Source: Oscillospiraceae bacterium
Lineage (GTDB): Bacteria > Bacillota > Clostridia > Oscillospirales > Acutalibacteraceae
DNA length: 64,000 nt
Direction: 5' to 3'
Assembly (NCBI GenBank): GCA_015065725.1
Contig: SVPV01000008.1
Location: 1 to 64,000 of the forward strand
The notes below the pieces were generated by a model that saw only the letters and a list, made by a program, of their open reading frames with translations, was not told the origin of the DNA and searched no databases. Shown here piece after piece: positions 1 to 64,000 of the stretch. The translations under genes and the position numbers were made by a program. The number at the start of each line of letters is the position of its first letter. The stretch's first letter is position 1.

Positions 1-27
1 TGTGTTTAGTGGCTAAAATTTAAAGAT

Positions 28-103
28 GCCTTAATAGCTCAGTCGGTAGAGCATGCGGCTGTTAACCGCAGGGTCGTAGGTTCGAGTCCTACTTAAGGCG
101 CCA
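28..103 (+). tRNA. tRNA-Asn (GTT)
   Basis: The sequence folds as a complete cloverleaf: acceptor GCCTTAA (28-34) pairs with TTAAGGC (93-99), followed by discriminator G and an encoded CCA (101-103). The D-arm is GCTC/GAGC, the anticodon stem TGCGG/CCGCA encloses loop CTGTTAA with anticodon GTT at 61-63, and the T-arm carries TTCGAGT. It delivers asparagine at AAC/AAU codons. Confidence 0.97.
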
Positions 104-111
104 GAAAAAGA

Positions 112-141
112 AAGACAAGTCGAAAGACTTGTCTTTTTTTT
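112..141 (+). terminator. Rho-independent terminator of tRNA-Asn
   Basis: The stem AGACAAGT/ACTTGTCT with a short GAAA-containing loop is followed by a run of Ts, starting just 9 nt after the tRNA CCA. This is a classic intrinsic terminator. Confidence 0.9.
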
Positions 142-144
142 TCA

Positions 145-312
145 ACTAAATCCGTCTTGATGGACGGGATAAAGCCATCTTTGATGGATGAAATCGCTTT
201 GCGATGAAATCCGACTGCGTCGGGTTAGGGGACGGATTTAATTTCATCTGCGTAGCAGATTTCATCCAAGCGTTGCTTGGATTTCATCGTGAGCAAGAGA
301 ACGATTTCATTA
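145..312. repeat. cluster of short palindromic repeats with a GATGAAATC core
   Basis: This 170-bp gene-free stretch is a chain of small dyads built on (G)ATGAAATC/GATTTCAT: for example ATCGCTTTGCGAT, ATCTGCGTAGCAGAT and ATCCAAGCGTTGCTTGGAT, each flanked by ATTTCAT or ATGAAAT. It has no coding potential or tRNA-like fold and looks like a degenerate intergenic palindromic element or MITE derivative. Confidence 0.6.
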
Positions 313-342
313 CCCCCTGCTTCCTCATCGCTTTTATGTTAT

Positions 343-373
343 AAGAAAAAGCCGTGAAATCCACGGCTTTTTA
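343..373 (-). terminator. terminator for the XRE regulator gene
   Basis: The dyad AAAAAGCCGTG/CACGGCTTTTT with loop AAATC lies directly at the 3' end of the minus-strand regulator. It has T-runs on both strands and could act bidirectionally. Confidence 0.8.
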
Positions 374-580
374 TATTTCTTCGTCCTCTATATATTGCAT
401 AATATCTTCAACATTACATTTTAAAATTTTGCAAAACATCTCTATTGTATGAGTGCTTACACTTTCATTTCTCTTTAATCGTGTAATCTGTGCAGGGCTG
501 ATATTATGTTTTTTTATGAGTGTATACTGGGTTATACCTTTTTCTTTCATAGTCTGCCATAAATTATCATAGGAAATCAT
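371..580 (-). CDS. XRE/Cro-CI-type HTH transcriptional regulator
   Basis: This is a roughly 69-residue single-domain Cro/CI-like DNA-binding protein. The helix-turn-helix is visible as TQYTLIKKHNISPAQITRLK, followed by SVSTHTIEMFCKILKCNVEDIM, the pattern of the small XRE family (Bacillus YozG or MazE-free phage-repressor type). I chose the ATG at 578-580 because GGGAGG lies about 11 nt upstream; a longer frame from 607 would have no SD. It stands alone, divergent from the lipoprotein gene, and the spacer contains three ATTAACC-type half-sites (608-653), so autoregulation is likely. The family assignment is firm; the regulon is unknown. Confidence 0.88.
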   Translation of the reverse strand: MISYDNLWQTMKEKGITQYTLIKKHNISPAQITRLKRNESVSTHTIEMFCKILKCNVEDIMQYIEDEEI

Positions 581-600
581 AATTTTATCAATCCTCCCTA

Positions 601-654
601 TTGACATATTAACCGAATAAGGTGTATAATTATATTAACCAAAATCGGTTAATA
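601..654. promoter_or_regulatory. divergent promoter/operator region of the XRE regulator
   Basis: On the plus strand, TTGACA (601-606) and TATAAT (625-630) are spaced 18 bp. A TATAAT also reads on the minus strand nearby. ATTAACCGA (about 608) recurs as an exact inverted copy TCGGTTAAT (about 646-654), and a third half-site ATTAACC sits at about 634. This arrangement fits a Cro/CI operator overlapping its own promoter. Confidence 0.6.
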
Positions 655-727
655 AAGATACGGTTTGGATTTGGCATAGCGGTTATATTTTGAATCTTAA
701 ATAGAGCTTTTAAAGTATAATTTTGTA

Positions 728-756
728 TTGACATAGTAGAATTATTATAATATCAT
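728..756 (+). promoter_or_regulatory. sigma-A-type promoter of the lipoprotein gene
   Basis: TTGACA at 728-733 and TATCAT at 751-756 are separated by 17 bp. The SD AGAGGTG and the ATG at 778 follow closely. Confidence 0.6.
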
Positions 757-777
757 AAAATATAAGAGGTGAGCAAA

Positions 778-2115
778 ATGAAAAAATTTTTATGTTTAAC
801 AATTTCACTCGTTTTAATTATTTGTGGTTTCTCTGCTTGTCAAGCAAATTCTAAAAAACCCGTTTTAGATAATGCAGAAAAATCGCAAGTTTTAGATGCA
901 AACAGTGCTGTTTCCGAAGAAAGTAACTCTGACAAAGAAAAAACTTCTTCCGATTTAGCACAAAATAACAAGAAAAACGAAAAAAACACAAATACATCAA
1001 CAACAAGCAACTCTTCTGAAAATAAGTCAAGCACTTCTACTAATACAACAAGCCAATCGACACAAAACAATTCATCCACAGTCAATACCACAACATTTTC
1101 CGACGGTACACCGAATAATAATCAAACCATCGAAAATATAGATAATGGTATTTTGCAAGAGGCAACAGTTCAAGAAATGAATGTGCCTGAAAATATAAAG
1201 TTATTAGGAACTGACGATATAAATGAAGAAAATAATTCAAAAAACATCAAGGCTACGGTTGCTGCTTATAAACTTGACGGAGATGCTGTAAGCTGGAAGA
1301 CCGAAAATGATTATCTTTATATTATAACATCGGGTAATAACCGATTAGTTATTATAAATTCAAAAGATATGATGCCGGTTGCGAATGTTCCACTTGCGGG
1401 GAAACCTGCTGAACTCAATATTATTGGTGCCGAAATTTATATTTCGTTGCCGGATTTATGCAGAATAGATGTTTTTTCAAAATCAAATTATACCAAAACA
1501 ACTTCACTTAATTTTGAGCATGAGGTTTCATCTTTTTGTATAGACAACGAATATATTTATTATTCCGAGCACGACCAACATTGTGATGTATATAAAAAGA
1601 ATATGACCACAAACGAATTGACAAAAATTCTCCCTGACAGTGGTTGGACATTTTATCAACCAAAACTGTATTTGAATAAGCAAGACAATATTTTATATAT
1701 CGGCGAAACCGGTTCTAGCGGAAATACACTATTTTATTACGATGCAACAACTCTACAGCTCAAGAGTTTATTTAGAAAGAACAATTATGGATTATTTAAT
1801 CACACTAGAGATATCTTCCATATAGGAAATGAAATTTTTTGGGCTAGTTATCGCTTATCGGATACAAATGCAAAAGAAATTGTTGGTAGATACGGTGAAG
1901 GAGAAGATTACGGCAGCGTTAACTTTGCATCAGAAGAGTTAGTTTCAACTTTTGAAGGTCTTTTCTTGACAGATACCTATGAATGTATCGTAAATTATTT
2001 TGATGCAGGATTTAGATTTGAATATATACTTGTAACAGAATCGAGCAATATTTTCTTTAGAGCAAGAAGTATTGATAGAAATATAATCTTAGGCGTTAAT
2101 TTTAGTATGCAATAA
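778..2115 (+). CDS. secreted lipoprotein with Ser/Thr/Asn-rich linker and beta-propeller-like domain
   Basis: The roughly 445-residue precursor begins MKKFLCLTISLVLIICG and has a lipobox ending FSAC-Q, so it is probably lipid-anchored outside the membrane. Residues about 25-125 are a low-complexity linker rich in S, T, N, K and E. The remainder has repeated short beta-type segments such as LYIITSGNNRLVIINSKD, GAEIYISLPDLCRIDVFSK and EYIYYSEHDQHCDVYKK, resembling YVTN/DUF5050-like propellers that display or sense ligands. I chose the ATG at 778 because AGAGGTG sits 8 nt upstream; the in-frame GTG at 769 overlaps that SD. It is monocistronic. The specific function is not recognised. Confidence 0.85.
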   Translation: MKKFLCLTISLVLIICGFSACQANSKKPVLDNAEKSQVLDANSAVSEESNSDKEKTSSDLAQNNKKNEKNTNTSTTSNSSENKSSTSTNTTSQSTQNNSSTVNTTTFSDGTPNNNQTIENIDNGILQEATVQEMNVPENIKLLGTDDINEENNSKNIKATVAAYKLDGDAVSWKTENDYLYIITSGNNRLVIINSKDMMPVANVPLAGKPAELNIIGAEIYISLPDLCRIDVFSKSNYTKTTSLNFEHEVSSFCIDNEYIYYSEHDQHCDVYKKNMTTNELTKILPDSGWTFYQPKLYLNKQDNILYIGETGSSGNTLFYYDATTLQLKSLFRKNNYGLFNHTRDIFHIGNEIFWASYRLSDTNAKEIVGRYGEGEDYGSVNFASEELVSTFEGLFLTDTYECIVNYFDAGFRFEYILVTESSNIFFRARSIDRNIILGVNFSMQ

Positions 2116-2235
2116 TTTTTTTATGAATCTATAAATCCATAAAGTTGGGTTTTCTCAGGTTTTTTTGGAAGTAAGAAGTAATAGTGAAGAGGTTCGGTGT
2201 AGCTTCGCCACGGATTATAACCACAATGCTTCGCA

Positions 2236-2281
2236 TTGATTTCTCACCTCTTTTATGCTATACTACACCCAAGGCGGTGAC
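2236..2281 (+). promoter_or_regulatory. promoter/RBS cassette, copy 1
   Basis: TTGATT (2236-2241), 17 bp, TATACT (2259-2264), then the ribosome-binding stretch AAGGCGGTGA before the ATG at 2287. The 35 bp at 2246-2280 are identical to 2825-2859 upstream of the next gene. Confidence 0.7.
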
Positions 2282-2286
2282 GATAT

Positions 2287-2670
2287 ATGAGAAAGATACT
2301 CGATAAAATGTTTAGAAACAAGAAACTGTCTATTCTGATACCTATACTTGTTTCAGCACTTCTATATTTGTTATTTATAATGTTTGGTGTGTCAGAAGAT
2401 AAAATGAATATCATAATTGCTACTCCGATAGCTTCTGTCTTCTGGTTTTTTGGTGCATTTCTCGTTGTTTATGTTCAAGTAAAGAATCGTAATTGCCCCG
2501 AAGTCTTTCTGAATTTTTTTGAATTTTTGACCACATTATTCTTTGGGATTTATTCAATTGTCGGTGCAATATCCGTTGTGATAAGCGGATTTCAAAACTT
2601 TACTCCGATAACAACTGCCGGTTTGCTTACGTATGCATCTATAGCTTGGGCACATAGTAAAAGAACATAA
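2287..2670 (+). CDS. small integral membrane protein, unknown function
   Basis: The protein has 127 residues with a basic N-terminus (RKILDKMFRNKK) and three or four hydrophobic segments: about 15-33, 42-65, 75-100 and 103-120. No catalytic motif is visible and I recognise no family. The ATG at 2287 follows AAGGCGGTGA. It has its own promoter cassette shared with the downstream metalloprotease-like gene, so the two are probably co-expressed though not in one operon. Confidence 0.75.
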   Translation: MRKILDKMFRNKKLSILIPILVSALLYLLFIMFGVSEDKMNIIIATPIASVFWFFGAFLVVYVQVKNRNCPEVFLNFFEFLTTLFFGIYSIVGAISVVISGFQNFTPITTAGLLTYASIAWAHSKRT

Positions 2671-2726
2671 TAATTAAAGAAAATCAAGTTTTCAGACCGG
2701 TTCCATTTTGAGTGTAGGTCCCAAAC

Positions 2727-2762
2727 GAAAATCCGTTCACGAAAGTGGATGGATTTTTTGTT
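2727..2762 (+). terminator. Rho-independent terminator
   Basis: The arms AAATCCGTTCAC and GTGGATGGATTTT enclose a GAAA loop and end in a T-run, about 60 bp after the small membrane protein gene. Confidence 0.75.
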
Positions 2763-2814
2763 TGTATTACTTATTATTCATTAAATAAAGAACGGATTTT
2801 CAAATGAATAATTA

Positions 2815-2860
2815 TTGCACGGCTACCTCTTTTATGCTATACTACACCCAAGGCGGTGAT
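2815..2860 (+). promoter_or_regulatory. promoter/RBS cassette, copy 2
   Basis: TTGCAC (2815-2820), 17 bp, TATACT (2838-2843), then AAGGCGGTGAT ahead of the ATG at 2864. It is the second copy of the 35-bp block at 2246-2280. Its position shows that the gene starts at 2864 and not at an upstream in-frame ATG at 2804. Confidence 0.75.
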
Positions 2861-2863
2861 AAA

Positions 2864-3448
2864 ATGAAAGCTGTTGAGACTTTACCTGAAGGTTATCGTC
2901 CAATATATGATATTGACCTTCAAAAAAACAAAAAAATTGCATTGCTTATAAATCTATTAGCTATAGTTATTGCGGTTGGGTTAGTGGTTACTATGCACTT
3001 CGTTGTGCCAATTTTTTCGTTGTTTAGTATGGAAAACGGCATACAAAATTATATACTCAGATTTGGAATTCTGCTTATCCTTATAATTCTATATATGGTT
3101 CTTCATGAACTTGTTCACGGTATTGCGATGAAAATTTGCGGAACGAAAAAAGTGAAGTACGGCTTTACCGGAATGTATGCTTTTGCAGGAAGCAAGGATT
3201 ATTATGACAAGAAAGCTTATATTTTCATTGCTTTAGCACCGGTTGTTCTTTGGGGAATTGTTCTTGCTATCGTCAATCTGTTTGTTTCTGTTGAATGGTT
3301 TTGGGTTGTTTATCTCATACAAATTAATAATTTATCAGGTGCTGCGGGTGATTTATTTGTAACCGTTAAGTTTTCGCGATTACCAAAGGATATTCTAATA
3401 CAGGATTACGGTGTGGGCATGACGGTTTTTTCTAAAAAACAACCGTGA
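2864..3448 (+). CDS. DUF3267 family putative zincin metalloprotease
   Basis: The 195-residue membrane protein has an HExxH motif, LHELVHGIAMK at about residues 83-93, in a hydrophobic context, matching DUF3267 (putative zincin peptidase). Hydrophobic segments flank it at about 20-45, 60-82, 120-145 and 147-165. In such proteins the two His and the Glu coordinate zinc and activate water within or beside the membrane. The substrate is unknown. The start is set by the promoter cassette and SD AAGGCGGTGAT immediately upstream. The motif is seen directly; the protease role is inferred from the family. Confidence 0.82.
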   Translation: MKAVETLPEGYRPIYDIDLQKNKKIALLINLLAIVIAVGLVVTMHFVVPIFSLFSMENGIQNYILRFGILLILIILYMVLHELVHGIAMKICGTKKVKYGFTGMYAFAGSKDYYDKKAYIFIALAPVVLWGIVLAIVNLFVSVEWFWVVYLIQINNLSGAAGDLFVTVKFSRLPKDILIQDYGVGMTVFSKKQP

Positions 3449-3517
3449 TTTTGGATTTTAGTGGGGACACAGAAAAGATATGTTGTGAAAACTGTTGTCT
3501 AAAAAGTGGTGGAACAC

Positions 3518-3567
3518 TTGAATGTCTATTATAAGCATGGTACAATTTTGTTGAAAAGACCATGCTA
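3518..3567 (+). promoter_or_regulatory. promoter with flanking dyad
   Basis: TTGAAT (3518-3523), 17 bp, TACAAT (3541-3546). AGCATGG (3534-3540) and its inverse CCATGCT (3560-3566) bracket the -10 and the likely transcription start, so the dyad could be an operator. Confidence 0.5.
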
Positions 3568-3582
3568 TGAGGAGAGATATTT

Positions 3583-4278
3583 ATGAAAAATATAGCAGAC
3601 AATACTATTAACGACGATAAAAAGGTATCCGTTAAGGAGAGTCTTTCAAACGATGAGTACGCTAATGAGAAGTTTTTTGTAGAAACTTCAATTACAGAAT
3701 ATAAAGAACTAAGAACGGAATTGCGGGAGGTTATGTCAAGACAAAGCTCTGTTTTGCTTTCAACTATTACACAATTCGTTGCTTTGGGAAGTTTAGGAAC
3801 AGCTGTTTTATCTGTTTCTGAAGAAATTATTAAAAATTCTAAATTATGGGTAGGGGGACTCTTTTACTTTGTAATCCCCTGTCTTACCATTCTGCTGGGA
3901 ATAATATGGATGGACTTAGCTTATAGACAAGTTTCCATAGCTTCTTATATTTATTTGATTGAGGAGCAAATAATCGACATAATACATAATGAAGATTCAG
4001 ATTATTTAAACAGAAAAGTTTTATATTGGGAGCATTTCATAGACAAGAAAAACAAAATAAATCCGTTTACAAATATAAATATGTGGTCATATATATGTAG
4101 TGTAATAGTGTATATAGTTTTACCTGTGGCATTAGTCCTTATTACATGTTTTAACGATTTATGTACATGGAATAATTGGTATTATATAACTGTAGCATTT
4201 TTTAGTATATTTATTTTCTTTATAATTTGGTATTGTATAAAAATGGTCAAAACATATAAAGAGTATAAAACGAAATAA
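3583..4278 (+). CDS. four-helix membrane protein, unknown function
   Basis: The protein has 231 residues. A charged cytoplasmic N-terminus (about 1-55) is followed by two helix pairs, about 60-82/86-110 and 165-190/197-220, with a soluble loop at about 112-160. No known domain was recognised; the helix-pair layout resembles small SLATT-like or pore-type membrane proteins but no signature supports that. The start ATG follows GAGGAGAG. It is transcribed alone from a promoter overlapped by a 7-bp dyad. Its AT-rich codon use is similar to the preceding small genes, so this block may be accessory. Confidence 0.75.
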   Translation: MKNIADNTINDDKKVSVKESLSNDEYANEKFFVETSITEYKELRTELREVMSRQSSVLLSTITQFVALGSLGTAVLSVSEEIIKNSKLWVGGLFYFVIPCLTILLGIIWMDLAYRQVSIASYIYLIEEQIIDIIHNEDSDYLNRKVLYWEHFIDKKNKINPFTNINMWSYICSVIVYIVLPVALVLITCFNDLCTWNNWYYITVAFFSIFIFFIIWYCIKMVKTYKEYKTK

Positions 4279-4340
4279 GCCGTGAAACTCACAACTTTTT
4301 ACATTCTATAACCATTATAAGAACTTTTGGAGGAATACAT

Positions 4341-4835
4341 ATGGAACTGAGAAAACTAGACAAGAGCGTACTTAAATTATGGTACATTCGTGCGGCAATT
4401 GTTTCGCTGGTGCTGGTGGGTGTTTTTACAAGCACGGCTGTAATTCTGAACGCAACGGGAGCATCAAGCAATGTAACGCTTTCTGTTTTGTTGGGAGTAG
4501 GAATACCTGTCGCTTTACTTCTTGCCATTACTTTAATTATGCCGGCACTGTGCTATAAGATGTATGCTTGGGGATACGATGATAAAAGAATCATTGTAAA
4601 AAAAGGTGTGATTTTTAAGAGAAGAGTAGTAATTCCCGTATGTCAGATTCAGGATCTTCACAGAACACAAGGTCCGCTTATGATGATGTTAAAGCTTAGC
4701 GGTGTTACTATCTCGACTGCAGGTTCAAATTTTGATATTTCCACCCTTACAACCGAAGAGGCAGACCGTATGATCGACGAGCTTGAGAGTAACCTTGAGA
4801 CGAGAATTGAGGAACTAAAAAATGAAGAGATTTGA
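4341..4835 (+). CDS. PH domain-containing membrane protein (YdbS-like)
   Basis: The protein has 164 residues with two transmembrane helices (about 20-40 and 48-72) followed by a bacterial PH-like bPH_2 (formerly DUF304) domain. The domain shows the typical string VKKGVIFKRRVVIPVCQIQD and an ending with aromatic-poor beta strands ISTAGSNFDI. It matches the short partner of the Bacillus YdbS/YdbT pair, which is linked to resistance to envelope-active bacteriocins. SD TTTGGAGGA precedes the ATG, and the gene overlaps the next by 14 bp, implying translational coupling. Confidence 0.85.
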   Translation: MELRKLDKSVLKLWYIRAAIVSLVLVGVFTSTAVILNATGASSNVTLSVLLGVGIPVALLLAITLIMPALCYKMYAWGYDDKRIIVKKGVIFKRRVVIPVCQIQDLHRTQGPLMMMLKLSGVTISTAGSNFDISTLTTEEADRMIDELESNLETRIEELKNEEI

Positions 4836-6351
4836 CAAAGGATATATTTATTCCAGCTTGTTGTCGGATTTGTTCGGCAGTCTTGTAGTGGTGTTTATTT
4901 TTCTTAAAGATTTCTTCCTTGACGATGAATCAAACCCAGAAGATATTATCGCGGCAATCCCATTTTTTGTGGTTGCGTTTATTGTGATTTATCTCTGCTT
5001 TATTGCTTACAGAATTTTGTATTATAAGACTTCCGGCTACGAACTGACGGAAAATGAGATCAAATGTAACAGAGGTGTACTTTTTAGAAAACGTTCCGTT
5101 TTGGAGTATAAAAAAGTACATGCCATCAATAAAAAGCAAAACATTTTTCATAGAATTTTCGGTATTGCAGTTCTGACGGTTGACAGTGGCTCTACAAACA
5201 CCTCACATCAGGCTGAGATTACCATTATTGAAAAAGAAAAAAACGTTGATGCCCTGCTGAACGAACTGAACGAACTTAAAGAGGGCGGTGTACGAAATGC
5301 GGAGAGCAAACAGCCGAAGGATGAGCTGCTTCTTTCGGATGAAGATAGTCTTTACCGCTTTACTTCCGGAAAGAAAATGCTATACACTCTCATAAACATT
5401 GCTTCTACAGCATTTTTTACGGCATTGTTTGCAGTGCTTACAATTATTGTTCTCGGCATTTGCAAGCTGATGGTTCAGCAGAGTTTCCTTGGTACTTGGG
5501 GGCAATATTTCCTATACGCCTTTTTGATTACAGTAGGTGCTATGCTGTTGTTTTCAATCTTTTCCCTTATTGGATGCCTGATCCATTCCTTTGTGGGATA
5601 CTACAAGTTCAAAATCACTAGGCGTGGAAATGATATTCAGATCTCCTACGGACTTTTGGAAAAGCATACCAACACCTTCAGCTATGACAGAATCAAGGCC
5701 GTTAAGATTACCCAAGGTGTTGTGCAAAGGATGCTCGGTTTTGCATCTATCAGACTTGAGGTGATTGGCTATTTGAACAACACCGGCGACGATAACAAAA
5801 ACGCTGACCTTGGTGTGCTAGTACCGTTTTGCAAGTATGATGAAATAGGCGAAATTTTAGGCAAGGTATTACCTGATTATGTTCCGGACAAAAAGCAGAC
5901 AAATGCCGTTTCCTATTTTTCATTTATATCGTGGTTTGCTTTAATCCTTGGTATTATACTGGGTGTAGTGTTGTTGCAAGCGACGATACCTATGCTGATA
6001 TTTAATGTGTCATACACTGTTATTAAAACAGTTGCTTTTGCAGTAGCAGGGGCGGGAGCCACAATACTTGTTGTAAAAGCGGTGAGTGCTGCTCTCGGTT
6101 ATCAAAACAATGGTATTGCCATCAACAACGGTAAAATAACTGCGTATTACGGTGGATTTACTAAAAATGTTACTGTGTTTATGGCTCGAAATCTTATCGC
6201 AGCAGAAAATGTAACTACACCGCTTCGCAAAAAGAGAGGCATTACAAGTCTTGTTATGCACCTTAAAACAAATGCACTGTCCAATGAAGTGAAAGTTCAT
6301 ATTCAAAACGGTGTGCTTTCAGAAGAATTGGAAAAACTATTGGTATTATAA
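4822..6351 (+). CDS. multi-PH-domain membrane protein (YdbT-like)
   Basis: This 509-residue protein carries three bPH_2-type repeats alternating with pairs of transmembrane helices. Repeat starts are visible as NEIKCNRGVLFRKRSVLEYKK (about residue 75), DIQISYGLLEKHTNTFSYDR (about 270) and GKITAYYGGFTKNVTVFMAR (about 430), each followed by a V-A/I-N-K or Q-x2 strand pattern. It is the long partner of the YdbS/YdbT pair and probably forms a membrane complex with the 4341 product. The 14-bp overlap with that gene supports an operon. The biochemical role of the family is poorly defined. Confidence 0.85.
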   Translation: MKRFDKGYIYSSLLSDLFGSLVVVFIFLKDFFLDDESNPEDIIAAIPFFVVAFIVIYLCFIAYRILYYKTSGYELTENEIKCNRGVLFRKRSVLEYKKVHAINKKQNIFHRIFGIAVLTVDSGSTNTSHQAEITIIEKEKNVDALLNELNELKEGGVRNAESKQPKDELLLSDEDSLYRFTSGKKMLYTLINIASTAFFTALFAVLTIIVLGICKLMVQQSFLGTWGQYFLYAFLITVGAMLLFSIFSLIGCLIHSFVGYYKFKITRRGNDIQISYGLLEKHTNTFSYDRIKAVKITQGVVQRMLGFASIRLEVIGYLNNTGDDNKNADLGVLVPFCKYDEIGEILGKVLPDYVPDKKQTNAVSYFSFISWFALILGIILGVVLLQATIPMLIFNVSYTVIKTVAFAVAGAGATILVVKAVSAALGYQNNGIAINNGKITAYYGGFTKNVTVFMARNLIAAENVTTPLRKKRGITSLVMHLKTNALSNEVKVHIQNGVLSEELEKLLVL

Positions 6352-6356
6352 TAATA

Positions 6357-6398
6357 AAAACATCTGCAGAAAATTGAATCTTCTGCAGATGTTTTTTA
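6357..6398 (+). terminator. Rho-independent terminator after the PH-domain operon
   Basis: A perfect 13-bp stem AACATCTGCAGAA/TTCTGCAGATGTT is followed by TTTTTT, starting 6 bp after the stop codon. Confidence 0.9.
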
Positions 6399-6486
6399 TT
6401 TATGATAAATAAGATTTTTGTAAACTTCAACATTCATATCTCTCACATGGAGGTAACAAGGCTTGTATATAACGGTAATTTGATAA

Positions 6487-6571
6487 TTCTACTGAGCCGA
6501 GAGTCGCAAAAAAGCACTCTACTGATACAGTTTTAGCGGGTAGATAATCTTCTATGTTGCGTAGGTTTACT
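6487..6571. repeat. 85-bp degenerate repeat, copy A (upstream of degV-type gene)
   Basis: This segment aligns end to end with 7726-7811: both begin TTCTAC, then share GAGAGTCG, TCTACTG and a terminal AGGTTTACT. In both copies the final TTTACT is placed as a -35 element 16-18 bp before a TATAAT (here 6590-6595). Confidence 0.55.
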
Positions 6572-6595
6572 TGTAAATGATGCATAGTATATAAT
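6566..6595 (+). promoter_or_regulatory. putative promoter of the DegV-family gene
   Basis: TTTACT (6566-6571) and TATAAT (6590-6595) are spaced 18 bp, 71 bp before the ATG at 6667. Confidence 0.5.
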
Positions 6596-6666
6596 TAACA
6601 AAAGTGTTCAAACTCTATGATAAGGAAAGAGTTGGAAGGCTTTTACTACATGATAGGAGTATTATT

Positions 6667-7503
6667 ATGAGAAGAATAAAAATTGTAGCAGACACCTCCT
6701 GTGATTTGTTAGAGCTAAAACATACCGAATTTGCAACTGCACCGATGAAGATTATTACAAACGTTAAAGAATTTGTTGATAATAAATCCCTTGATGTAAA
6801 CGAAATGGTTGATTTTATGGATAGGTACAAAGGGGAGTCGAAATCGTCTTGTCCTAACACAAACGATTGGATAAATGCTTTTGGTGATGCTGATGATATT
6901 TTTTGCGTTACCATCACAAGCGGTCTGTCGGGAAGCTATAATTCTGCCTGTGTTGCTAAAGAGGTATATGAAACGGAAAACAAGGGAAAGCGGGTATTCG
7001 TAATTGATACACTTTCCGCAGGTCCCGAAATAACTCTGGTAATTAAAAAGCTTGAAGAATATATTGAAAACAAAATGTCTTACGAGGAAATTTGCGATAA
7101 GATTACTGCATACATCAAAAAAACAGGGCTTTTGTTTATGTTAAAGTCATTAAAGACCTTTGCAAACAACGGACGGGTTTCTCCGGTTGTGGCAAGACTG
7201 GTTGGAATAGCAGGCATTTGCATCGTTGGTAAAGCCAGTAATGAAGGAACGCTGGAACCTATGCACAAGTGCAGAGGCGAAAAACGTTCTCTTGAAACTC
7301 TTCTAAATGACCTTGAAACAGAAGGCTTTAAGTCGGGGAAAATCAGCATTGGCCACTGTCAGAATGAGGCGGCAGCCTTACGCCTTAAAGAAATGATACT
7401 TGCCAAATTCAAGAACGCCTCAATTGAGATACACAAGCTTAGAGGTTTATGTAGCTTCTACGCTGAAAAAGGCGGTGTGCTGGTAGGCTTCGAAAAGGCA
7501 TAA
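6667..7503 (+). CDS. DegV family fatty-acid-binding protein (FakB-type)
   Basis: The 278-residue cytosolic protein starts MRRIKIVADTSCD, the usual DegV N-terminus, and carries the lipid head-group loop TSGLSGSYNSA at about residues 87-97. DegV/FakB proteins bind a fatty acid and present it to the kinase FakA for acyl-phosphate formation; a FakA homologue is encoded at 57941-59620. I chose the ATG at 6667 because AGGAG sits 8 nt upstream; an in-frame extension to 6604 lacks an SD. Length fits the family. Which FakB isoform it represents cannot be told from sequence. Confidence 0.9.
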   Translation: MRRIKIVADTSCDLLELKHTEFATAPMKIITNVKEFVDNKSLDVNEMVDFMDRYKGESKSSCPNTNDWINAFGDADDIFCVTITSGLSGSYNSACVAKEVYETENKGKRVFVIDTLSAGPEITLVIKKLEEYIENKMSYEEICDKITAYIKKTGLLFMLKSLKTFANNGRVSPVVARLVGIAGICIVGKASNEGTLEPMHKCRGEKRSLETLLNDLETEGFKSGKISIGHCQNEAAALRLKEMILAKFKNASIEIHKLRGLCSFYAEKGGVLVGFEKA

Positions 7504-7683
7504 CCGAGGCATAAATGTTTTATTATATCGGCACTTATGCGGTCGACGCTCGCGACAATTCATTTTACTTTCCTGTATTTAAAAATCAATGCTTCGCTTA
7601 TTTGTCTGTTGGGAGTTGTAGGACAATTTGTAATAGTTCCATGTTCCTATATTAACAAGCTAAAAATCAAACAATTATAGTAT

Positions 7684-7722
7684 TAAACGCTCTGTTTCGT
7701 TTGAAAACAGGGCGTTTTTTGC
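7684..7722 (+). terminator. Rho-independent terminator
   Basis: The arms AAACGCTCTGTTT and AAACAGGGCGTTT pair and are followed by TTTTTT. It closes the DegV unit. Confidence 0.75.
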
Positions 7723-7725
7723 TTT

Positions 7726-7811
7726 TTCTACGGAACGGAGAGTCGTAGAAAACGAATTCTACTGCACAAAAATCCAACCGTAGAAACGCTTCTCGCACAC
7801 ATAGGTTTACT
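7726..7811. repeat. 86-bp degenerate repeat, copy B (upstream of GT8 gene)
   Basis: This is the second copy of the element at 6487-6571, with the same order of shared words (TTCTAC, GAGAGTCG, TCTACTG, AGGTTTACT). It contains an internal GTAGAA/TTCTAC dyad. Its terminal TTTACT (7806-7811) lies 16 bp before TATAAT (7828-7833), giving the probable promoter of the downstream operon. Confidence 0.55.
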
Positions 7812-7873
7812 AAAACTATTAAAAAAATATAATAATTCTTGATGATTAAAATTAACACCAAAGGAGTAAAAAA

Positions 7874-8824
7874 ATGAGCAAAGAAATTCCGATTTTCTTT
7901 TCAACGGATGATAATTACATCCCGTATCTTGATGTTGCTATTACTTCACTTATTACCAATGCTTCTAAAGACTATGATTACAGAATTATTATTTTGAACA
8001 CAGGTCTTAAGTCCGAAAATATTGCCAAAGTTAAATTAAACCAGTGTGACAGGTTTATAATAGACTTTGTTGACATTTCTGATAACGTGGAAAATATAAA
8101 ATCACACCTAAAGAATGTATATCATTTTTCAATTGTTACATATTACCGGCTTTTTATTGCCTCGCTTTTTCCGCAATATGATAAAATACTCTATCTTGAT
8201 TGTGATTTAGTTGTGCTGGATGATATATCAAAGCTTTATAACACCGAGCTTGGTCAAAACATATTAGGTGCGGTTTCTGACCAATATGTTTCTAACACAA
8301 AAGAGTTCAGACGATATGTCGAAAAGGCAATCGGTGTTGACCCCGACACTTATTTCAATGCCGGTGTTTTAGTGATAAACCTTAAGGAGTTCAGAAGAAA
8401 CAAAATTGAAGAAAAATTTATTAAGCTTATTACCGAATACGATTTTGATTTGCTGGACCCAGACCAAGCGTATTTGAATTATCTCTGCTTCGATAAAACA
8501 CTTCTTTTGCCTAACGGTTGGAATAAATCGCCTACAGATATTGCTTGTGAGGGAGATAAAAATATTGTTCACTATAACCTTTACAAAAAGCCGTGGCAAT
8601 ATGATGATGTAATAGACGGAGAATATTTTTGGAGCTATGCGGAGAAATCTCCATTTTATTCGCAAATAATCGAAGACAAGGCTTCATTTGGAGATGAAGA
8701 AAAGGCGAAAAAGGATGCCGCCGCAAGAGAGATTATCGAACATGCAAAGATAATCACCAAATCGGATTACACGTTTTCTAAAAAGATTAAGGGAGATAAA
8801 AATTATGGAAAAGTCAGCTCATAA
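7874..8824 (+). CDS. glycosyltransferase family 8
   Basis: The 316-residue cytosolic GT-A enzyme starts EIPIFFSTDDNYIPYLDVAITSL, typical of GT8 (LgtC/RfaJ-like), and has the metal-binding DxD motif in KILYLDCDLVVLDD at about residues 106-119. DPDQAYLNYLC and HYN-containing segments (about 195 and 235) fit the conserved GT8 C-terminal half. It transfers a hexose, usually galactose or glucose, from a nucleotide sugar to a lipid or polymer. It begins a four-gene operon; its 3' end overlaps the acyltransferase gene by 20 bp. SD AAGGAG precedes the ATG. Confidence 0.92.
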   Translation: MSKEIPIFFSTDDNYIPYLDVAITSLITNASKDYDYRIIILNTGLKSENIAKVKLNQCDRFIIDFVDISDNVENIKSHLKNVYHFSIVTYYRLFIASLFPQYDKILYLDCDLVVLDDISKLYNTELGQNILGAVSDQYVSNTKEFRRYVEKAIGVDPDTYFNAGVLVINLKEFRRNKIEEKFIKLITEYDFDLLDPDQAYLNYLCFDKTLLLPNGWNKSPTDIACEGDKNIVHYNLYKKPWQYDDVIDGEYFWSYAEKSPFYSQIIEDKASFGDEEKAKKDAAAREIIEHAKIITKSDYTFSKKIKGDKNYGKVSS

Positions 8825-9635
8825 GTTAGAACTGCTCAGAAGAATTGCCGAGCTTGAGAAAAAAGAATTATGGTTTCAAGATGTTGAGGACGACCCGGAA
8901 ACCTATCCGCTTATGCCGGATAAGATGGATTATATGAATGAAAAACTCTCTAGTAAAATTAAAAACATAATCGCTAATATTTTCGGTGCAAGGTTTTTCG
9001 ATAAAATGATTGCAGACAAGCAACTGATTATAAAAGAAGTTCGCGGAATTGAAAATTTCACGGCGGTCAAGGGAGGTAAAATAGTTACCTGTAACCATTT
9101 TAGTATTACTGATAATTATGCCGTGTGGGTAGCACTTCGTGATTATATGGACGGCAAAATGCTTTATAAGGTGATTCGCGAAGGCAACTATACCAATCCA
9201 CCCAAGCCTTTTGGACTTTTTATGAAGCACTGTAACACTCTACCGCTATCAAGCCAAAAGGCAACAATGATAAAGTTTATGAAGGCTTTTGCCGAGTTAT
9301 TAAAGCGTGGGGAGACAATACTTATCTATCCCGAACAGAGTATGTGGTGGAACTATAAAAAACCGCGTCCTATGAAAGACGGTGCATTTTCTCTTGCGGT
9401 TCGCAATAAAGCACCTATTGTGCCGATATTTATTACTATGGAGGATAGCGATGTGCTTGATGCCGACGGTTTTTTTGTGCAGGAATATACACTTCACATA
9501 CTACCCGCAATTTATCCCGACCAAAAGCTTTCGCATAGGGACGCAAAAGAAGATATGAAAAACAAAAATTACGAGGCTTGGGTTAAAATTTATGAAGAAT
9601 TTTACGGAAAGCCTCTTAGGTATGGTGAATTATGA
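8805..9635 (+). CDS. PlsC-like 1-acyl-glycerol-3-phosphate acyltransferase family protein
   Basis: The 276-residue protein has the HX4D acyltransferase motif in TCNHFSITDN (about residues 97-106) and a second block YPEQSMWW with the following KPRPMKDGAF (about 178-198), as in PlsC/LPLAT enzymes that acylate glycerolipid or glycolipid acceptors at the membrane. It overlaps the preceding GT8 gene by 20 bp and the next gene by 4 bp (ATGA), so translation is coupled. The N-terminal 80 residues are longer than in minimal PlsC and contain no clear TM helix. The context suggests acylation of the glycan or glycolipid made by GT8 rather than bulk phosphatidate synthesis. Confidence 0.85.
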   Translation: MEKSAHKLELLRRIAELEKKELWFQDVEDDPETYPLMPDKMDYMNEKLSSKIKNIIANIFGARFFDKMIADKQLIIKEVRGIENFTAVKGGKIVTCNHFSITDNYAVWVALRDYMDGKMLYKVIREGNYTNPPKPFGLFMKHCNTLPLSSQKATMIKFMKAFAELLKRGETILIYPEQSMWWNYKKPRPMKDGAFSLAVRNKAPIVPIFITMEDSDVLDADGFFVQEYTLHILPAIYPDQKLSHRDAKEDMKNKNYEAWVKIYEEFYGKPLRYGEL

Positions 9636-10210
9636 AATTATATCTTTCTGTAATCGGTATAGCAATGCTGATAATATCTGTTTTTAATATTGTATTTAAT
9701 ACAGCTTCTTGGTATAATGTGCTTATATTGGTTGTTGTGTGTACGGCTCTGCAATTCGCCCTTGACGCTCTAGTTGCCGGCGTAATCAATAAAATGCCAG
9801 ACAGTTTTTTCGGTGTGAATAATCGGTTATACAAGGTGTCGGAAACCGAAAAAAAGCTTTACAGAAAAATAAAGGTGCGAAGCTGGAAGGATAAGGTTTG
9901 GGAGCTTGGCGGTCTTGGTGGATTTAGCAAGAAAAATTTAGCAAGTCCAAACAGCCCCGAGTACATAGAAAAGTTCATTATCGAATGTAACAAGGGCGTG
10001 CTTACCCATAGACTGTCCTATCCAATAGGCTTTTTACCAATGCTGTTCATACCGAATATTTGTGCCTTTTCTATTGCTTTTCCTGTTGCAGTTGTTAATT
10101 TGTTCTTGAATGTTTTGCCGACACTGGCACTACGGTATAACACACCAAAGCTTCAGGCAATGTTAAAAAGAATGAATAGGAAATCAAAGTGCATAGAAAC
10201 ATATACGTGA
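9632..10210 (+). CDS. CrtO-like glycosyl-diaponeurosporenoate acyltransferase family membrane protein
   Basis: The 192-residue protein has two N-terminal TM helices (about 1-20, 23-50), a soluble centre with KKLYRKIKVRSWKDKVWE, and a C-terminal TM pair (about 135-175). The FxxxxRLYxxxxxEKxxYRxIKxRxWKD pattern and the following GG-G-FSKK resemble the CrtO family of staphyloxanthin synthesis and its many non-carotenoid homologues next to glycosyltransferases. No carotenoid genes are in the window, so acylation of another glycolipid is more plausible. The ATG overlaps the preceding stop. The family call is moderate. Confidence 0.65.
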   Translation: MKLYLSVIGIAMLIISVFNIVFNTASWYNVLILVVVCTALQFALDALVAGVINKMPDSFFGVNNRLYKVSETEKKLYRKIKVRSWKDKVWELGGLGGFSKKNLASPNSPEYIEKFIIECNKGVLTHRLSYPIGFLPMLFIPNICAFSIAFPVAVVNLFLNVLPTLALRYNTPKLQAMLKRMNRKSKCIETYT

Positions 10211-10220
10211 GGAGGATAAA

Positions 10221-10625
10221 ATGAAAGATAATAAGAAACAAATATGGCAGGCAGTAAAGTTTACATTGTTTTCTGCTTCTGCAGGTGTAATTCAGGTAGG
10301 CTCGTTTGCACTGCTTGAAATTTTTATAAAGGATTATTGGATTCCTTATTTAATTTCACTTGTGTTTTCAATCCTTTGGAATTTTACGCTCAATCGCCGT
10401 TACACCTTTAAGTCGGCGGCGAATGTTCCTGTGGCAATGGCAAAGGTGTTTGGATTTTATCTCGTGTTCACACCGTTATCTACATATCTTGGTAATACTG
10501 TGGAGGGTTACGGTGTAAATGATTTTATTATTTTAATTGTAACAATGCTTGCAAACTTTGTGTTGGAATTTCTTTTCTGCAAGCTTGTAGTGTATCGCGG
10601 TAAAGAGGATACATTAAAAAATTAA
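10221..10625 (+). CDS. GtrA family membrane protein
   Basis: The 134-residue protein has four TM helices and the GtrA hallmarks: KFTLFSASAGVIQ in helix 1, WNFTLNRRYTFKS after helix 2, and a C-terminal helix ending FLFCKLVVYR. GtrA proteins are thought to flip or accommodate lipid-linked sugars such as undecaprenyl-phosphate-glucose for glycan decoration. It ends the GT8-acyltransferase-CrtO-like cluster, 10 bp after the previous stop, with SD GAGGA. This supports an envelope glycolipid or polymer modification operon. Confidence 0.88.
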   Translation: MKDNKKQIWQAVKFTLFSASAGVIQVGSFALLEIFIKDYWIPYLISLVFSILWNFTLNRRYTFKSAANVPVAMAKVFGFYLVFTPLSTYLGNTVEGYGVNDFIILIVTMLANFVLEFLFCKLVVYRGKEDTLKN

Positions 10626-10641
10626 AAAAGTTTTTTCAGTC

Positions 10642-10671
10642 TTGCTATTTGAAATTAGAGTGTAGTATAAT
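10642..10671 (+). promoter_or_regulatory. promoter of aldose 1-epimerase gene
   Basis: TTGCTA (10642-10647) and TATAAT (10666-10671) are spaced 18 bp, 30 bp before the ATG. Confidence 0.55.
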
Positions 10672-10701
10672 TTGGGTATTACTAGGCAAAGGGAGTAAAA
10701 A

Positions 10702-11673
10702 ATGAAAAATTCATTTTACGGAAATATAAACGGTAAAGAGGTCAAAAAACACACCCTAACAAACGGGAAAATGGAGGCAGACATTATAACCTACGGTGCA
10801 ACACTTACTGCACTTCGGGTAAACAAGGACAAAAAGGTTATAAACACTGTTCTTGGCTACGATAGTTTAGAGGACTATCAAAACGGCACCGCGTATTACG
10901 GTGCGATAATAGGCAGATTTGGCAACCGTATTCAAAACGCAAGCTTTGTTTTAAATGGTAAAGAATACAAGGTGGGTGCAAACGAGGGTAAAAACTCTCT
11001 GCACGGTGGTTTTAAAGGCTTTGATAAACAGATTTGGTCGGCAAAACCCATTTCCGACAACTGTTTAGAACTTTCTTATTTAAGCGTTGACGGGGAGGAG
11101 GGCTTCCCAGGTAATTTAAATGTTACTGTTACCTATTCGATAACCGACGATAATGCGTTGTCAATAGAATACAGTGCCGTATCGGATGCCGATACGGTAA
11201 TTAACCTTACAAACCACGCTTATTTTAATACAAATGGTATTGAAGATACTGTTGAGGGATTGAAGCTTCAAATTTTAGCAGATAAAATTACCCCTGTAGG
11301 TAAGGATTTAATTCCGCATGGTGATTTTAGAGAGGTTTTGGGTACGCGGTTTGATTTTAGAACACCGCGTGAGTTTATATGCGACCTATCAGCCGAGCCG
11401 ATTTTAAAAGATAGAGGCTGTTTTGATGAAAACTTTGTTTTAAACGGCAGCGGTGAAAGATTAGTAGCAACGCTTTTCTCAGAAAAGACAGGTCTTAATA
11501 TGGAGGTTTACACCGACCAAGCAGGACTTCAAATTTATACGGATAATAAGTATGGAATAGCGTTAGAAACCCAAAACTTCCCAAACGCTGTAAACTGCTC
11601 TGAATATCCGTCGGCAATACTTCGCAAGGGTGAGGAATACCATACAGTAACAAAATATAAGTTTAAATTATAA
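10702..11673 (+). CDS. galM: aldose 1-epimerase (mutarotase)
   Basis: The 323-residue cytosolic enzyme interconverts alpha and beta anomers of galactose or glucose at the entry to the Leloir and glycolytic pathways. Family motifs are GAIIGRFGNRIQNA (about 71-84), LHGGFKGFDK (about 101) and NLTNHAYFN (about 170) containing a catalytic His, with the C-terminal ALETQNFPNA block near 290, where the base Glu lies. SD AAAGGGAG precedes the ATG, and the gene has its own promoter. Its location before three glycosidases fits a role in handling released sugars. Confidence 0.93.
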   Translation: MKNSFYGNINGKEVKKHTLTNGKMEADIITYGATLTALRVNKDKKVINTVLGYDSLEDYQNGTAYYGAIIGRFGNRIQNASFVLNGKEYKVGANEGKNSLHGGFKGFDKQIWSAKPISDNCLELSYLSVDGEEGFPGNLNVTVTYSITDDNALSIEYSAVSDADTVINLTNHAYFNTNGIEDTVEGLKLQILADKITPVGKDLIPHGDFREVLGTRFDFRTPREFICDLSAEPILKDRGCFDENFVLNGSGERLVATLFSEKTGLNMEVYTDQAGLQIYTDNKYGIALETQNFPNAVNCSEYPSAILRKGEEYHTVTKYKFKL

Positions 11674-11722
11674 TATTTTTCGTCTGATTAAAAAATGATA
11701 AATTTTAGGTTAAAAAATGGTA

Positions 11723-11779
11723 TTTACAAAGTAGAATAAAACTGTTATCATAAGGCTAACAATATTTTGTTAGCCTTAT
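11723..11779 (+). promoter_or_regulatory. promoter plus +1 palindrome of GH3 gene, copy 1
   Basis: TTTACA (11723-11728), 17 bp, TATCAT (11746-11751), overlapped at its end by the dyad ATAAGGCTAACA/TGTTAGCCTTAT (11750-11779). The palindrome sits at or just after the transcription start, so it is either an operator or a 5' mRNA stem-loop. The same arrangement recurs at 13529-13585. Confidence 0.65.
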
Positions 11780-11821
11780 TCTTTAAAATCTTTTAAAAAT
11801 ATGAGATTTGGAGTGTTTGTT

Positions 11822-13498
11822 ATGAAAAAGCCATTGTTAAGCGAACTTACCTTGCGTGAGAAAATCGGTCAAACCGCTTTAGGCAGAGCGAGAAACCAAG
11901 ACCTTTTAGATTTAAAAAAGCATCCTTACGGCTTTATTTGGTCACTTGGTAACATTGAGATGGGTGTTATCAACATGGATGATAAAAAAGCAGATGTTGA
12001 GATAACCAACCGTAAAAAATGGAATCAGTTTTTAAAGGATATGTGGAAAGAAATCCGCGTACCCGTTATGGCGGCTATGGATTCTACCAACGGTATTATG
12101 AACAGCTTTAGCGAATTTCCAATGATTATGGACCCTGTTACTATGGGTGCTACCGACTCGGACGAGCTGGCATATGAGGCAGGCGTGCTTCGTGCAGAGC
12201 ATTTAAAGTTTGTCGGTACAAACTGGCTTTGGTCGCCTGAGGTTGATTTGCCTAACCGTTTAAGCACAATTTGTCTTGGTCGCAGATATTCTGACGACCC
12301 CGAAAGACTGACCCGCATGGCGATTGCCGATATGAAGGGTATTCAGTCAAAGCGTTGTGCGGCTACCGCAAAGCATTTCCCCGGTGCCGACCCGTTTGAG
12401 TACCGTGATGCTCACACCGCACTAAATGTTAACATACTTACCAAGGCTGATTGGCAGGCAACTCAGGGCAAGACCTTTAAGGATATGTTTGATGCAGGTG
12501 TAGATTCGGTTATGATTTCTCATACATCGTTCCCATCGATAGACAACAGTAAGATTAACGGTACATACCGTCCTGCGTCTGTATCATATAAAATTATTAC
12601 CGAGCTTTTAAAAGAGGAAATGGGCTTTAAGGGTGTTGTTATTACAGACGGCATTACCATGAAAGGTCTGTTATCACTCTTCCACGGCGACCTAAATCGC
12701 GTTTATGTTGAGGCGATTAAGGCGGGTAACGATGTTGTTTTGGCTTGCGGCGACGGTTACTTTGATGCTATTGAAGAAGCTGTGCTTTCGGGTGAGATTC
12801 CAATGTCGCGTATTGATGATGCTTGTCAGCGTGTGCTTGATATGAAAGAACGTTACGGATTATTTGATGACGACTATGTGATTTCTAACGATAGCGACGA
12901 GGAGTTAGCCGACTGCATACGTCGCACAAACGAGTTTAATAAAAAGGTTGCCGAAAGGGCAGTATCGCTTGTTTGTGATAATAACAGCCTATTCCCGCTA
13001 AAAGCAGAAAAAATTAAGAATGTTGCGGTTATATATAGCGGCCGTTCTGACGAGGCTTATGAAAATCTTTCTTTTATGAAAGAGGCATTCGCAAAACGCG
13101 GTGCAAATTTAACATTCCAGCGTGGTCTAAAGGACCATATTCTGCCTGATGAAATTATAGAAATCGCTAAGGAAAATGACCTAATTATTTATGCAGGACA
13201 TATTTTACGTACAGGCGGTTTCCCGACGTTCTACGGAGACGAGCTTAACGTTTTCCACCAAGCATTAGTTGCAGGTGCTGAAAAATCGGTAGGTTTAGGT
13301 CTCGGTTCGCCCTTTATGTACTATGATTTTTATGCGGCATTTCCTGCCTTTATAAATGCGTATAATCCGAGTGAGTTTACAATGGAGGCGGTTGTCGCTG
13401 CCATGTATGGCGAAATAGAGTTTTCAAAAATTCATCCGTATGCAATCTATCCGCCAGAGATTACAGATTACTTAAAGAAGAACAACATAGAGTTGTAA
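11822..13498 (+). CDS. glycoside hydrolase family 3 (beta-N-acetylhexosaminidase-like), paralogue 1
   Basis: The 558-residue protein has no signal peptide and so is cytoplasmic. The GH3 N-terminal TIM-barrel domain has KHFPGAD followed by RDAH (about 178-192), the loop that in NagZ-type GH3 enzymes carries the His acid/base, and GVVITDGITMKG (about 270) with the nucleophile Asp. A GH3 C-terminal domain follows from about 370. It would release beta-linked N-acetylhexosamine (or glucose) from imported oligosaccharides. I chose the ATG at 11822 because GGAGTG lies about 7 nt upstream. The DAH where NagZ has DSH is a small deviation. It is followed by a paralogue of similar length. Confidence 0.88.
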   Translation: MKKPLLSELTLREKIGQTALGRARNQDLLDLKKHPYGFIWSLGNIEMGVINMDDKKADVEITNRKKWNQFLKDMWKEIRVPVMAAMDSTNGIMNSFSEFPMIMDPVTMGATDSDELAYEAGVLRAEHLKFVGTNWLWSPEVDLPNRLSTICLGRRYSDDPERLTRMAIADMKGIQSKRCAATAKHFPGADPFEYRDAHTALNVNILTKADWQATQGKTFKDMFDAGVDSVMISHTSFPSIDNSKINGTYRPASVSYKIITELLKEEMGFKGVVITDGITMKGLLSLFHGDLNRVYVEAIKAGNDVVLACGDGYFDAIEEAVLSGEIPMSRIDDACQRVLDMKERYGLFDDDYVISNDSDEELADCIRRTNEFNKKVAERAVSLVCDNNSLFPLKAEKIKNVAVIYSGRSDEAYENLSFMKEAFAKRGANLTFQRGLKDHILPDEIIEIAKENDLIIYAGHILRTGGFPTFYGDELNVFHQALVAGAEKSVGLGLGSPFMYYDFYAAFPAFINAYNPSEFTMEAVVAAMYGEIEFSKIHPYAIYPPEITDYLKKNNIEL

Positions 13499-13528
13499 GA
13501 AAACCGCACAAAAAATTCAATTTCGTTG

Positions 13529-13585
13529 TTTACAAATTTGAAAAAACTGTTATAATAAGGCTAACAATATATGGTTAGCCTTATT
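13529..13585 (+). promoter_or_regulatory. promoter plus +1 palindrome of GH3 gene, copy 2
   Basis: TTTACA (13529-13534), 16 bp, TATAAT (13551-13556), then the dyad AATAAGGCTAAC/GTTAGCCTTATT (13554-13585). It matches the copy at 11723-11779 in layout and in most bases. Confidence 0.65.
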
Positions 13586-13616
13586 TTTTAGGGTTAACAA
13601 GAACGGAGTGTTTGTT

Positions 13617-15287
13617 TTGAAAAAGCCATTGTTAAGCGAGCTTACCCTACGCGAGAAAATCGGTCAAACGGCACTTGGACGCCTTTCAAACCCTGGTTTT
13701 AAGGATTTAAAGAGGTATCCTTACGGTGCTTTGTGGGCACTTGGCAATATTGAAATGGAAATCATTAATATGAATGAAACCTTTGCCAAAACCGCCACGA
13801 GTGCTAGTGAATGGGTACAAACAATTAAAGAATTCGACAAACAGCTCAAAATTCCGCTTTTACCCGCTACCGATTGTACAATGCGTGTTCCTTTTAAGGA
13901 ATATGAGACACTTCATGATGCCGTGGCACTTGGTGCTACCGATTCCGAAGAGTTGGCTTATGAGAGCGGTGTAATGCGAGCTAGAATGATGAAAAATTAC
14001 GGCACACGTTGGATGTGGGTGCAAGAGGTTGACCTGCCTAACAGAAATCAGGCTGTTATGCACGGACGTCTTTTCTCCGACAACCCCGATAAAGCACTTA
14101 AAATGAACATTGCTTCTATGAGAGGTGCACAGGATAACGGTGTTGCCGCTACAGCAAAGCACTTCCCAGGCAGTGACGGAATAGAATACCGCGATTCACA
14201 CTGTGCCGATAATATGATGATGCTCCCCTTTGATGAGTGGAAAGAAACTCAGGGCAAAATGTTCCAAGGCATGATTGATGCGGGCGTTTATACCATAATG
14301 ATTGGTCACGGCTCATTCCCGTTTTATGACAACACAAAAAGAAACGGCCGTTATGTACCAAGCACACTGTCTAAAAAGGTTATTACCGACCTGCTTAAAG
14401 GCGAAATGGGCTTTAAGGGCGTTGTAGTTACCGACGGTATTACTATGCGTAGTGCTATGACATATTGCGGTGATGATTTAGCTGAGCTTTACATAACAGC
14501 AATTAATGCGGGTAATGATGTTATTTTACCTGTAAAAGACTGCTACTTTGATATTATTGAAGAGGCTGTTTTAAACGGTACAATTCCCGAGTCGCGTATA
14601 GATGACGCTTGTCAGCGGGTTTTGGATTTAAAAGAAAAGCTTGGTATGTTCGAGGACGATTTCCAAGAAAAAGTAGGCGATATGGATGAGATTAACGCCG
14701 AAGCTAGAGCTTTCAACAAAAAAGTTGCAGAAAAGGCATTGTCCTTGGTTTGCGATAAAAACAATATGTTACCCGTTAATGCAGATAAGGTAAAGAATGT
14801 CAGCATTATCTATTCGGGACACGACAAAGAGGGTACTGACCGTGCTTTTGACCACCTTAAATATATGAAGGCGGCATTTGAGGAGAGAGGGGCTAGCGTC
14901 AGCATATATAGAGGTCTTGACAGCGACCGACAGATTAAAGAAATTGACGAAAAATCTGACTTGATAGTTTATGTTGGCTTCCTTATGCGTTATGCACCCG
15001 AGGGCTTTAGTGCGTTTTATAATGAGGAGAAGCTGACCTTCCACCGAGCACTTATGTACGGTGCCGAAAAGTCGGTGGCTGTAGGTCTGGGTTCGCCCTT
15101 TATGTATTTCGATTTCTATTATTGTTTCCCGACCTTTATTAATGCTTACAATGATATGAAGGAAACGCAAGAAGCCTTTGTTGCGGCTCTTTACGGTGAA
15201 ATAGGTTTCGAGGGCGGCGAGCCGTTCCAGCTTGTTCCACCACAAATCAAGCATTATTTAAAAATGCTTGAAGAACAAAACAAATAA
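13617..15287 (+). CDS. glycoside hydrolase family 3 (beta-N-acetylhexosaminidase-like), paralogue 2
   Basis: The 556-residue tandem paralogue of the 11822 gene begins with the same KKPLLSELTLREKIGQTALG. It keeps KHFPGSD...YRDSH, an exact NagZ-style DSH acid/base loop, and GVVVTDGITMRS with the nucleophile Asp. It is cytoplasmic. The start is a TTG at 13617: GGAGTG precedes it, and the codon aligns with the ATG of paralogue 1. A GTG at 13608 overlaps that SD. Sequence divergence between the copies suggests different substrate or product specificity rather than a recent duplication. Confidence 0.88.
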   Translation: MKKPLLSELTLREKIGQTALGRLSNPGFKDLKRYPYGALWALGNIEMEIINMNETFAKTATSASEWVQTIKEFDKQLKIPLLPATDCTMRVPFKEYETLHDAVALGATDSEELAYESGVMRARMMKNYGTRWMWVQEVDLPNRNQAVMHGRLFSDNPDKALKMNIASMRGAQDNGVAATAKHFPGSDGIEYRDSHCADNMMMLPFDEWKETQGKMFQGMIDAGVYTIMIGHGSFPFYDNTKRNGRYVPSTLSKKVITDLLKGEMGFKGVVVTDGITMRSAMTYCGDDLAELYITAINAGNDVILPVKDCYFDIIEEAVLNGTIPESRIDDACQRVLDLKEKLGMFEDDFQEKVGDMDEINAEARAFNKKVAEKALSLVCDKNNMLPVNADKVKNVSIIYSGHDKEGTDRAFDHLKYMKAAFEERGASVSIYRGLDSDRQIKEIDEKSDLIVYVGFLMRYAPEGFSAFYNEEKLTFHRALMYGAEKSVAVGLGSPFMYFDFYYCFPTFINAYNDMKETQEAFVAALYGEIGFEGGEPFQLVPPQIKHYLKMLEEQNK

Positions 15288-15309
15288 TTTTCCAAAAGGG
15301 GAGAGCTTT

Positions 15310-17655
15310 ATGCCCTTAAAAAACCGTTTTTTTCACGCTAATACCGAATATAATACCTTTAAAAAGCACGTTTCGGCACCTATACTCCGAAAAGCGTTCA
15401 GCTACACTTCGGGCAAGGTGAATGTAAAGGTAATAGGTCTTGGTTTTTACCGTCTGTTTGTAAACGGTAAGGATATTACAAAGGGGGAATTAGCACCCTT
15501 TATTGCTAACCCCGACCATATAGTTTATCTTGATGAATACGATATAACCGAGCATTTGTCTGAGGGCGAGAATGTTGTAGGCCTTATGCTTGGCAACGGT
15601 ATGCAAAGCACCGATGTAAAATATTGGGGGTTTTGTGAAAACGTTTTTCGTTCGGCACCTAAGTTCAGCTTTAGCCTTACGGTTGACGACGAAGAGCTGT
15701 TTGATGCGGGCGACTTTTTGTGGAGTGAATCGCCATATTATTTCGACGATTTAAGAAGCGGAGTCTTTTATGATGCCAGACTTGAACAAAAAGGCTGGTG
15801 CGAAAAAGGCTTTGACGATTCCAACTGGAAAAAGGTAACCAAGGCAGAGTCGGCAAGGGGAGAAGTACGCACAAAGGTATCGCCTGATGTGGTGGTTTAT
15901 GATGAGGTAGCACCCGTTTCGGTAAAACCCTCAAACCTAAAGCCCGAATATGTAGACGCGGGCCAGCACGATTTGGGCGGTCCGTATCTTGAAACGGCAC
16001 AAGACCGTACAGGCGGATATCTTTATGATTTCGGTGTTAATACTGCGGCTATTTTCCGCCTTAAAGTAAAGGGCGACCGAGGACAAAAGATATCTTTGCA
16101 GTTTTGCGAGGTTTTGGATAGCGACGGCAGACCCTCATACGACAATTTGGGTTATTTCCCCGACGGATATGTTCAGCGTGATATTTATATCTTAAAGGGT
16201 GAGGGCGAGGAGGTATTTGTTCCTGCCTTTACTTATCACGGCTACCGTTATTGCTATGTTACAGGTATAACCGAGGCACAGGCTACAAAAGAGCTTGTTA
16301 CTATGCTAAAGGTATCGGACGACTTTGTAAAACTCGGCGAATTCTCTTGCTCGGATAAAGATATAAACACTTTACAGGAAATGGTGGTTAATTCAAACCT
16401 TTCAAACTTCGTACATTTCCCAACCGACTGTCCGCATAGAGAAAAAAACGGTTGGACAGGCGACGCTACCGTTTCTGCAGAGCAGATGCTTTTGAATCAC
16501 GATGTAACAGGCGGCTGGCGTGAGTGGCTTTGTAATATTCGTGCCGCACAAAAGGAAAGCGGACAAATTCCTTGTATAGTACCGACTGAATCTTGGGGCT
16601 ACGAATGGGGCACAGGTCCTATTTGGGATAATGTTCTCTTCGAGCTTCCCTATATGGCATACATTTATCGAGGTAATGACACCTTAATAAAGGAAAACGC
16701 TACGGCAATGTTCCGCTATCTTCATTATGTTGACAAAAAACGCCGTGATGACGGAATGGTTTGCTATGGACTAGGCGACTGGTCGGAAACCGATATGCGT
16801 TTCGGTACGCCGACTTGGGATTTTAGTTTACCTAAAGCTCCGCTTGAGTTTGTTGATACTGCTGCTATATATGATGCTTCTAAAAAAGCCGCATTTATGT
16901 TTGATGTTATAGGCTATAAAAAAGAAAAAGCCTATGCCGAAGCATTGGCTGAAGAGCTTTTAACCCTTTTACGTAAAAGGTGTATAAATCACGGCACCGC
17001 TACCGCTATAGGAAGATGCCAAACCACACAGGCTGTGGCTATAGCCCTTGGAATATTTGAAGACTGTGAGCTTTATAACGCAGGACGGGTGCTTGAAGAA
17101 ATCATAGCTGATGACGGCGGCCGCTTTGACGGCGGTTTTTACGGTATGCGTTATTTATTCCATGCACTCTCAATTACAGGCAGAAGTGATTTGGCGTATA
17201 AGCTTATTATGCGTGAGGAATACCCATCTTACAAATGGACTATTAACGAGGGTATGACCGCTTTGCCTGAGGGCTTTAAGACTAAAGAAAGCTTTTCCTA
17301 TAATCACCACTTCTTTGGGGATATTTCGCATTGGTTCTATAGATGGCTTGGCGGTATAAATGTTAATCCTTATGGCGATAATGCGAATTATGTCGAAATC
17401 TGTCCGCGTTTTATAGATGCACTGTCTGATGTAAAGGCAAGCTACGTTTTGTCGGGCGGTAAGGTTTCTGTTAAGTGGGAAAAACATTCACACGGCAAGG
17501 TTTCTGTCTTTGTTGAGGCTGACGAAGACGTAAAGGTACGCTTTTTAGCACCTGAGGGATATGCTGTAACCTGCCCCGAAGACAAAGAATTTGACGGAAT
17601 GAGGATTCTCGATAACATTCCAGAGGAAATTTTGCTTAAAAAGGTTAATTCTTAA
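15310..17655 (+). CDS. alpha-L-rhamnosidase (GH78)
   Basis: This 781-residue enzyme has no signal peptide. N-terminal beta-sandwich domains carry FVNGKDITKGELAPF and LMLGNGMQ (about 35-100), and the (alpha/alpha)6 catalytic domain has FPTDCPHREKNGWTGDA at about 370-386, the diagnostic GH78 block, followed by LGDWSET and a C-terminal beta-sandwich. It removes terminal alpha-L-rhamnose from oligosaccharides in the cytoplasm. The ATG at 15310 follows AAGGGGAGAG; an in-frame start at 15268 inside the upstream gene has no SD. It lies 22 bp after the second GH3 gene, so it is probably co-transcribed. Rhamnose release is the best clue to the locus substrate. Confidence 0.9.
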   Translation: MPLKNRFFHANTEYNTFKKHVSAPILRKAFSYTSGKVNVKVIGLGFYRLFVNGKDITKGELAPFIANPDHIVYLDEYDITEHLSEGENVVGLMLGNGMQSTDVKYWGFCENVFRSAPKFSFSLTVDDEELFDAGDFLWSESPYYFDDLRSGVFYDARLEQKGWCEKGFDDSNWKKVTKAESARGEVRTKVSPDVVVYDEVAPVSVKPSNLKPEYVDAGQHDLGGPYLETAQDRTGGYLYDFGVNTAAIFRLKVKGDRGQKISLQFCEVLDSDGRPSYDNLGYFPDGYVQRDIYILKGEGEEVFVPAFTYHGYRYCYVTGITEAQATKELVTMLKVSDDFVKLGEFSCSDKDINTLQEMVVNSNLSNFVHFPTDCPHREKNGWTGDATVSAEQMLLNHDVTGGWREWLCNIRAAQKESGQIPCIVPTESWGYEWGTGPIWDNVLFELPYMAYIYRGNDTLIKENATAMFRYLHYVDKKRRDDGMVCYGLGDWSETDMRFGTPTWDFSLPKAPLEFVDTAAIYDASKKAAFMFDVIGYKKEKAYAEALAEELLTLLRKRCINHGTATAIGRCQTTQAVAIALGIFEDCELYNAGRVLEEIIADDGGRFDGGFYGMRYLFHALSITGRSDLAYKLIMREEYPSYKWTINEGMTALPEGFKTKESFSYNHHFFGDISHWFYRWLGGINVNPYGDNANYVEICPRFIDALSDVKASYVLSGGKVSVKWEKHSHGKVSVFVEADEDVKVRFLAPEGYAVTCPEDKEFDGMRILDNIPEEILLKKVNS

Positions 17656-17667
17656 ATTTAATGATTT

Positions 17668-17705
17668 AAAAGAGCCGTTTCGCATTTGCGAAACGGCTCT
17701 TTTTT
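17668..17705 (+). terminator. Rho-independent terminator of the glycosidase operon
   Basis: The stem AAAGAGCCGTTTCGC/GCGAAACGGCTCTTT with loop ATTT is followed by a T-run. Confidence 0.92.
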
Positions 17706-17726
17706 AAAATTAAACATTAGTATATC

Positions 17727-17799
17727 GTAGGGACCGCCGTCCCCGACGGTCCTTTATTTTATATGCGGTTAAAAGGACCGTCGAGACGTCGGTCCCTAC
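17727..17799. repeat. inverted pair of GGACCGTC...GGTCCCTA intergenic elements
   Basis: Unit 17728-17752 (TAGGGACCG...CGACGGTCC) and unit 17775-17798 (GGACCGTCG...GGTCCCTA) are near-perfect inverses. A third copy lies at 61944-61969. They are short non-coding dispersed repeats common in Clostridial genomes. Confidence 0.6.
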
Positions 17800-17843
17800 A
17801 ATGTGAAAATGTTGATTATTGTAAATTAAAATTTTTACAATGG

Positions 17844-17872
17844 TTGAAAAAACAAATTAAATGTGGTAGAAT
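17844..17872 (+). promoter_or_regulatory. promoter of structured RNA 1
   Basis: TTGAAA (17844-17849) and TAGAAT (17867-17872) are spaced exactly 17 bp. The transcript should begin near 17879, at the base of the long hairpin. The layout is the same as for RNA 2. Confidence 0.7.
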
Positions 17873-17878
17873 AATTTT

Positions 17879-18018
17879 GCTACACGAATTTAATAATCTC
17901 TACGCGGGGAAAATACCTTGGTAAAAGGTGTTGTCCTCAAATCCCGTGTGGAGATATTCGTGTAGCAACGACTGAGGGTGAACACTTTTTCGGCGTACCT
18001 CTCGGGGTACGCTTTTTT
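17879..18018 (+). ncRNA. structured small RNA, tandem copy 1
   Basis: No coding frame fits. The outer stem 17877-17889 pairs with 17956-17968 (TTGCTACACGAAT with its exact complement, 13 bp). A 6-nt bulge is followed by an inner stem, 17896-17908 with 17943-17955 (13 bp including G-U pairs), and an apical hairpin containing TACCTTGGTAAAAGGTG (17914-17930), bounded by GGAAAA and a pyrimidine-rich return strand. A short linker with ACACTTTTTCGGC leads to a terminator stem GCGTACC/GGTACGC and T7. Copy 2 repeats the plan with compensatory stem changes. I do not recognise the family; it is too short and lacks the central bubble of 6S RNA. Confidence 0.75.
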
Positions 18019-18019
18019 T
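17993..18019 (+). terminator. terminator of structured RNA 1
   Basis: GCGTACC (17993-17999) pairs with GGTACGC (18006-18012), followed by seven Ts. Confidence 0.9.
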
Positions 18020-18022
18020 GTG

Positions 18023-18051
18023 TTGATTTTTATTTTTACTTATGGTAGAAT
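18023..18051 (+). promoter_or_regulatory. promoter of structured RNA 2
   Basis: TTGATT (18023-18028) and TAGAAT (18046-18051) are spaced 17 bp, beginning directly after the RNA 1 terminator. The context ATGGTAGAAT parallels TGTGGTAGAAT in copy 1. Confidence 0.7.
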
Positions 18052-18055
18052 TTAC

Positions 18056-18200
18056 TTGCAACGCAAACTGAATAAATGACTCTAGCGTAGGGAAAATACC
18101 TTGGTAAAAGGTGTTTTCCTCATCCCTCGTTAGAGTCGGTTTGCGTTGCAACAAACCGAGGGAAGCACTTTTTCGGCACACTCTTCGGGGTGTGCTTTTT
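18056..18200 (+). ncRNA. structured small RNA, tandem copy 2
   Basis: It has the same architecture as copy 1. The outer stem 18056-18068 pairs with 18139-18151 (TTGCAACGCAAAC with its exact complement). The inner stem is GACTCTA/TAGAGTC plus GCG/CGT and GGG/CCC. The apical hairpin with TACCTTGGTAAAAGGTG is identical to copy 1, here within a perfect GGAAAA/TTTTCC frame. The tail has CCGAGGG and CACTTTTTCGGCAC. Stem sequences differ from copy 1 yet remain paired, while the apex is invariant, the signature of a selected RNA fold. It ends in a terminator 18 bp before the probable SLOG-gene start, so it could also act as a leader. Confidence 0.75.
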
Positions 18201-18201
18201 T
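18176..18201 (+). terminator. terminator of structured RNA 2
   Basis: GCACAC (18176-18181) pairs with GTGTGC (18190-18195), with CTC/GGG extending the stem, followed by six Ts. Confidence 0.88.
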
Positions 18202-18218
18202 AATTGGGGTTGATATTA

Positions 18219-18599
18219 TTGTTTAAAAAAGTATTGCCAACAAAAAGAGTTGTAATTGCAGGGTGCAGGAATTACAACAATTATGATGAGGCAAAAGTAT
18301 ATATAGATTTTTGTTTGTCGAATGTTCGAAAGGAAAACGATATTATTATTGTTTCGGGCGGGGCAAGCGGTGCTGATAAAATGGGCGAACGCTACGCTAA
18401 AGAAAACGGATTCGAGGTCGAACAATATCCTGCCGACTGGGAAAAATACGGCAGAAGTGCGGGACCGATACGAAATCGGCAAATGGCAGAGGTCTGCGAC
18501 TATGTTATTTGCTTTTGGGACGGAAAAAGCCGAGGCACAAGGTCGATGATTGAATTAGCAAAGAAATATGGCAAACCTGTTAAAATCAAAAGAATATAA
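18219..18599 (+). CDS. SLOG-family protein (DUF2493, YspA/YpsA-like)
   Basis: The roughly 126-residue Rossmann-like protein has RVVIAGCRNYNNY at the N-terminus, the phosphate-binding loop VSGGASGADKMGERYA (about 46-61), then GRSAGPIRNRQMAEVCD and CFWDGKSRGTRSMIELA, all standard for DUF2493/SLOG proteins predicted to bind nucleotides or nucleotide-derived ligands. The start is probably the TTG at 18219, giving MFKKVLPTKR; TTGGGG about 10 nt upstream is a weak SD, and another TTG at 18204 is possible. There is no room for a separate promoter after the RNA 2 terminator, so expression may rely on read-through. The cellular function is unknown. Confidence 0.82.
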   Translation: MFKKVLPTKRVVIAGCRNYNNYDEAKVYIDFCLSNVRKENDIIIVSGGASGADKMGERYAKENGFEVEQYPADWEKYGRSAGPIRNRQMAEVCDYVICFWDGKSRGTRSMIELAKKYGKPVKIKRI

Positions 18600-18838
18600 A
18601 AAGCACAATCGGTCCATACAATTTTAAAAATTGAATAATCGTTTACCACAAAATACAGATGTGTTTTTCTTCCAAAATACCACCTGTTGTGGCGTTGTTT
18701 TATTTGTTAAAAAAGAGGAATAAAATTTGTCTAAAAAACAAATTGTGAAACTTGACAATAAAAATTAAACTTACCAAGAAAAAATCCTTATCTTTACAAA
18801 TTAAGTTCGAAAAAATTAAAGTTTTTAGCAAAAAAGCA

Positions 18839-18867
18839 TTTACAAAATAAACAAAATGTGATATAGT
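18839..18867 (+). promoter_or_regulatory. promoter of the giant discoidin-repeat gene
   Basis: TTTACA (18839-18844) and TATAGT (18862-18867) are spaced 17 bp. The 18600-18838 stretch before it is AT-rich with no gene. Transcription from here gives an unusually long 5' leader of about 225 nt. Confidence 0.6.
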
Positions 18868-19052
18868 ATGTTTGTATATAATTGGCGTTTTTATCTGCGG
18901 GTTGAAAACGTCTGTATTCAAGTATCGTTTTTTAAACGAAAATAGGGCAAAATTTAGTGCATTTTAAACACATATGTGAAAAATGTACAACGGTTTTCAA
19001 AAATCGGTAAAACATTGTTCCGAAAGAACGATTTTACATAAACGCTTTTAGC

Positions 19053-19075
19053 GTGACAGGACTTGAACCTGTCAC
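19053..19075 (+). promoter_or_regulatory. 5' leader hairpin before the giant discoidin gene
   Basis: A perfect 8-bp stem GTGACAGG/CCTGTCAC encloses the 7-nt loop ACTTGAA, ending 24 nt before the start codon and just upstream of the SD GAAAGG. Read on the minus strand it mimics a tRNA T-arm. A related hairpin lies at 27194-27226. Confidence 0.5.
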
Positions 19076-19099
19076 ACTGATTTTGAAAGGATGGTAATG

Positions 19100-22000
19100 A
19101 TGGTAAAAAACAAAATCAAATCCCCAATTGCGTTATTGGTGGTGTTTGCCATTATCCTGTCTACAATTATTGTAGGCGTTGTGGCAACTGAACCGCCGGC
19201 TAACGTGCTTACAGACCCTAGTGTTGTAGGCGACCTTTTTCGTATCGATTTAGCAACAAAGCTAACACAAGAGGGACAGTTCAATGATACCGAAAAGGCT
19301 AAGCTTGTGTACGACAATCTTACAAGAACTACTGGTAACAGTGATGTTCGTTTTCGTGGGGTAGACGTTAATGACTATGATAATGACGGTAATGTTACAG
19401 AGTCATTTTACGCCTCACAGTATAACCTTACAAATGACCAAGTAATTGACGGTCAGATTTTATCTAATGAGTTAAGCGGTTTTACAATCAATAACGATTA
19501 TTTTGGTGACAACCGTAACAAGATTCGTGTGGCTATCGGCTTTGAGTTGGGTGCAGATTATAAGCTTGACGATTTTGTTGTAACCCAAGACGTTACAAAT
19601 AGTGATTATAACAGAAGAATAATACAAAGCTCGGTGTATGTAGGCGATGCTTTGGATGAAACCATCTTCCAAAATAAAGCTTATACCGTTAGCACCCCTG
19701 ATTATGATGAAGATACTATAACCTTTAACTTTGACGAGGGTACAACTGCTAGCTGCATATTATTTGTATTTGACTGTGTGTATGCAACAGACAATGGCTT
19801 TATAAATATGCACGCGTACACAGATTTCTGCGTAACAAATATGGAGCTTCACGGTGAAAAGCAAGCTCCCGTAGCTAACAACATACTTAAGGAAGCAGAA
19901 GTTGTAGGCGATATTTATAAAATCAATTTGCCAACTGCTTTAGCAGAGAATAAAACTTATGCTGAAATCGAAAGCTCTTTGGTATATAACAATATTCAAG
20001 TAGCTGCCAATGCTAGCGATTTCGTGTTTATGAAAAAAGACATAAACGACGAGGATAACGACGGTAATACCGACGAAAACGTATCTGCTACAGATTTAGG
20101 TCTTACCGACGACCAAGTAATCGACCAAAAGATTTTAACAAACGGTGCGGCTAATGACTTAAAGCTTGAGCATATCAGCGGCGGCACAAATTGTATGAGT
20201 GCCCGTTCAGCTTTAGGCTTTGATTTAGGCGGAAAGTATGACCTTACTAATTTTAAGCTCTCTCAAACTAGCGATAGAGGTGCTCTTAATATCTCGGTAT
20301 ATGCCGGAAATGCTATTGATGCAACCATCTTCCAAAATAAAGTAGGCGTAGGCACAGTAAGCCAGGCAACTGACATATTTGATATAGCATTAACAGGTGC
20401 TACTTCTGTTAGATATTTATTGGTTGTTTTTGACCATTGTGGTGAGTTTAGCACAAAGGAAACAAGTCCGCATACATACTATCCTACATTAACAGGTCTT
20501 GAGCTTTACGGTGAGCTTGTAACTCCAGCTCCTACAAGCATACTTACCGAAACAGATGTAGTAGGCGACCTTTACCGTATTGAGCTGGAAAACGCTTTAA
20601 CAGACGGTGCAAGTATCGACGATGCTGCTGAACAGGCTAAACTTTCTGCTGAAAATTATATCAGCCTTAACAACGGCGACAACACAAAAATGAACTTTGT
20701 CAATGGCCAAGGTACAGCATCTGAAGATTTAGATCCTGCACTTACAGATAATGATGTAATTTTAGGTCAAATGGTTTCTGGCGAGCTTGAAGGCTTTAGA
20801 ATCTACTATGACACAGCGGGTCAAACACGCCTTGAGAACCGTGCTGCTATAGGCTTTGATTTAGGCACGTATTATACCCTTGACGAGATTGTCTTAACAA
20901 AAGATGTTGCGTTGACTTGTAGAATAGTTCAGGCATCCGTTTATGTAGGGGATACTTTAGATACAACTATCTTTAACAACAAGGTAGGTACAGCAAGGGT
21001 AGATTTTGCTGATGCTACTATGAAGATTGAATTCCCCGAAAACACAGCAGGCAAATGCATAGTAATAGTATTTGACCATGTTCTAGACCCCTATAATGGT
21101 GAAGTTATCGGTATGTGGAATCATACTGATTTCTCTCTAACAAATATAGAGCTTTACGGCGAAAAACAACCTGTTGTAGCTACTAATATACTTACCGAAA
21201 CAAATGTAGTAGGTGACCTTTATAAGATTGAATTGCCCGAAGCTATAACAGATAATGTTGCTTTCAACGCTACCGAGCAGGCAAAGCTTGTTTACGGTGA
21301 GAATCACCTGCTTTCTGTATGCGGTGATGAAAGCGGATTTATATTTAAAGGAAAAGACGGAAATAACAACCTTGTTTCTGCTGCTTCTTTAGGTCTTACC
21401 GATGACCAAGTAATTGACGATAAGATTATAGCAAACAATAATGCCGAAAAGTTTGCAATTGTGTCTCAAAACAGCAATATCCCTCTTGGGAACCGTGCGG
21501 CATTAGGTTTCGATTTAGGTGCTTACTACGATTTAGATGAGCTTGTTTTAACCCAAAACTTCTACGAAGGCAGAAAGATTTATAACTTCTCGGTTTACGT
21601 AGGAAACGAAATGGATGAAACCATCTACCAAAACCAAGTAGCTACAGGCGGCAGTGCTACCGAAGCCACATTGACTTCTACATTTGCTGACGGTGTAAAC
21701 GGCAGATATGTTTTAGTTGTATTTGACCATGTTGGAACAGACGGTACAACAAACAGATATGCGTATGAGCAATTCTCTATAGGTAACATTGAGCTTCACG
21801 GTGAAAAGACAGGCGAGCTTCCAACGCCTACACCTCCGCCAACACCCACACCTAAAGAAAACGTACTTACTAACGAGTCTGTAGTGGGTGACCTTTACAA
21901 GATTGTATTGCCTGAAGCTATAACAGATAATGTTGCTTTCAACGCTACCGAGCAGGCAAAGCTTGTTTACGGTGAGAATCACGCTCTTGCGGCATGCGGT

Positions 22001-25000
22001 GATGCAAGCGGATTTATATTTAAACGAAAAGACCTTAATGACGAAAATAGCAACGGCAAGACAGACGACTTTATTTCTGCTACAGAGTTAGGTCTTACCG
22101 ACGAGCAAATTATCGACGATAAAATTATAGCAAACAATAATACCGAAAAATTTGCAATTGTATCTCAAAACAGCAATATCCCTCTTGGGAACCGTGCGGC
22201 ATTAGGCTTTGATTTGGGTGCTTACTACGATTTAGATGAGCTTGTTATAACCCAAAACTTCTACGAAGGCAGAAAGATTTACAACTTCTCGGTTTACGTA
22301 GGAAACGAAATGGATGAAACCATCTTCCAAAACAAAGTAGCTACAGGTGGCAGTACTACCGAAGAAGCTACATTGACTGCTACCTTTAATGGTACAGTAA
22401 ACGGCAGATATGTTTTAGTTGTATTTGACCATGTTGGAACAGACGGTACAACAAACAAATATGCTTATGAGGTATTCTCTATAGGTAACATTGAGCTTCA
22501 CGGTGAAAAGACAGGCGAGCTTCCGCCTCCTCCAACACCGCCCGCAAACATACTTAAAGATAGCAATGTAACAGGTGACCTTTATAAGATTATCTTACCA
22601 GAAGCTATAACACACGATGTTGAGTTTGATGCTACAGAGCAGGCAAAACTTGTTTACGGCGATAACCACGTGCTTTCCGTATGTTCAGACGACAGCGACT
22701 TCCGCTTTATGAAGCCTGCGGGAGAAGACCTAAACGGTAACGGCACCACTTCCGACGACTATGTTTCTGCTAAAGAAGCAGGCTTTACCGATGACCAGAT
22801 TATTGACCAAAAAATCCTTTCGGGTAATAACCCCGAGCCGTTTATAATTAGAGCAGCAACTTCTAGTTTCGCTAACCAAAACCGTGCGGCAATCGGCTTT
22901 GATTTGGGTGCTTACTATGATATGGATGAGCTTGTTTTAACCCAAAGCTTCTACGCTGAGAGAAGTGTTTACAACTTCTCGGTTTACGTAGGAAACGAGA
23001 TGGATGGAACAATATTCCAAAACAAAGTGGCTACAGGCGGCAGTGCTACAAAAGAGACCTTGACCGCTACCTTTAGCGAGACTGTAAACGGCAGATATGT
23101 TTTGGTTGTATTTGACCACGTTTCAACAACAGAAGGCAAAACAAACAAATATGCTTATGAGATATTCTCTATAGCTAATGTTGAGGTTTACGGCGAAAAG
23201 ACAGGCGAGCTTCCTGCACCGCCTAAAAACGTGCTTTTGGACGCTAACGTAAAGGGCGACCTTTACAAAATTGAATTGCCTGAGGCTATAACACACGATG
23301 TAGACTTTAATGCTACAGAGCAGGCAAAGCTTGTTTACGGCGACAAACACTCACTATCCTTATGTTCAACCTCGGGCGACTTTAGGTTTATGAAGCCTGC
23401 GGGCGAAGACCTAAACGGTGACGGTAAATTAAACAATGACTTCCGTTCCGCTAAAGATTTGAACCTTACAAATGACCAAGTTATCGATAAATACATGCTC
23501 ACAGGTAACAATTCTGAAAACTTTACTATAAGAGCAAGATCTTCTAATTTTGCTAATGAAAACCGTGTAGCAATAGGCTTCGATATGGGTGCTTACTATG
23601 ATATGGATGAGCTTGTTATAACTCAAGGCTTTGAAGAAAGCAGAAAGATTTATAACTACTCGGTTTATGTAGGCAATAAGATGGATGAATCCATCTATAA
23701 GAACAAGGTAGCCTCGGGTGCTAATCCGTACAAGGTTGACCTCACCTCTACCTTTGCTGACGGCGTAAACGGCAGATACATTTTAATTGTATTCGACTTC
23801 GTTGCAACCGAAGGCAAAACAAATAAATATGCTTACGAAGTTTTCTGGGTAAAAAATATTGCCCTTTACGGTGAAAAGACAGGCGAGCTTCCCATAGTTG
23901 ATAAGGGTACAAACGTACTTCTCGGCAATACTTCGGGTAGAGTACATCAGGTAAATTCTCCGTTCATTGAGAATCTTTCTCTTTACGTACCCAATTATGA
24001 CAATCTTACATATACAAAGCTTTACGATAACGATTCAAGTAACCGTTTCAGGACTGAGCTTTACGATCCTAAGACTCAAAAGCTTATAAAAATGGACCAA
24101 TCTACAGACGAAGAACCTAATCCCGATGCAATAAATGACCCAAGCCTTAAGTATATAACCGACGGCACTTTAGACGAAGAGGTTCTTATCAGATATACCG
24201 GAAACCATACTAACGGATTCGTTGAAAACAGGCGTTCGGCAATTATGTACGACCTTGGTGCCTGGTATGACCTTAATGAAGTGGTTATTACACAGAATGT
24301 TGATAGCCGTTCAATAAGAAACTATTCGGTATATGCAGGTGCGTTTACCGATTCAAGATTGTTATCAAGCCGTGTAGGTGTAGGCGGCGGTACCAGTGAG
24401 GTTATTCCTGCTGAGCTTACCGATGCAAAGAATGTAAGATACCTACTTATAGTATTTGATAACATCACCGAAACTACAATCAAAGAGGCTAACGTTTGGG
24501 CATATCAACCTTATCTGTTACAGATTGAAGCATACGGCAAAAAGCTTACCAATCCTATTATACCGTTCGATTATAAGTCAAACGATATTTTAGAAAACAA
24601 CGAAAACATTAAGTTTAGCATGGCACTTATAGAGCATGAATTCAGTTGGACGGACAGCTTTGAAAAGGGCAGTTACGACTATGCTGTGGAAGACTTTAGC
24701 CTACAGTCTGAAATGGATGTGTCGGTATACGGTAAGTGGGTTGACGGCAAAGCAGATACCACAGCATACTGGGCACACGGTATAAGCTCTAAACAGAATA
24801 TTACTCATCGTAGAGCCTTAATGATTGACCTTGGCGGTTTCTATGATGTAAACGAGCTTGTAATGGACGCTATGACATCTACGGGCAGATACATTTATGA
24901 CTTTACCGTATATGGCGGTATGGTTGCAGATGCTTCTATTATGAATAACCGTATCGGTCACGGCGGTGACGACGGCGAATTTGTTTCTTCTATTTTAGAC

Positions 25001-25756
25001 TCCAAGAAATCGGTTCGTTACATACTTATTGTATTTAACAAGCAAGGTACGGACCCCGGTAACCTTGATGACGACGGAAGAAGTCTTCGCGACCAGATAG
25101 ACACAACAGGTGCTTTAAAGGGCTGTACTTGGGCAGACGCAGGTGTTTACATAGGTGATATTTCACTTTACGGTAAAGAGGGTGTTGATACCACCGAAAC
25201 CTTAACCTACACTGACCCCGATACAGGCATTAAGGTAGAGGTTATTACCTATGATAACCCCGTTTCTATAGCCAGCATAGCAATTAAACGCACACCGATT
25301 AGTGATATTCATAAAGGTATGATTACGCTTGATGCTATGTATCCTCTTGGTGACGGATATCGCATTGAATTCTACGACAAACAAGGAAACCTTGTTACCG
25401 ATATGTCGGGTAGACAGTTTAAGGTATCCTTCCCGATGGAATACGGCGACGAGGTTGCCTATACAATCGATGAAGACGGTTCGTTAAGACTCCTCAATTT
25501 GGCTCTTGATATGGACGAAGGCACCCTTGTATATGCGTCTTCACCTAATGACATCATCTTTGATTTCATCATTGCATCCTATACCGAACCCGAAACAGAG
25601 GACGATGGTGATAAATCCGAAACCGACAAGAAGGACGGCGGAGGATTAAGCACTACGGCGTTGCTTGCAATAGTAATTGCGGGTGCAGTAGTTATTATCG
25701 CTGGTGCAATCACAGTATTATTAATTGTGCTAAAACGCAGAAAAAATAATAATTAA
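19100..25756 (+). CDS. giant membrane-anchored protein with nine discoidin-like modules
   Basis: The protein is about 2,218 residues. An N-terminal signal/anchor (KSPIALLVVFAIILSTIIVG) is followed by nine modules of about 190-230 residues, each starting N(V/I)L...VVGDLYKI and containing AIGFDLGAYYDLDELV, YNFSVYVGN and GRYVLVVFDH, the beta-strand pattern of F5/8 type C (discoidin/CBM32-like) domains. Modules 1-7 fall into subtypes A B C D D D D; 8 and 9 are divergent. Pro/Thr linkers separate modules 4-7. A C-terminal domain, an Asp/Glu/Lys linker, one TM helix and KRRKNNN anchor it; no LPxTG was seen. It probably binds glycan at the cell surface. The start is one of clustered ATGs (19091-19100); 19100 has the best SD spacing. 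Confidence 0.85.
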   Translation: MVKNKIKSPIALLVVFAIILSTIIVGVVATEPPANVLTDPSVVGDLFRIDLATKLTQEGQFNDTEKAKLVYDNLTRTTGNSDVRFRGVDVNDYDNDGNVTESFYASQYNLTNDQVIDGQILSNELSGFTINNDYFGDNRNKIRVAIGFELGADYKLDDFVVTQDVTNSDYNRRIIQSSVYVGDALDETIFQNKAYTVSTPDYDEDTITFNFDEGTTASCILFVFDCVYATDNGFINMHAYTDFCVTNMELHGEKQAPVANNILKEAEVVGDIYKINLPTALAENKTYAEIESSLVYNNIQVAANASDFVFMKKDINDEDNDGNTDENVSATDLGLTDDQVIDQKILTNGAANDLKLEHISGGTNCMSARSALGFDLGGKYDLTNFKLSQTSDRGALNISVYAGNAIDATIFQNKVGVGTVSQATDIFDIALTGATSVRYLLVVFDHCGEFSTKETSPHTYYPTLTGLELYGELVTPAPTSILTETDVVGDLYRIELENALTDGASIDDAAEQAKLSAENYISLNNGDNTKMNFVNGQGTASEDLDPALTDNDVILGQMVSGELEGFRIYYDTAGQTRLENRAAIGFDLGTYYTLDEIVLTKDVALTCRIVQASVYVGDTLDTTIFNNKVGTARVDFADATMKIEFPENTAGKCIVIVFDHVLDPYNGEVIGMWNHTDFSLTNIELYGEKQPVVATNILTETNVVGDLYKIELPEAITDNVAFNATEQAKLVYGENHLLSVCGDESGFIFKGKDGNNNLVSAASLGLTDDQVIDDKIIANNNAEKFAIVSQNSNIPLGNRAALGFDLGAYYDLDELVLTQNFYEGRKIYNFSVYVGNEMDETIYQNQVATGGSATEATLTSTFADGVNGRYVLVVFDHVGTDGTTNRYAYEQFSIGNIELHGEKTGELPTPTPPPTPTPKENVLTNESVVGDLYKIVLPEAITDNVAFNATEQAKLVYGENHALAACGDASGFIFKRKDLNDENSNGKTDDFISATELGLTDEQIIDDKIIANNNTEKFAIVSQNSNIPLGNRAALGFDLGAYYDLDELVITQNFYEGRKIYNFSVYVGNEMDETIFQNKVATGGSTTEEATLTATFNGTVNGRYVLVVFDHVGTDGTTNKYAYEVFSIGNIELHGEKTGELPPPPTPPANILKDSNVTGDLYKIILPEAITHDVEFDATEQAKLVYGDNHVLSVCSDDSDFRFMKPAGEDLNGNGTTSDDYVSAKEAGFTDDQIIDQKILSGNNPEPFIIRAATSSFANQNRAAIGFDLGAYYDMDELVLTQSFYAERSVYNFSVYVGNEMDGTIFQNKVATGGSATKETLTATFSETVNGRYVLVVFDHVSTTEGKTNKYAYEIFSIANVEVYGEKTGELPAPPKNVLLDANVKGDLYKIELPEAITHDVDFNATEQAKLVYGDKHSLSLCSTSGDFRFMKPAGEDLNGDGKLNNDFRSAKDLNLTNDQVIDKYMLTGNNSENFTIRARSSNFANENRVAIGFDMGAYYDMDELVITQGFEESRKIYNYSVYVGNKMDESIYKNKVASGANPYKVDLTSTFADGVNGRYILIVFDFVATEGKTNKYAYEVFWVKNIALYGEKTGELPIVDKGTNVLLGNTSGRVHQVNSPFIENLSLYVPNYDNLTYTKLYDNDSSNRFRTELYDPKTQKLIKMDQSTDEEPNPDAINDPSLKYITDGTLDEEVLIRYTGNHTNGFVENRRSAIMYDLGAWYDLNEVVITQNVDSRSIRNYSVYAGAFTDSRLLSSRVGVGGGTSEVIPAELTDAKNVRYLLIVFDNITETTIKEANVWAYQPYLLQIEAYGKKLTNPIIPFDYKSNDILENNENIKFSMALIEHEFSWTDSFEKGSYDYAVEDFSLQSEMDVSVYGKWVDGKADTTAYWAHGISSKQNITHRRALMIDLGGFYDVNELVMDAMTSTGRYIYDFTVYGGMVADASIMNNRIGHGGDDGEFVSSILDSKKSVRYILIVFNKQGTDPGNLDDDGRSLRDQIDTTGALKGCTWADAGVYIGDISLYGKEGVDTTETLTYTDPDTGIKVEVITYDNPVSIASIAIKRTPISDIHKGMITLDAMYPLGDGYRIEFYDKQGNLVTDMSGRQFKVSFPMEYGDEVAYTIDEDGSLRLLNLALDMDEGTLVYASSPNDIIFDFIIASYTEPETEDDGDKSETDKKDGGGLSTTALLAIVIAGAVVIIAGAITVLLIVLKRRKNNN

Positions 25757-25777
25757 TTAATTTGGAGGAAAATCGTT

Positions 25778-27151
25778 ATGAAAATTAAAGCATTATTTAG
25801 TTTGTTACTCGTAGCAGTAATGTTATTCTCCCTTTGCGGCTGTTCAGGCGGCAAAGGCGGCAGTAAGGAAGGTGGCGAATCCGCTAAAGTTGACCTTAAC
25901 GCTTTGGTTAAAGAGGGCAGCACTCCCGTAGAGGAGGGCTTAGACCTTGAAGGCAAAACAATTACTTATGCAATCGGCTTGCAGCTTAACAGTAATATGC
26001 AAAGACAGTTATTGGCTTTTGAAAAGAAGTATAAGTGCGAAGTAGAAACCGACCTTTTAGGTTACGAAGACTATGTTCAGCTTTTAGCTTCCCGTATGGC
26101 AGGCGGCAAGTCTTATGATATTGTTCAGATAGAGGGTGTTCGCTTTCCTTCTATGGCAATCTCTAACCTTGCAGAGCCGCTAGAGAATGTTATTACCTCA
26201 GCTGACTGGGCTGGTGAGGACTATACAAAGGGCGGTCTTGCAAAGGACGACACCTTAGCAATGGTTTGGGGTGACCACCTTTATGCAGTAGTTCCTGTAC
26301 AAGGTGAGTTCTCCGCTAAAGTTGGATTTATAGTTTATAACAAAAAGATTTTTGAAGCAGCAGGTGCTGATGATCCACGTGAGCTTTATGAAGCTGGCAA
26401 ATGGAATTGGGATGCATTTAAAGCAGCAGGTGAGAAGATTAAGAAGAATACCGACGCTTATATAACAGGTTACCGTCATCTTAACACTATACTCGGTTAT
26501 AACCGCGAAAAGCCGTTTGACCCGTATAATCCAACCTCAGGTCTTTCTGACCCAGGTAATATCGAAAAGTATAATATTATGCAGGAATTGTGCGTGGGCG
26601 GTAATCCTATAGTTGGTACTAAAGATGTCGGCGACCACACTGCAGGTGCTTTCTATGAAGGTAAAATTGCAATGTTCCCTGCTAATGTTTATGACCTTAG
26701 CGATAACAACAAGCTTGGTGAGGGTGTTGAAGGCTCAAACGCTTTTGATAAGAATCTTGCTAATATGGGTATTGTTCCTCATTTACAAGGTCCTAACAAT
26801 AAGGAAGAAATTTACCAGTGCGGTTGGACATACGGTATAGGTGCAGGTAAGGGTACTTCTGACCCAAGAATAGCAATGGCATTTGCTAAACACGGTGCTA
26901 ACTATGCTACTATTGACAAGGCAGGCCAATATAAGTTCAATGCAGAAGACACCGAGCTTATCAACAAGTTACAGCAATGCAAAAAGTACAGTGATTCACA
27001 CTGTTTCTCCGACGGTTCAAATATAGATTATACTCTAAAACACCAATTTACTTGGAGAATAGTTTCTGGTGATGACGTAGCACAGGCAGTTGCTACCTAC
27101 GACGCACAAATCCAAAACTGTATTGATGTAATGATGGCACAAGAACAGTAA
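25778..27151 (+). CDS. extracellular solute-binding lipoprotein of a sugar ABC importer (family 1)
   Basis: The 457-residue precursor has signal MKIKALFSLLLVAVMLFSL and lipobox LCGC-SGG, so it is lipid-anchored. The mature part has the type 1 binding-protein look: LLAFEKKYKCEVETDLLGYEDY and SYDIVQIEG in the first lobe, and NWDAFKAAGEKIKK near the hinge. It would deliver oligosaccharide to the downstream permeases. It lies 21 bp after the discoidin gene with SD TTTGGAGG. Two strong stem-loops follow it (27165-27226), as is common after abundantly expressed binding-protein genes. Confidence 0.9.
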   Translation: MKIKALFSLLLVAVMLFSLCGCSGGKGGSKEGGESAKVDLNALVKEGSTPVEEGLDLEGKTITYAIGLQLNSNMQRQLLAFEKKYKCEVETDLLGYEDYVQLLASRMAGGKSYDIVQIEGVRFPSMAISNLAEPLENVITSADWAGEDYTKGGLAKDDTLAMVWGDHLYAVVPVQGEFSAKVGFIVYNKKIFEAAGADDPRELYEAGKWNWDAFKAAGEKIKKNTDAYITGYRHLNTILGYNREKPFDPYNPTSGLSDPGNIEKYNIMQELCVGGNPIVGTKDVGDHTAGAFYEGKIAMFPANVYDLSDNNKLGEGVEGSNAFDKNLANMGIVPHLQGPNNKEEIYQCGWTYGIGAGKGTSDPRIAMAFAKHGANYATIDKAGQYKFNAEDTELINKLQQCKKYSDSHCFSDGSNIDYTLKHQFTWRIVSGDDVAQAVATYDAQIQNCIDVMMAQEQ

Positions 27152-27164
27152 TTATTAAATTTAA

Positions 27165-27226
27165 GGTAATGCACCGACTTGTCGGTGCATTACCTAGTGT
27201 GACAGGATTTGAATCCGTCACACTAG
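27165..27226 (+). other. two intercistronic stem-loops after the solute-binding gene
   Basis: A perfect 14-bp dyad (27165-27178 with 27181-27194, core GCACCGAC/GTCGGTGC) is followed immediately by a second (27194-27226, CTAGTGTGAC/GTCACACTAG with a GGAT/ATCC tip). Neither has a T-run, so mRNA stabilisation or processing is likelier than termination. The second resembles the leader hairpin at 19053. Confidence 0.65.
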
Positions 27227-27259
27227 TGTACTTTAAATTACAACGAAAGGGTGCAGCAA

Positions 27260-30160
27260 ATGAAATTTGTAAAAAGAGCTCTCGCTTTGCTGGTGTGTTT
27301 TTCTTGCTTGGTTACAGCCTTGAGTGCTGCCACATATAGTGCAGAAAACGTTGCTAATGATGGCAGTGTTGACGATTTAGCCAAAGTAGAGGAAGCATCA
27401 AAAGCGGGTAGTTACTTTAAGTACTACGAAAAATATTCTAAAGAAACACACCCTGATGAAACAATTACTTTAGCAAGCATAGCACAAATCGGAACCGCCA
27501 AAGTTTCCGAAGCTGATGGTGATAGCGGATTAGAGCTTGGCGGTAATAGCGATTATGCCGAATGGAATTTTACGGTAGATAAAACGGGTGTTTATTCGCT
27601 TTATTCTACCTATTATCCCTTAGAAGCTACCGGAAAGGATATTCAACTTTCGGTAGAACTTGACGGAAAAATACCCTATACAGAAGCAGAAGAGCTTTCG
27701 CTTCCTCGTGTATGGGCCGATAAAAAGGAAACTGAAGACGGCACTTTTGCTAAAGATAATAACGGCAATGAACTTCGTCCCGAACAGATAGAGGCACCTA
27801 GGTGGAACACACGTGCTTTCAGCGATGTTTTGGGTATGTATAGCAAACCATATTTGTTTTATCTGGAAGCCGGTGTACACACTATTAAGGTTGAGTGTAC
27901 ACACGAAGCACTGCTTTTAAAAGAGCTTGTGTTTAAGAATGAAGAAAAACCAGTTTCTTATAAAGAATATGTTAAGAAATATGAAGATAAAGAGGTAAAG
28001 GGCGAAGCCATTCGTCAAGAGGCAGAAAAGGCTTTTGAAAAATCAACGGCTACACTTTATCCTATATACGACCGCTCTAATGCGGCAACATTTCCTAACG
28101 ACGCATACAATACGTTCCTCAATACAATCGGTGGAGCCAGCTGGAGTTCTTCGGGTTCATCTATCAGTTGGAAGGTTGATATTAAGGAAGCCGGTTTATA
28201 TAATTTAAGCTTTAGAGTTAGACAGAATTTCAGCGATGGTCTTAATGCCTACCGTAAGCTTTACATCAACGGTGAAATTCCTTTTTCTGAAGTTGAAACA
28301 ATAGTGTTCCCTTATAGCCAAGGCTGGTATTTAAAAACAGTAGGCGACGAAAATCCCTACCTGTTCTATTTGGAGCCGGGCGACGTAATTACACTTGAGT
28401 GTACTTCTGGCTCGCTTGACTATCCGCTTAGAGAAATACAGCAGGCAATTCTTGATTTGAACGAAGCTTACCGTGACGTAATTACCATCACAGGTAGCTC
28501 ACCTAGTATTTATCAGGATTATTCGCTTGATGCACAGCTTCCCGACTTGGCTGACAATTTAATGGACATCTGTAAAAGACTTAATAAAGCAGTGAAAACT
28601 ATGGAGGAAGAGCTTGGTGCTTCCTCTGCGGCAATTGCGACTATTCAAAAGTCGGTTTTGATTTTTGAAGAATTAGCAGAGGATACATACTTTATACCCG
28701 ACCGTTTAACTAGCTTTAAGGGCGGTATTGAGAGTCTTTCATCACTGCTTTTATCCTTGGGTGGACAGGGAATAGAACTTGACTGTATCTATTTCCTACC
28801 AAAAGATGCCGAACAACCTTCAATTAAGGTCGGCTTCTTTACAAGTATGTGGTTCCATATAAGAAGATTTTTTGCAACCTTTACCAATGATTATAATTCT
28901 ATAGGCGGTAGTAACGGCGAAAGCGATAAGGAACCGATATTGGTTTGGGCAGGCGTAGGTCGTGACCAAGCACAGATTATTAACCGTTTAATAGAAGAAG
29001 AATTTACACAAAAGACAGGCATACCGGTAACGTTAAATCTTGTTAACGGTGACTTAACCCTTATAAAAGCCGTATTGGCAGGCAAGGGTCCTGATGTTTC
29101 ACTTAATATTGCCCAAGGTACACCTGTAAACCTTGCAGCAAGAGGTGCTTTGGTGGATTTGAGTAAATACGACACCTCAAAGCTTAAGGAGGAAATTTAC
29201 CCATCCGCTTGGACACCGTTTGAATATAACGGCGGACTTTATGCAATCCCCGAAGCAATGGCGGCAGAGCTATTGTTCTACCGTACAGATATTTTTGAGA
29301 GTTTGGGAATTGAAGCACCAAACACCTGGGATGATTTCTACCACGCACTTGAAGTTATTCAAAGTAATAACTTAGGTATAGGTTGGCCCGAAATCAACTC
29401 TGCTGACCAGGGTAACTCTTTGGCAATTTCTGTTTTTGATAAGTTCTTAATACAGAACGGCGGACGTTATTATAACGATGATTTGACAGCTACCGAGTTT
29501 GATACCGAGGTGGCATATCAGGCATTTGAGAGAACCGTAGAGCTTTACCGTGTTTACGGTGTTAGCCGTGAAATGAGCTTCTTTAACCGTTTTAGAAGCG
29601 GTGAGGCACCGATGGGTGTATCGGGTTATACCCTTTATACACAGCTTGTTTCTTCAGCACCCGAAATCAGAGGTCTTTGGGATATGGTTGAAATACCTGG
29701 TACTGTAATGGAAGACGGCACCTTAAATCGCAGTGAAACAGCTAGTGTTACAGGCTGTGTAATGCTTAGTGCTGCCGTTGACCGTGGTGTTGATAAGGAT
29801 GCTTTCGAGTTTATGAATTGGTGGGCTGGAAGCGAAACTCAAACCCAGTACGCTAAAGAGGTTGAAGGCGTTTTAGGTGTTATCGGACGTATAGCCGTTG
29901 CTAACAGAAAAACTTTAGCAGAACTTGGTTGGAGTGAGGAAGAGTTTGAACTTATAGACAGACAGCTTTCATGCACTATAAATCAACCGCAGGTAATTGG
30001 TAACTATACCATTACACGTTCTATTACCAGTGCTTTGCGTGGTGCTATAAACGATAAAAACACACCACGTCGTTCTTTATCAATTTACAACAAGGATATT
30101 AATGATGAGATTACGCGTAAGCGTATAGAATTCGGTTTAGATGTGGGAGGTCAGAAATAA
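27260..30160 (+). CDS. large ABC solute-binding protein fused to two carbohydrate-binding-like domains
   Basis: The 966-residue secreted protein has a signal sequence ending near LSAATYSA. Two jelly-roll-like domains follow (about 60-225 and 265-385), each with the D..GVYSLYSTYY / AGLYNLSFRVR, LDGKIPYTE / INGEIPFSE and PYLFYLE-G patterns of CBM6/35-like modules. A helical region lies at about 390-540, then a family 1 solute-binding domain at about 555-930 (PILVWAGVGRDQ, KGPDVSLNIAQGTPVN, NTWDDFYHAL). Binding proteins are usually about 400-450 residues, so this is a fusion. It lacks a lipobox. It would couple polymer capture to delivery to the permease pair at 30160 and 31106; its stop overlaps the next ATG by 1 bp. 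The ATG at 27260 follows GAAAGGGTG. Confidence 0.85.
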   Translation: MKFVKRALALLVCFSCLVTALSAATYSAENVANDGSVDDLAKVEEASKAGSYFKYYEKYSKETHPDETITLASIAQIGTAKVSEADGDSGLELGGNSDYAEWNFTVDKTGVYSLYSTYYPLEATGKDIQLSVELDGKIPYTEAEELSLPRVWADKKETEDGTFAKDNNGNELRPEQIEAPRWNTRAFSDVLGMYSKPYLFYLEAGVHTIKVECTHEALLLKELVFKNEEKPVSYKEYVKKYEDKEVKGEAIRQEAEKAFEKSTATLYPIYDRSNAATFPNDAYNTFLNTIGGASWSSSGSSISWKVDIKEAGLYNLSFRVRQNFSDGLNAYRKLYINGEIPFSEVETIVFPYSQGWYLKTVGDENPYLFYLEPGDVITLECTSGSLDYPLREIQQAILDLNEAYRDVITITGSSPSIYQDYSLDAQLPDLADNLMDICKRLNKAVKTMEEELGASSAAIATIQKSVLIFEELAEDTYFIPDRLTSFKGGIESLSSLLLSLGGQGIELDCIYFLPKDAEQPSIKVGFFTSMWFHIRRFFATFTNDYNSIGGSNGESDKEPILVWAGVGRDQAQIINRLIEEEFTQKTGIPVTLNLVNGDLTLIKAVLAGKGPDVSLNIAQGTPVNLAARGALVDLSKYDTSKLKEEIYPSAWTPFEYNGGLYAIPEAMAAELLFYRTDIFESLGIEAPNTWDDFYHALEVIQSNNLGIGWPEINSADQGNSLAISVFDKFLIQNGGRYYNDDLTATEFDTEVAYQAFERTVELYRVYGVSREMSFFNRFRSGEAPMGVSGYTLYTQLVSSAPEIRGLWDMVEIPGTVMEDGTLNRSETASVTGCVMLSAAVDRGVDKDAFEFMNWWAGSETQTQYAKEVEGVLGVIGRIAVANRKTLAELGWSEEEFELIDRQLSCTINQPQVIGNYTITRSITSALRGAINDKNTPRRSLSIYNKDINDEITRKRIEFGLDVGGQK

Positions 30161-31065
30161 TGAAAAAACCATCAGGTTTAACTAGGGCAGAACTTAAGAA
30201 AAACGCTCCGTTTTATGTTTTGCTTGCTCCCTTCTTTGTGGTTTTTGTGGTGTTTATGTTGATACCCGTTCTGGCCACTATGCTTTTAAGTCTTACAGAT
30301 TTTAACTCTGTACAGATGCCGAATATCGTAGGCTTTAGCAATTACATCCGTATTTTTACTGACGATGAGGTGTTTATGATAGCACTTCGTAACACCTTGG
30401 TGTTCGCAGTTGTAACAGGTCCTGTGGGCTTTATTTTAAGCTTCGTAGTAGCTTGGCTTATCAACGAAATGAGCCGACCTGTAAGAACAACCTTAACGGT
30501 GTTGTTTTACGCACCTGCCCTTGCCGGTAACGTTTATTTCATTTGGCAGTACATCTTCTCGTCAGACAGTGCCGGATTTTTGAATAATATACTTATTCAG
30601 CTAGGTATAAAAAGCGAACCGATTTCGTGGCTTGCCGATACGAAATATAATTTCGGTGTACTTATGATAATTATAATTTGGCTTAGCTTCGGAACAGGCT
30701 TTTTATCCTTCCTTTCGGGACTTCAGGCACTTGATAGAACCTTCTATGAGGCAGCAGCCCTTGACGGACTTAAAAACCGTTGGCAAGAGCTTTATTACGT
30801 TACCTTCCCGCAGATGGGACCGCAGCTTATGTTCGGTGCGGTTACTTCTATTTCAAGTGCGTTTGCGGTAGGTTACCACAATAGAGTACTTACCGGTTTC
30901 CCAAGTACCGAATATTCAACACATACACTCTTATTACACGCAATTGATTACGCCGATATAAGATACGAACTAGGATATTCGTCTGCAATATCTGTAGTAT
31001 TGTTTGCAATGATGATATTATCCTGGGTAGTTATTCAAGGCGTGCTCAAAAAGTTTAATGACTAA
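30160..31065 (+). CDS. sugar ABC transporter permease (MalF/UgpA-like)
   Basis: The 301-residue protein has six TM helices: N-terminal APFYVLLAPFFVVF-type first helix and the EAA loop YEAAALDGLKNRWQELYYVTFP (split EAA...G...I/F-x-LP-like motif) at about 203-224, which contacts an ATPase. It forms the inner-membrane channel with the next product. The TAATG overlap with the preceding gene implies tight coupling. No ATPase gene is in the locus, as in Firmicutes where a shared MsmX-type ATPase serves several importers. Confidence 0.92.
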   Translation: MKKPSGLTRAELKKNAPFYVLLAPFFVVFVVFMLIPVLATMLLSLTDFNSVQMPNIVGFSNYIRIFTDDEVFMIALRNTLVFAVVTGPVGFILSFVVAWLINEMSRPVRTTLTVLFYAPALAGNVYFIWQYIFSSDSAGFLNNILIQLGIKSEPISWLADTKYNFGVLMIIIIWLSFGTGFLSFLSGLQALDRTFYEAAALDGLKNRWQELYYVTFPQMGPQLMFGAVTSISSAFAVGYHNRVLTGFPSTEYSTHTLLLHAIDYADIRYELGYSSAISVVLFAMMILSWVVIQGVLKKFND

Positions 31066-31105
31066 TTAAGAAGTGACAGTTTAGATTACATAAAGGTGGT
31101 TAATT

Positions 31106-32008
31106 ATGACAACTTTGATAAGTGCGTGTAGACGAATGTATATGAACCATAAGGATAAAAAACGCGTTAGTCTATCACGCTCAAAGGGTGGTACGTTTTC
31201 TATCTTCCTGTTTATGTTAATAATGGGTGCTTTTATGGCTTTACCGCTTTTCTATTCGGTTATTCAGTCATTTAAGCCGTTGGAAGAAATCTTTGCTTAT
31301 CCACCTCGATTTTTTGTAAGAAACCCAACCTTTGACAACTTCCGTCAGGTGTTGGTATTAAGTGATAACTTGTGGGTACCTTTCACAAGATATCTGTTTA
31401 ACAGTGTTTTTATTACTGTAATTGGTACGATTCTTTATGTATCAATTTCTTCTGCTGCGGCATATCCGCTTGCAAAAGTACGTTTTTACGGCAGTAAAAC
31501 CTTTAATATTATGATACAGTGGACATTGCTCTTTACTTCCGAAGTAACAGCAATACCAAAGTATTTAATAGTTGCAAAGCTTGGTTTTGTAGATACATAT
31601 TGGGCAATAATTTTGCCGTATCTTTCCTCAACAATGGGCGTCTTTTTGGTACGTCAGTTTATTGTGGCTTCAATTCCCGACTCAATTCTTGAGGCTGCGA
31701 GAATTGACGGTGCAAGCGAATACAGCATATTCTTTAAAATTGTTTTGCCAAGTATAAAACCTGCTTTGATGACACTTACCATATTTGCTTTTAAAGATTT
31801 GTGGAATACAGGTCTTGCAGGCGAATATATCTATAGCGAGAACCTCAAAGGTCTGAATGCCGTAATGACACAGATTTCAACAGGCGGTCTTGGACGTACG
31901 GGTCCTGCCTGTGCGGTGGCAGTTTTAATGATGATTCCTCCGTTGATTGTGTTTATTTTCACACAGAGTTCCGTTATGGAAACAATGACACATTCAGGAC
32001 TTAAGTGA
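31106..32008 (+). CDS. sugar ABC transporter permease (MalG/UgpE-like)
   Basis: The 300-residue MalG-type permease has a basic N-terminus (about 1-28), six TM helices, and an EAA loop LEAARIDGASEYSIFFKIVLP at about 198-218 that docks the ATPase. It pairs with the product of 30160. SD AAAGGTGG precedes the ATG at 31106, 40 bp after the previous gene. Confidence 0.92.
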   Translation: MTTLISACRRMYMNHKDKKRVSLSRSKGGTFSIFLFMLIMGAFMALPLFYSVIQSFKPLEEIFAYPPRFFVRNPTFDNFRQVLVLSDNLWVPFTRYLFNSVFITVIGTILYVSISSAAAYPLAKVRFYGSKTFNIMIQWTLLFTSEVTAIPKYLIVAKLGFVDTYWAIILPYLSSTMGVFLVRQFIVASIPDSILEAARIDGASEYSIFFKIVLPSIKPALMTLTIFAFKDLWNTGLAGEYIYSENLKGLNAVMTQISTGGLGRTGPACAVAVLMMIPPLIVFIFTQSSVMETMTHSGLK

Positions 32009-32018
32009 GGTGCATACA

Positions 32019-34121
32019 ATGAAGAGAATAATTGCAATATTAGTGTGTGTATTGCTTATATCTGCAATACCGTTTACTGCGAGTGCAAAATCTGTTAGCT
32101 ATGCACCTTATCAGGGTTACGAGTATAATGAATACGACGAATCTACCGCAGCACCCATTGCTTATTTGGCAGACAAAATATATGACGGCGGATTAATGGG
32201 ATTAGACACCGAGTTGAGTGCTCCTTCCGATATGCTTTATAGAGGTAATTCGCTTTATGTTTTGGATAGCGGAAACGGACGTATCGTTGAATTGGATGCT
32301 ACGACTCTTAAATCTAAAAACATATATACAGGCTTTAAAACCGCCGATGGCGAAGAGAAGTCTATTGAAGGTGCTATGGGCTTTGCACTGGACGCCAGCG
32401 GTGAACACTTTTACATTGCCAATACCGCAGACTGTGAAGTTTTAAAGGTGACAAGAGACGGCTTGGTAACACAGGTGCTTGAACGCCCCGATTCAGCCCT
32501 TCTTGATACCGATGCACAGTTTTTGGTAGAAAAGATTGTTATAGACAATAAAAACAGAGTATATGTACTTGCAAAAAGTATAAACCTTGGTGCCTTTGTT
32601 TTTGATGAAGACGGTAATTTTATGCGATTCTTCGGTAGTAACCCAATCGTTGCAACAGCAGAGGTTGTTCGTGACTACATTTTAAAACAGTTTATGACCA
32701 AGGAACAGCGTAAAGGTCTTGAGCGTATTACACCGACAATCTTTAGTAACTTTGATGTTGATGAATACGGTTTCCTTTATACAGTTACTGCAAACACAAA
32801 GAATACTGCACAAAAAGGTATGGTTAGACGTCTTAACTATACCGGTAACGACATATTAGCCGAAGATATAATTTTCGGTGACTTGGAGTGGGACCGTGTT
32901 TACTCTACCGGTTCGCTTACCACCTCGTTCTGTGATGTTGATATTGATAGCGACGGCTTTATAAATCTTTTGGATTCAGGCCGTGGACGTGTTTTCCAAT
33001 ACAACACCGAAGGACAGCTGCTCGGCGAATTTGGTTCATTCTCCGAACAAATTGGTGGATTTGAAACCGTAAGTGCTATTGAAACTATAGGAAGCACAGT
33101 TTTTGTGTTAGACTCCAGCAACAATAATCTTACCGTTTTCAAACCAACAGAATACGGTAGCAAGCTACGTGAAGCATTTTTAATGATGGGTAGTACCGAA
33201 ACAGAAAAATCTTACGAGCTTTGGACAGATATTCTAAAAATGAACACCAACAGTAAGTATCCTTATTATGGTATCGGAATGGTAATGGATGCCAGAGGCG
33301 AATATAAGGAAGCTATGAATTATTTCAAGCTGGCAGGTGCAAGGGAAGAATACTCGAAAGCACTTCGTGAGTATAGGCAGGAATACATAAGTAATAATGC
33401 CTTGCTTTTAGTTTTGTGTATAGTAGCAATAATTGCAGTAATCGTCGTTATTGCTAGATTCATTAAAAAGAAATCTGTTTTGGTTGAGGGAACAGCCTTT
33501 TCAGCACTTGAGACAAAGTATATGTTCCCAATTTATACCTGTATTCATCCCGCAGACGGATTTGACCAATTTAAAACGCGAAAAATTGCTTCTTTACGTA
33601 TGTCGGCAATATTAGTGGCACTTTGGTTTTTCCTTAATACTGCGAAGTTCTTCTATACGGGTTATACCTTTAACAAAAACCGTTCTATAGATTACGAGCT
33701 AGTTGTTACTCTGTTTTCTACGGTAGGTTTATTTGTGCTTTTTGTAGTAGCAAACTGGTCGGTATGTACAATTATGAACGGTAAGGGTACCTTTAAGGAT
33801 ATTATTGCCACTTGTGCGTATGCCTTGGTGCCGTATCTCATTGCAACCTTCATAAACATACTGCTTTCAAACGTTTTAACAATGGAGGAAGCTGCCTTCT
33901 TGGGCATCTTCACAACCATCGGCCTTATTTGGAGTGCAATGTTACTACTGGTTGGATTGCAGTCCATACACCAATATAGTTTCTGGGGAACAATAGGTTC
34001 AATTTTGCTTACCATTTTAGGTATGCTTATAATCTGCTTCATAGGCGTATTATTCTACACCTTGATACAGCAGGCTGTAGCCTTTATCCAGTCTATAATC
34101 ACAGAATTATCATTGCGATAG
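32019..34121 (+). CDS. secreted NHL-repeat propeller / TPR / YIP1 membrane protein
   Basis: The 700-residue protein has signal peptide MKRIIAILVCVLLISA, an extracellular NHL-type propeller at about 45-385 (repeats such as LYVLDSGNGRIVELDATTL, GFINLLDSGRGRVFQYN and VFVLDSSNNNLTVF), a TPR-like stretch near 420-445 (YYGIGMVMDARGEYKEAMNYF), a TM helix at about 458-478, and a four- or five-TM YIP1 domain from about 500. Such genes travel with DUF5696 and these permeases in Paenibacillus and Clostridia, so it is probably an accessory of the importer. I chose the ATG at 32019 because AGGTG lies just upstream; a GTG at 32010 is within that SD. Confidence 0.83.
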   Translation: MKRIIAILVCVLLISAIPFTASAKSVSYAPYQGYEYNEYDESTAAPIAYLADKIYDGGLMGLDTELSAPSDMLYRGNSLYVLDSGNGRIVELDATTLKSKNIYTGFKTADGEEKSIEGAMGFALDASGEHFYIANTADCEVLKVTRDGLVTQVLERPDSALLDTDAQFLVEKIVIDNKNRVYVLAKSINLGAFVFDEDGNFMRFFGSNPIVATAEVVRDYILKQFMTKEQRKGLERITPTIFSNFDVDEYGFLYTVTANTKNTAQKGMVRRLNYTGNDILAEDIIFGDLEWDRVYSTGSLTTSFCDVDIDSDGFINLLDSGRGRVFQYNTEGQLLGEFGSFSEQIGGFETVSAIETIGSTVFVLDSSNNNLTVFKPTEYGSKLREAFLMMGSTETEKSYELWTDILKMNTNSKYPYYGIGMVMDARGEYKEAMNYFKLAGAREEYSKALREYRQEYISNNALLLVLCIVAIIAVIVVIARFIKKKSVLVEGTAFSALETKYMFPIYTCIHPADGFDQFKTRKIASLRMSAILVALWFFLNTAKFFYTGYTFNKNRSIDYELVVTLFSTVGLFVLFVVANWSVCTIMNGKGTFKDIIATCAYALVPYLIATFINILLSNVLTMEEAAFLGIFTTIGLIWSAMLLLVGLQSIHQYSFWGTIGSILLTILGMLIICFIGVLFYTLIQQAVAFIQSIITELSLR

Positions 34122-34132
34122 GAGGATATAAA

Positions 34133-36379
34133 GTGAAAAAAATATTATCGTTTATTCTAGTTTTTTCAATTATACTATCTGTCGCAGGAATAGTTTGTTT
34201 TGCCGAAGACACTCTACAGAAACCCAGTGTTGTGGCACCTATAGAAGAGGATGAGAGCTTTTATCCAGTAGAGTATGTAGAGGTAGCTTCTAATAGTGAA
34301 AGCATTTTGTATGCTGATATGAAATATGGCTTTTTCGCATTGCAAAACCGAGAAACAGGCCATATTTGGTATAGCACACCGAATGATGTAGCAACCGATA
34401 CAACAACAAAGGGTGCAGACAAGTGGAATTTACGTTCACATTTAACTGTAAACTACATTTATGAGGAAGACATATTGTCTGCGGTAGCAGTTTCTTCCAC
34501 CAACAGTCAACAAGGCTGTGTGGAAAACGGCTCGGTAAATGTAAAAACAATTGCTGACGGTATCCGTGTTGAATACAACTTCGGCGATATCGGCGTAATG
34601 ATACCTGTTGAATACGTTATTAAGGGTGCATCTCTTATAGCGAAGATTGATGTTGCTAAAATAGATGAAGGCAAAAAAGCCTTAATTACAGACATTAATC
34701 TTTTGCCGGCATTTGGTGCCGGAAACAGCTCAACCGACGGACAGCTCTTTGTGCCTGACGGATGCGGTGCATTGATTGATTTTAATAACGGTGTGGTTAA
34801 TCAGACGTATGAGAAAAAAATATACGGTGATGACCTTATAGTTATACCCGAGCTTGACCGTACAGTTGACGAGGAAATCAGACTTCCTGTTTTTGCCACA
34901 ATGGTAGAAAACAATGCCTTAATGGGTGTTGTAACAGCTGGTGACGGCAGTGCTTCAATTAAAGCATTAAACGGCCACGAAACCCGTGCTTATAATGCTA
35001 TAAGCTCTGTTTTCAATGTGCGTTCGCTTGAAAATTTGGTTATGTTTGAAACCAAAGGTCGCCGAGTTATCGGAAGACTTACAAGCTTACCTAAAGAAGT
35101 AGATACATACGAGGTTAGGTATACTATGCTTTCGGGCGATAAGGCAGATTACGTAGGCGTAGCCGAGTGCTACCGTAATTATCTTATCGAAGAAAAGGGA
35201 CTTAAAAAGTCAACTGCTAAGCCGTCACTTTCCCTTGAACTTTACGGTGCAATTGATGTAAAGGCAGCTTTTTTAGGTTTTGAGTACAGTAAGATAAAAG
35301 CACTTACCACATTTTCACAAGCAGAAAAGATTGTAAAGTCGATAACCGAGAAAACCGATGCACCTGTAGCTGTACGTTATCTTGGATTCAGTAATTACGG
35401 TCTTTTAAACAAAAAAACACCCACTAACGCTAACGCAATGTCAAGTCTTGGCGGAAATAAAGGCTTTAAATCTTTACAAAAGCTTTTAGATGAACAAGAC
35501 AGTGTATTGTATGCGGATTTTGATATTGTCCGTTATAGAAAAGGCAGCAAAAACAAGGCTGTAAAGGACGTATTTAATCAGCCGGTAGAGCATACCGAGC
35601 GTTTAAGGTCTGTGTATGCTACAAAGCTTGATTTGGACCCCGTGATGCTTTTAGCACCCGATAAACTGTATGGGGCAGCAAATAAGATTTTGAAGGCTGC
35701 AGACAAAAAGGATATTTCCGCAATTTCACTCTCTACTCTTGGCAATATGATTTATTCTAACAGCAGTGAAAAGGCTCGTTTCCATAGATATAGCTTCCCA
35801 AGTGAAGCAGAAAAGATTTTTGCTGCTTATAAAAAGGCAGGTATAAATCTTTCTGTAGAGGGTGGTAATGCCTATGCTTTACCTTATGTAAGCAGAGTAT
35901 ATAATTCACCCACAGTTTCGAGTGGATACAATATATTCAATAAGGAAATTCCTTTCTATCAGATTGTTTTACACGGATATGTAGCACTTACGACTACCCC
36001 GATGGCACAGTCGATTGAAAGTAATACAAATCTGCTTCAAACGGTTGAGAGCGGTAGTGAGTTTTTATACGGTGGTATGTATAGAGAATCGTCTGAAGTT
36101 ACAAACACCAGATATGACCACCTATACGCTACCGAATACACCCTTTGGATTGATAAGGCTATAGAAAATATAAACCGTTATTATCCAACACTTAAGGCTA
36201 TTGCTGATAGCGTTATTACTGACCATTACGAATATCTACCCGACGTTATGGTTACAGAATACGGCGAGGGTAGTACAAAGATAGTAGTGAATTATACTAA
36301 TGAAGATGTGGTTTTTGACGGCCAAACCGTAAAAGCACAGGATTATGAAGTTTTAGAATATGTAGGGGGAGGCAATTAA
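34133..36379 (+). CDS. DUF5696 secreted protein, possible glycoside-hydrolase-like fold
   Basis: The 748-residue protein has signal peptide MKKILSFILVFSIILSVAG. Features match DUF5696: an N-terminal beta-sandwich with KYGFFALQNRETGHIWYSTP, a central region with FVPDGCGALIDFNNG, and a barrel-like second half with PVAVRYLGFSNYG and LYADFDIVRY, ending in a small beta domain (KIVVNYTNEDVVFDG). The layout resembles TIM-barrel glycosidases with a C-terminal sheet, but catalytic residues cannot be assigned. GTG start with SD TAGGAGG. It sits between the YIP1 gene and the second permease pair, a conserved partnership. Confidence 0.82.
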   Translation: MKKILSFILVFSIILSVAGIVCFAEDTLQKPSVVAPIEEDESFYPVEYVEVASNSESILYADMKYGFFALQNRETGHIWYSTPNDVATDTTTKGADKWNLRSHLTVNYIYEEDILSAVAVSSTNSQQGCVENGSVNVKTIADGIRVEYNFGDIGVMIPVEYVIKGASLIAKIDVAKIDEGKKALITDINLLPAFGAGNSSTDGQLFVPDGCGALIDFNNGVVNQTYEKKIYGDDLIVIPELDRTVDEEIRLPVFATMVENNALMGVVTAGDGSASIKALNGHETRAYNAISSVFNVRSLENLVMFETKGRRVIGRLTSLPKEVDTYEVRYTMLSGDKADYVGVAECYRNYLIEEKGLKKSTAKPSLSLELYGAIDVKAAFLGFEYSKIKALTTFSQAEKIVKSITEKTDAPVAVRYLGFSNYGLLNKKTPTNANAMSSLGGNKGFKSLQKLLDEQDSVLYADFDIVRYRKGSKNKAVKDVFNQPVEHTERLRSVYATKLDLDPVMLLAPDKLYGAANKILKAADKKDISAISLSTLGNMIYSNSSEKARFHRYSFPSEAEKIFAAYKKAGINLSVEGGNAYALPYVSRVYNSPTVSSGYNIFNKEIPFYQIVLHGYVALTTTPMAQSIESNTNLLQTVESGSEFLYGGMYRESSEVTNTRYDHLYATEYTLWIDKAIENINRYYPTLKAIADSVITDHYEYLPDVMVTEYGEGSTKIVVNYTNEDVVFDGQTVKAQDYEVLEYVGGGN

Positions 36380-36381
36380 CT

Positions 36382-37290
36382 ATGAAACGTTCAAGACTTA
36401 GTCTAACAGCACGTCAAGGCCTTACAGGTTTTTGCTTCTGCATCCCCTTTGTTTTAGGCTTTTTAATGTTCTTTTTAAAACCGCTCATACAGTCATTAAT
36501 ATTTGCTTTCAGTAAGGTGTCTGTTTCTTTGGACGGTTACAGTTCACAACCGATTGGTTTTGAAAACTTTCAGTATATCTTTACAAAGGACGCCACATTC
36601 AGCGTTAACCTAATGGACAGTTTTACAAACCTTTTGTGGCAGGTACCCGTAATTGTTGTGTTCTCACTTTTCTTTGCAATAATACTAAACCAAAAATTTA
36701 CAGGTAGAACCATGGTAAGAGCAATATTTTTCTTACCCGTTATTGTAGCCTCGGGTCTTGTAATGGATATTATTCAAAGCGACGCTGCTGCAAGCTCGGC
36801 ACTTTCGGGCTCGGTAGTAGCCGCAGGCTCTACAACACAAACCGATGTTTTAAGAGAAATACTTGTAAATTCGGGCCTTAGCAGTAAGTTTGTAAATGCA
36901 ATTACAACGGTTGTTGATAGCCTGTTTTCACTAACTTGGAAAACAGGTATACAAACAATCATTTTCCTAGCAGGTCTTCAAAGCGTACCGAGTTCTCTTT
37001 ATGAAGCGGCTTACGTTGAGGGCTGCTCGGGTTGGGAAAGCTTTTGGAAGATTACCCTGCCTATGCTTATGCCCATTATGCAGCTTAACTTGGTTTATAG
37101 TATAGTAGATAACTTTACGGATACTAAAAACAAGGTTATGGTACAGGTTATGAACAACGCACGTCTTGTGCGTTATGGTTGGACATCGGCAATGTCATGG
37201 ACCTATTTTGTAATAATTGCGGTTGTCTTAGCAGTAGTATTTATTGTGTTCCATTATATGCAGCGTGAACGCAAAACGGTTATAGATTAA
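36382..37290 (+). CDS. sugar ABC transporter permease (MalF/LacF-like), second pair
   Basis: The 302-residue six-TM permease begins ARQGLTGFCFCIPFVLGF and has the EAA loop YEAAYVEGCSGWESFWKITLP at about 209-229. A periplasm-facing insertion at about 130-170, rich in Ser, Ala and Thr, is longer than in the first pair. It starts 2 bp after the DUF5696 stop with SD GGGGGAGG. It is distinct in sequence from the permease at 30160, so the locus encodes two import channels. Confidence 0.92.
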   Translation: MKRSRLSLTARQGLTGFCFCIPFVLGFLMFFLKPLIQSLIFAFSKVSVSLDGYSSQPIGFENFQYIFTKDATFSVNLMDSFTNLLWQVPVIVVFSLFFAIILNQKFTGRTMVRAIFFLPVIVASGLVMDIIQSDAAASSALSGSVVAAGSTTQTDVLREILVNSGLSSKFVNAITTVVDSLFSLTWKTGIQTIIFLAGLQSVPSSLYEAAYVEGCSGWESFWKITLPMLMPIMQLNLVYSIVDNFTDTKNKVMVQVMNNARLVRYGWTSAMSWTYFVIIAVVLAVVFIVFHYMQRERKTVID

Positions 37291-37306
37291 GAGAGGAGGT
37301 AGCGTA

Positions 37307-38260
37307 TTGAGTATTTTAACAAAAAACGGCAATCGCCTTGAAGGAAAAACAGTTTTAAACAAAACCACAAAGGCGACTGTCTGGACACTTCGTTGGGTTT
37401 TTATATTAGCCCTTTCATATTTGTTTGTTTATCCTATAATATTTATGCTATCCACCTCTCTCCAAACACCTGAGTCTGTTAATGACCCCAGTGTTATAAT
37501 GATACCTAAAGAGGTATCATTGGAAAGTATAACAAAAATGGCAGAGCTGCTTCATTATTGGGATTCAGCCCTACTAACCCTTAGTATAGCTGTTTTCAGT
37601 ACATTAGCGGCACTTGTTTCCTGTTCTATGGTAGGCTACGGTATTTCCCGTTTTGAATTTAAGGGTAAGAACATATTGTTTATGCTTGTAGTACTTACAA
37701 TTATTGTTCCCCCTCAGACAATTTTGCCAACCATGACGCTTAACTTCCAGTTCTTTGACTTTGGTGGCATACTCGCCCCGTTTGGTGTGTATATAAACCT
37801 AGTCAACACTATTTGGACCTTTGTGTTACCCTCTATGTTCGCAACAGGACTTAGGGCAGGCGTATTTATCTTTATATTCCGTCAGTTCTTTTTAGGACTA
37901 CCAAAGGACCTTGAGGAAGCGGCACGAATAGACGGTTGCGGGGCTTTCCGTACATATGTACAAATCATAACTCCGCTTACAATTCCTGCCTTTATTACGG
38001 TAATGCTTTTCTCGTTTATCTGGCATTGGAATGACGTTTATTCTTCAACGATGTACTTTACATCGGATATTAAACCCCTTATGGCACTTTTACGTGACCT
38101 ATCAACAATTCTTGAACGTGGTGCAGGCGTTTCGGCGTATGCGGCACGTACATATAACGCAGCAGCGTTATTGCTTACAGTTTTACCACCGCTTATTCTA
38201 TACATATTTACGCAAAAATACTTTACTGAGGGTATTGAACGTACCGGTATAGTAGGTTAA
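37307..38260 (+). CDS. sugar ABC transporter permease (MalG-like), second pair
   Basis: The 317-residue six-TM permease has its EAA loop at about 200-222, PKDLEEAARIDGCGAFRTYVQ, and ends with YFTEGIERTGIVG, the usual MalG-type tail. The start is a TTG at 37307 placed 6 nt after the strong SD GAGAGGAGGT; no ATG is available nearby. It pairs with the product of 36382. Confidence 0.92.
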   Translation: MSILTKNGNRLEGKTVLNKTTKATVWTLRWVFILALSYLFVYPIIFMLSTSLQTPESVNDPSVIMIPKEVSLESITKMAELLHYWDSALLTLSIAVFSTLAALVSCSMVGYGISRFEFKGKNILFMLVVLTIIVPPQTILPTMTLNFQFFDFGGILAPFGVYINLVNTIWTFVLPSMFATGLRAGVFIFIFRQFFLGLPKDLEEAARIDGCGAFRTYVQIITPLTIPAFITVMLFSFIWHWNDVYSSTMYFTSDIKPLMALLRDLSTILERGAGVSAYAARTYNAAALLLTVLPPLILYIFTQKYFTEGIERTGIVG

Positions 38261-38315
38261 ATTTTGTCCTTAACATACGGCGAGTATGTAAAAATATAAA
38301 AATGGAGGTATTTCT

Positions 38316-41300
38316 ATGAAAAAAGCAACCCTTAAAAAATTATCGGCAATATTTATGTCGGTAGTTATGTTACTAACGCTTTTTAGCACAAGCATAGTAA
38401 CAATGGCAGAAGGTACAGGAGAAGCTTCTGTTAACATTCTTGCAGATGAAGCTGTAGTAGGCGACATCTATAGAGTTAATTTGGCAACTCCTGTGGAGAG
38501 TGGCAAAACCTATGCCGAGTTTAAAGACCAATTGGTTTATGATAACCTTTCGGTTGCAGCTGACAGTAGCGACTATGTTTTCCGTAAAACAGACGCTGAT
38601 ACTAAAGCAGATATTACTGCTACAGAATTAGGTCTTACCGACGACCAAGTAATCGACACAAAGATTATAGCGGAAGGTAACACCGAAGGCTTTAAGCTTG
38701 AGCATAACAGCGGCGGCACAAAATGTCTTGAAGGCCGTTCGGCTTTAGGTTTTGATTTGGGTGGACGTTATGATCTTGACAACTTCACCCTTGCACAAAA
38801 CGGCACAAAGGATGGCGGCAGAGGTGTACTTAACCTTTCTGTTTATGCAGGCGACACAATGGATGCTTCTATCTTTGATAATAAGGTAGGTAGCGGCAGA
38901 GCTAATTCAGAAGAAGACGTAATTGACGTAACATTAATAGGTGCTACAGGCGTTAGATATGTATTGGTTGTATTTGACCATATGGGACTCTTCAGCACAA
39001 GAGCTGCATCAGAGCACACATATTATGCTACTATTACTTCTCTTACTCTCGGCGGAGAAAAGACTACAAACCTTATTAATAACGAGGGCACTGTAGTTGA
39101 CATAGCAACTATTACTCTACCCGAAGCTATTACTCACGATGTAGACTTCGATGAAACAGAGCAGGCTAAGCTTAACTATGGCGAAAACCATCTTTTAACA
39201 GTTGGTACACATAAGATGTATCTTAAACGTCAGGACATTAATGACGCTGACGGCGACGGAGATACAAACGAAATGTTGTCTGCTACTAAATTAGGTCTTA
39301 CTAATGACCAGGTTGTAGACAGCGTTTTAGCAGGCGAGGCAAACGAGTTTATAATCCAGGCACCCGAAGCCGGTACCGCTAACCAGTGGCGTTCTGCACT
39401 TGCAGTAGATTTAGGTGCAACCTATAATCTTGAAACTTTATCATTTACAAATTCCTACTACGGAGGCAGAAAGGTATATAACTACTCTGTATATGTAGGC
39501 GACACTTTAGACGAAAGCATTTATGCTAATAAGGTAGCAGTTGGAGGTAGTGGTGACGAAAACAACCAAACCTTTGAAAACCTTTTAGGCGACAACGCTT
39601 GCGGTAGATACGTTTTAGTTGTGTTTGACCTTGTTTCTACCTACTCTAAAACTAATGTTTATGCTTACGAATTTTTCGGTATTTCTGATATTGTACTTTA
39701 CGGTGAAGCAAACGAAATACTACCAGCACGCCAAAACATTTTAACAAATGAAGCTGTAGTAGGCGACATTTACCGCATAAACTTACCTGGAAGTTTAGAT
39801 TACGGTAACGGTTGGGAAGTGGCTGTAGACACAACTAGGGCACAAACCAACTTGGTTTACACAAACCTTACAGCCGAGGCACATGTCAACGGTACAATTG
39901 CCTTTAAGAAGGACAATATGTTTATCGGTGATTACGGTATCACTGATGACGATGTAATCGACGGTCAGATTTTGTCTGACGAGCTGGAAGGCTTTGTAAT
40001 CAACTATAATGCAGGTTCTTCAACACGCGTTAATAACCGTGGTGCTATAGGCTTCGATTTAGGTGCAAATTATGACCTTGATGAGCTTGTTTTAACAAAA
40101 GACCTTGCTTTAGAATATAGAATAGTTCAGGCATCTGTATACGTAGGAGATACTTTGGACGAGAGCATATTTGAAAACAAAGTAACTACAGCAAGAGTAG
40201 GTTATGTTAATGATACTATAAAGGTTGGCTTCCCCAAAGGCACAACCGCCAAATGCGTAGTAATTGTATTTGACCACGTAGTTCATACCGAAGCATGCTG
40301 GGTAAACCCAAGCACCTATACCGATTTTATGGTAACAAGTATGGAACTTTACGGTGAAGAAGTAGAAGAAGTAGAGGAAGTAGTACCTGAAAACATTCTA
40401 ACAAACAAAAAGGTAGTAGGCGACCTTTACCGTATCGATTTAGCGGAAGCTTTAACACAGACAACCGATCATACAACTCCAACAATATTTGACGAAGCAG
40501 AACAGGCTAAGCTTGTATACGACAACCTTACAAAAACTACAGGTAACAGCGACGTTCGTTTCCGTAAGATAGATGTTGAGGACTTTGACGGTGACGGTGA
40601 TGTTACAGAATCCCTTTATCCCTCACAGTACGGTATTACAAACGACGATGTAATCGACGGTCAGCTTTTGTCTGATGAGTTAAGCGGTTTCATAATCAAC
40701 AACGATTCATTCGGTAATGACCGTAATAAGATTCGTGCCGCTATAGGCTTCGAGCTAGGTTCAAAATATGCTCTTGATGAGATGATTATCGGTCAAGATT
40801 TCACAAACGGTAGATACGTTAGCCAATATTCTGTATATGTAGGCGATACTTTAGATGCCAGCATATTTGAAAACAAGGTAACTACCGGATATGCAGCTAC
40901 AAATGCCGACACTACAATGAAGGTAACCTTCCCCGAAGGCACTGTGGCAAAATGCGTACTGTTCGTATTTGACCACGTAGCAGCCAACCAACAGGGAACA
41001 GTTAATATGTATGCCTACTCAGATTTCTGCGTATCAAGTATGGCACTTTACGGTGAAACCGCCAATGTTTTAGCAGACGAGGCTGTAGCAGGCGACCTTT
41101 ACCGTATTGAGTTGGAAAACGCTTTAACAGACGGTGTAAGCATTGACGACGCTGCTGAACAGGCTAAGCTTAATGCTGAAAATTATATCAGCCTTAACAA
41201 CGGCGACAACACCAAAATGAACTTTGTAAATGGCGACGGTACAGCCGCTGGTGATTTAGGCCTAACAGATGATGATGTAATTTTAGGTCAGATGGTTTCT

Positions 41301-42593
41301 GACGAACTTGAAGGCTTTAATATCTACTATAATACAGCGGGTGAAACACGCCTTAAGAACCGTGCTGCCATAGGCTTTGATTTAGGCACGTATTATACCC
41401 TTGACGAGATTGTTTTAACAAAAGATGTTGCATTGAACTGCAGAATAGTTCAGGCATCTGTATATGTAGGCGATGCTTTAGATGCCAGCATATTTGAAAA
41501 TAAGGTAGGTACAGCAAGGGTAGATTTTGCTGATGCTACTATGAAGATTGAATTCCCCGAAAACACAGCAGGCAAATGTATAGTAATAGTATTTGACCAT
41601 GTTATAGACCGCTATAATGGTGAAGTTATCGGTATGTACAATCATACTGATTTCTCTCTAACAAATATCGAGCTTTATGGCGAAGTAAATGAAGAATTAG
41701 TAAATAGAAGAAACACCAATGTTTTAACAGATGAAAGAGTTATTGGTGACCTTTTCCGTATCGATTTGGATGAAGCCTTAACACAAGATGGCGTGTTTGA
41801 TGAAAATGAACAGGCTAAGCTTATGTACGACAACCTTAAGCGTTGTGCAATTAATAAAGATGTAATCTTTAGAGATGGCAACAGCAACTCTGCAAGCTAT
41901 AATGACTATACTAACGACGACGTAATCGACGGTCAGATTTTAGCTGATGAAATAACAGGCTTCACAATTAACACAGACGCGTATGGTGATGGACGTAATC
42001 AGATTCGTGCAGCTATAGGTTTTGAGCTTGGTGCAAACTATACTCTTGACGATTTAGTTATAACCCAAGATCTTACCGGCGACAGAAGAATTTCTCAGGC
42101 ATCTGTATATGTAGGCGATGCTTTGGATGCAAGCATATTTGCGAACAAGGCATATACAGTTACTGTGGCTGAAGATGAGGATACTATACGCTTTGAGTTT
42201 GATGAAAATACAACAGCAAGCTGTGTACTGTTTGTGTTTGACCATGTATATTCAAAGAATAGCGGAAATATTATCAACAAGTATGCCTATTCAGGTTTCT
42301 GTGTGGAAAACATTGAGCTTCACGGTAGTGAAATAATAGAAATTGAGACGGTTTACGGTGATATTAACAGCGACACTAACGTAAACGTTCTTGACTATAT
42401 TGCATTGTCAAAGGTAATTGACGGTCAAATGACTGTTGATACTGCTGTTGCAGATCTTAACGGTGACGGAGCCGTAGACCTGAATGACTTAATTGTTCTT
42501 AAGAAGATGTTGTTAGGCGTTGAAGTTACACAACTTGTAACTTATGAAGTTAATCTAGACCCAGACGGTGTAGATGGCGTAGATGCCTTTTAA
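38316..42593 (+). CDS. secreted protein with six discoidin-like modules and C-terminal dockerin
   Basis: The 1,425-residue protein has signal peptide KLSAIFMSVVMLLTLFSTSI, then six modules of about 190-220 residues homologous to those of the 19100 gene, in subtype order B D C A C A, each with the A(I/L)GFDLG..YDLD and SVYVGDTLD..IF.NKV blocks. A type I dockerin follows at about 1346-1403: DINSDTNVNVLD and DLNGDGAVDLND are its two calcium loops. There is no TM anchor, so it probably docks onto a cohesin elsewhere. SD TGGAGGT precedes the ATG, 55 bp after the permease gene. One module is nearly identical to a module of the first giant protein. Confidence 0.88.
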   Translation: MKKATLKKLSAIFMSVVMLLTLFSTSIVTMAEGTGEASVNILADEAVVGDIYRVNLATPVESGKTYAEFKDQLVYDNLSVAADSSDYVFRKTDADTKADITATELGLTDDQVIDTKIIAEGNTEGFKLEHNSGGTKCLEGRSALGFDLGGRYDLDNFTLAQNGTKDGGRGVLNLSVYAGDTMDASIFDNKVGSGRANSEEDVIDVTLIGATGVRYVLVVFDHMGLFSTRAASEHTYYATITSLTLGGEKTTNLINNEGTVVDIATITLPEAITHDVDFDETEQAKLNYGENHLLTVGTHKMYLKRQDINDADGDGDTNEMLSATKLGLTNDQVVDSVLAGEANEFIIQAPEAGTANQWRSALAVDLGATYNLETLSFTNSYYGGRKVYNYSVYVGDTLDESIYANKVAVGGSGDENNQTFENLLGDNACGRYVLVVFDLVSTYSKTNVYAYEFFGISDIVLYGEANEILPARQNILTNEAVVGDIYRINLPGSLDYGNGWEVAVDTTRAQTNLVYTNLTAEAHVNGTIAFKKDNMFIGDYGITDDDVIDGQILSDELEGFVINYNAGSSTRVNNRGAIGFDLGANYDLDELVLTKDLALEYRIVQASVYVGDTLDESIFENKVTTARVGYVNDTIKVGFPKGTTAKCVVIVFDHVVHTEACWVNPSTYTDFMVTSMELYGEEVEEVEEVVPENILTNKKVVGDLYRIDLAEALTQTTDHTTPTIFDEAEQAKLVYDNLTKTTGNSDVRFRKIDVEDFDGDGDVTESLYPSQYGITNDDVIDGQLLSDELSGFIINNDSFGNDRNKIRAAIGFELGSKYALDEMIIGQDFTNGRYVSQYSVYVGDTLDASIFENKVTTGYAATNADTTMKVTFPEGTVAKCVLFVFDHVAANQQGTVNMYAYSDFCVSSMALYGETANVLADEAVAGDLYRIELENALTDGVSIDDAAEQAKLNAENYISLNNGDNTKMNFVNGDGTAAGDLGLTDDDVILGQMVSDELEGFNIYYNTAGETRLKNRAAIGFDLGTYYTLDEIVLTKDVALNCRIVQASVYVGDALDASIFENKVGTARVDFADATMKIEFPENTAGKCIVIVFDHVIDRYNGEVIGMYNHTDFSLTNIELYGEVNEELVNRRNTNVLTDERVIGDLFRIDLDEALTQDGVFDENEQAKLMYDNLKRCAINKDVIFRDGNSNSASYNDYTNDDVIDGQILADEITGFTINTDAYGDGRNQIRAAIGFELGANYTLDDLVITQDLTGDRRISQASVYVGDALDASIFANKAYTVTVAEDEDTIRFEFDENTTASCVLFVFDHVYSKNSGNIINKYAYSGFCVENIELHGSEIIEIETVYGDINSDTNVNVLDYIALSKVIDGQMTVDTAVADLNGDGAVDLNDLIVLKKMLLGVEVTQLVTYEVNLDPDGVDGVDAF
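42352..42531 (+). other. dockerin domain (coding segment)
   Basis: Two duplicated calcium-binding segments of the dockerin type are visible, with Asp/Asn at loop positions 1, 3, 5, 9 and 12: D-I-N-S-D and D-L-N-G-D-G. Each is followed by a helix (YIALSKVIDG and LIVLKKMLLG). Cohesin-contacting positions 10-11 are VL and LN, unlike the canonical Clostridium thermocellum ST pair. No other gene in the window has a dockerin or cohesin. Confidence 0.88.
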
Positions 42594-42624
42594 AAACCTT
42601 TTATAAAACAGTTTAAACTTAATA

Positions 42625-42656
42625 CTTCTGCCGCCCTTAATATTGGGCGGCAGAAG
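42625..42656 (+). other. intercistronic stem-loop
   Basis: A perfect 12-bp dyad CTTCTGCCGCCC/GGGCGGCAGAAG with an 8-nt AT-rich loop lies between the dockerin gene and the first beta-helix gene. It is followed by A-rich sequence rather than Ts, so processing or attenuation is likelier than termination. Confidence 0.65.
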
Positions 42657-42677
42657 AGAAACAAAAAGGAGAAAACA

Positions 42678-45062
42678 ATGTTTAGAATTAAAACAATTAA
42701 AAACAAAGCACTTGCAATTCTGCTGGCTGTACTTATGATTGCAGGTGTAGTAGCGGTTGCTAATGTTAATGTTTTTGCAAACACAGGCACAACCTACTAT
42801 GTTGCAGCAGATGGTCTTGATACCAATGACGGTTTAACCAAAGAAACCCCACTATCCCTTGAGGGTATTAATAAAATCAAATTAGAAGGTGGAGACACCG
42901 TTCTATTAAAACGCGGCGACACCTTTTACGGTAGACTTGAACCCACAGTGGATTTAGATACCGTTTCCGAAACCGTAAGGGTAACTGTAGATGCTTACGG
43001 TGAGGGAGCAAAGCCGATAATTTCCGGTGCAAAAACAGTAAGTAAGGCGTGGGAAGACTGCGGCAACGGATTTTACAAAATTGATTTGTCTAACCCCGAA
43101 AACTTCACAGGTTTAGATAATGAGTATACCAAAGGTAATAACGGAAATTATTTCTATGCAAACGTAAGCTTTATAGAAGCAGAAGACGGTACCATTTACG
43201 GTCAGCTTAAGGCAAATGCAGAAAAATGTACTGAAAAATATCAATTTTATTGTGACGACACCTGTGTTTACCTTAAAACAGATGTCGAGCCATATAGCGA
43301 TTTAGGCACCTGTACATTACCGGTATTTGCACCCTTTAAACCTTTGATGCGTGCAAGACGCGGTATGATTATAAAAAATATGCATTTTATGTACGGTGGC
43401 TACGGTGTAACGATAGGCAGTAACGACCAAACACAATATGTTAATATTGAGGATTGTATTTTTGAAAAAATCGGCGGTGCTGATATTGATGCTCATAAAG
43501 ACTACTTTACCCGTGGCGGTAACGGTATCGAGTTTGGTAGCTACGGCTTTGATATTGTTGTAAAAAACAATATTTTCCGTGATGTATATGATGTTGGTGT
43601 CTCTCCACAGGGCAGAGGTGATTTCGAGTCACCTTCACGTTGGGAAAATATTACCATAACCAATAATATTTTTGCCTTTAATACACAGGCGTTTGAAACC
43701 TGGGCAGGCTATCCTATGAATACCGAATTGAGCGTAGATACAAACGAAAACGGTAAGATAGATGTCGATGAAGCAGTATATTACTCTGCTGATGACTATA
43801 AGGACTCAACTCTTGATTTTGGTATAAGAAACCTTAACTTCACCAACAACCTTTGTATAGGTCAGGGTGAAGGTTGGACAAAGTTCAGAGAAGAAGAGGA
43901 AGAAGCAATTAATCGCCACCATGGTCTTGTTGATATTCTTTCTTACGATTACGAGAGACCTACTTGGTCAATGACCGAGACAGGTAATACCTATTTCCAC
44001 TTAAGTGATAGCTCTGCAGTTTACGGTCTTACTGTTACAAGTGATGAAAAATATTTAGCTAAAGACGAGAACTACAATATAGTAGCTGACTATAACTATA
44101 TATATGTTAAAAAAGCTACCAGCACAGTTTTCAGAACACACCAACATAAAAACGTGGCTGATTTCAAAGAATGGCAGGCTCTCGGTCAAGACGAAAACTC
44201 TACTTTGTTTACAACATACGGCAAGGATGCTCAGTATGCAGGTATGTACGAAGTTGCTGCAACCTCTAACGACTTTGATGAGATTGCAGAGGCAGCAGAG
44301 AGTGCAGGAGTTCAGTTCAACCTAGAATATGCCAAGACTACTGCTAGTGAAGCTCTTGAGGGCAATATAACTGCTAACGGTGCTACTGTTAGTGCAGCTA
44401 AAGCTTCTAACACACAAAGCCTTGTAACTGTAACCCTTGATATTCCCGAAGGCAAGGTGCTCAAAACAGGCGGCCTTACCTACACCTACGGCGGTAAGAC
44501 TTATCCAATAGTAACACGTACCGATGCAGCTGACGGAAACGGTGATTTTAATGCCGACAGCGAGGCTCAAATTACAAAATATGAATTCCTAATAGACTCT
44601 GCTGCTACAAATGTTACAGTAAATGCTGAGTTTGTAGATAAAGGCACTAAAAACCTTGGCGTTATAGGTACCAGCGTAAACGAAGCAAATTACAAATTAC
44701 GCTTCCGTTCACGCGTAGACCGTACATACAACAATGACGGTACAGAGTATCAACTAGCTTCTTGCGGAACACTTCTCTTTAAAGAAGCACAGACCGACTT
44801 GGCTGCTGCTATGGCAGGAATCGAGGACGGCACCGCTAATGGCAAGGTAGTACCCACAACCAAGCTTTATGACCGTACTGATAATTATTATGAGTATGTT
44901 TGCTTTATAGACTATGGTACTTCCGAAAATGAGCATTTAGGCGATAACTACTATGCATATACTTATGCTACATATGTATCCCCAACAGGCAATGCGTTAA
45001 CGGTTTATTCTGATAATGCGGCTGTACACAGCTATAACAGTGTGGCTGCAGCAATATCCTAA
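42678..45062 (+). CDS. secreted right-handed beta-helix protein 1
   Basis: The 794-residue protein has a signal peptide ending near NVFA. The family entry motif TYYVAADGLDTNDG (about 38) and KRGDTFYG (about 77) are followed by parallel beta-helix rungs with INIEDCIFEKIGG, RGGNGIEFGS and VVKNNIFRDVYDVG (about 255-310), as in pectate-lyase-like beta-helix enzymes. Residues about 550-794 form an extra beta-rich C-terminal domain absent from the other paralogues. No TM anchor follows. It is the first of five homologues. The fold is clear; whether it is a lyase, hydrolase or epimerase is not. Confidence 0.82.
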   Translation: MFRIKTIKNKALAILLAVLMIAGVVAVANVNVFANTGTTYYVAADGLDTNDGLTKETPLSLEGINKIKLEGGDTVLLKRGDTFYGRLEPTVDLDTVSETVRVTVDAYGEGAKPIISGAKTVSKAWEDCGNGFYKIDLSNPENFTGLDNEYTKGNNGNYFYANVSFIEAEDGTIYGQLKANAEKCTEKYQFYCDDTCVYLKTDVEPYSDLGTCTLPVFAPFKPLMRARRGMIIKNMHFMYGGYGVTIGSNDQTQYVNIEDCIFEKIGGADIDAHKDYFTRGGNGIEFGSYGFDIVVKNNIFRDVYDVGVSPQGRGDFESPSRWENITITNNIFAFNTQAFETWAGYPMNTELSVDTNENGKIDVDEAVYYSADDYKDSTLDFGIRNLNFTNNLCIGQGEGWTKFREEEEEAINRHHGLVDILSYDYERPTWSMTETGNTYFHLSDSSAVYGLTVTSDEKYLAKDENYNIVADYNYIYVKKATSTVFRTHQHKNVADFKEWQALGQDENSTLFTTYGKDAQYAGMYEVAATSNDFDEIAEAAESAGVQFNLEYAKTTASEALEGNITANGATVSAAKASNTQSLVTVTLDIPEGKVLKTGGLTYTYGGKTYPIVTRTDAADGNGDFNADSEAQITKYEFLIDSAATNVTVNAEFVDKGTKNLGVIGTSVNEANYKLRFRSRVDRTYNNDGTEYQLASCGTLLFKEAQTDLAAAMAGIEDGTANGKVVPTTKLYDRTDNYYEYVCFIDYGTSENEHLGDNYYAYTYATYVSPTGNALTVYSDNAAVHSYNSVAAAIS

Positions 45063-45075
45063 AAAGTTTTAAAAG

Positions 45076-45245
45076 CATTAGTGTCACCCTAAATTTAGGG
45101 TGACACTAATGTGAGTATAATGATTATCGAATGTCGAAACGCTTTCTAGCGTTTCGACAAGCCGATACAATCGAATTTCTATAACCGTTATATAATACTT
45201 TTGTTTTGTTGAAAAAATGTTTTTTCGACAAAACAAAGATATTAT
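45076..45245. repeat. array of three strong palindromes between beta-helix genes 1 and 2
   Basis: A perfect 36-bp palindrome lies at 45076-45111 (core CACCCTAAATTTAGGGTG), then GTCGAAACGCT/AGCGTTTCGAC (about 45133-45158), then a long TTTGTTTTGT/ACAAAACAAA hairpin (about 45199-45236). This 195-bp spacer has no coding potential. The GTCGAAAC hairpin motif recurs at 59651-59831. Confidence 0.65.
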
Positions 45246-45269
45246 ATATTTTTAAAAGTGGAGAAAAAT

Positions 45270-47039
45270 ATGAAAAAAGCAACTAAAAATCTAGCGAATA
45301 TTTTAATTTTACTCACTGTGATTGTTATGGCTTTTTCAGTAGTACCTGTGGGTAGTGTCTTGGCGTCTTCTACAGCTGAATCACAGGTTGGTGAGGAAAA
45401 ATCAACCGCAAAAACCTACTATGTTGCAGCAGACGGGCTTGATACTAACGACGGTTTAAGTAAAGATACACCAATATCGCTTAAAGGTATTAATCAAATC
45501 ATTTTAAATGGCGGAGATACGGTCCTTTTAAAGCGTGGCGATACCTTTTACGGAGCTTTTTTATGTCAAGTGGCAAACACCTCTAAGGAAAAGCGTGTGT
45601 TTATAGATGCCTACGGCGAGGGCGAATTGCCAACTTTTTCCTTTAATAAGCGGGTAGATATGCCTTGGACTAATTGTGGTAACGGTTTTTATAAAATTGA
45701 TTTATCCAACGAAGCTAATTATGAGGGTGTAAAAAACGAGTTTTTGGAAAGTAGCTGGGACCATAAGATTTATGTGGCTAACGTGAATTTTATAGAAGAC
45801 TCAAACGGTAAATTTTACGGTAATGTAAAAAAGCGTGCTGAAGACTGTCTAGAGAAATACGATATGTACTCTGACGACACCTGTGTTTACATAAAAACCA
45901 ACGTTGACCCGTATAAAGAAATGGGTGCTGTTAATATCGCTATACACCCGCCCGGCACACCCTTGATGAGAGCCAGAAAGGGTATGTACATTAAAAATAT
46001 TCGTTTTATGTATTGCGGTTACGGTATTTGCGGCGGTAGCGGCAAGGAAACAAAATCAATCAACATAGAAAACTGCGTTTTTGATAAAATCGGTGGTGCA
46101 AATATAAGCTCAAACCCCGATAATTTTGTACGCGGCGGTAACGGTATTGAGTTTGGTAACCATGGTAGTCTGGTTGTTATAAAAAACAATATTTTTAGAA
46201 ATATTTACGACGTCGGCTATACCTGTCAGGGTAGCAGTCCGGGCTACTGGCGTAATTTTCTGGTGACCGACAATGTCTTTACTTATTGTACACAAGCAGT
46301 TGAATTCTGGTGCGGTAATGACACTACGGCAGGCGGTTTATATACAATTAAAATCAATAATAATCTGTGTATAAAAAACGGCGAAGGCTGGGCAACACAT
46401 ACCGACGGCGGCAGACGAAATTCTACCGACTTTCTCCTTTATTCGTATTCTGCACCTGCTTTTGATGTAAGTATGGAGCATAATACCTTTTATCATTCGG
46501 CAGGCTATCTCGAGGTAGTATATTATAGCCACGTAAAGAGTATAGAAAAGTTTTTAAAACTTGTAAGGTCTAATAATAATTACATATATATGCCAAATGA
46601 AGATTCTCAAATCTTTAAAACCGATACAGACGATAAGCCTACTAAAGAATACCCGAATGTTACTCCTAACTTTAAAGAATGGCAGGAAATGTCGGGATTT
46701 GATAAGGACAGTACCTTTACGGCTATAGGTAACGAGCTTGATAAGTATAAACAAATGGAGCAAATAGCTTACACCTCTAACAACTATCACGAAATAGTAA
46801 AGGCGGCAGTAGATGCAGGGCTTACTGTAAAGGCAGAATATGACGAGGGTCTCGCAACGGGTGGTACTGCCACAGGCGAAAGGGACAAAAACAAGGTTGA
46901 CAACCAAGCTGATAGTACAAACCAACAAGTAATAAAAAAGTATATCATTATAGCGGCGGCAGTAGTTGTGACAGTAATTGTTGTAGTGATTATTGTTATT
47001 ATAATTGCAACCTCTAAAAATAAAAAAGGGGCTGTTTAA
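45270..47039 (+). CDS. membrane-anchored right-handed beta-helix protein 2
   Basis: The 589-residue paralogue has signal peptide LANILILLTVIVMAFSVVPV, the entry motif TYYVAADGLDTNDG, KRGDTFYG, and beta-helix rungs with INIENCVFDKIGGANI, RGGNGIEFGN and VIKNNIFRNIYDVG (about 255-320). A charged linker and a C-terminal TM helix (YIIIAAAVVVTVIVVVIIVI) with KNKKGAV hold it at the membrane outer face. The ATG at 45270 follows GTGGAG; the GTG at 45258 lies inside that SD. It lacks the C-terminal domain of paralogue 1. Confidence 0.82.
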   Translation: MKKATKNLANILILLTVIVMAFSVVPVGSVLASSTAESQVGEEKSTAKTYYVAADGLDTNDGLSKDTPISLKGINQIILNGGDTVLLKRGDTFYGAFLCQVANTSKEKRVFIDAYGEGELPTFSFNKRVDMPWTNCGNGFYKIDLSNEANYEGVKNEFLESSWDHKIYVANVNFIEDSNGKFYGNVKKRAEDCLEKYDMYSDDTCVYIKTNVDPYKEMGAVNIAIHPPGTPLMRARKGMYIKNIRFMYCGYGICGGSGKETKSINIENCVFDKIGGANISSNPDNFVRGGNGIEFGNHGSLVVIKNNIFRNIYDVGYTCQGSSPGYWRNFLVTDNVFTYCTQAVEFWCGNDTTAGGLYTIKINNNLCIKNGEGWATHTDGGRRNSTDFLLYSYSAPAFDVSMEHNTFYHSAGYLEVVYYSHVKSIEKFLKLVRSNNNYIYMPNEDSQIFKTDTDDKPTKEYPNVTPNFKEWQEMSGFDKDSTFTAIGNELDKYKQMEQIAYTSNNYHEIVKAAVDAGLTVKAEYDEGLATGGTATGERDKNKVDNQADSTNQQVIKKYIIIAAAVVVTVIVVVIIVIIIATSKNKKGAV

Positions 47040-47040
47040 A

Positions 47041-48759
47041 ACGAAAACTTTAGTGAATAAAACAAAAAAAGCGTTAGTGTTTTTTTTAGCTTTTGTTTTA
47101 GCACTTTCCATAACATCGGCAGGTGTACTTGCGACAACTGTAAACGTTGGAAAAACATATTATGTTGCGGCTGATGGACTTGATACGAACAGTGGTCTTA
47201 AAGAAAGTGAGCCAATGTCGCTTGCAAAAGCAAACACCGTGTTATTATTTGGCGGAGATAAGATTTTATTTAAACGCGGCGATACCTTTTACGGTATGTT
47301 CTCCGCCAATGTAAATTCTACCAGCAACAAAAACCGTGTAGATGTTGATGCCTACGGCGAGGGTGAATTACCTACCTTTTCGCTTGCGAAAATTGTAGAT
47401 AAGCCTTGGACCGATTGTAAAAACGGATTTTATAAAATAGATTTATCCAATCCCGAAAATTATACGGGCGTATCTGACGATTGGCTAGTAGGCTCAAAGG
47501 GTAAGGTGTTTTATGCAAATGTATGTTTTATAGAAGCACAAGACGGAACTATCTACGGTGAGGTTATGCCTGATGCTGAGTCCTGCGTTAAGCCGTATAT
47601 GATGTATAGTGACGACACAAGCGTTTATATAAAGTGTGATGAGGACCCCCATAAAGCACTTGGTAAAATCATAATTACATTACAGATTCCGTCAAAAACA
47701 GCAATGCGTGCCTATAAAGGTATGAATTTTAGAAATCTCCGTTTTAAGTATTGCGGTGAAGCCCTTTATGGCGGCGGCGGTAAAGAGACAATGTTTATAA
47801 ACATTGAAAACTGTATCTTTGATAAAATCGGCGGTGCCGATATTAATTCCTCCGAAGAGACGTTCACACGTGGCGGTAATGCAATCCAATTTTATAATTA
47901 CGGCAGCAATATTGTAGTGAAAAACAATATTTTCCGTGACGTTTTTGATGTTGGCTTTACCTGCCAAGGCGGCGGTTCATACGAGTCCCCTGCAAAATGG
48001 ACAAATATTACTGTAGAAAATAATATTTTTGCTTTTAACACCCAAGCGTTTGAGATTTGGTGTAGCTCTGATATGGCGGGTGCAGGCGTTAGGAATCTTA
48101 ATTTCACAAACAACCTGTGTATAGGTCAGGGTGAGGGCTGGACCTCTTTTAGAGGTCGTAGCCATGCGGTTGCGGATATCCTTGCATACCAGTATGCCGC
48201 ACCCATGTGGCAAATGAATCAGACGGGTAACACCTATTTCCATTTAGCCGATCACCCCACAATTTACGGTCTTAGCGTTACAAGCGATGATAGATATTTA
48301 TCTGCTGATAAATCGAAATATAATATAGTGGCTGACAACAATTATATTTACGTAAAATCCGAAACCAGCACGGTGTACAGGACCAACACCGATAAGGATA
48401 TGGCTGATTTTGCAGGCTGGCAGGCACTCGGTCAAGATAAAAATTCTACTATGTTTACAACAGGCGGCAAGACGGAAGAATACAGCAATATGTATAAGGT
48501 TGCCGCAACCTCTGACGATTTTAATGAAATTGTAAAAGCAGCAAAGAGTGCAGGGGTTAAAACAAACATTATCTATGATAAGGTGTCGGAAAAAGAGACC
48601 GCTGATAATGATGACTCGAAGCAAGATGCCGCAAAGGAAAACGAGGAGTTTCCGATAATTTATGTTGTAATAGCTGCTGCTATAGTTTTGATTGTTATAG
48701 TGGTTGTTATAATTATTTTAAACAGCAAAAAGGAGAATAAGGGAAATGAAAAAAATTAA
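47041..48759 (+). CDS. membrane-anchored right-handed beta-helix protein 3 (unusual start)
   Basis: The roughly 573-residue paralogue has signal peptide KALVFFLAFVLALSITSAG, entry motif TYYVAADGLDTNSG, KRGDTFYG, FINIENCIFDKIGGADI, RGGNAIQFYN and VVKNNIFRDVFDVG, then a C-terminal TM helix and KKENKGNEKN. No ATG fits: the SD AAAAAGGGG (47023-47031) is spaced 9 nt from an in-frame ACG at 47041, exactly where paralogues have ATG (residues xKTLVNKTKKAL). Alternatives are GTG 47053 (no close SD) and TTG 47005 (35 bp inside the upstream gene). Its 3' end overlaps the next gene by 14 bp. Confidence 0.75.
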   Translation, partial: TKTLVNKTKKALVFFLAFVLALSITSAGVLATTVNVGKTYYVAADGLDTNSGLKESEPMSLAKANTVLLFGGDKILFKRGDTFYGMFSANVNSTSNKNRVDVDAYGEGELPTFSLAKIVDKPWTDCKNGFYKIDLSNPENYTGVSDDWLVGSKGKVFYANVCFIEAQDGTIYGEVMPDAESCVKPYMMYSDDTSVYIKCDEDPHKALGKIIITLQIPSKTAMRAYKGMNFRNLRFKYCGEALYGGGGKETMFINIENCIFDKIGGADINSSEETFTRGGNAIQFYNYGSNIVVKNNIFRDVFDVGFTCQGGGSYESPAKWTNITVENNIFAFNTQAFEIWCSSDMAGAGVRNLNFTNNLCIGQGEGWTSFRGRSHAVADILAYQYAAPMWQMNQTGNTYFHLADHPTIYGLSVTSDDRYLSADKSKYNIVADNNYIYVKSETSTVYRTNTDKDMADFAGWQALGQDKNSTMFTTGGKTEEYSNMYKVAATSDDFNEIVKAAKSAGVKTNIIYDKVSEKETADNDDSKQDAAKENEEFPIIYVVIAAAIVLIVIVVVIIILNSKKENKGNEKN

Positions 48760-50521
48760 GTTCAGCAAAATTTTTGTGCTGCTAATAGCCGTTATTATGG
48801 TTTTATCTGCAGTACCGACAGGTATGCTCACTGCATCTGCAGCAACAGGCAAAACCTATTATGTATCGGTAGACGGCAAAGACAAAAGTAAGGGTTTAAG
48901 CCCTGATGAGCCTATGTCGCTTTTAAAGGCAAACAGTACTGTTTTAAAAGGCGGCGATAAAATGTTGTTTAAACGCGGCGATTTGTTTTACGGAAACTTC
49001 ATTCCGATTGTTAGAAGTACAACCGATAAAAACCGCGTAGAAATAGATGCTTACGGCGAAGGTCCGTTGCCTACCTTAAGTTATGCTAAAATTGTATCTG
49101 ACGGTTGGGTTGACTGTGGCAACGGTTTTTATAAATTCGACTTCTCAAAAACGGATAAATATGAGGGCGTTAAAGACAGAAACGGCAACGTAGGCTTCTT
49201 TAGGGATAAAGACGGTAAATATTACGGCGGTCTTTATGCAAATGCTGAAGAATGTAAAGAAAAGTACGATTTTTATTGCGAAGAAACTACTATATATGTA
49301 AAAACCGATAAGGACCCATATAAAGAGCTTGGCACTTTAAAGATGGCAGTTAGCGGTAACGACGGTTCTCTTATCCGTGTGGATAAAGGTGTTAATGTTA
49401 GCAATATTAAAATGGAATACTGCGGCTATGGTATTACTTGGAACAGCACCGCTAAAGCAGACCGAAGAAAATTCAGCAAAATCACAGGTTGTGTATTTGA
49501 TAATTTAGGCGGTACTAATATCCATTTCGGTTATGGTGACGGTCAAGTTATTCGTGGTGGTAACGGTGTTGAGTGGTTTAATGCGGGCTCTAACACAGAA
49601 ATCACCAACTGTATTTTTCGTAATATTTTTGACGTTGGTTTTACATGTCAAGGTAGAGACCCAAGTGACTGGAAAAACAACCTACTTAAAGATAACGTTT
49701 TTGCATTTAACACACAGGCAATAGAATTCTGGAGCACCAACACTGCCGGAAATGCTGGTATATTTAATCTTGACTTTACAAACAATCTTTGTGTAAACAA
49801 CGGTGAAAGCTGGGCAATTCCGTGGCGTCCAGGTGCAATAAACACCACCGACCTTCTTATATATAGTTACACATCTCCTGTTTGGGACGTTTCTATGGAG
49901 GGTAACACCTTCTATCATACCTATGAGGGTAATAACGTAGCATATTACTGTCACGGTAACTCGGTTGAAAAATTCTTTAAGAGCTTTAAAATAGATAATA
50001 ACCATCTTTATTTCTTAAACGAAAACTCTAATGTTTTCCAAACCGATGACCAGGGCCCTGAACAATACCGAAATCTTACTCCTAACTTTAAGGATTGGCA
50101 GGCCATGACAGGTTATGATAAGAACTCAACCTTTATGGCAATTGGTGATAACCTTGATAAATATGCCGAGTTTGAAAAAATTGCTTACACCTCTGACAAT
50201 TATCACGAAATAGTTAAGGCTGCAGTAGATGCAGGTCTTAAAGTAAATGCAAAATACGATGAGGAATTAGCTAAGAAAAATGTAAGTTCTGGAAACAGCA
50301 GTGATAGTGACAGTAATTCTAACGCAAGCGAAGAGTTGCCGATTACCATCATTATTATTGCCATAGCAGCAGTTGTTGTGGTTGTTATAATTGTTGTAAT
50401 TATTATAATTGTAGTAACAGGCAAAAAGAGCAACAACACGGTTGTAGCGGAGGTTTCGGACAGTAAAGCGGTTAAAGAGACTTCGGAAACTTCAGAACAA
50501 GATAACAACGATGCAGAATAA
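48746..50521 (+). CDS. membrane-anchored right-handed beta-helix protein 4
   Basis: The 591-residue paralogue has signal peptide KIFVLLIAVIMVLSAVPTG and entry motif TYYVSVDGKDKSKG, KRGDLFYG, then ITGCVFDNLGGTNI, RGGNGVEWFN and EITNCIFRNIFDVG in the helix region (about 245-310). A Ser/Asn-rich linker, a C-terminal TM helix (residues about 530-560, almost all V and I) and a 30-residue acidic cytoplasmic tail follow. The tail is longer than in paralogues 2 and 3. The ATG overlaps the previous stop. Confidence 0.82.
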   Translation: MKKIKFSKIFVLLIAVIMVLSAVPTGMLTASAATGKTYYVSVDGKDKSKGLSPDEPMSLLKANSTVLKGGDKMLFKRGDLFYGNFIPIVRSTTDKNRVEIDAYGEGPLPTLSYAKIVSDGWVDCGNGFYKFDFSKTDKYEGVKDRNGNVGFFRDKDGKYYGGLYANAEECKEKYDFYCEETTIYVKTDKDPYKELGTLKMAVSGNDGSLIRVDKGVNVSNIKMEYCGYGITWNSTAKADRRKFSKITGCVFDNLGGTNIHFGYGDGQVIRGGNGVEWFNAGSNTEITNCIFRNIFDVGFTCQGRDPSDWKNNLLKDNVFAFNTQAIEFWSTNTAGNAGIFNLDFTNNLCVNNGESWAIPWRPGAINTTDLLIYSYTSPVWDVSMEGNTFYHTYEGNNVAYYCHGNSVEKFFKSFKIDNNHLYFLNENSNVFQTDDQGPEQYRNLTPNFKDWQAMTGYDKNSTFMAIGDNLDKYAEFEKIAYTSDNYHEIVKAAVDAGLKVNAKYDEELAKKNVSSGNSSDSDSNSNASEELPITIIIIAIAAVVVVVIIVVIIIIVVTGKKSNNTVVAEVSDSKAVKETSETSEQDNNDAE

Positions 50522-50535
50522 TTAAAGTTTTCTAA

Positions 50536-50563
50536 AAATGGGCGGTAGAGATATCGCCCATTT
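50536..50563 (+). other. intercistronic stem-loop before the cytosolic beta-helix gene
   Basis: AAATGGGCG/CGCCCATTT with a 10-nt loop lies 22 bp before the next ATG. It has only two Ts after it, so it may be a weak terminator or a processing site. Confidence 0.55.
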
Positions 50564-50584
50564 GTTAAAATTTAGGGTGATATT

Positions 50585-52138
50585 ATGAGTAATTTTAAGG
50601 GTGCATACACACTTGACCAAAACAAACAAAAGGTTTATAGAGGTAAAAGCGACAAAGTTTTTGAAATTCCGCAAAACGCTAAAGGATATAAGGATTATAT
50701 AGATGCCCTCTACGAAAGCAGCAAGGAGCTTTCGCCCTATGCGGTGGCTTGCGGAGCAGATACCGTTGCAGAGAAAATGATCAGTGATATAATCAATTCG
50801 CCCGATACTATTAAGGCGACAGGAAAAACCTATTATATTTCAAATTCGGGCGACGATAACGCCGATGGTCTCTCACCCGAAACTGCTTGGGCTAGTATAG
50901 ATAAGTTAAGGGCAGAAACAGAAAATTTGAAAGCGGGCGACGCGGTACTTTTTGAACGCGGCGGCGAGTGGCGAAAAACAGACGAGTGGAAAGGTGTTCA
51001 AAAGAATTACAACTGGACCCAGTTGGCTATGTTTGAAGCTAAAAAGGGCGTAAGCTATGGTGCCTACGGTATAGGACCGAAGCCTATTCTTAACGGCTCC
51101 GAACGTAACTATGCCGACCCAAATCTTTGGATTGAGACCGACATTCCGAACGTTTATGTTTGCACCGAAGAATTTTGGAATACAAGCGTGGTGCTTTTAG
51201 ACGATACAAAAGAAATCGGCAATTATCACGAAAAGGTATCGCTAAAAGAGGTGTACGGTCTTCGCGGATTTGAGGACCTTACCGATTTTAACGGCGACAC
51301 AAATCATTACCTTGATGTCGATGAGCATAAGCTTTATATGTACTCCCTAAAAGGAAATCCTGGCGAACGTTTTAAAAGCATTGAAATTGCGGGAAGAATT
51401 AAACTAATAGCAAACGCAAATGCCGCACTTATTGAGAATTTCCATATAAAAATTGCAGGATACGGAATTACAAGCGGCACAAGTATGAATGTTAAAAACT
51501 GTATTTTCTCATATATAGGCGGTTGCCAAGGTTCTCCCGAAAAAACCCAAACGGTACATTGCGGTAATGCAATAGAAATTTACGGTGACTGCGACGGCTT
51601 TTATGTAGAAAGCTGCTGGATGTACCAAATGTGCGATACGGGCGTTAGCCATCAGATTTGGTTATCGGAAGGCGAATGCCATCAAAAAAACATTGCCTTT
51701 AAGGGCAATGTTATTGAACACTACACTTGGGGTATTGAGTTTAACTGTCCGCCCTCTAAAGACGGTAGCGAGCGTATTGCGGAAAATTATGACCATTCGT
51801 ACAATGTGTTCCGAGCAGGAGGAGAGAGTTGGATTAGCGATTGGTTAGGTAGAGATTTCTCAACCCCTTATAACTGCTTTGGCACTGCAAAAACCGTAAA
51901 CGGACTGTGCGAGAAAAATATATTCAGACAGAATAAGCATTATATCTACAAGGTTCGTCTTGAGGGTGATAAAGCAATTAAGTTTAAGGACAACATAAAC
52001 ATTCAGTTTGAAGACCAGAAGCTTGGTTGTTTCTATGATGATAATAATGAATATCCTTACGACGAAAATGTTGACGATGTAATAAGCAAGCACAACGAAT
52101 GCGAAGGTCAGGTATATATTTATTTGGAAAAATATTAA
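50585..52138 (+). CDS. cytoplasmic right-handed beta-helix protein 5
   Basis: The 517-residue homologue of the four preceding proteins has no signal peptide and no TM helix. It begins SNFKGAYTLDQNKQKVY; the family entry motif TYYISNSGDDNADG comes only at about residue 82, with FERGGEWRK at about 120 in place of KRGDTFYG. The helix region keeps VKNCIFSYIGG, HCGNAIEIYG and ESCWMYQMCDTGVS. By location it should act on imported oligosaccharides, complementing the extracellular set. SD TTAGGGTGA precedes the ATG. It closes the locus. Confidence 0.82.
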   Translation: MSNFKGAYTLDQNKQKVYRGKSDKVFEIPQNAKGYKDYIDALYESSKELSPYAVACGADTVAEKMISDIINSPDTIKATGKTYYISNSGDDNADGLSPETAWASIDKLRAETENLKAGDAVLFERGGEWRKTDEWKGVQKNYNWTQLAMFEAKKGVSYGAYGIGPKPILNGSERNYADPNLWIETDIPNVYVCTEEFWNTSVVLLDDTKEIGNYHEKVSLKEVYGLRGFEDLTDFNGDTNHYLDVDEHKLYMYSLKGNPGERFKSIEIAGRIKLIANANAALIENFHIKIAGYGITSGTSMNVKNCIFSYIGGCQGSPEKTQTVHCGNAIEIYGDCDGFYVESCWMYQMCDTGVSHQIWLSEGECHQKNIAFKGNVIEHYTWGIEFNCPPSKDGSERIAENYDHSYNVFRAGGESWISDWLGRDFSTPYNCFGTAKTVNGLCEKNIFRQNKHYIYKVRLEGDKAIKFKDNINIQFEDQKLGCFYDDNNEYPYDENVDDVISKHNECEGQVYIYLEKY

Positions 52139-52141
52139 TGC

Positions 52142-52168
52142 GAGTGTCGACATAGTCGCCACTCTTTT
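52142..52168 (+). terminator. probable terminator of the carbohydrate locus
   Basis: The dyad GAGTG-CGAC/GTCG-CACTC, with a single offset base, is followed by TTTT, 4 bp after the stop of the last beta-helix gene. Confidence 0.5.
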
Positions 52169-52228
52169 GGACGGGGATGCCGTTCGCTTGAAAATCAAAG
52201 CTTTTCAGACTGCACTCTATCCCCGCCA
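52169..52228 (+). pseudogene. tRNA-Ser-like remnant (speculative)
   Basis: GGACGGGGAT (52169-52178) pairs with ATCCCCGCC (52219-52227), ending in A like an acceptor with CCA. The sequence GATGCCG after the 5' arm and the loop CTTGAAA (TGA at 52189-52191) resemble serine tRNA parts. It is only about 60 nt with no proper D- or T-arm, so at most it is a decayed tRNA or a tRNA-mimicking structure. Confidence 0.25.
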
Positions 52229-52248
52229 ATACCACCCCTGCGTTCTTA

Positions 52249-52317
52249 AAAACTCGCTTATACAGCGAGTTTTCGCTAAATAGGTGTTTTTTCGCTGCAC
52301 ATGTCACCGAAAAAACA
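52249..52317. repeat. two further hairpins downstream of the tRNA-like remnant
   Basis: AAAACTCGCT/AGCGAGTTTT (52249-52273) and TGTTTTTTCG/CGAAAAAACA (52285-52317) are perfect stems with no gene around them. Confidence 0.5.
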
Positions 52318-52341
52318 ATAAATAATGTTTATCTATAAACT

Positions 52342-52376
52342 AAGGCGAAGATACATTTGTGTATCTTCGCCTTTAA
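52342..52376. terminator. bidirectional terminator
   Basis: A perfect 14-bp stem AAGGCGAAGATACA/TGTATCTTCGCCTT with a 4-nt loop lies between convergent genes. It serves mainly the minus-strand MgtC-like gene. Confidence 0.8.
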
Positions 52377-52402
52377 AATTAGTTTTATAATGTTTTGTCA
52401 GC

Positions 52403-53080
52403 CTATGCGTTACATTCCTCGACTACAAAAGCGACGCCATTGATTTTTTCAATCTCTAAAACTTTCTCCTCGGGTATAGCAAAGGTTTTTACAAGAAGTA
52501 AAACGCCCAAATGCTCGGCACAATTGCTCTTTGGCGAGGTAACGTTTACGGTTACATCATAGTTTAAAAGAGCTCGAATTTCGCGAACAATAGAACCTGT
52601 ATCAGAAGTGTTTGAAATTTCAAGATACAAATTGGTTACGCTTTTTTTCTTTTCCTCAATATGACCAAGCACGGTGAATACCGCAACACAAAGTACTGCG
52701 GATATGATTGCACCCGCATAAAACCCGTAGCCGACCGCTATACCAATTGTGGCAGTGGCCCAAAGACCTGCGGCTGTAGTAAGACCGGTAATAAGGGTGC
52801 GGTTGCGAACAAGTATCATACCAACGCCTAAAAAACCTATGCCCGATACTACCTGTGCCGAAATACGAAACGGGTCGCCACCGCCTAAAGCTTCAGCACC
52901 AAAAACTCCTGTAAGTGCGGTCATAGCCGAACCCACACAAACAAGAATGTGGGTACGTAGCCCCGCAGCACGACCGTGACGTCCGCGTTCAAAGCCGATA
53001 AGTCCGCCCAAAATCATAGCCATTAAAATTCTAATCAAAACGGGTAAAGTGAATTGTGATAAAAAATCAGAAGTAACCAT
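52403..53080 (-). CDS. MgtC/SapB family membrane protein
   Basis: The 225-residue protein has the MgtC core of four or five TM helices with MILGGLIGFERGRHGRAAGLRTHILVCVGSAM at about 20-50 (given here as the family block, with its conserved Glu and Arg residues) and GIGFLGVGMIL. A soluble ACT-like C-terminal domain starts at about 150. MgtC-like proteins affect magnesium homeostasis or ATPase activity. I chose the ATG at 53080 because AGAGGTGGG precedes it on the minus strand; a longer frame to 53110 overlaps that SD. It is transcribed alone. Confidence 0.9.
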   Translation of the reverse strand: MVTSDFLSQFTLPVLIRILMAMILGGLIGFERGRHGRAAGLRTHILVCVGSAMTALTGVFGAEALGGGDPFRISAQVVSGIGFLGVGMILVRNRTLITGLTTAAGLWATATIGIAVGYGFYAGAIISAVLCVAVFTVLGHIEEKKKSVTNLYLEISNTSDTGSIVREIRALLNYDVTVNVTSPKSNCAEHLGVLLLVKTFAIPEEKVLEIEKINGVAFVVEECNA

Positions 53081-53172
53081 AAAAAACCCACCTCTATAAA
53101 AAATATGCAATAGCTCTAAAAAATAATGCCAATTTATTAAAGCTAAAGCCTATAAAATATTTTATAAAGAGT

Positions 53173-53201
53173 ATATTACCACAAACACCAATAAAAGTCA
53201 A
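53173..53201 (-). promoter_or_regulatory. promoter of the MgtC-like gene
   Basis: On the minus strand TTGACT (53201-53196), 17 bp, TAATAT (53178-53173). Confidence 0.6.
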
Positions 53202-53244
53202 GTTGACAAAATAGTATGTATTTCCCAAAAACAAATCGTTGCGG

Positions 53245-53273
53245 TTGACAAATTAAATTTTGTGTGATAAAGT
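53245..53273 (+). promoter_or_regulatory. promoter of the SGNH hydrolase gene
   Basis: TTGACA (53245-53250), 17 bp, TAAAGT (53268-53273), 30 bp before the ATG. Confidence 0.65.
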
Positions 53274-53303
53274 TAAAAGGCGTTGTTATATGGAGGTTTT
53301 ATT

Positions 53304-53945
53304 ATGAAAAGAATCGTATTTTGGGGAGACTCAATAACAGACTGTTGTAGGGAAAGGGAAAATTTATATTCTTTAGGTCAAGGCTATGCTTATCTTGTTA
53401 GTGCGGCTTTGGGAAAAGAAAATCCTAACGACTATGAATTTATAAACAAAGGTATTAGCGGAAATAGAATAGTTGACCTATACGCCAGAATGAAGATAGA
53501 TTTTATTAACCTAAAACCCGACTATGCAAGTATTTTTATAGGTGTTAACGATACTTGGCACGAAGTAAATGATGATAACGGCGTTGATACTGAAAAGTTT
53601 GAAAAGATATATACTATGATGTTAGAAGAAATATTTGAAGCTCTGCCTAATTTAAAGCTTTTCTTAATAACTCCTTATGTGCTTGATGGTGCGGCTACAC
53701 AAAACAGCGAGGACAAGCCGAACAGAGATGTGCTTTTCAAAACCGACGTTGCCGAAAAGGCAGAGGCAGTAAAACGAATTGCAAAGAAATTTAACCTGCC
53801 CGTTATAGAAACACAGCCTGTTTTTAATGCTGCGGCTAAAACTGCACCAAACGAATATTGGGCATTCGATGGGGTGCATCCAACACCCTATGGTCATGAA
53901 ATTCTTAAAGAATTATGGCTTGAAACCTTCCAAAAAATCAAATAA
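53304..53945 (+). CDS. SGNH/GDSL-family hydrolase (esterase-like)
   Basis: The 213-residue cytoplasmic protein has all SGNH blocks: FWGDSITD with the nucleophile Ser (about 7-14), NKGISGNRI (Gly, about 54), IGVNDTW (Asn, about 82) and FDGVHPTPYGH with the Asp-His pair (about 190-200). It is probably an esterase removing acyl or acetyl groups from sugars, which fits the carbohydrate context, though it has its own promoter. SD TGGAGG precedes the ATG at 53304. Confidence 0.92.
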   Translation: MKRIVFWGDSITDCCRERENLYSLGQGYAYLVSAALGKENPNDYEFINKGISGNRIVDLYARMKIDFINLKPDYASIFIGVNDTWHEVNDDNGVDTEKFEKIYTMMLEEIFEALPNLKLFLITPYVLDGAATQNSEDKPNRDVLFKTDVAEKAEAVKRIAKKFNLPVIETQPVFNAAAKTAPNEYWAFDGVHPTPYGHEILKELWLETFQKIK

Positions 53946-53951
53946 ACTATT

Positions 53952-53993
53952 AAAAAAGACTGTTTCTTTGTTTTAAAGAAACAGTCTTTATAT
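53952..53993 (+). terminator. terminator between SGNH hydrolase and aldolase genes
   Basis: AAAGACTGTTTCTTT/AAAGAAACAGTCTTT with a short loop, flanked by A and T runs, suits both convergent genes. Confidence 0.88.
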
Positions 53994-54006
53994 TTTAGTT
54001 TAACAA

Positions 54007-54951
54007 TTATTTATTAAAGTATTTTTTAGCCTCGGCAATTACTATTTGGGTGATTCTGTCAATCTCCTGAGGACTTATAGAGGTATTGCCTAAATCAGCC
54101 TTGCCGTTACTGCCGAACAATTCCATCTTCTTAGCACTCTCTTGCTTGATGGCTTCAACTGCGGCAGGAATAAGGTCAATAATACCCTTATTCATATCGG
54201 TAAATTTGCTGAATTCTGCCTTAACAGCGGCAACGTTGATGTCTGTAAATATGTTAACCTTGCTAATACCCTCTTTAATAGCCTGCTTAAAGTCGTTGTC
54301 GGTAAGGCCTGAACCGCCGTGAAGAACGAGCGGAACGTCAACCGTCTTTGCGATGGTGCGAATTCTCTCAAAGTCAAGCTTAGGTGGAAGCTTGTAAGCA
54401 CCGTGTGCATTACCTACCGCGATTGCAAGAGCATCTACGCCTGTTTTATCTACAAAGTCGCGAGCAAGCGTGGGGTCTGTAAAGAATTTGGACGGGTCTG
54501 CAAGATGTGAGCTACCCTCGGCAGAGCCTTCGTTGTCACCAACGTGACCAAGCTCACCCTCAATAGTAGCACCGTAAGAGTGTGCTAAATCTGCCATTTC
54601 TTTAACCTTGCGAACATTTTCTTCATAAGAATCGGTAGAGCAGTCATACATAACCGAGCTAAAGCCAAGCTTTAATGCCTTAACGCAGGTTTCATAATTA
54701 AGACCGTGGTCAAGGTGTACAACTACAGGTACAGAAGCCTTTTTAGCCATAGGAATAAGGTAGTAAGAAACCTCCTCCAAAGGACCATAGGGCAACAATA
54801 CCTCAGCAGTACCCATAATAACGGGTGAACGTGTAGATTCTGCTGCGGCAATAATACCACGTGCCAATTCGAGATTTACTGCATTAAAAAGACCAACAGC
54901 ATATTTGTTCTTTTTAGCAGGAAGCAGCACTTCATTCATATTAACTAACAT
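54007..54951 (-). CDS. class II fructose-bisphosphate/ketose-bisphosphate aldolase
   Basis: The 314-residue zinc aldolase has VVHLDHGLNYE (about 80-90) with metal-binding and catalytic His/Asp, EGELGHVG (about 130), IAVGNAHGAYK (about 175) and LHGGSGL (about 205) with further zinc ligands. It cleaves a ketose 1,6-bisphosphate to triose phosphates in the cytosol. Class II FbaA, GatY and KbaY are alike; FBP, tagatose-BP or another ketose cannot be distinguished here. I chose the ATG at 54951 because GGAGGAAAAG precedes it. It is transcribed alone, opposite to its neighbours. Confidence 0.9.
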   Translation of the reverse strand: MLVNMNEVLLPAKKNKYAVGLFNAVNLELARGIIAAAESTRSPVIMGTAEVLLPYGPLEEVSYYLIPMAKKASVPVVVHLDHGLNYETCVKALKLGFSSVMYDCSTDSYEENVRKVKEMADLAHSYGATIEGELGHVGDNEGSAEGSSHLADPSKFFTDPTLARDFVDKTGVDALAIAVGNAHGAYKLPPKLDFERIRTIAKTVDVPLVLHGGSGLTDNDFKQAIKEGISKVNIFTDINVAAVKAEFSKFTDMNKGIIDLIPAAVEAIKQESAKKMELFGSNGKADLGNTSISPQEIDRITQIVIAEAKKYFNK

Positions 54952-54994
54952 TGCTTTTCCTCCTTGGTAAAACAACTTTATATATTACAAACCA

Positions 54995-55022
54995 ATTATA
55001 CAATAATTTGTCAAAAAGTCAA
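54995..55022 (-). promoter_or_regulatory. promoter of the aldolase gene
   Basis: On the minus strand TTGACT (55022-55017), 16 bp, TATAAT (55000-54995). Confidence 0.6.
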
Positions 55023-55081
55023 TAACAAACGAACAGTTTTAATTTTTAAAATATTAACGGTGCCAGAAAAAACAAATTAAC

Positions 55082-55110
55082 TTGTACATGTAGTTATAAA
55101 GTGGTATAAT
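55082..55110 (+). promoter_or_regulatory. promoter of the ymdB operon
   Basis: TTGTAC (55082-55087), 17 bp, TATAAT (55105-55110), 33 bp before the ATG. Confidence 0.65.
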
Positions 55111-55142
55111 ATTTTAGAAGTAATTTTGTTTTGGGGGTAATT

Positions 55143-55931
55143 ATGCGTACCTTAGCTGTAGGTGATGTTTGTGGCTCTATCGGTGTAAAAATGTTAGCAC
55201 GCGTATTGCCGCGTATTCGCCGTGAGAAAAATATAGATTTTGTAATAGTAAACGGTGAAAATTCTGCCGACGGCAACGGCATTACACAGGAGAGTGCAGA
55301 GGCGTTATTTTTAGCGGGTGCCGATGTTATAACGGGCGGCAATCATTCCTTTAGGCGTAAAGAGGTCTATTCTATGCTAGAAAGCCATCCGTTTTTGCTC
55401 TGCCCGAACAATATTCCGTCAGAGTACGGTAAGGGTTACTGCCTTTTTGATATGGGGCGTACCGTTTTAGCGGTTATAAATCTTTCGGGTAAAATATATC
55501 TCGATTTACTAAAGGCCGAAAATCCTTTTTATGCTGCCGACAGCTTGGTTGAGCGTGCAAAAAGTGAGGGTGCTACACATATTTTTGTGGATTTTCACGC
55601 TGAAGCCACAAGTGAAAAGCGTGCATTAGGGCTTTATCTTGACGGCAAAATTACTGCTTTTTTTGGCACACACACCCACGTGCAGACTGCCGATTTACAG
55701 ATTTTAGAAAAGGGTACGGGCTACATTACCGACCTTGGTATGACAGGACCTATAAATTCTGTTTTGGGTGTTGAAAGTTCTATAATAATTAATCGCCTAA
55801 AGGACGGCGATGCTACAAAATTTACATTAGCCGAGGGCAAGTGTATGCTTTGCGGCTGTATTTTTGAATCTGATTCGTCGGGCAGAACTGTCGGCACAGA
55901 GCTAGTATGTATTAAGGAGGGCGAAGCTTGA
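55143..55931 (+). CDS. ymdB: YmdB-family metallophosphoesterase (2',3'-cyclic nucleotide phosphodiesterase)
   Basis: The 262-residue cytosolic enzyme has VGDVCGSIG (metal Asp, about 6), NGENSADGNGI (about 37-47), GGNHSFRRKE (about 66), FHAEATSEKRALG (about 150) and FGTHTHVQTAD (about 173), all metal or catalytic motifs of the TIGR00282/YmdB family that hydrolyse 2',3'-cAMP and affect motility and biofilm decisions in Bacillus. The ATG at 55143 follows GGGGG. RNase Y, the usual neighbour, is absent here. The next gene overlaps its stop. Confidence 0.93.
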   Translation: MRTLAVGDVCGSIGVKMLARVLPRIRREKNIDFVIVNGENSADGNGITQESAEALFLAGADVITGGNHSFRRKEVYSMLESHPFLLCPNNIPSEYGKGYCLFDMGRTVLAVINLSGKIYLDLLKAENPFYAADSLVERAKSEGATHIFVDFHAEATSEKRALGLYLDGKITAFFGTHTHVQTADLQILEKGTGYITDLGMTGPINSVLGVESSIIINRLKDGDATKFTLAEGKCMLCGCIFESDSSGRTVGTELVCIKEGEA

Positions 55932-57529
55932 AAAACATAATAAGACTTATAAGCTTTTTATTGGCGGCGGTTATGTTTTTATCGCTTTCGTCCTGTAAAA
56001 AAGCTCAAGACGGCAACGCGTCGAATGAAAAGCCTTTAGAGGCAACAACTGCAAGCACGCGTGCATTAAGACTTTTGTATAGTGCTTCGGACACCTTAAA
56101 TCCATATACGGCACAAACCGACCTTAACAGAAAATTAAGTCTTTTGATTTTCGACCCGTTAGTACGGCTTAACAATGATTTTGAGCCTCAATATATAATA
56201 GCCGATAGCGTGGTGCTTGAAAACGGTCTTTGCACCGTAAAGCTAAAGAATGTATATTTTACCGACGGCACACCTCTTACTGCAGATGATGTTGTTTATT
56301 CCTTTAATACTGCAAAAGGTTCGGCTAGTGAGTATGCTTATCAGCTTTATGAGGTGCAATCGGCAACCGCTGTAGACAGTAGTACGGTAAGCTTTAAGCT
56401 TGACCGCAACGATATTTATTTTGAAAGACTGCTCGTGTTTCCTATAATTAAGTCGGGCAGTGATAAAACTACCGATGTTGACGGCAGACAGATAACGCCT
56501 ATAGGCTCGGGCAGATATATCCCGAACGCCGAGGGCGATAAGCTTGTTGCAAATAAAGATTATTCCTACGGCAAAATAAATGTCGGTGAAATATCTTTAA
56601 TAAATGCACCCGACGGCGAAGCGGTGTCGCACTATGTTGAAATCGGTGCCGTTGATATGTATTATACCGATACTGCAGACCTAAATATTGTGCGAATGAG
56701 CGGTAAAAAAAGTACCGTAAATATGAATAGTTTGGTATATATCGGAATAAATCATAGTTACGGTCAGTTAGGCAGCCGAGAGCTTCGCCACGCTATTTCC
56801 TCTGCCCTTGACAGAGCGGCTGTTTGCAAGGAAGCCTACCACAATAATGCGGTAGCCGCAACGGGATTTTATAACCCCGCAATAAAGCTTACTGAAGCTG
56901 TGCAAAACATTCAAACTTCTGCCAATACCCAAATAAGTATTGAAAATTTGGAAGAAATAGGGTATAATGGATTGGATAACAGTGGAATGAGGATAAATTC
57001 CTCGGGCAACCGCATAAGGCTTACCCTTATGGTAAACGGTGAAAATGCGGCACGTGTTGCGGCGGCAAAGCTCGTAGCACGTCAGCTTTCTCAAGTAGGA
57101 ATAGAAATTACTGTTATAGAACGTAGCTTTGCTGAATATAGTGCCGCGTTAGCATCGGGTAGCTTTCAGCTATATTTAGGTGAGGTTAAAACACTTGCTA
57201 ATATGGATTTGGCTCCGCTTACGGTGGCAGGCGGCAGTTGTGCGTACGGTCTGGTTGCGGCAGAACCTTCGGCGGAGGAAACAACCGAGGAGAAACCTGC
57301 TGAGGACGGTACGGCAGCTACAGCATCTATAGCCGATATAATAAACGGCTTTTATAGCGGTGCAAATACTATTACCGATATCGCCGTTGCACTTCAAACC
57401 GAGCTTCCGGTTATTCCCCTCTGCTTTAGACAGGGACTTTTGTTCTGTGGCGAGGATGTAGCCAATGTAGGTGAAGCGTCGGAGAGTGACATATATTTTT
57501 CTATAGGCGATTACACTGTTAAAAAATAG
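55928..57529 (+). CDS. family 5 extracellular solute-binding lipoprotein (peptide-type)
   Basis: The 533-residue precursor has signal RLISFLLAAVMFLSL and lipobox LSSC-KKA. The mature part shows the SBP_bac_5 layout: LRLLYSASDTLNPYTAQTDLN at the start, IFDPLVRLNNDFEPQ, TDGTPLTADDVVYSFNTAK and RELRHAISSALDRAAV. It probably binds an oligopeptide or similar ligand; no permease or ATPase is nearby. The TTG start at 55928 overlaps the ymdB stop and follows AAGGAGG with 7-nt spacing. An orphan binding protein coupled to ymdB suggests a sensory or scavenging role. Confidence 0.85.
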   Translation: MKNIIRLISFLLAAVMFLSLSSCKKAQDGNASNEKPLEATTASTRALRLLYSASDTLNPYTAQTDLNRKLSLLIFDPLVRLNNDFEPQYIIADSVVLENGLCTVKLKNVYFTDGTPLTADDVVYSFNTAKGSASEYAYQLYEVQSATAVDSSTVSFKLDRNDIYFERLLVFPIIKSGSDKTTDVDGRQITPIGSGRYIPNAEGDKLVANKDYSYGKINVGEISLINAPDGEAVSHYVEIGAVDMYYTDTADLNIVRMSGKKSTVNMNSLVYIGINHSYGQLGSRELRHAISSALDRAAVCKEAYHNNAVAATGFYNPAIKLTEAVQNIQTSANTQISIENLEEIGYNGLDNSGMRINSSGNRIRLTLMVNGENAARVAAAKLVARQLSQVGIEITVIERSFAEYSAALASGSFQLYLGEVKTLANMDLAPLTVAGGSCAYGLVAAEPSAEETTEEKPAEDGTAATASIADIINGFYSGANTITDIAVALQTELPVIPLCFRQGLLFCGEDVANVGEASESDIYFSIGDYTVKK

Positions 57530-57557
57530 TAATTATTTGAAAGGATAAGGTGATTTT

Positions 57558-57908
57558 ATGATAGCTTATGAAACCAGAATAGGTACCATTAGTATAAGCG
57601 AGGCTTATTTATCCAAGCTTATCGGTCAAGAGGTAACTTCATGCTTTGGCGTGGTAGGTATGGTTGCAGGCAATCAAAAGCAAAAGCTTTTCAATCTTTT
57701 TTCTAAAGAGAATACGGTTGATACAGGTATATGCGTTACCGGTAATACCGATTCTATTGATGTTGAGCTTCACATCGTAGTAACCTACGGTATGAATATA
57801 AACGCTATCGCCGAAAGTATAACCGAAAAGGTTAAATATGTTGTGGGCGAAGCAACAGGAATTACCGTCGGCAGAGTGGTTGTCAAGGTTGACGGCATTA
57901 AGGAATAA
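57558..57908 (+). CDS. Asp23/Gls24 family envelope stress protein (YloU-like)
   Basis: The 116-residue protein has the Asp23 fold pattern: IGTISISEAYLSKLIGQEV, SCFGVVGMVAGN, DVELHIVVTYGMNINAIAE and a C-terminal VGRVVVKVDGI. In Firmicutes this short form precedes fakA (yloU-yloV), exactly as here. It is membrane-associated through partners rather than TM helices. It lies 28 bp after the lipoprotein gene with SD AAAGGATAAGGTG. Confidence 0.92.
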   Translation: MIAYETRIGTISISEAYLSKLIGQEVTSCFGVVGMVAGNQKQKLFNLFSKENTVDTGICVTGNTDSIDVELHIVVTYGMNINAIAESITEKVKYVVGEATGITVGRVVVKVDGIKE

Positions 57909-57940
57909 TTATTTTCTTTTCGTTATAAGGAGTGTTATAT

Positions 57941-59620
57941 TTGTTTAAGGGAGATATTTTGCGTGATGCCATTATATCGGCAGCCAATAATCTTTACAAT
58001 AACAGAAAACAGGTTGATGACCTGAACGTATTTCCTGTTCCCGACGGCGATACAGGTACAAATATGTCTATGACTCTTGCAAATTCCGCAAGAGAACTTG
58101 AAAAGCTTTCGGGCGAGACAGCAGGCAAGGTAGCGTCTGTTAATGCTTCTGCTCTTTTAAGAGGTGCTAGAGGTAATTCGGGTGTTATAACCTCGCTTTT
58201 GTTCCGTGGCTTTGCTAAGGGTATAGGCGACGGCGAAATGCTTACGGCTGAAAATCTGGCAAACGCTTTCACTCTAGGTGTTGAGGCGGCTTATAAAGCT
58301 GTTATGAAGCCTACTGAGGGTACAATTTTAACCGTTGCCCGCGTTGCAGGTGAATATGCAAACAAGGCTTTAGAAGAGGGTAAGGATACTTTAGGCGTTT
58401 TTGAAGCAGCTCTAGAGGGTGCTAAAACCGCTTTGGCGGAAACACCCGAAATATTGCCCGTACTTAAAAAGGCAGGCGTGGTTGATGCGGGCGGTAAGGG
58501 CTTTGTTGTAATACTTGAGGGTATGCTTTCTGTTCTTCGCGACGGTAAGATGATTACCTCTGTTGCTTCGGCAAATGATGCCGAGGAGGAAGAGGACGAT
58601 AGCTCTCGCAACGCCGCAGGCGAGTTTGAGGGTGAAATCACCTTTACCTACTGTACCGAGTTTATAGTTAATAGAAACAACGAGTGTGAAAAAGAGCCTA
58701 ATGAATTACGTCTTTTCCTTGAAACCATAGGCGACTGTGTTGTTGTGGTTGACGATGAGGAAATTATAAAGGTACACGTTCATACCGACCATCCGGGTAA
58801 TGCAATTGAAAATGCACTTACCTTTGGCTCACTTGTTCACCTAAAGATAGAGAATATGCGTGACCAACACGAAAAGGCAAAGCACGATGCCGAGAATGCC
58901 AAGAAAAAACCGGCTAAAAGTGCTGACAGACAGGAAACCTTTATTCCTGTAGAGCCTACCGAGCCTGTTGGCTTTGTATCGGTTTGTGCGGGTGACGGTG
59001 TTGCAGAGCTGTTCCGCGACCTTGGTGTAAACACCATTGTAAGCGGCGGTCAGACAATGAACCCGAGTACCGACAATATTTTAAAGGCTATTGAGGCAAC
59101 ACCTGCCGAGACGGTTTACGTTCTTCCTAACAATAAAAATATCATTATGGCAGCAGAGCAGGCTATACCGATAAGCACCCGTAAGGTAATAGTGCTTCAT
59201 ACACGTACTATTCCGCAGGGAATTTCGGCAATGCTGGCATTTGACCCCGAAACAGATTGTGATAAAAACGCTATTGAAATGCAAAAGGCTGCCGAAAAAG
59301 TGGCTACAGGTCAAATTACCTTTGCCGCAAGGGATTCTGATTATGACGGTCACAAGATTAAAAAGGGAGAGCTTTTAGCTCTTAATAACGGCAAGGTTTC
59401 CTTTACCGATACCGACCTTAATAAGACAACGCTTCGCCTCACTAAGCAGCTTATAAGCAAAGACAGCGAGTTTATGACCGTCATTTACGGTGAAGACGTT
59501 TCGGACGCAAAAGCTCAGGAAATTGAGGCAGAGTTACAGGAAAAATTCGGTGACAAGGTTGAGATTACCTTAATAAAGGGCGGTCAACCTATTTACTATT
59601 TCATTATTTCTGTTGAATAA
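57941..59620 (+). CDS. fakA: fatty acid kinase FakA (DAK2/DegV-like fusion, YloV)
   Basis: The 559-residue protein has an N-terminal DhaL/DAK2 kinase domain (about 1-205) with NVFPVPDGDTGTNMSMT (ATP/metal loop, about 30) and RGARGNSGVI (about 70). A middle domain follows, then a C-terminal EDD/DegV-like domain from about 325 (VGFVSVCAGDGVAELF, VSGGQTMNPSTDNIL). It phosphorylates FakB-bound fatty acids for phospholipid synthesis; a FakB-type protein is at 6667-7503. The TTG start at 57941 sits 8 nt after AAGGAG; a GTG at 57932 is inside the SD. Confidence 0.93.
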   Translation: MFKGDILRDAIISAANNLYNNRKQVDDLNVFPVPDGDTGTNMSMTLANSARELEKLSGETAGKVASVNASALLRGARGNSGVITSLLFRGFAKGIGDGEMLTAENLANAFTLGVEAAYKAVMKPTEGTILTVARVAGEYANKALEEGKDTLGVFEAALEGAKTALAETPEILPVLKKAGVVDAGGKGFVVILEGMLSVLRDGKMITSVASANDAEEEEDDSSRNAAGEFEGEITFTYCTEFIVNRNNECEKEPNELRLFLETIGDCVVVVDDEEIIKVHVHTDHPGNAIENALTFGSLVHLKIENMRDQHEKAKHDAENAKKKPAKSADRQETFIPVEPTEPVGFVSVCAGDGVAELFRDLGVNTIVSGGQTMNPSTDNILKAIEATPAETVYVLPNNKNIIMAAEQAIPISTRKVIVLHTRTIPQGISAMLAFDPETDCDKNAIEMQKAAEKVATGQITFAARDSDYDGHKIKKGELLALNNGKVSFTDTDLNKTTLRLTKQLISKDSEFMTVIYGEDVSDAKAQEIEAELQEKFGDKVEITLIKGGQPIYYFIISVE

Positions 59621-59650
59621 AATTATTTCTGGTTTATAATGATTATAGTT

Positions 59651-59831
59651 AGTCGAAACACAGAAAAGTGTTTCGACTAGCCGATTTCATCGGCTTTAGG
59701 CAATTAAAATTTTTAAAAATTTAATTGCCTACTATACTCATTGCAATGGATTTAGTCAAATTTTTTTAAAAAATTTGACAACAAATCAAAGATTTGTCGT
59801 CGAAACAGTAATATAATTTACTGTTTCGACT
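59651..59831. repeat. array of six palindromes between fakA and recG
   Basis: Consecutive hairpins are AGTCGAAACAC/GTGTTTCGACT (59651-59678), AGCCGAT/ATCGGCT (59679-59695), TAGGCAATTAAA/TTTAATTGCCTA (about 59697-59731), a GTCAAATTTTTTT/AAAAATTTGAC pair (about 59756-59781), ACAAATC/GATTTGT, and GTCGAAACAGTAA/TTTACTGTTTCGAC (about 59800-59830). The outermost members share GTCGAAAC. The stretch has no coding potential and looks like nested mobile palindromic elements. Confidence 0.6.
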
Positions 59832-59859
59832 AACTAAAACCATTATTGGAGTGTTGGTT

Positions 59860-61875
59860 ATGACAACAAACACGACAGACATTAAATATTTAAAGGGCGT
59901 AGGCGAAAAAAAAGCCGAATGCTTTAAAAAATTGGGCATCGATACCGTCGGTGCCCTTTTGCGTTTTTTTCCAAGAACCTATGAGGATTGGAGTAATCCC
60001 GTAAAGGCGTATGACTGTCAGATGGACAGCACCGTTTGCATAAAAGCTAAAATAGTCACCCCTATAACCGAGCAAAAGGTAAGGGCAAATATGACTATTT
60101 ATAAGTTTGCTATCTCGGACGGTAGCGGAGAGGTCTTTGTTACCATTTTTAATAACAAATTTTTAGCCTCAAGACTTCACTTTGGCAGTGAGTATCTTTT
60201 TTACGGCAAGCTCACAGGCGGAAATTGGGCAAGGCAGATGTCTTCACCCGAAATCAGTGAGGTATCATCGGGTGGAATAAGACCTATTTATAGGGCGGTT
60301 AGGGGGCTTCCGTCAAAGACCATTGAGCGTATTGTGAAAAACGCCCTTGTTGCCAATATTGGCGAGGACCCTATTCCCGAAGAAATAAGGGCAAAGCACA
60401 AGCTTTGCGATTTGCGTTTTGCGATTGAGAATATACATTTTCCGAGAAGCTATGATGCCTTAAAACGTGCAAGAGAAAGATTGGTGTTTGAAGAATTATT
60501 TATTTTTCAAACCGCATTTATGCTTATCAAAGAACGTAATAAAAAAGAAACCGAATATATAATAACCAATAACTGCAAGGATGAGTTTTTAAAGCAGCTG
60601 CCCTTTAGTCTTACTTCGGCACAGAATAGGGTTATTGACGAATGTCTTGCTGATATGACAAACGGCAGACTTATGAACCGTCTTGTACAGGGTGATGTGG
60701 GTAGCGGTAAAACTGCGGTAGCGGCGGCACTTTGCTTTATTGCGGCTAGAAACGGTTACCAAGCGGCTCTCATGGCACCAACCGAAATTTTGGCAGTACA
60801 GCATTATAAAACCTTAAGCGGATTGCTTGAGCCGCTAGGCATTTCCTGCGGATTGCTTACAGGCTCTACTAGTAAAAAAGAGAAAAAGGAAATATCTTTT
60901 ACCGTTTCTAGCGGTGAAACAAGCGTGCTTATAGGCACCCATGCACTCTTGTCTGACAATGTTGAATTTAAAAATTTAGCACTTGTTATAACCGATGAAC
61001 AGCACCGTTTCGGCGTGGCACAAAGGGCAAGACTTTCCGAAAAAGGTCAGTCGGTGCATACCCTTGTTATGTCGGCAACGCCGATTCCAAGAACCTTAGG
61101 GCTTGTAATTTACGGTGACCTTGATGTAAGCATTATAGACGAATATCCAAAAGGCAGACAGCAGATAGAAAGCTTTTGTGTTACGGGAAAACTTCGTCAA
61201 AGGGTATATAATTACATTAAAAAGCATTTGGACGAGGGCAGACAAGGATATATTGTTTGTCCGCTTGTAGAGGAAAGTGAAACTGCCGATATTGCCTCGG
61301 CGGTAGAATACTGCGAAAGGCTTAAAACCAAGGATTTTAAAAACTATACGGTTGATATTTTACACGGCAAGCAAACAGCCAAGCAAAAGGACGAGGTAAT
61401 GGGTCGCTTTAACAAGGGCGAACTGCAACTGCTTGTGTGTACCACTGTGGTTGAGGTTGGTATAGACGTACCTAATGCTACCATAATGGTTATTGAAAAT
61501 GCTGAGCGGTTCGGTCTTTCACAACTGCATCAGCTACGCGGCAGAATAGGCAGAGGTGAGCATAAATCAAGCTGTATTCTGATTTCGGATATTGAGGACG
61601 GCAAAACCAAGGAACGCCTTGACGTTATAAAAAACAACACCGACGGCTTTAAAATTGCCGATGAGGACTTAAGACTTCGCGGTCCGGGTGATTTTCTAGG
61701 CAATCGTCAACACGGTTTGCCACGCTTTAATATTGCCGATATATATTCGGATTTAAGCGTACTTAAAACGGCAGGCGACGAGGCAAGAAATTTAATATCT
61801 AATAATTTTAATTTAAATGATGACAAATATAAGGCTTTAAGGCTTGAGATAGCCGAGCTTTACAAAAAGCTTTAA
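59860..61875 (+). CDS. recG: ATP-dependent DNA helicase RecG
   Basis: The 671-residue helicase unwinds and remodels branched DNA such as stalled forks. The N-terminal wedge/OB domain contains KYLKGVGEKKAECFKKLGI (about 6-24). Helicase motifs are Walker A GDVGSGKTAVA (about 275), ALMAPTEILAVQHY (Ia), DEQHRFGVAQR (motif II, DEQH), MSATPIPRT (III), and RGRIGRGEHKSSC (VI). The ATG at 59860 follows TTGGAGTG. Length fits the family (about 680). A terminator follows at once. Confidence 0.96.
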   Translation: MTTNTTDIKYLKGVGEKKAECFKKLGIDTVGALLRFFPRTYEDWSNPVKAYDCQMDSTVCIKAKIVTPITEQKVRANMTIYKFAISDGSGEVFVTIFNNKFLASRLHFGSEYLFYGKLTGGNWARQMSSPEISEVSSGGIRPIYRAVRGLPSKTIERIVKNALVANIGEDPIPEEIRAKHKLCDLRFAIENIHFPRSYDALKRARERLVFEELFIFQTAFMLIKERNKKETEYIITNNCKDEFLKQLPFSLTSAQNRVIDECLADMTNGRLMNRLVQGDVGSGKTAVAAALCFIAARNGYQAALMAPTEILAVQHYKTLSGLLEPLGISCGLLTGSTSKKEKKEISFTVSSGETSVLIGTHALLSDNVEFKNLALVITDEQHRFGVAQRARLSEKGQSVHTLVMSATPIPRTLGLVIYGDLDVSIIDEYPKGRQQIESFCVTGKLRQRVYNYIKKHLDEGRQGYIVCPLVEESETADIASAVEYCERLKTKDFKNYTVDILHGKQTAKQKDEVMGRFNKGELQLLVCTTVVEVGIDVPNATIMVIENAERFGLSQLHQLRGRIGRGEHKSSCILISDIEDGKTKERLDVIKNNTDGFKIADEDLRLRGPGDFLGNRQHGLPRFNIADIYSDLSVLKTAGDEARNLISNNFNLNDDKYKALRLEIAELYKKL

Positions 61876-61890
61876 ATTTCAAAACAAAAA

Positions 61891-61934
61891 ACACCCCAAG
61901 CAATCAAAAAAACGATTGCTTGGGGTGTTTTATT
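61891..61934 (+). terminator. terminator of recG
   Basis: A perfect 15-bp stem ACACCCCAAGCAATC/GATTGCTTGGGGTGT is followed by TTTATTT. Confidence 0.92.
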
Positions 61935-61943
61935 TGCGAAAAC

Positions 61944-61969
61944 GGACCGTCGGGGACGCCGGTCCCTAT
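61944..61969. repeat. third copy of the GGACCGTC...GGTCCCTA element
   Basis: GGACCGTCGGGGACGCCGG followed by TCCCTA matches both units at 17727-17799 and lies between a terminator and the next gene's terminator. Confidence 0.6.
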
Positions 61970-61989
61970 AATACAACAATAAATTTTGT

Positions 61990-62022
61990 GAAAACAAAAC
62001 GGGCAACCGATGGCCGCCCGTA
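61990..62022 (-). terminator. terminator of the cation efflux gene
   Basis: ACGGGC (62000-62005) pairs with GCCCGT (62017-62022). Read on the minus strand, the stem is followed by TTTTGTTTTC. Confidence 0.7.
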
Positions 62023-62047
62023 TATTTTGATTTTGCGAAAAACTATA

Positions 62048-63223
62048 TTATTTTGAATTTGTATTAAACGCTTCACAGTCAAAGGTTATTACGGTGAAGT
62101 ATTTTTTGTCGCCTCTGTCATTAAGTCGGCGGTCAAGCTCTGCTTTTACGGTTTTTTCGTCAAGGTCAAAGGGTAGAGCTACGTCAAAAATCAGGTTGGT
62201 ATAATCGGCACCGTCTACAATTCTAAAATCATGAAAGGTTAGGCGTTTGTCGATTTCGCTTAAGTACTCAAAAACTGCCGATTTTAACTCGTCTAATCTT
62301 TTGTCACCTCTAACAATGGGGTCATAGTGTATAACCAAATTTACACCGTGGTTTTTTAGGCACTGACGCTCTAGCTCGTCAATAATACCGTGGCAAAGCA
62401 TAGGGTCTTCCTTTGAATCCATCTCAACATGAAGACTTGCAAAGCGTTGGTTAGGACCATAGTCATGCACCATTAAATCGTGAAAGCCCAGCACCTTTTC
62501 GTGAGCCGTTACGGTTGAAATTATGGCGGCTTTAATTTCGGGTGAGGCATTCTCGCCAAGCAAGGGACTTATAGTTTCTTTAGCAAGTGAAATTCCGCTA
62601 AACAAAATAAACAATGCAACAAAAAGACCAGATACACCGTCGGCGTGAAAGCCTGTTTTATGTTCTAGAAAAGCCGAAATTAAAACTGCCGAGGTTGCAA
62701 TAACATCGTTACGGCTGTCCGCCGCAGTGGCAGCAAGGGTAGCAGAATCTATAATATGGGACAGCTTTTTATTAAACAGGTAAAGCCAAAGCTTTGCTAA
62801 AATTGAAAGCACCAAAACCACCAACAAAGGCACCGAAAACCGAACGGGTGTGGGATTAATTATTTTTAAAACAGAGCTTTTTGCAAGCTCAAACCCGATA
62901 AGAATAATAAGTGCCGCAACACCAAGACCTGAAAGGTATTCAAACCTTGCATGACCGTAAGGGTGGTCAGGGTCAGCAGGCTTTTCTGCAAGCTTAAAGC
63001 CTAAAAAGGTAACAACCGAGCCTGAAGCGTCGGATAAATTGTTCATAGCGTCAGCGGTTATTGATATACTACCCGAAAAGCTACCTACAATAAGTTTAAA
63101 AACACACAAAAGAATGTTAAAAACAATGCCTACCGCACCCGAAAGCTTACCGACGGTTGAACGAGAGTCATTGTTATCTACAGGCTTATTTTTCAAAAAA
63201 AGCTTTAAAAGCAGTTTGGTCAT
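62048..63223 (-). CDS. cation diffusion facilitator (CDF) family efflux transporter
   Basis: The 391-residue protein has six TM helices with SISITADAMNNLSDASGSVV (about 54-73) carrying the AxxxNxxD metal site, DPDHPYGHARFEYLSG (about 84-99) after TM2, and DSRNDVIATSAV (about 168), the second site in TM5. The C-terminal cytoplasmic CDF domain from about 215 is extended to about 390 residues, longer than typical 290-300. It exports Zn, Mn, Fe or Co in exchange for protons; the metal cannot be fixed. The ATG at 63223 follows AGAGGTATAA on the minus strand. Confidence 0.93.
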   Translation of the reverse strand: MTKLLLKLFLKNKPVDNNDSRSTVGKLSGAVGIVFNILLCVFKLIVGSFSGSISITADAMNNLSDASGSVVTFLGFKLAEKPADPDHPYGHARFEYLSGLGVAALIILIGFELAKSSVLKIINPTPVRFSVPLLVVLVLSILAKLWLYLFNKKLSHIIDSATLAATAADSRNDVIATSAVLISAFLEHKTGFHADGVSGLFVALFILFSGISLAKETISPLLGENASPEIKAAIISTVTAHEKVLGFHDLMVHDYGPNQRFASLHVEMDSKEDPMLCHGIIDELERQCLKNHGVNLVIHYDPIVRGDKRLDELKSAVFEYLSEIDKRLTFHDFRIVDGADYTNLIFDVALPFDLDEKTVKAELDRRLNDRGDKKYFTVITFDCEAFNTNSK

Positions 63224-63298
63224 AAAAGTTATACCTCTAAACTTAAAAATTGCATAAACAGTTTATGCGGAACAAATGGCAAAAATAACACGAAATTT

Positions 63299-63559
63299 TT
63301 ATTCGGCCTGCTCCTTCATACCATTTAGCTTTTCAATACAGTTTACGCAAACATTGTGACCGCTTAAATTAACCGTGTCAATAAGACTGTCACAGAAAAT
63401 GCAGGCAGGGGCAAACTTGCGAAGAACAATTTTATCTCCGTCCATATAAATTTCAAAGCTGTCCTTACCGTTTTCAATTTTTAGTTGGCGGCGGATTTCC
63501 TTTGGAATTACCACTCTGCCCATATTATCTACCTGACGTACAATACCTGTTGAACGCAT
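63299..63559 (-). CDS. AbrB-like transcriptional regulator with C-terminal zinc-finger-like motif
   Basis: The 86-residue protein has an N-terminal SpoVT/AbrB swapped-hairpin domain, RSTGIVRQVDNMGRVVIPKE (about 2-21), followed by IRRQLKIENGKDSFEIYMDG. The C-terminal part has CIFC (about 58) and CVNC (about 76), a four-cysteine zinc-ribbon-like pair seen in Clostridial AbrB relatives. It binds DNA as an oligomer to control transition-state genes. I chose the ATG at 63559 because AGGAGTGA precedes it; a longer frame to 63622 has no SD. Confidence 0.9.
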   Translation of the reverse strand: MRSTGIVRQVDNMGRVVIPKEIRRQLKIENGKDSFEIYMDGDKIVLRKFAPACIFCDSLIDTVNLSGHNVCVNCIEKLNGMKEQAE

Positions 63560-63631
63560 AAAAAAATCACTCCTAAAAAATCTTTCAAGAGTGATTTTAC
63601 CACAAAATGCAATAAATGTCAATTAATGTAA

Positions 63632-64000
63632 TTATTCTGAAAGCTGCCAATCGATAGGAGTAATACCTGATGATGAGAGTATTTCATTAGTGCGGCTAAA
63701 GTGCTTAGAGCCGAAAAATCCTCCATAAGCCGAAAGTGGACTAGGGTGTACTGTTATCAGTTTTTTATGTATGGGATTCGTAATTATATCAGCCTTTTTT
63801 CTGGCATTAGCCCCCCAAAGCAAGAAAACTACAGGGGTGGTTTTGCGGTTTAACTCATCAATAATTCGGTCGGTAAAGGTTTCCCAACCCATACCTTTAT
63901 GGCTGTTAGGACACGCTTCTCTCACAGTTAAAACATTGTTAAGCAAAAGCACGCCCTCGTCCGCCCATTTGGTAAGCTCACCGTGGCTGACAGGCTTAAT
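63632..64000 (-). CDS. ung: uracil-DNA glycosylase, 3' part (runs off the window)
   Basis: The last 123 codons of family 1 UDG are present. Visible motifs are LLLNNVLTVREACPNSHKG (substrate pocket with the specificity Asn region), VVFLLWGANARKK and the DNA-intercalation loop HPSPLSAYGGFFGSKHFS with the catalytic His. The N-terminal GQDPYH catalytic motif lies beyond the right edge. It removes uracil from DNA in base excision repair. The frame stays open to 64000. Confidence 0.95.
   Translation of the reverse strand: MKPVSHGELTKWADEGVLLLNNVLTVREACPNSHKGMGWETFTDRIIDELNRKTTPVVFLLWGANARKKADIITNPIHKKLITVHPSPLSAYGGFFGSKHFSRTNEILSSSGITPIDWQLSE

Follow-up and report, generated by a model that had tools for sequence, protein, structure and literature searches.

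We analysed a stretch of 64,000 nucleotides (the window) from contig SVPV01000008.1 of an Oscillospiraceae bacterium. Positions 17844-18201 of the window hold two copies in series, A and B, of one structured RNA, each with a promoter and a terminator. The upstream neighbour of the two units is an ORF ending at 17655, and behind copy B lies a gene of the YspA/SLOG family. The features are as follows.

17844..17872, forward strand: promoter of copy A, TTGAAA/17 bp/TAGAAT, with TG one base before the -10 (extended -10)
17877..18019, forward strand: whole structured leader RNA of copy A, through the end of the U-run (fold, BLAST, covariance model)
17877..17889, forward strand: 5' strand of outer stem P1 of copy A, partner 17956-17968 (minimum-energy fold)
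17890-17895, forward strand: 6-nt A/U bulge of copy A between P1 and P2, on the 5' side only (fold)
17896..17908, forward strand: 5' strand of inner stem P2 of copy A, partner 17943-17955 (fold and co-variation)
17909..17935, forward strand: apical hairpin P3 of copy A, loop GGTAA at 17920-17924; the tail can pair with its 3' strand
17972..17990, forward strand: putative switching tail of copy A, CTGAGGGTGAACACTTTTT, with two alternative partners, the apical 3' strand or the terminator 5' strand
17993..18019, forward strand: intrinsic terminator of copy A (fold; hairpin -13.7 kcal/mol)
18023..18051, forward strand: promoter of copy B, TTGATT/17 bp/TAGAAT, extended -10 (sequence reading)
18056..18201, forward strand: whole structured leader RNA of copy B (fold, covariance model)
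18056..18068, forward strand: 5' strand of outer stem P1 of copy B, partner 18139-18151 (fold)
18078..18092, forward strand: 5' strand of inner stem P2 of copy B, with one bulged T, partner 18124-18137 (fold)
18094..18116, forward strand: apical hairpin P3 of copy B (fold)
18155..18173, forward strand: putative switching tail of copy B; partners are the apical 3' strand plus bulge, or the terminator 5' strand
18176..18201, forward strand: intrinsic terminator of copy B (fold)
18219..18599, forward strand: YspA/SLOG-family gene behind the leaders, start TTG 18219, about 18 nt after copy B

In each unit the order is P1 (13 bp), an A/U-rich 5' bulge, P2, a pyrimidine-rich 3' bulge, P3, the tail and the terminator, and it turned out that P2, the apical hairpin and the terminator are all present in the minimum-energy folds of both copies. 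The sequence of P1 differs between copies A and B and is fully paired in both; the apical hairpin UACCUUGGUAAAAGGUG is identical in the two, and the tail, of the form GAGGG...CACUUUUU, lies upstream of the terminator. The preliminary description had reported a pair of structured RNAs here, each with its own promoter and terminator. Its coordinates and details were found correct on re-reading and folding, the promoters being read in the sequence and the terminators in the fold; the ORF behind copy B and the two alternative partners of the tail were absent from it.

The gene behind copy B matches Pfam PF10686 (YAcAr) with E 6e-15 when translated from 18207, and it probably starts at TTG 18219, which agrees with the ATG of a homologue behind another copy of the RNA, on contig C18 of the same genome. 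Just 5' of copy A, at 17728-17803, there is a palindromic element, GTAGGGACCGCCGTCCCCGACGGTCC ... GGACCGTCGAGACGTCGGTCCCTAC. Palindromes of the type 'TGTAGGGGACG...' upstream of the copies at locus L020, and weaker ones at L004, resemble it by eye and are perhaps an interspersed repeat of these genomes. Further along the window, an ORF of 2221 residues (19091-25756) probably encodes a surface protein: what looks like a signal peptide is followed by several diverged repeats and, at the C-terminus, a membrane anchor.

Distribution and co-variation of the RNA

To Rfam the RNA is new. An Rfam 15 scan of the whole window gave a single match at the gathering score, a tRNA, and none on the two units, where the matches below threshold (snR51, ncS025, STnc100 and others) were all far under their cut-offs; this agrees with the preliminary description, which could not match the pair to tRNA, tmRNA, SRP, 6S, T-box or riboswitch consensus features. 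Scans of ten copy-bearing loci yielded only tRNA and Gut-1 RNA, neither on the RNA studied here, and at locus L038 a microRNA model matched the opposite strand at E 0.0076, with others weaker and none credible. Neither a known Rfam riboswitch class (cmscan) nor the T-box covariance model was matched in these scans. The Gut-1 RNA (RF01706, 69.3 bits) lies at L017 847-921, less than 1 kb from a copy in genome G059. Besides, we found no description of the RNA in the open-licence literature, RNA sequence strings included, and the available excerpts of PMC6429828, PMC7266159 and PMC8040213 contain nothing resembling it. The RNA family is real and, as far as these searches reach, undescribed, and its function is what we infer below.

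With copy A as the BLAST query, further copies were found in its own genome (E 1e-10 to 4e-6), one on contig C18 before another YspA/SLOG gene and one common to the ends of contigs C5 and C22. In all, the host genome has nine copies: two in the window, and those on C18, C5/C22, C14, C21, C4, C17 and C2. The end of C5 and the start of C22 (loci L005 and L006 of genome G000) carry the same RNA copy; the assembly may have split a single copy, or there are two identical copies or a repeat. On C5 the terminator of this copy lies opposite the end of a convergent gene, which by reading looks like a polysaccharide deacetylase, and no co-directional gene lies behind the copy.

A covariance model of three host copies (R1), from which the split C5/C22 copy was left out, matched 40 of 60 relatives' genomes and 12 of 24 genera, own genome counted, at E 0.1 or better. 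A second model (R2), built from 13 of the sequences found by R1, detected the RNA within the order in 102 of 295 genomes, from 61 of 148 genera (E 1e-4), within the class in 89 of 391 genomes, from 51 of 220 genera (E 1e-5), and in 2 of 398 genomes drawn from the phylum (E 1e-6), namely the own genome and one of its genus. The search for homologues with co-varying stems that the preliminary description had proposed, by covariance model, thus found many in Oscillospirales relatives. A deeper R2 search of five genomes gave 8, 7, 10, 17 (G166; one is an echo) and 6 matches; since only the best candidates of each genome were scored (10 for the order, 7 for the class and phylum, 150 for the deep search), the counts of copies are minimum values. 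Among named genomes, a pattern scan matched at least 120 stretches, and all 80 loci among the matches listed are titled as uncultured or metagenome-assembled Clostridia, Clostridiales, Oscillospiraceae, Ruminococcaceae, Ruminococcus, Ruminiclostridium, Clostridiaceae or Bacillota.

Phages and plasmids were searched as well. The window copies had no match among phages and plasmids, a common-type copy had none among plasmids, and two exact-pattern scans of viral contigs found none. The RNA does occur on two unverified human faecal scaffolds labelled 'Bacteriophage sp.' (MT835845.1 2060-2261 and MT837627.1 2227-2338; L222 and L223). The ORFs around the MT835845.1 copy (a Clp-like end and lipoproteins, by reading) look bacterial, and the labels of both records may be wrong. 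We rejected a phage or plasmid origin on the plasmid and viral-contig results, two phage-labelled records matching, the first with bacterial-looking neighbours.

The RNA occurs in several forms. In the commoner one, P1 is near GCGACACAA and the apical hairpin near GYAUUUUUAUUUUGGUAAAAAYGC, whereas the window type has UACCUUGGUAAAAGGUG. A third, longer form is found at G000:C17:29891-30096 (L218) and G000:C2:39237-39447 (L219), with P1 near TTGCCAAAC...GTTTGGCGAC and the tail end UUUUUUGUGCGG; the C2 copy lies directly before a gene for a secreted protein which by reading resembles N-acetylmuramoyl-alanine amidase.

To describe the family we used 162 non-redundant copies, obtained from 93 + 93 matches minus 14 and minus ten duplicates, the split C5/C22 copy staying outside. 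The 14 left out were five echoes or cut pieces among the first 93, and four echoes and five repeats under other locus ids among the second 93.

The stems co-vary across this family. In a MAFFT alignment of 13 sequences, 84.8% of cells were paired, compared with 77.0% after shuffling and 35-58% when the alignment was slid, and two-sided changes were seen at 24 of 46 pairs. For 86 distinct model-aligned rows (alignment A8; 84 copies and 2 reverse-strand echoes) the figures were 93.0% paired versus 70.5% shuffled, with two-sided changes at 42 of the 46 pairs, in an alignment that is fitted to the model and so leans to structure by construction. Within A8, P1 had 97.3% of its cells paired and two-sided changes in 12 of its 13 pairs. 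The compensatory change which had been noticed between the outer stems of copies A and B, differing and both fully paired, thus extends to other members of the family, and the pattern indicates that the stem structure is under selection.

Parts of the RNA are conserved in sequence too. P1 is conserved although it is paired, and the AAUA of the 5' bulge is conserved to 74-95% per position over 87 copies (alignment A7). The pattern used to build A7 prescribes part of the tail, which biases tail conservation in that alignment; the 84-copy set is free of that. The apex varies more than the two window copies suggest, since over 162 copies the apical loop is GGTAAAA in 115, GGCAAAA in 22 and something else in 25. 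An invariant apex had been taken in the preliminary description as the sign of a binding site, a reading that is not needed: the apex varies family-wide, and it can be explained without such a site because its 3' strand is also a partner of the tail. A ligand or protein site is possible elsewhere, at the outer stem near GCNACACAA together with the AAUA bulge. A tRNA reading through the UGG of the loop was rejected, as the loop is not invariant. Two equal helices folding back on each other were also considered and are unsupported, the lengths of P1 and P2 being uncorrelated (r -0.14 over 158 copies).

Position before genes and alternative pairings of the tail

The copies carry a promoter of their own and tend to stand directly before a gene. 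Directly before the RNA, 153 of the 162 copies have an extended -10 (TGnTAnnnT), which was present at 2.2% of 3000 positions drawn at random from these loci, inside genes as well as between them. Behind 143 of the 162 copies there is a same-strand ORF with a ribosome-binding site within 350 nt, at a median of 21 nt from the RNA end, and 132 of these 143 ORFs start with ATG. Of the 19 misses, several can be put down to arrays, to contig ends or to start codons that the ribosome-binding-site pattern does not cover, the TTG of the window included. Where 350 nt of sequence existed, a gene start lay within 30 nt downstream of 97 of 158 copies, versus 3 of 149 for divergent starts upstream and 35 of 810 for random places. 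A median gap of 21 nt usually leaves no room for a second promoter, so the gene would be read through the terminator. An intrinsic terminator stands between promoter and gene, as in an attenuator, the missing second promoter being deduced from the gap.

The best reading of the unit is thus mostly as the 5' leader of the gene directly behind its terminator. Each of the two RNAs had earlier been called a complete transcription unit; the promoter and the terminator bear this out, and the free-standing nature does not, as the unit appears to belong mostly to the adjoining gene. The RNA has a family median length of 163 nt. Eight tandem arrays hold 21 of the 162 copies, and in at least four of them (L020, L078, L157 and the window, by reading) units follow one another with no gene between. 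The array at L020 (G007:C26), at 858-1640, consists of four tandem units with 52-nt spacers, each with promoter and terminator; it adjoins a divergent ParA-like ORF (by reading), and only the last unit has a gene directly behind it.

For the downstream genes, we searched Pfam with 129 ORFs (unique, starting within 120 nt and cut at 330 residues) and that of the window. The 130 proteins match 60 families. Among the 25 families listed, 19 proteins have BspA-type leucine-rich repeats, 5 are YspA/SLOG (YAcAr), 2 YpsA, 5 HTH_3 and 4 AMP-binding; families hit once include an ABC transporter, peptidases and a VanY carboxypeptidase. A simple rule assigns an export-like N-terminus to 70 of the 130 downstream proteins, compared with 82 of 454 further ORFs from these loci (p 6e-15), and a lipobox to 24 of the 130, compared with 23 of the 454. 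In genome G146, four copies (L038, L065, L077 and L087) each precede a similar small protein. No common pathway was seen among the Pfam families listed, so the signal cannot be named from the genes.

The tail has two possible partners. In copy A its duplex with the apical 3' strand has -17.7 kcal/mol and that with the terminator 5' strand -11.9 kcal/mol; in copy B the tail can form an uninterrupted run of 16 pairs with the bulge and the apical 3' strand (-21.4 kcal/mol), and its duplex with the terminator 5' strand has -10.7. We compared the pairing of each copy's own tail with that of other copies' tails and of shuffled tails in 159 of 162 copies (the pattern found no tail in 3), kinship between copies being left uncorrected. 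On average the own tail paired with the apical body at -16.3 kcal/mol, the tails of other copies at -12.3 and shuffled ones at -7.2 (Wilcoxon p 5e-27). With the terminator 5' strand the values were -15.4, -13.2 and -6.6 (p 3e-15 and 3e-16).

Part of the difference between own and swapped tails could be a difference between sequence types. Within the commoner type only (112 copies), own pairing was still better, with -16.4 versus -13.7 for the apical body (p 3e-18) and -15.9 versus -15.0 for the terminator (p 5e-5), and so it was in 39 other copies (p 4e-12 apical, 1e-10 terminator). In the window's own type (10 copies) swapping the partner made no difference (p 0.77 and 0.43), so the switch in the window is argued from likeness to the family.

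The two pairings differ in the column-wise count over 13 sequences. Between tail and apical strand 98.3% of cells were paired and 4 of 9 pairs had changed on both sides; in the antiterminator no pair had, so its support comes from the alignment-free swap test. Folding up to the terminator 5' strand gave an antiterminator of 5 or more pairs in 157 of 159 copies. At full length, the minimum-energy fold had the terminator in 95 and the antiterminator in 64 of the 159, and copies A and B both have the terminator. Keeping the last 17 nt single-stranded cost 7.1 kcal/mol on average, relative to a fold in which the tail was free and the terminator allowed. As the terminator is favoured at equilibrium, an antiterminator that forms first would have to hold by kinetics or with help. 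The swap test and the folds of the growing RNA thus favour the antiterminator, while the column-wise count and the equilibrium energies are contrary to it. The pairing of the tail with the apical strand would be a pseudoknot, which is outside the energy model.

Explanations and known systems

The anatomy, the stem co-variation, both pairings, the placement before genes and the distribution come from sequence and computation. Taken together they make it quite probable that the leader RNA controls the downstream gene by transcription attenuation, as a riboswitch-like promoter-attenuator module. Switching in the cell, the default state, the signal and the direction of regulation are what the following account would add to these observations. 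A dedicated housekeeping-type promoter would start the RNA, and P1, P2 and P3 would fold first. Pairing of the tail with the terminator 5' strand could then give an antiterminator hairpin before the 3' half of the terminator is made, and polymerase would enter the gene. Pairing with P3, on its 3' strand together with the neighbouring pyrimidine bulge, would instead leave the terminator free, and transcription would stop with a short RNA (family median 163 nt). The tail appears to mimic the own 5' strand of P3, hence the pairing between tail and P3 would be a strand exchange. A signal favouring one state, most likely acting through P1, the AAUA bulge and P3, would set the output. On this account the module precedes unrelated genes of Clostridia, more than half of which have an export-like N-terminus, and in the window two units in series would precede the YspA/SLOG gene.

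Several observations speak against an attenuator. Arrays without an intervening gene are not needed by a plain attenuator, and the C5/C22 copy converges with a gene rather than preceding one; the equilibrium energies and the null swap result in the window type count a little against it.

The signal of the attenuator could be read by a protein rather than a small molecule, namely an RNA-binding antiterminator or terminator factor recognising P1 and the AAUA bulge. This would be a version of the attenuator, and we consider it possible with less than even chances. A P1 conserved in sequence although it is paired, and an AAUA conserved to 74-95% per position, suit reading by a protein, and the diverse gene targets also agree with it, yet the conserved P1 and bulge would suit an RNA aptamer equally well. 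With similar hesitation, and judging from the sequences, we raise the idea of a class-wide portable cassette that reads one global signal (a second messenger, a metabolite or a factor) by a new aptamer and joins unrelated accessory and surface genes in one regulon. The conserved P1 and AAUA bulge are compatible with a small-ligand aptamer, and are not a proof of one.

It is unlikely that the units are stable small RNAs acting in trans, on mRNAs, on a protein or on each other, with the genes behind them incidental. The own promoter and terminator of each unit, the eight arrays with 21 of 162 copies and the C5/C22 copy with no co-directional gene would fit such RNAs. They would not account for same-strand starts within 30 nt in 97 of 158 cases versus 3 of 149 on the other side, nor for the complementarity of tail and terminator kept copy by copy. 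Among 32 copies of six genomes, moreover, the own tail pairs at -15.9, tails of other copies of the same genome at -11.9 and those of other genomes at -11.1, and tails from the same genome do not fit significantly better than tails from different genomes (p 0.08), a result in favour of action in cis.

A mobile attenuator or recombination site (a transposable-element terminator, or a folded site like attC) which landed before genes is very improbable. Unrelated genes carry the RNA, some genes recur with the leader in one genome (the four copies in G146: L038, L065, L077 and L087), and mobile attenuators are described in PMC2965389. However, the copies have diverged with pairs kept by two-sided changes, unlike recent near-identical repeats, the promoter and orientation are conserved, and no match was found in plasmids or in two exact-pattern scans of viral contigs. 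Finally, 6S RNA or a paralogue of it, suggested by the long hairpin, asymmetric bulge and own promoter, was rejected: the genome holds a separate 6S gene above the cut-off (55.3 bits, C5:3696-3892), and the copies gave no match to RF00013 at E values up to 10.

T-box leaders are long leaders with a terminator/antiterminator switch. The RNA is like them in this, and many of its copies have UGG in the apical loop; unlike them it has no T-box Rfam match, an apical loop that is not invariant and no amino-acid gene pattern among the Pfam families listed.

In OFF-type transcription-terminating riboswitches, as described in the available part of PMC7266159, a terminator competes with an antiterminator, and the attenuator shares with them a 5' leader, an upstream structured domain, a strand shared by two helices and a terminator just before the gene. 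It differs in having no known ligand, Rfam match or shared downstream pathway, and in its dedicated -10 (153 of 162 copies) and its arrays of whole promoter-RNA-terminator units. Attenuator regulons, with similar 5' terminators before non-homologous genes, were described by Naville and Gautheret (2010; PMC2965389) in a survey which, in the excerpt available, covers Enterobacteria and bacilli. The present RNA is similar in that respect; unlike those attenuators it is clostridial and co-varying, has a median length of 163 nt and has its own promoter. Fremin and Bhatt (2021; PMC8040213) reported 3161 candidate RNAs of the human microbiome, 508 of them within 25 bp upstream of genes, according to the part of the paper available. 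This RNA could be among these anonymous candidates, and that part contains no described anatomy like its own that we found.

In conclusion, gut bacteria that have been little studied carry a large RNA class without an Rfam 15 match, and the five genomes searched most deeply have 6 to 16 copies each. The RNA offers a direct test of a strand-exchange attenuator, in which one strand of an upstream hairpin is copied by the tail. Should the switch work, a single signal would govern genes for surface proteins (BspA-type leucine-rich repeats), lipoproteins, SLOG proteins and small uncharacterised proteins, and its discovery would give access to the physiology of organisms known mainly from metagenome bins.
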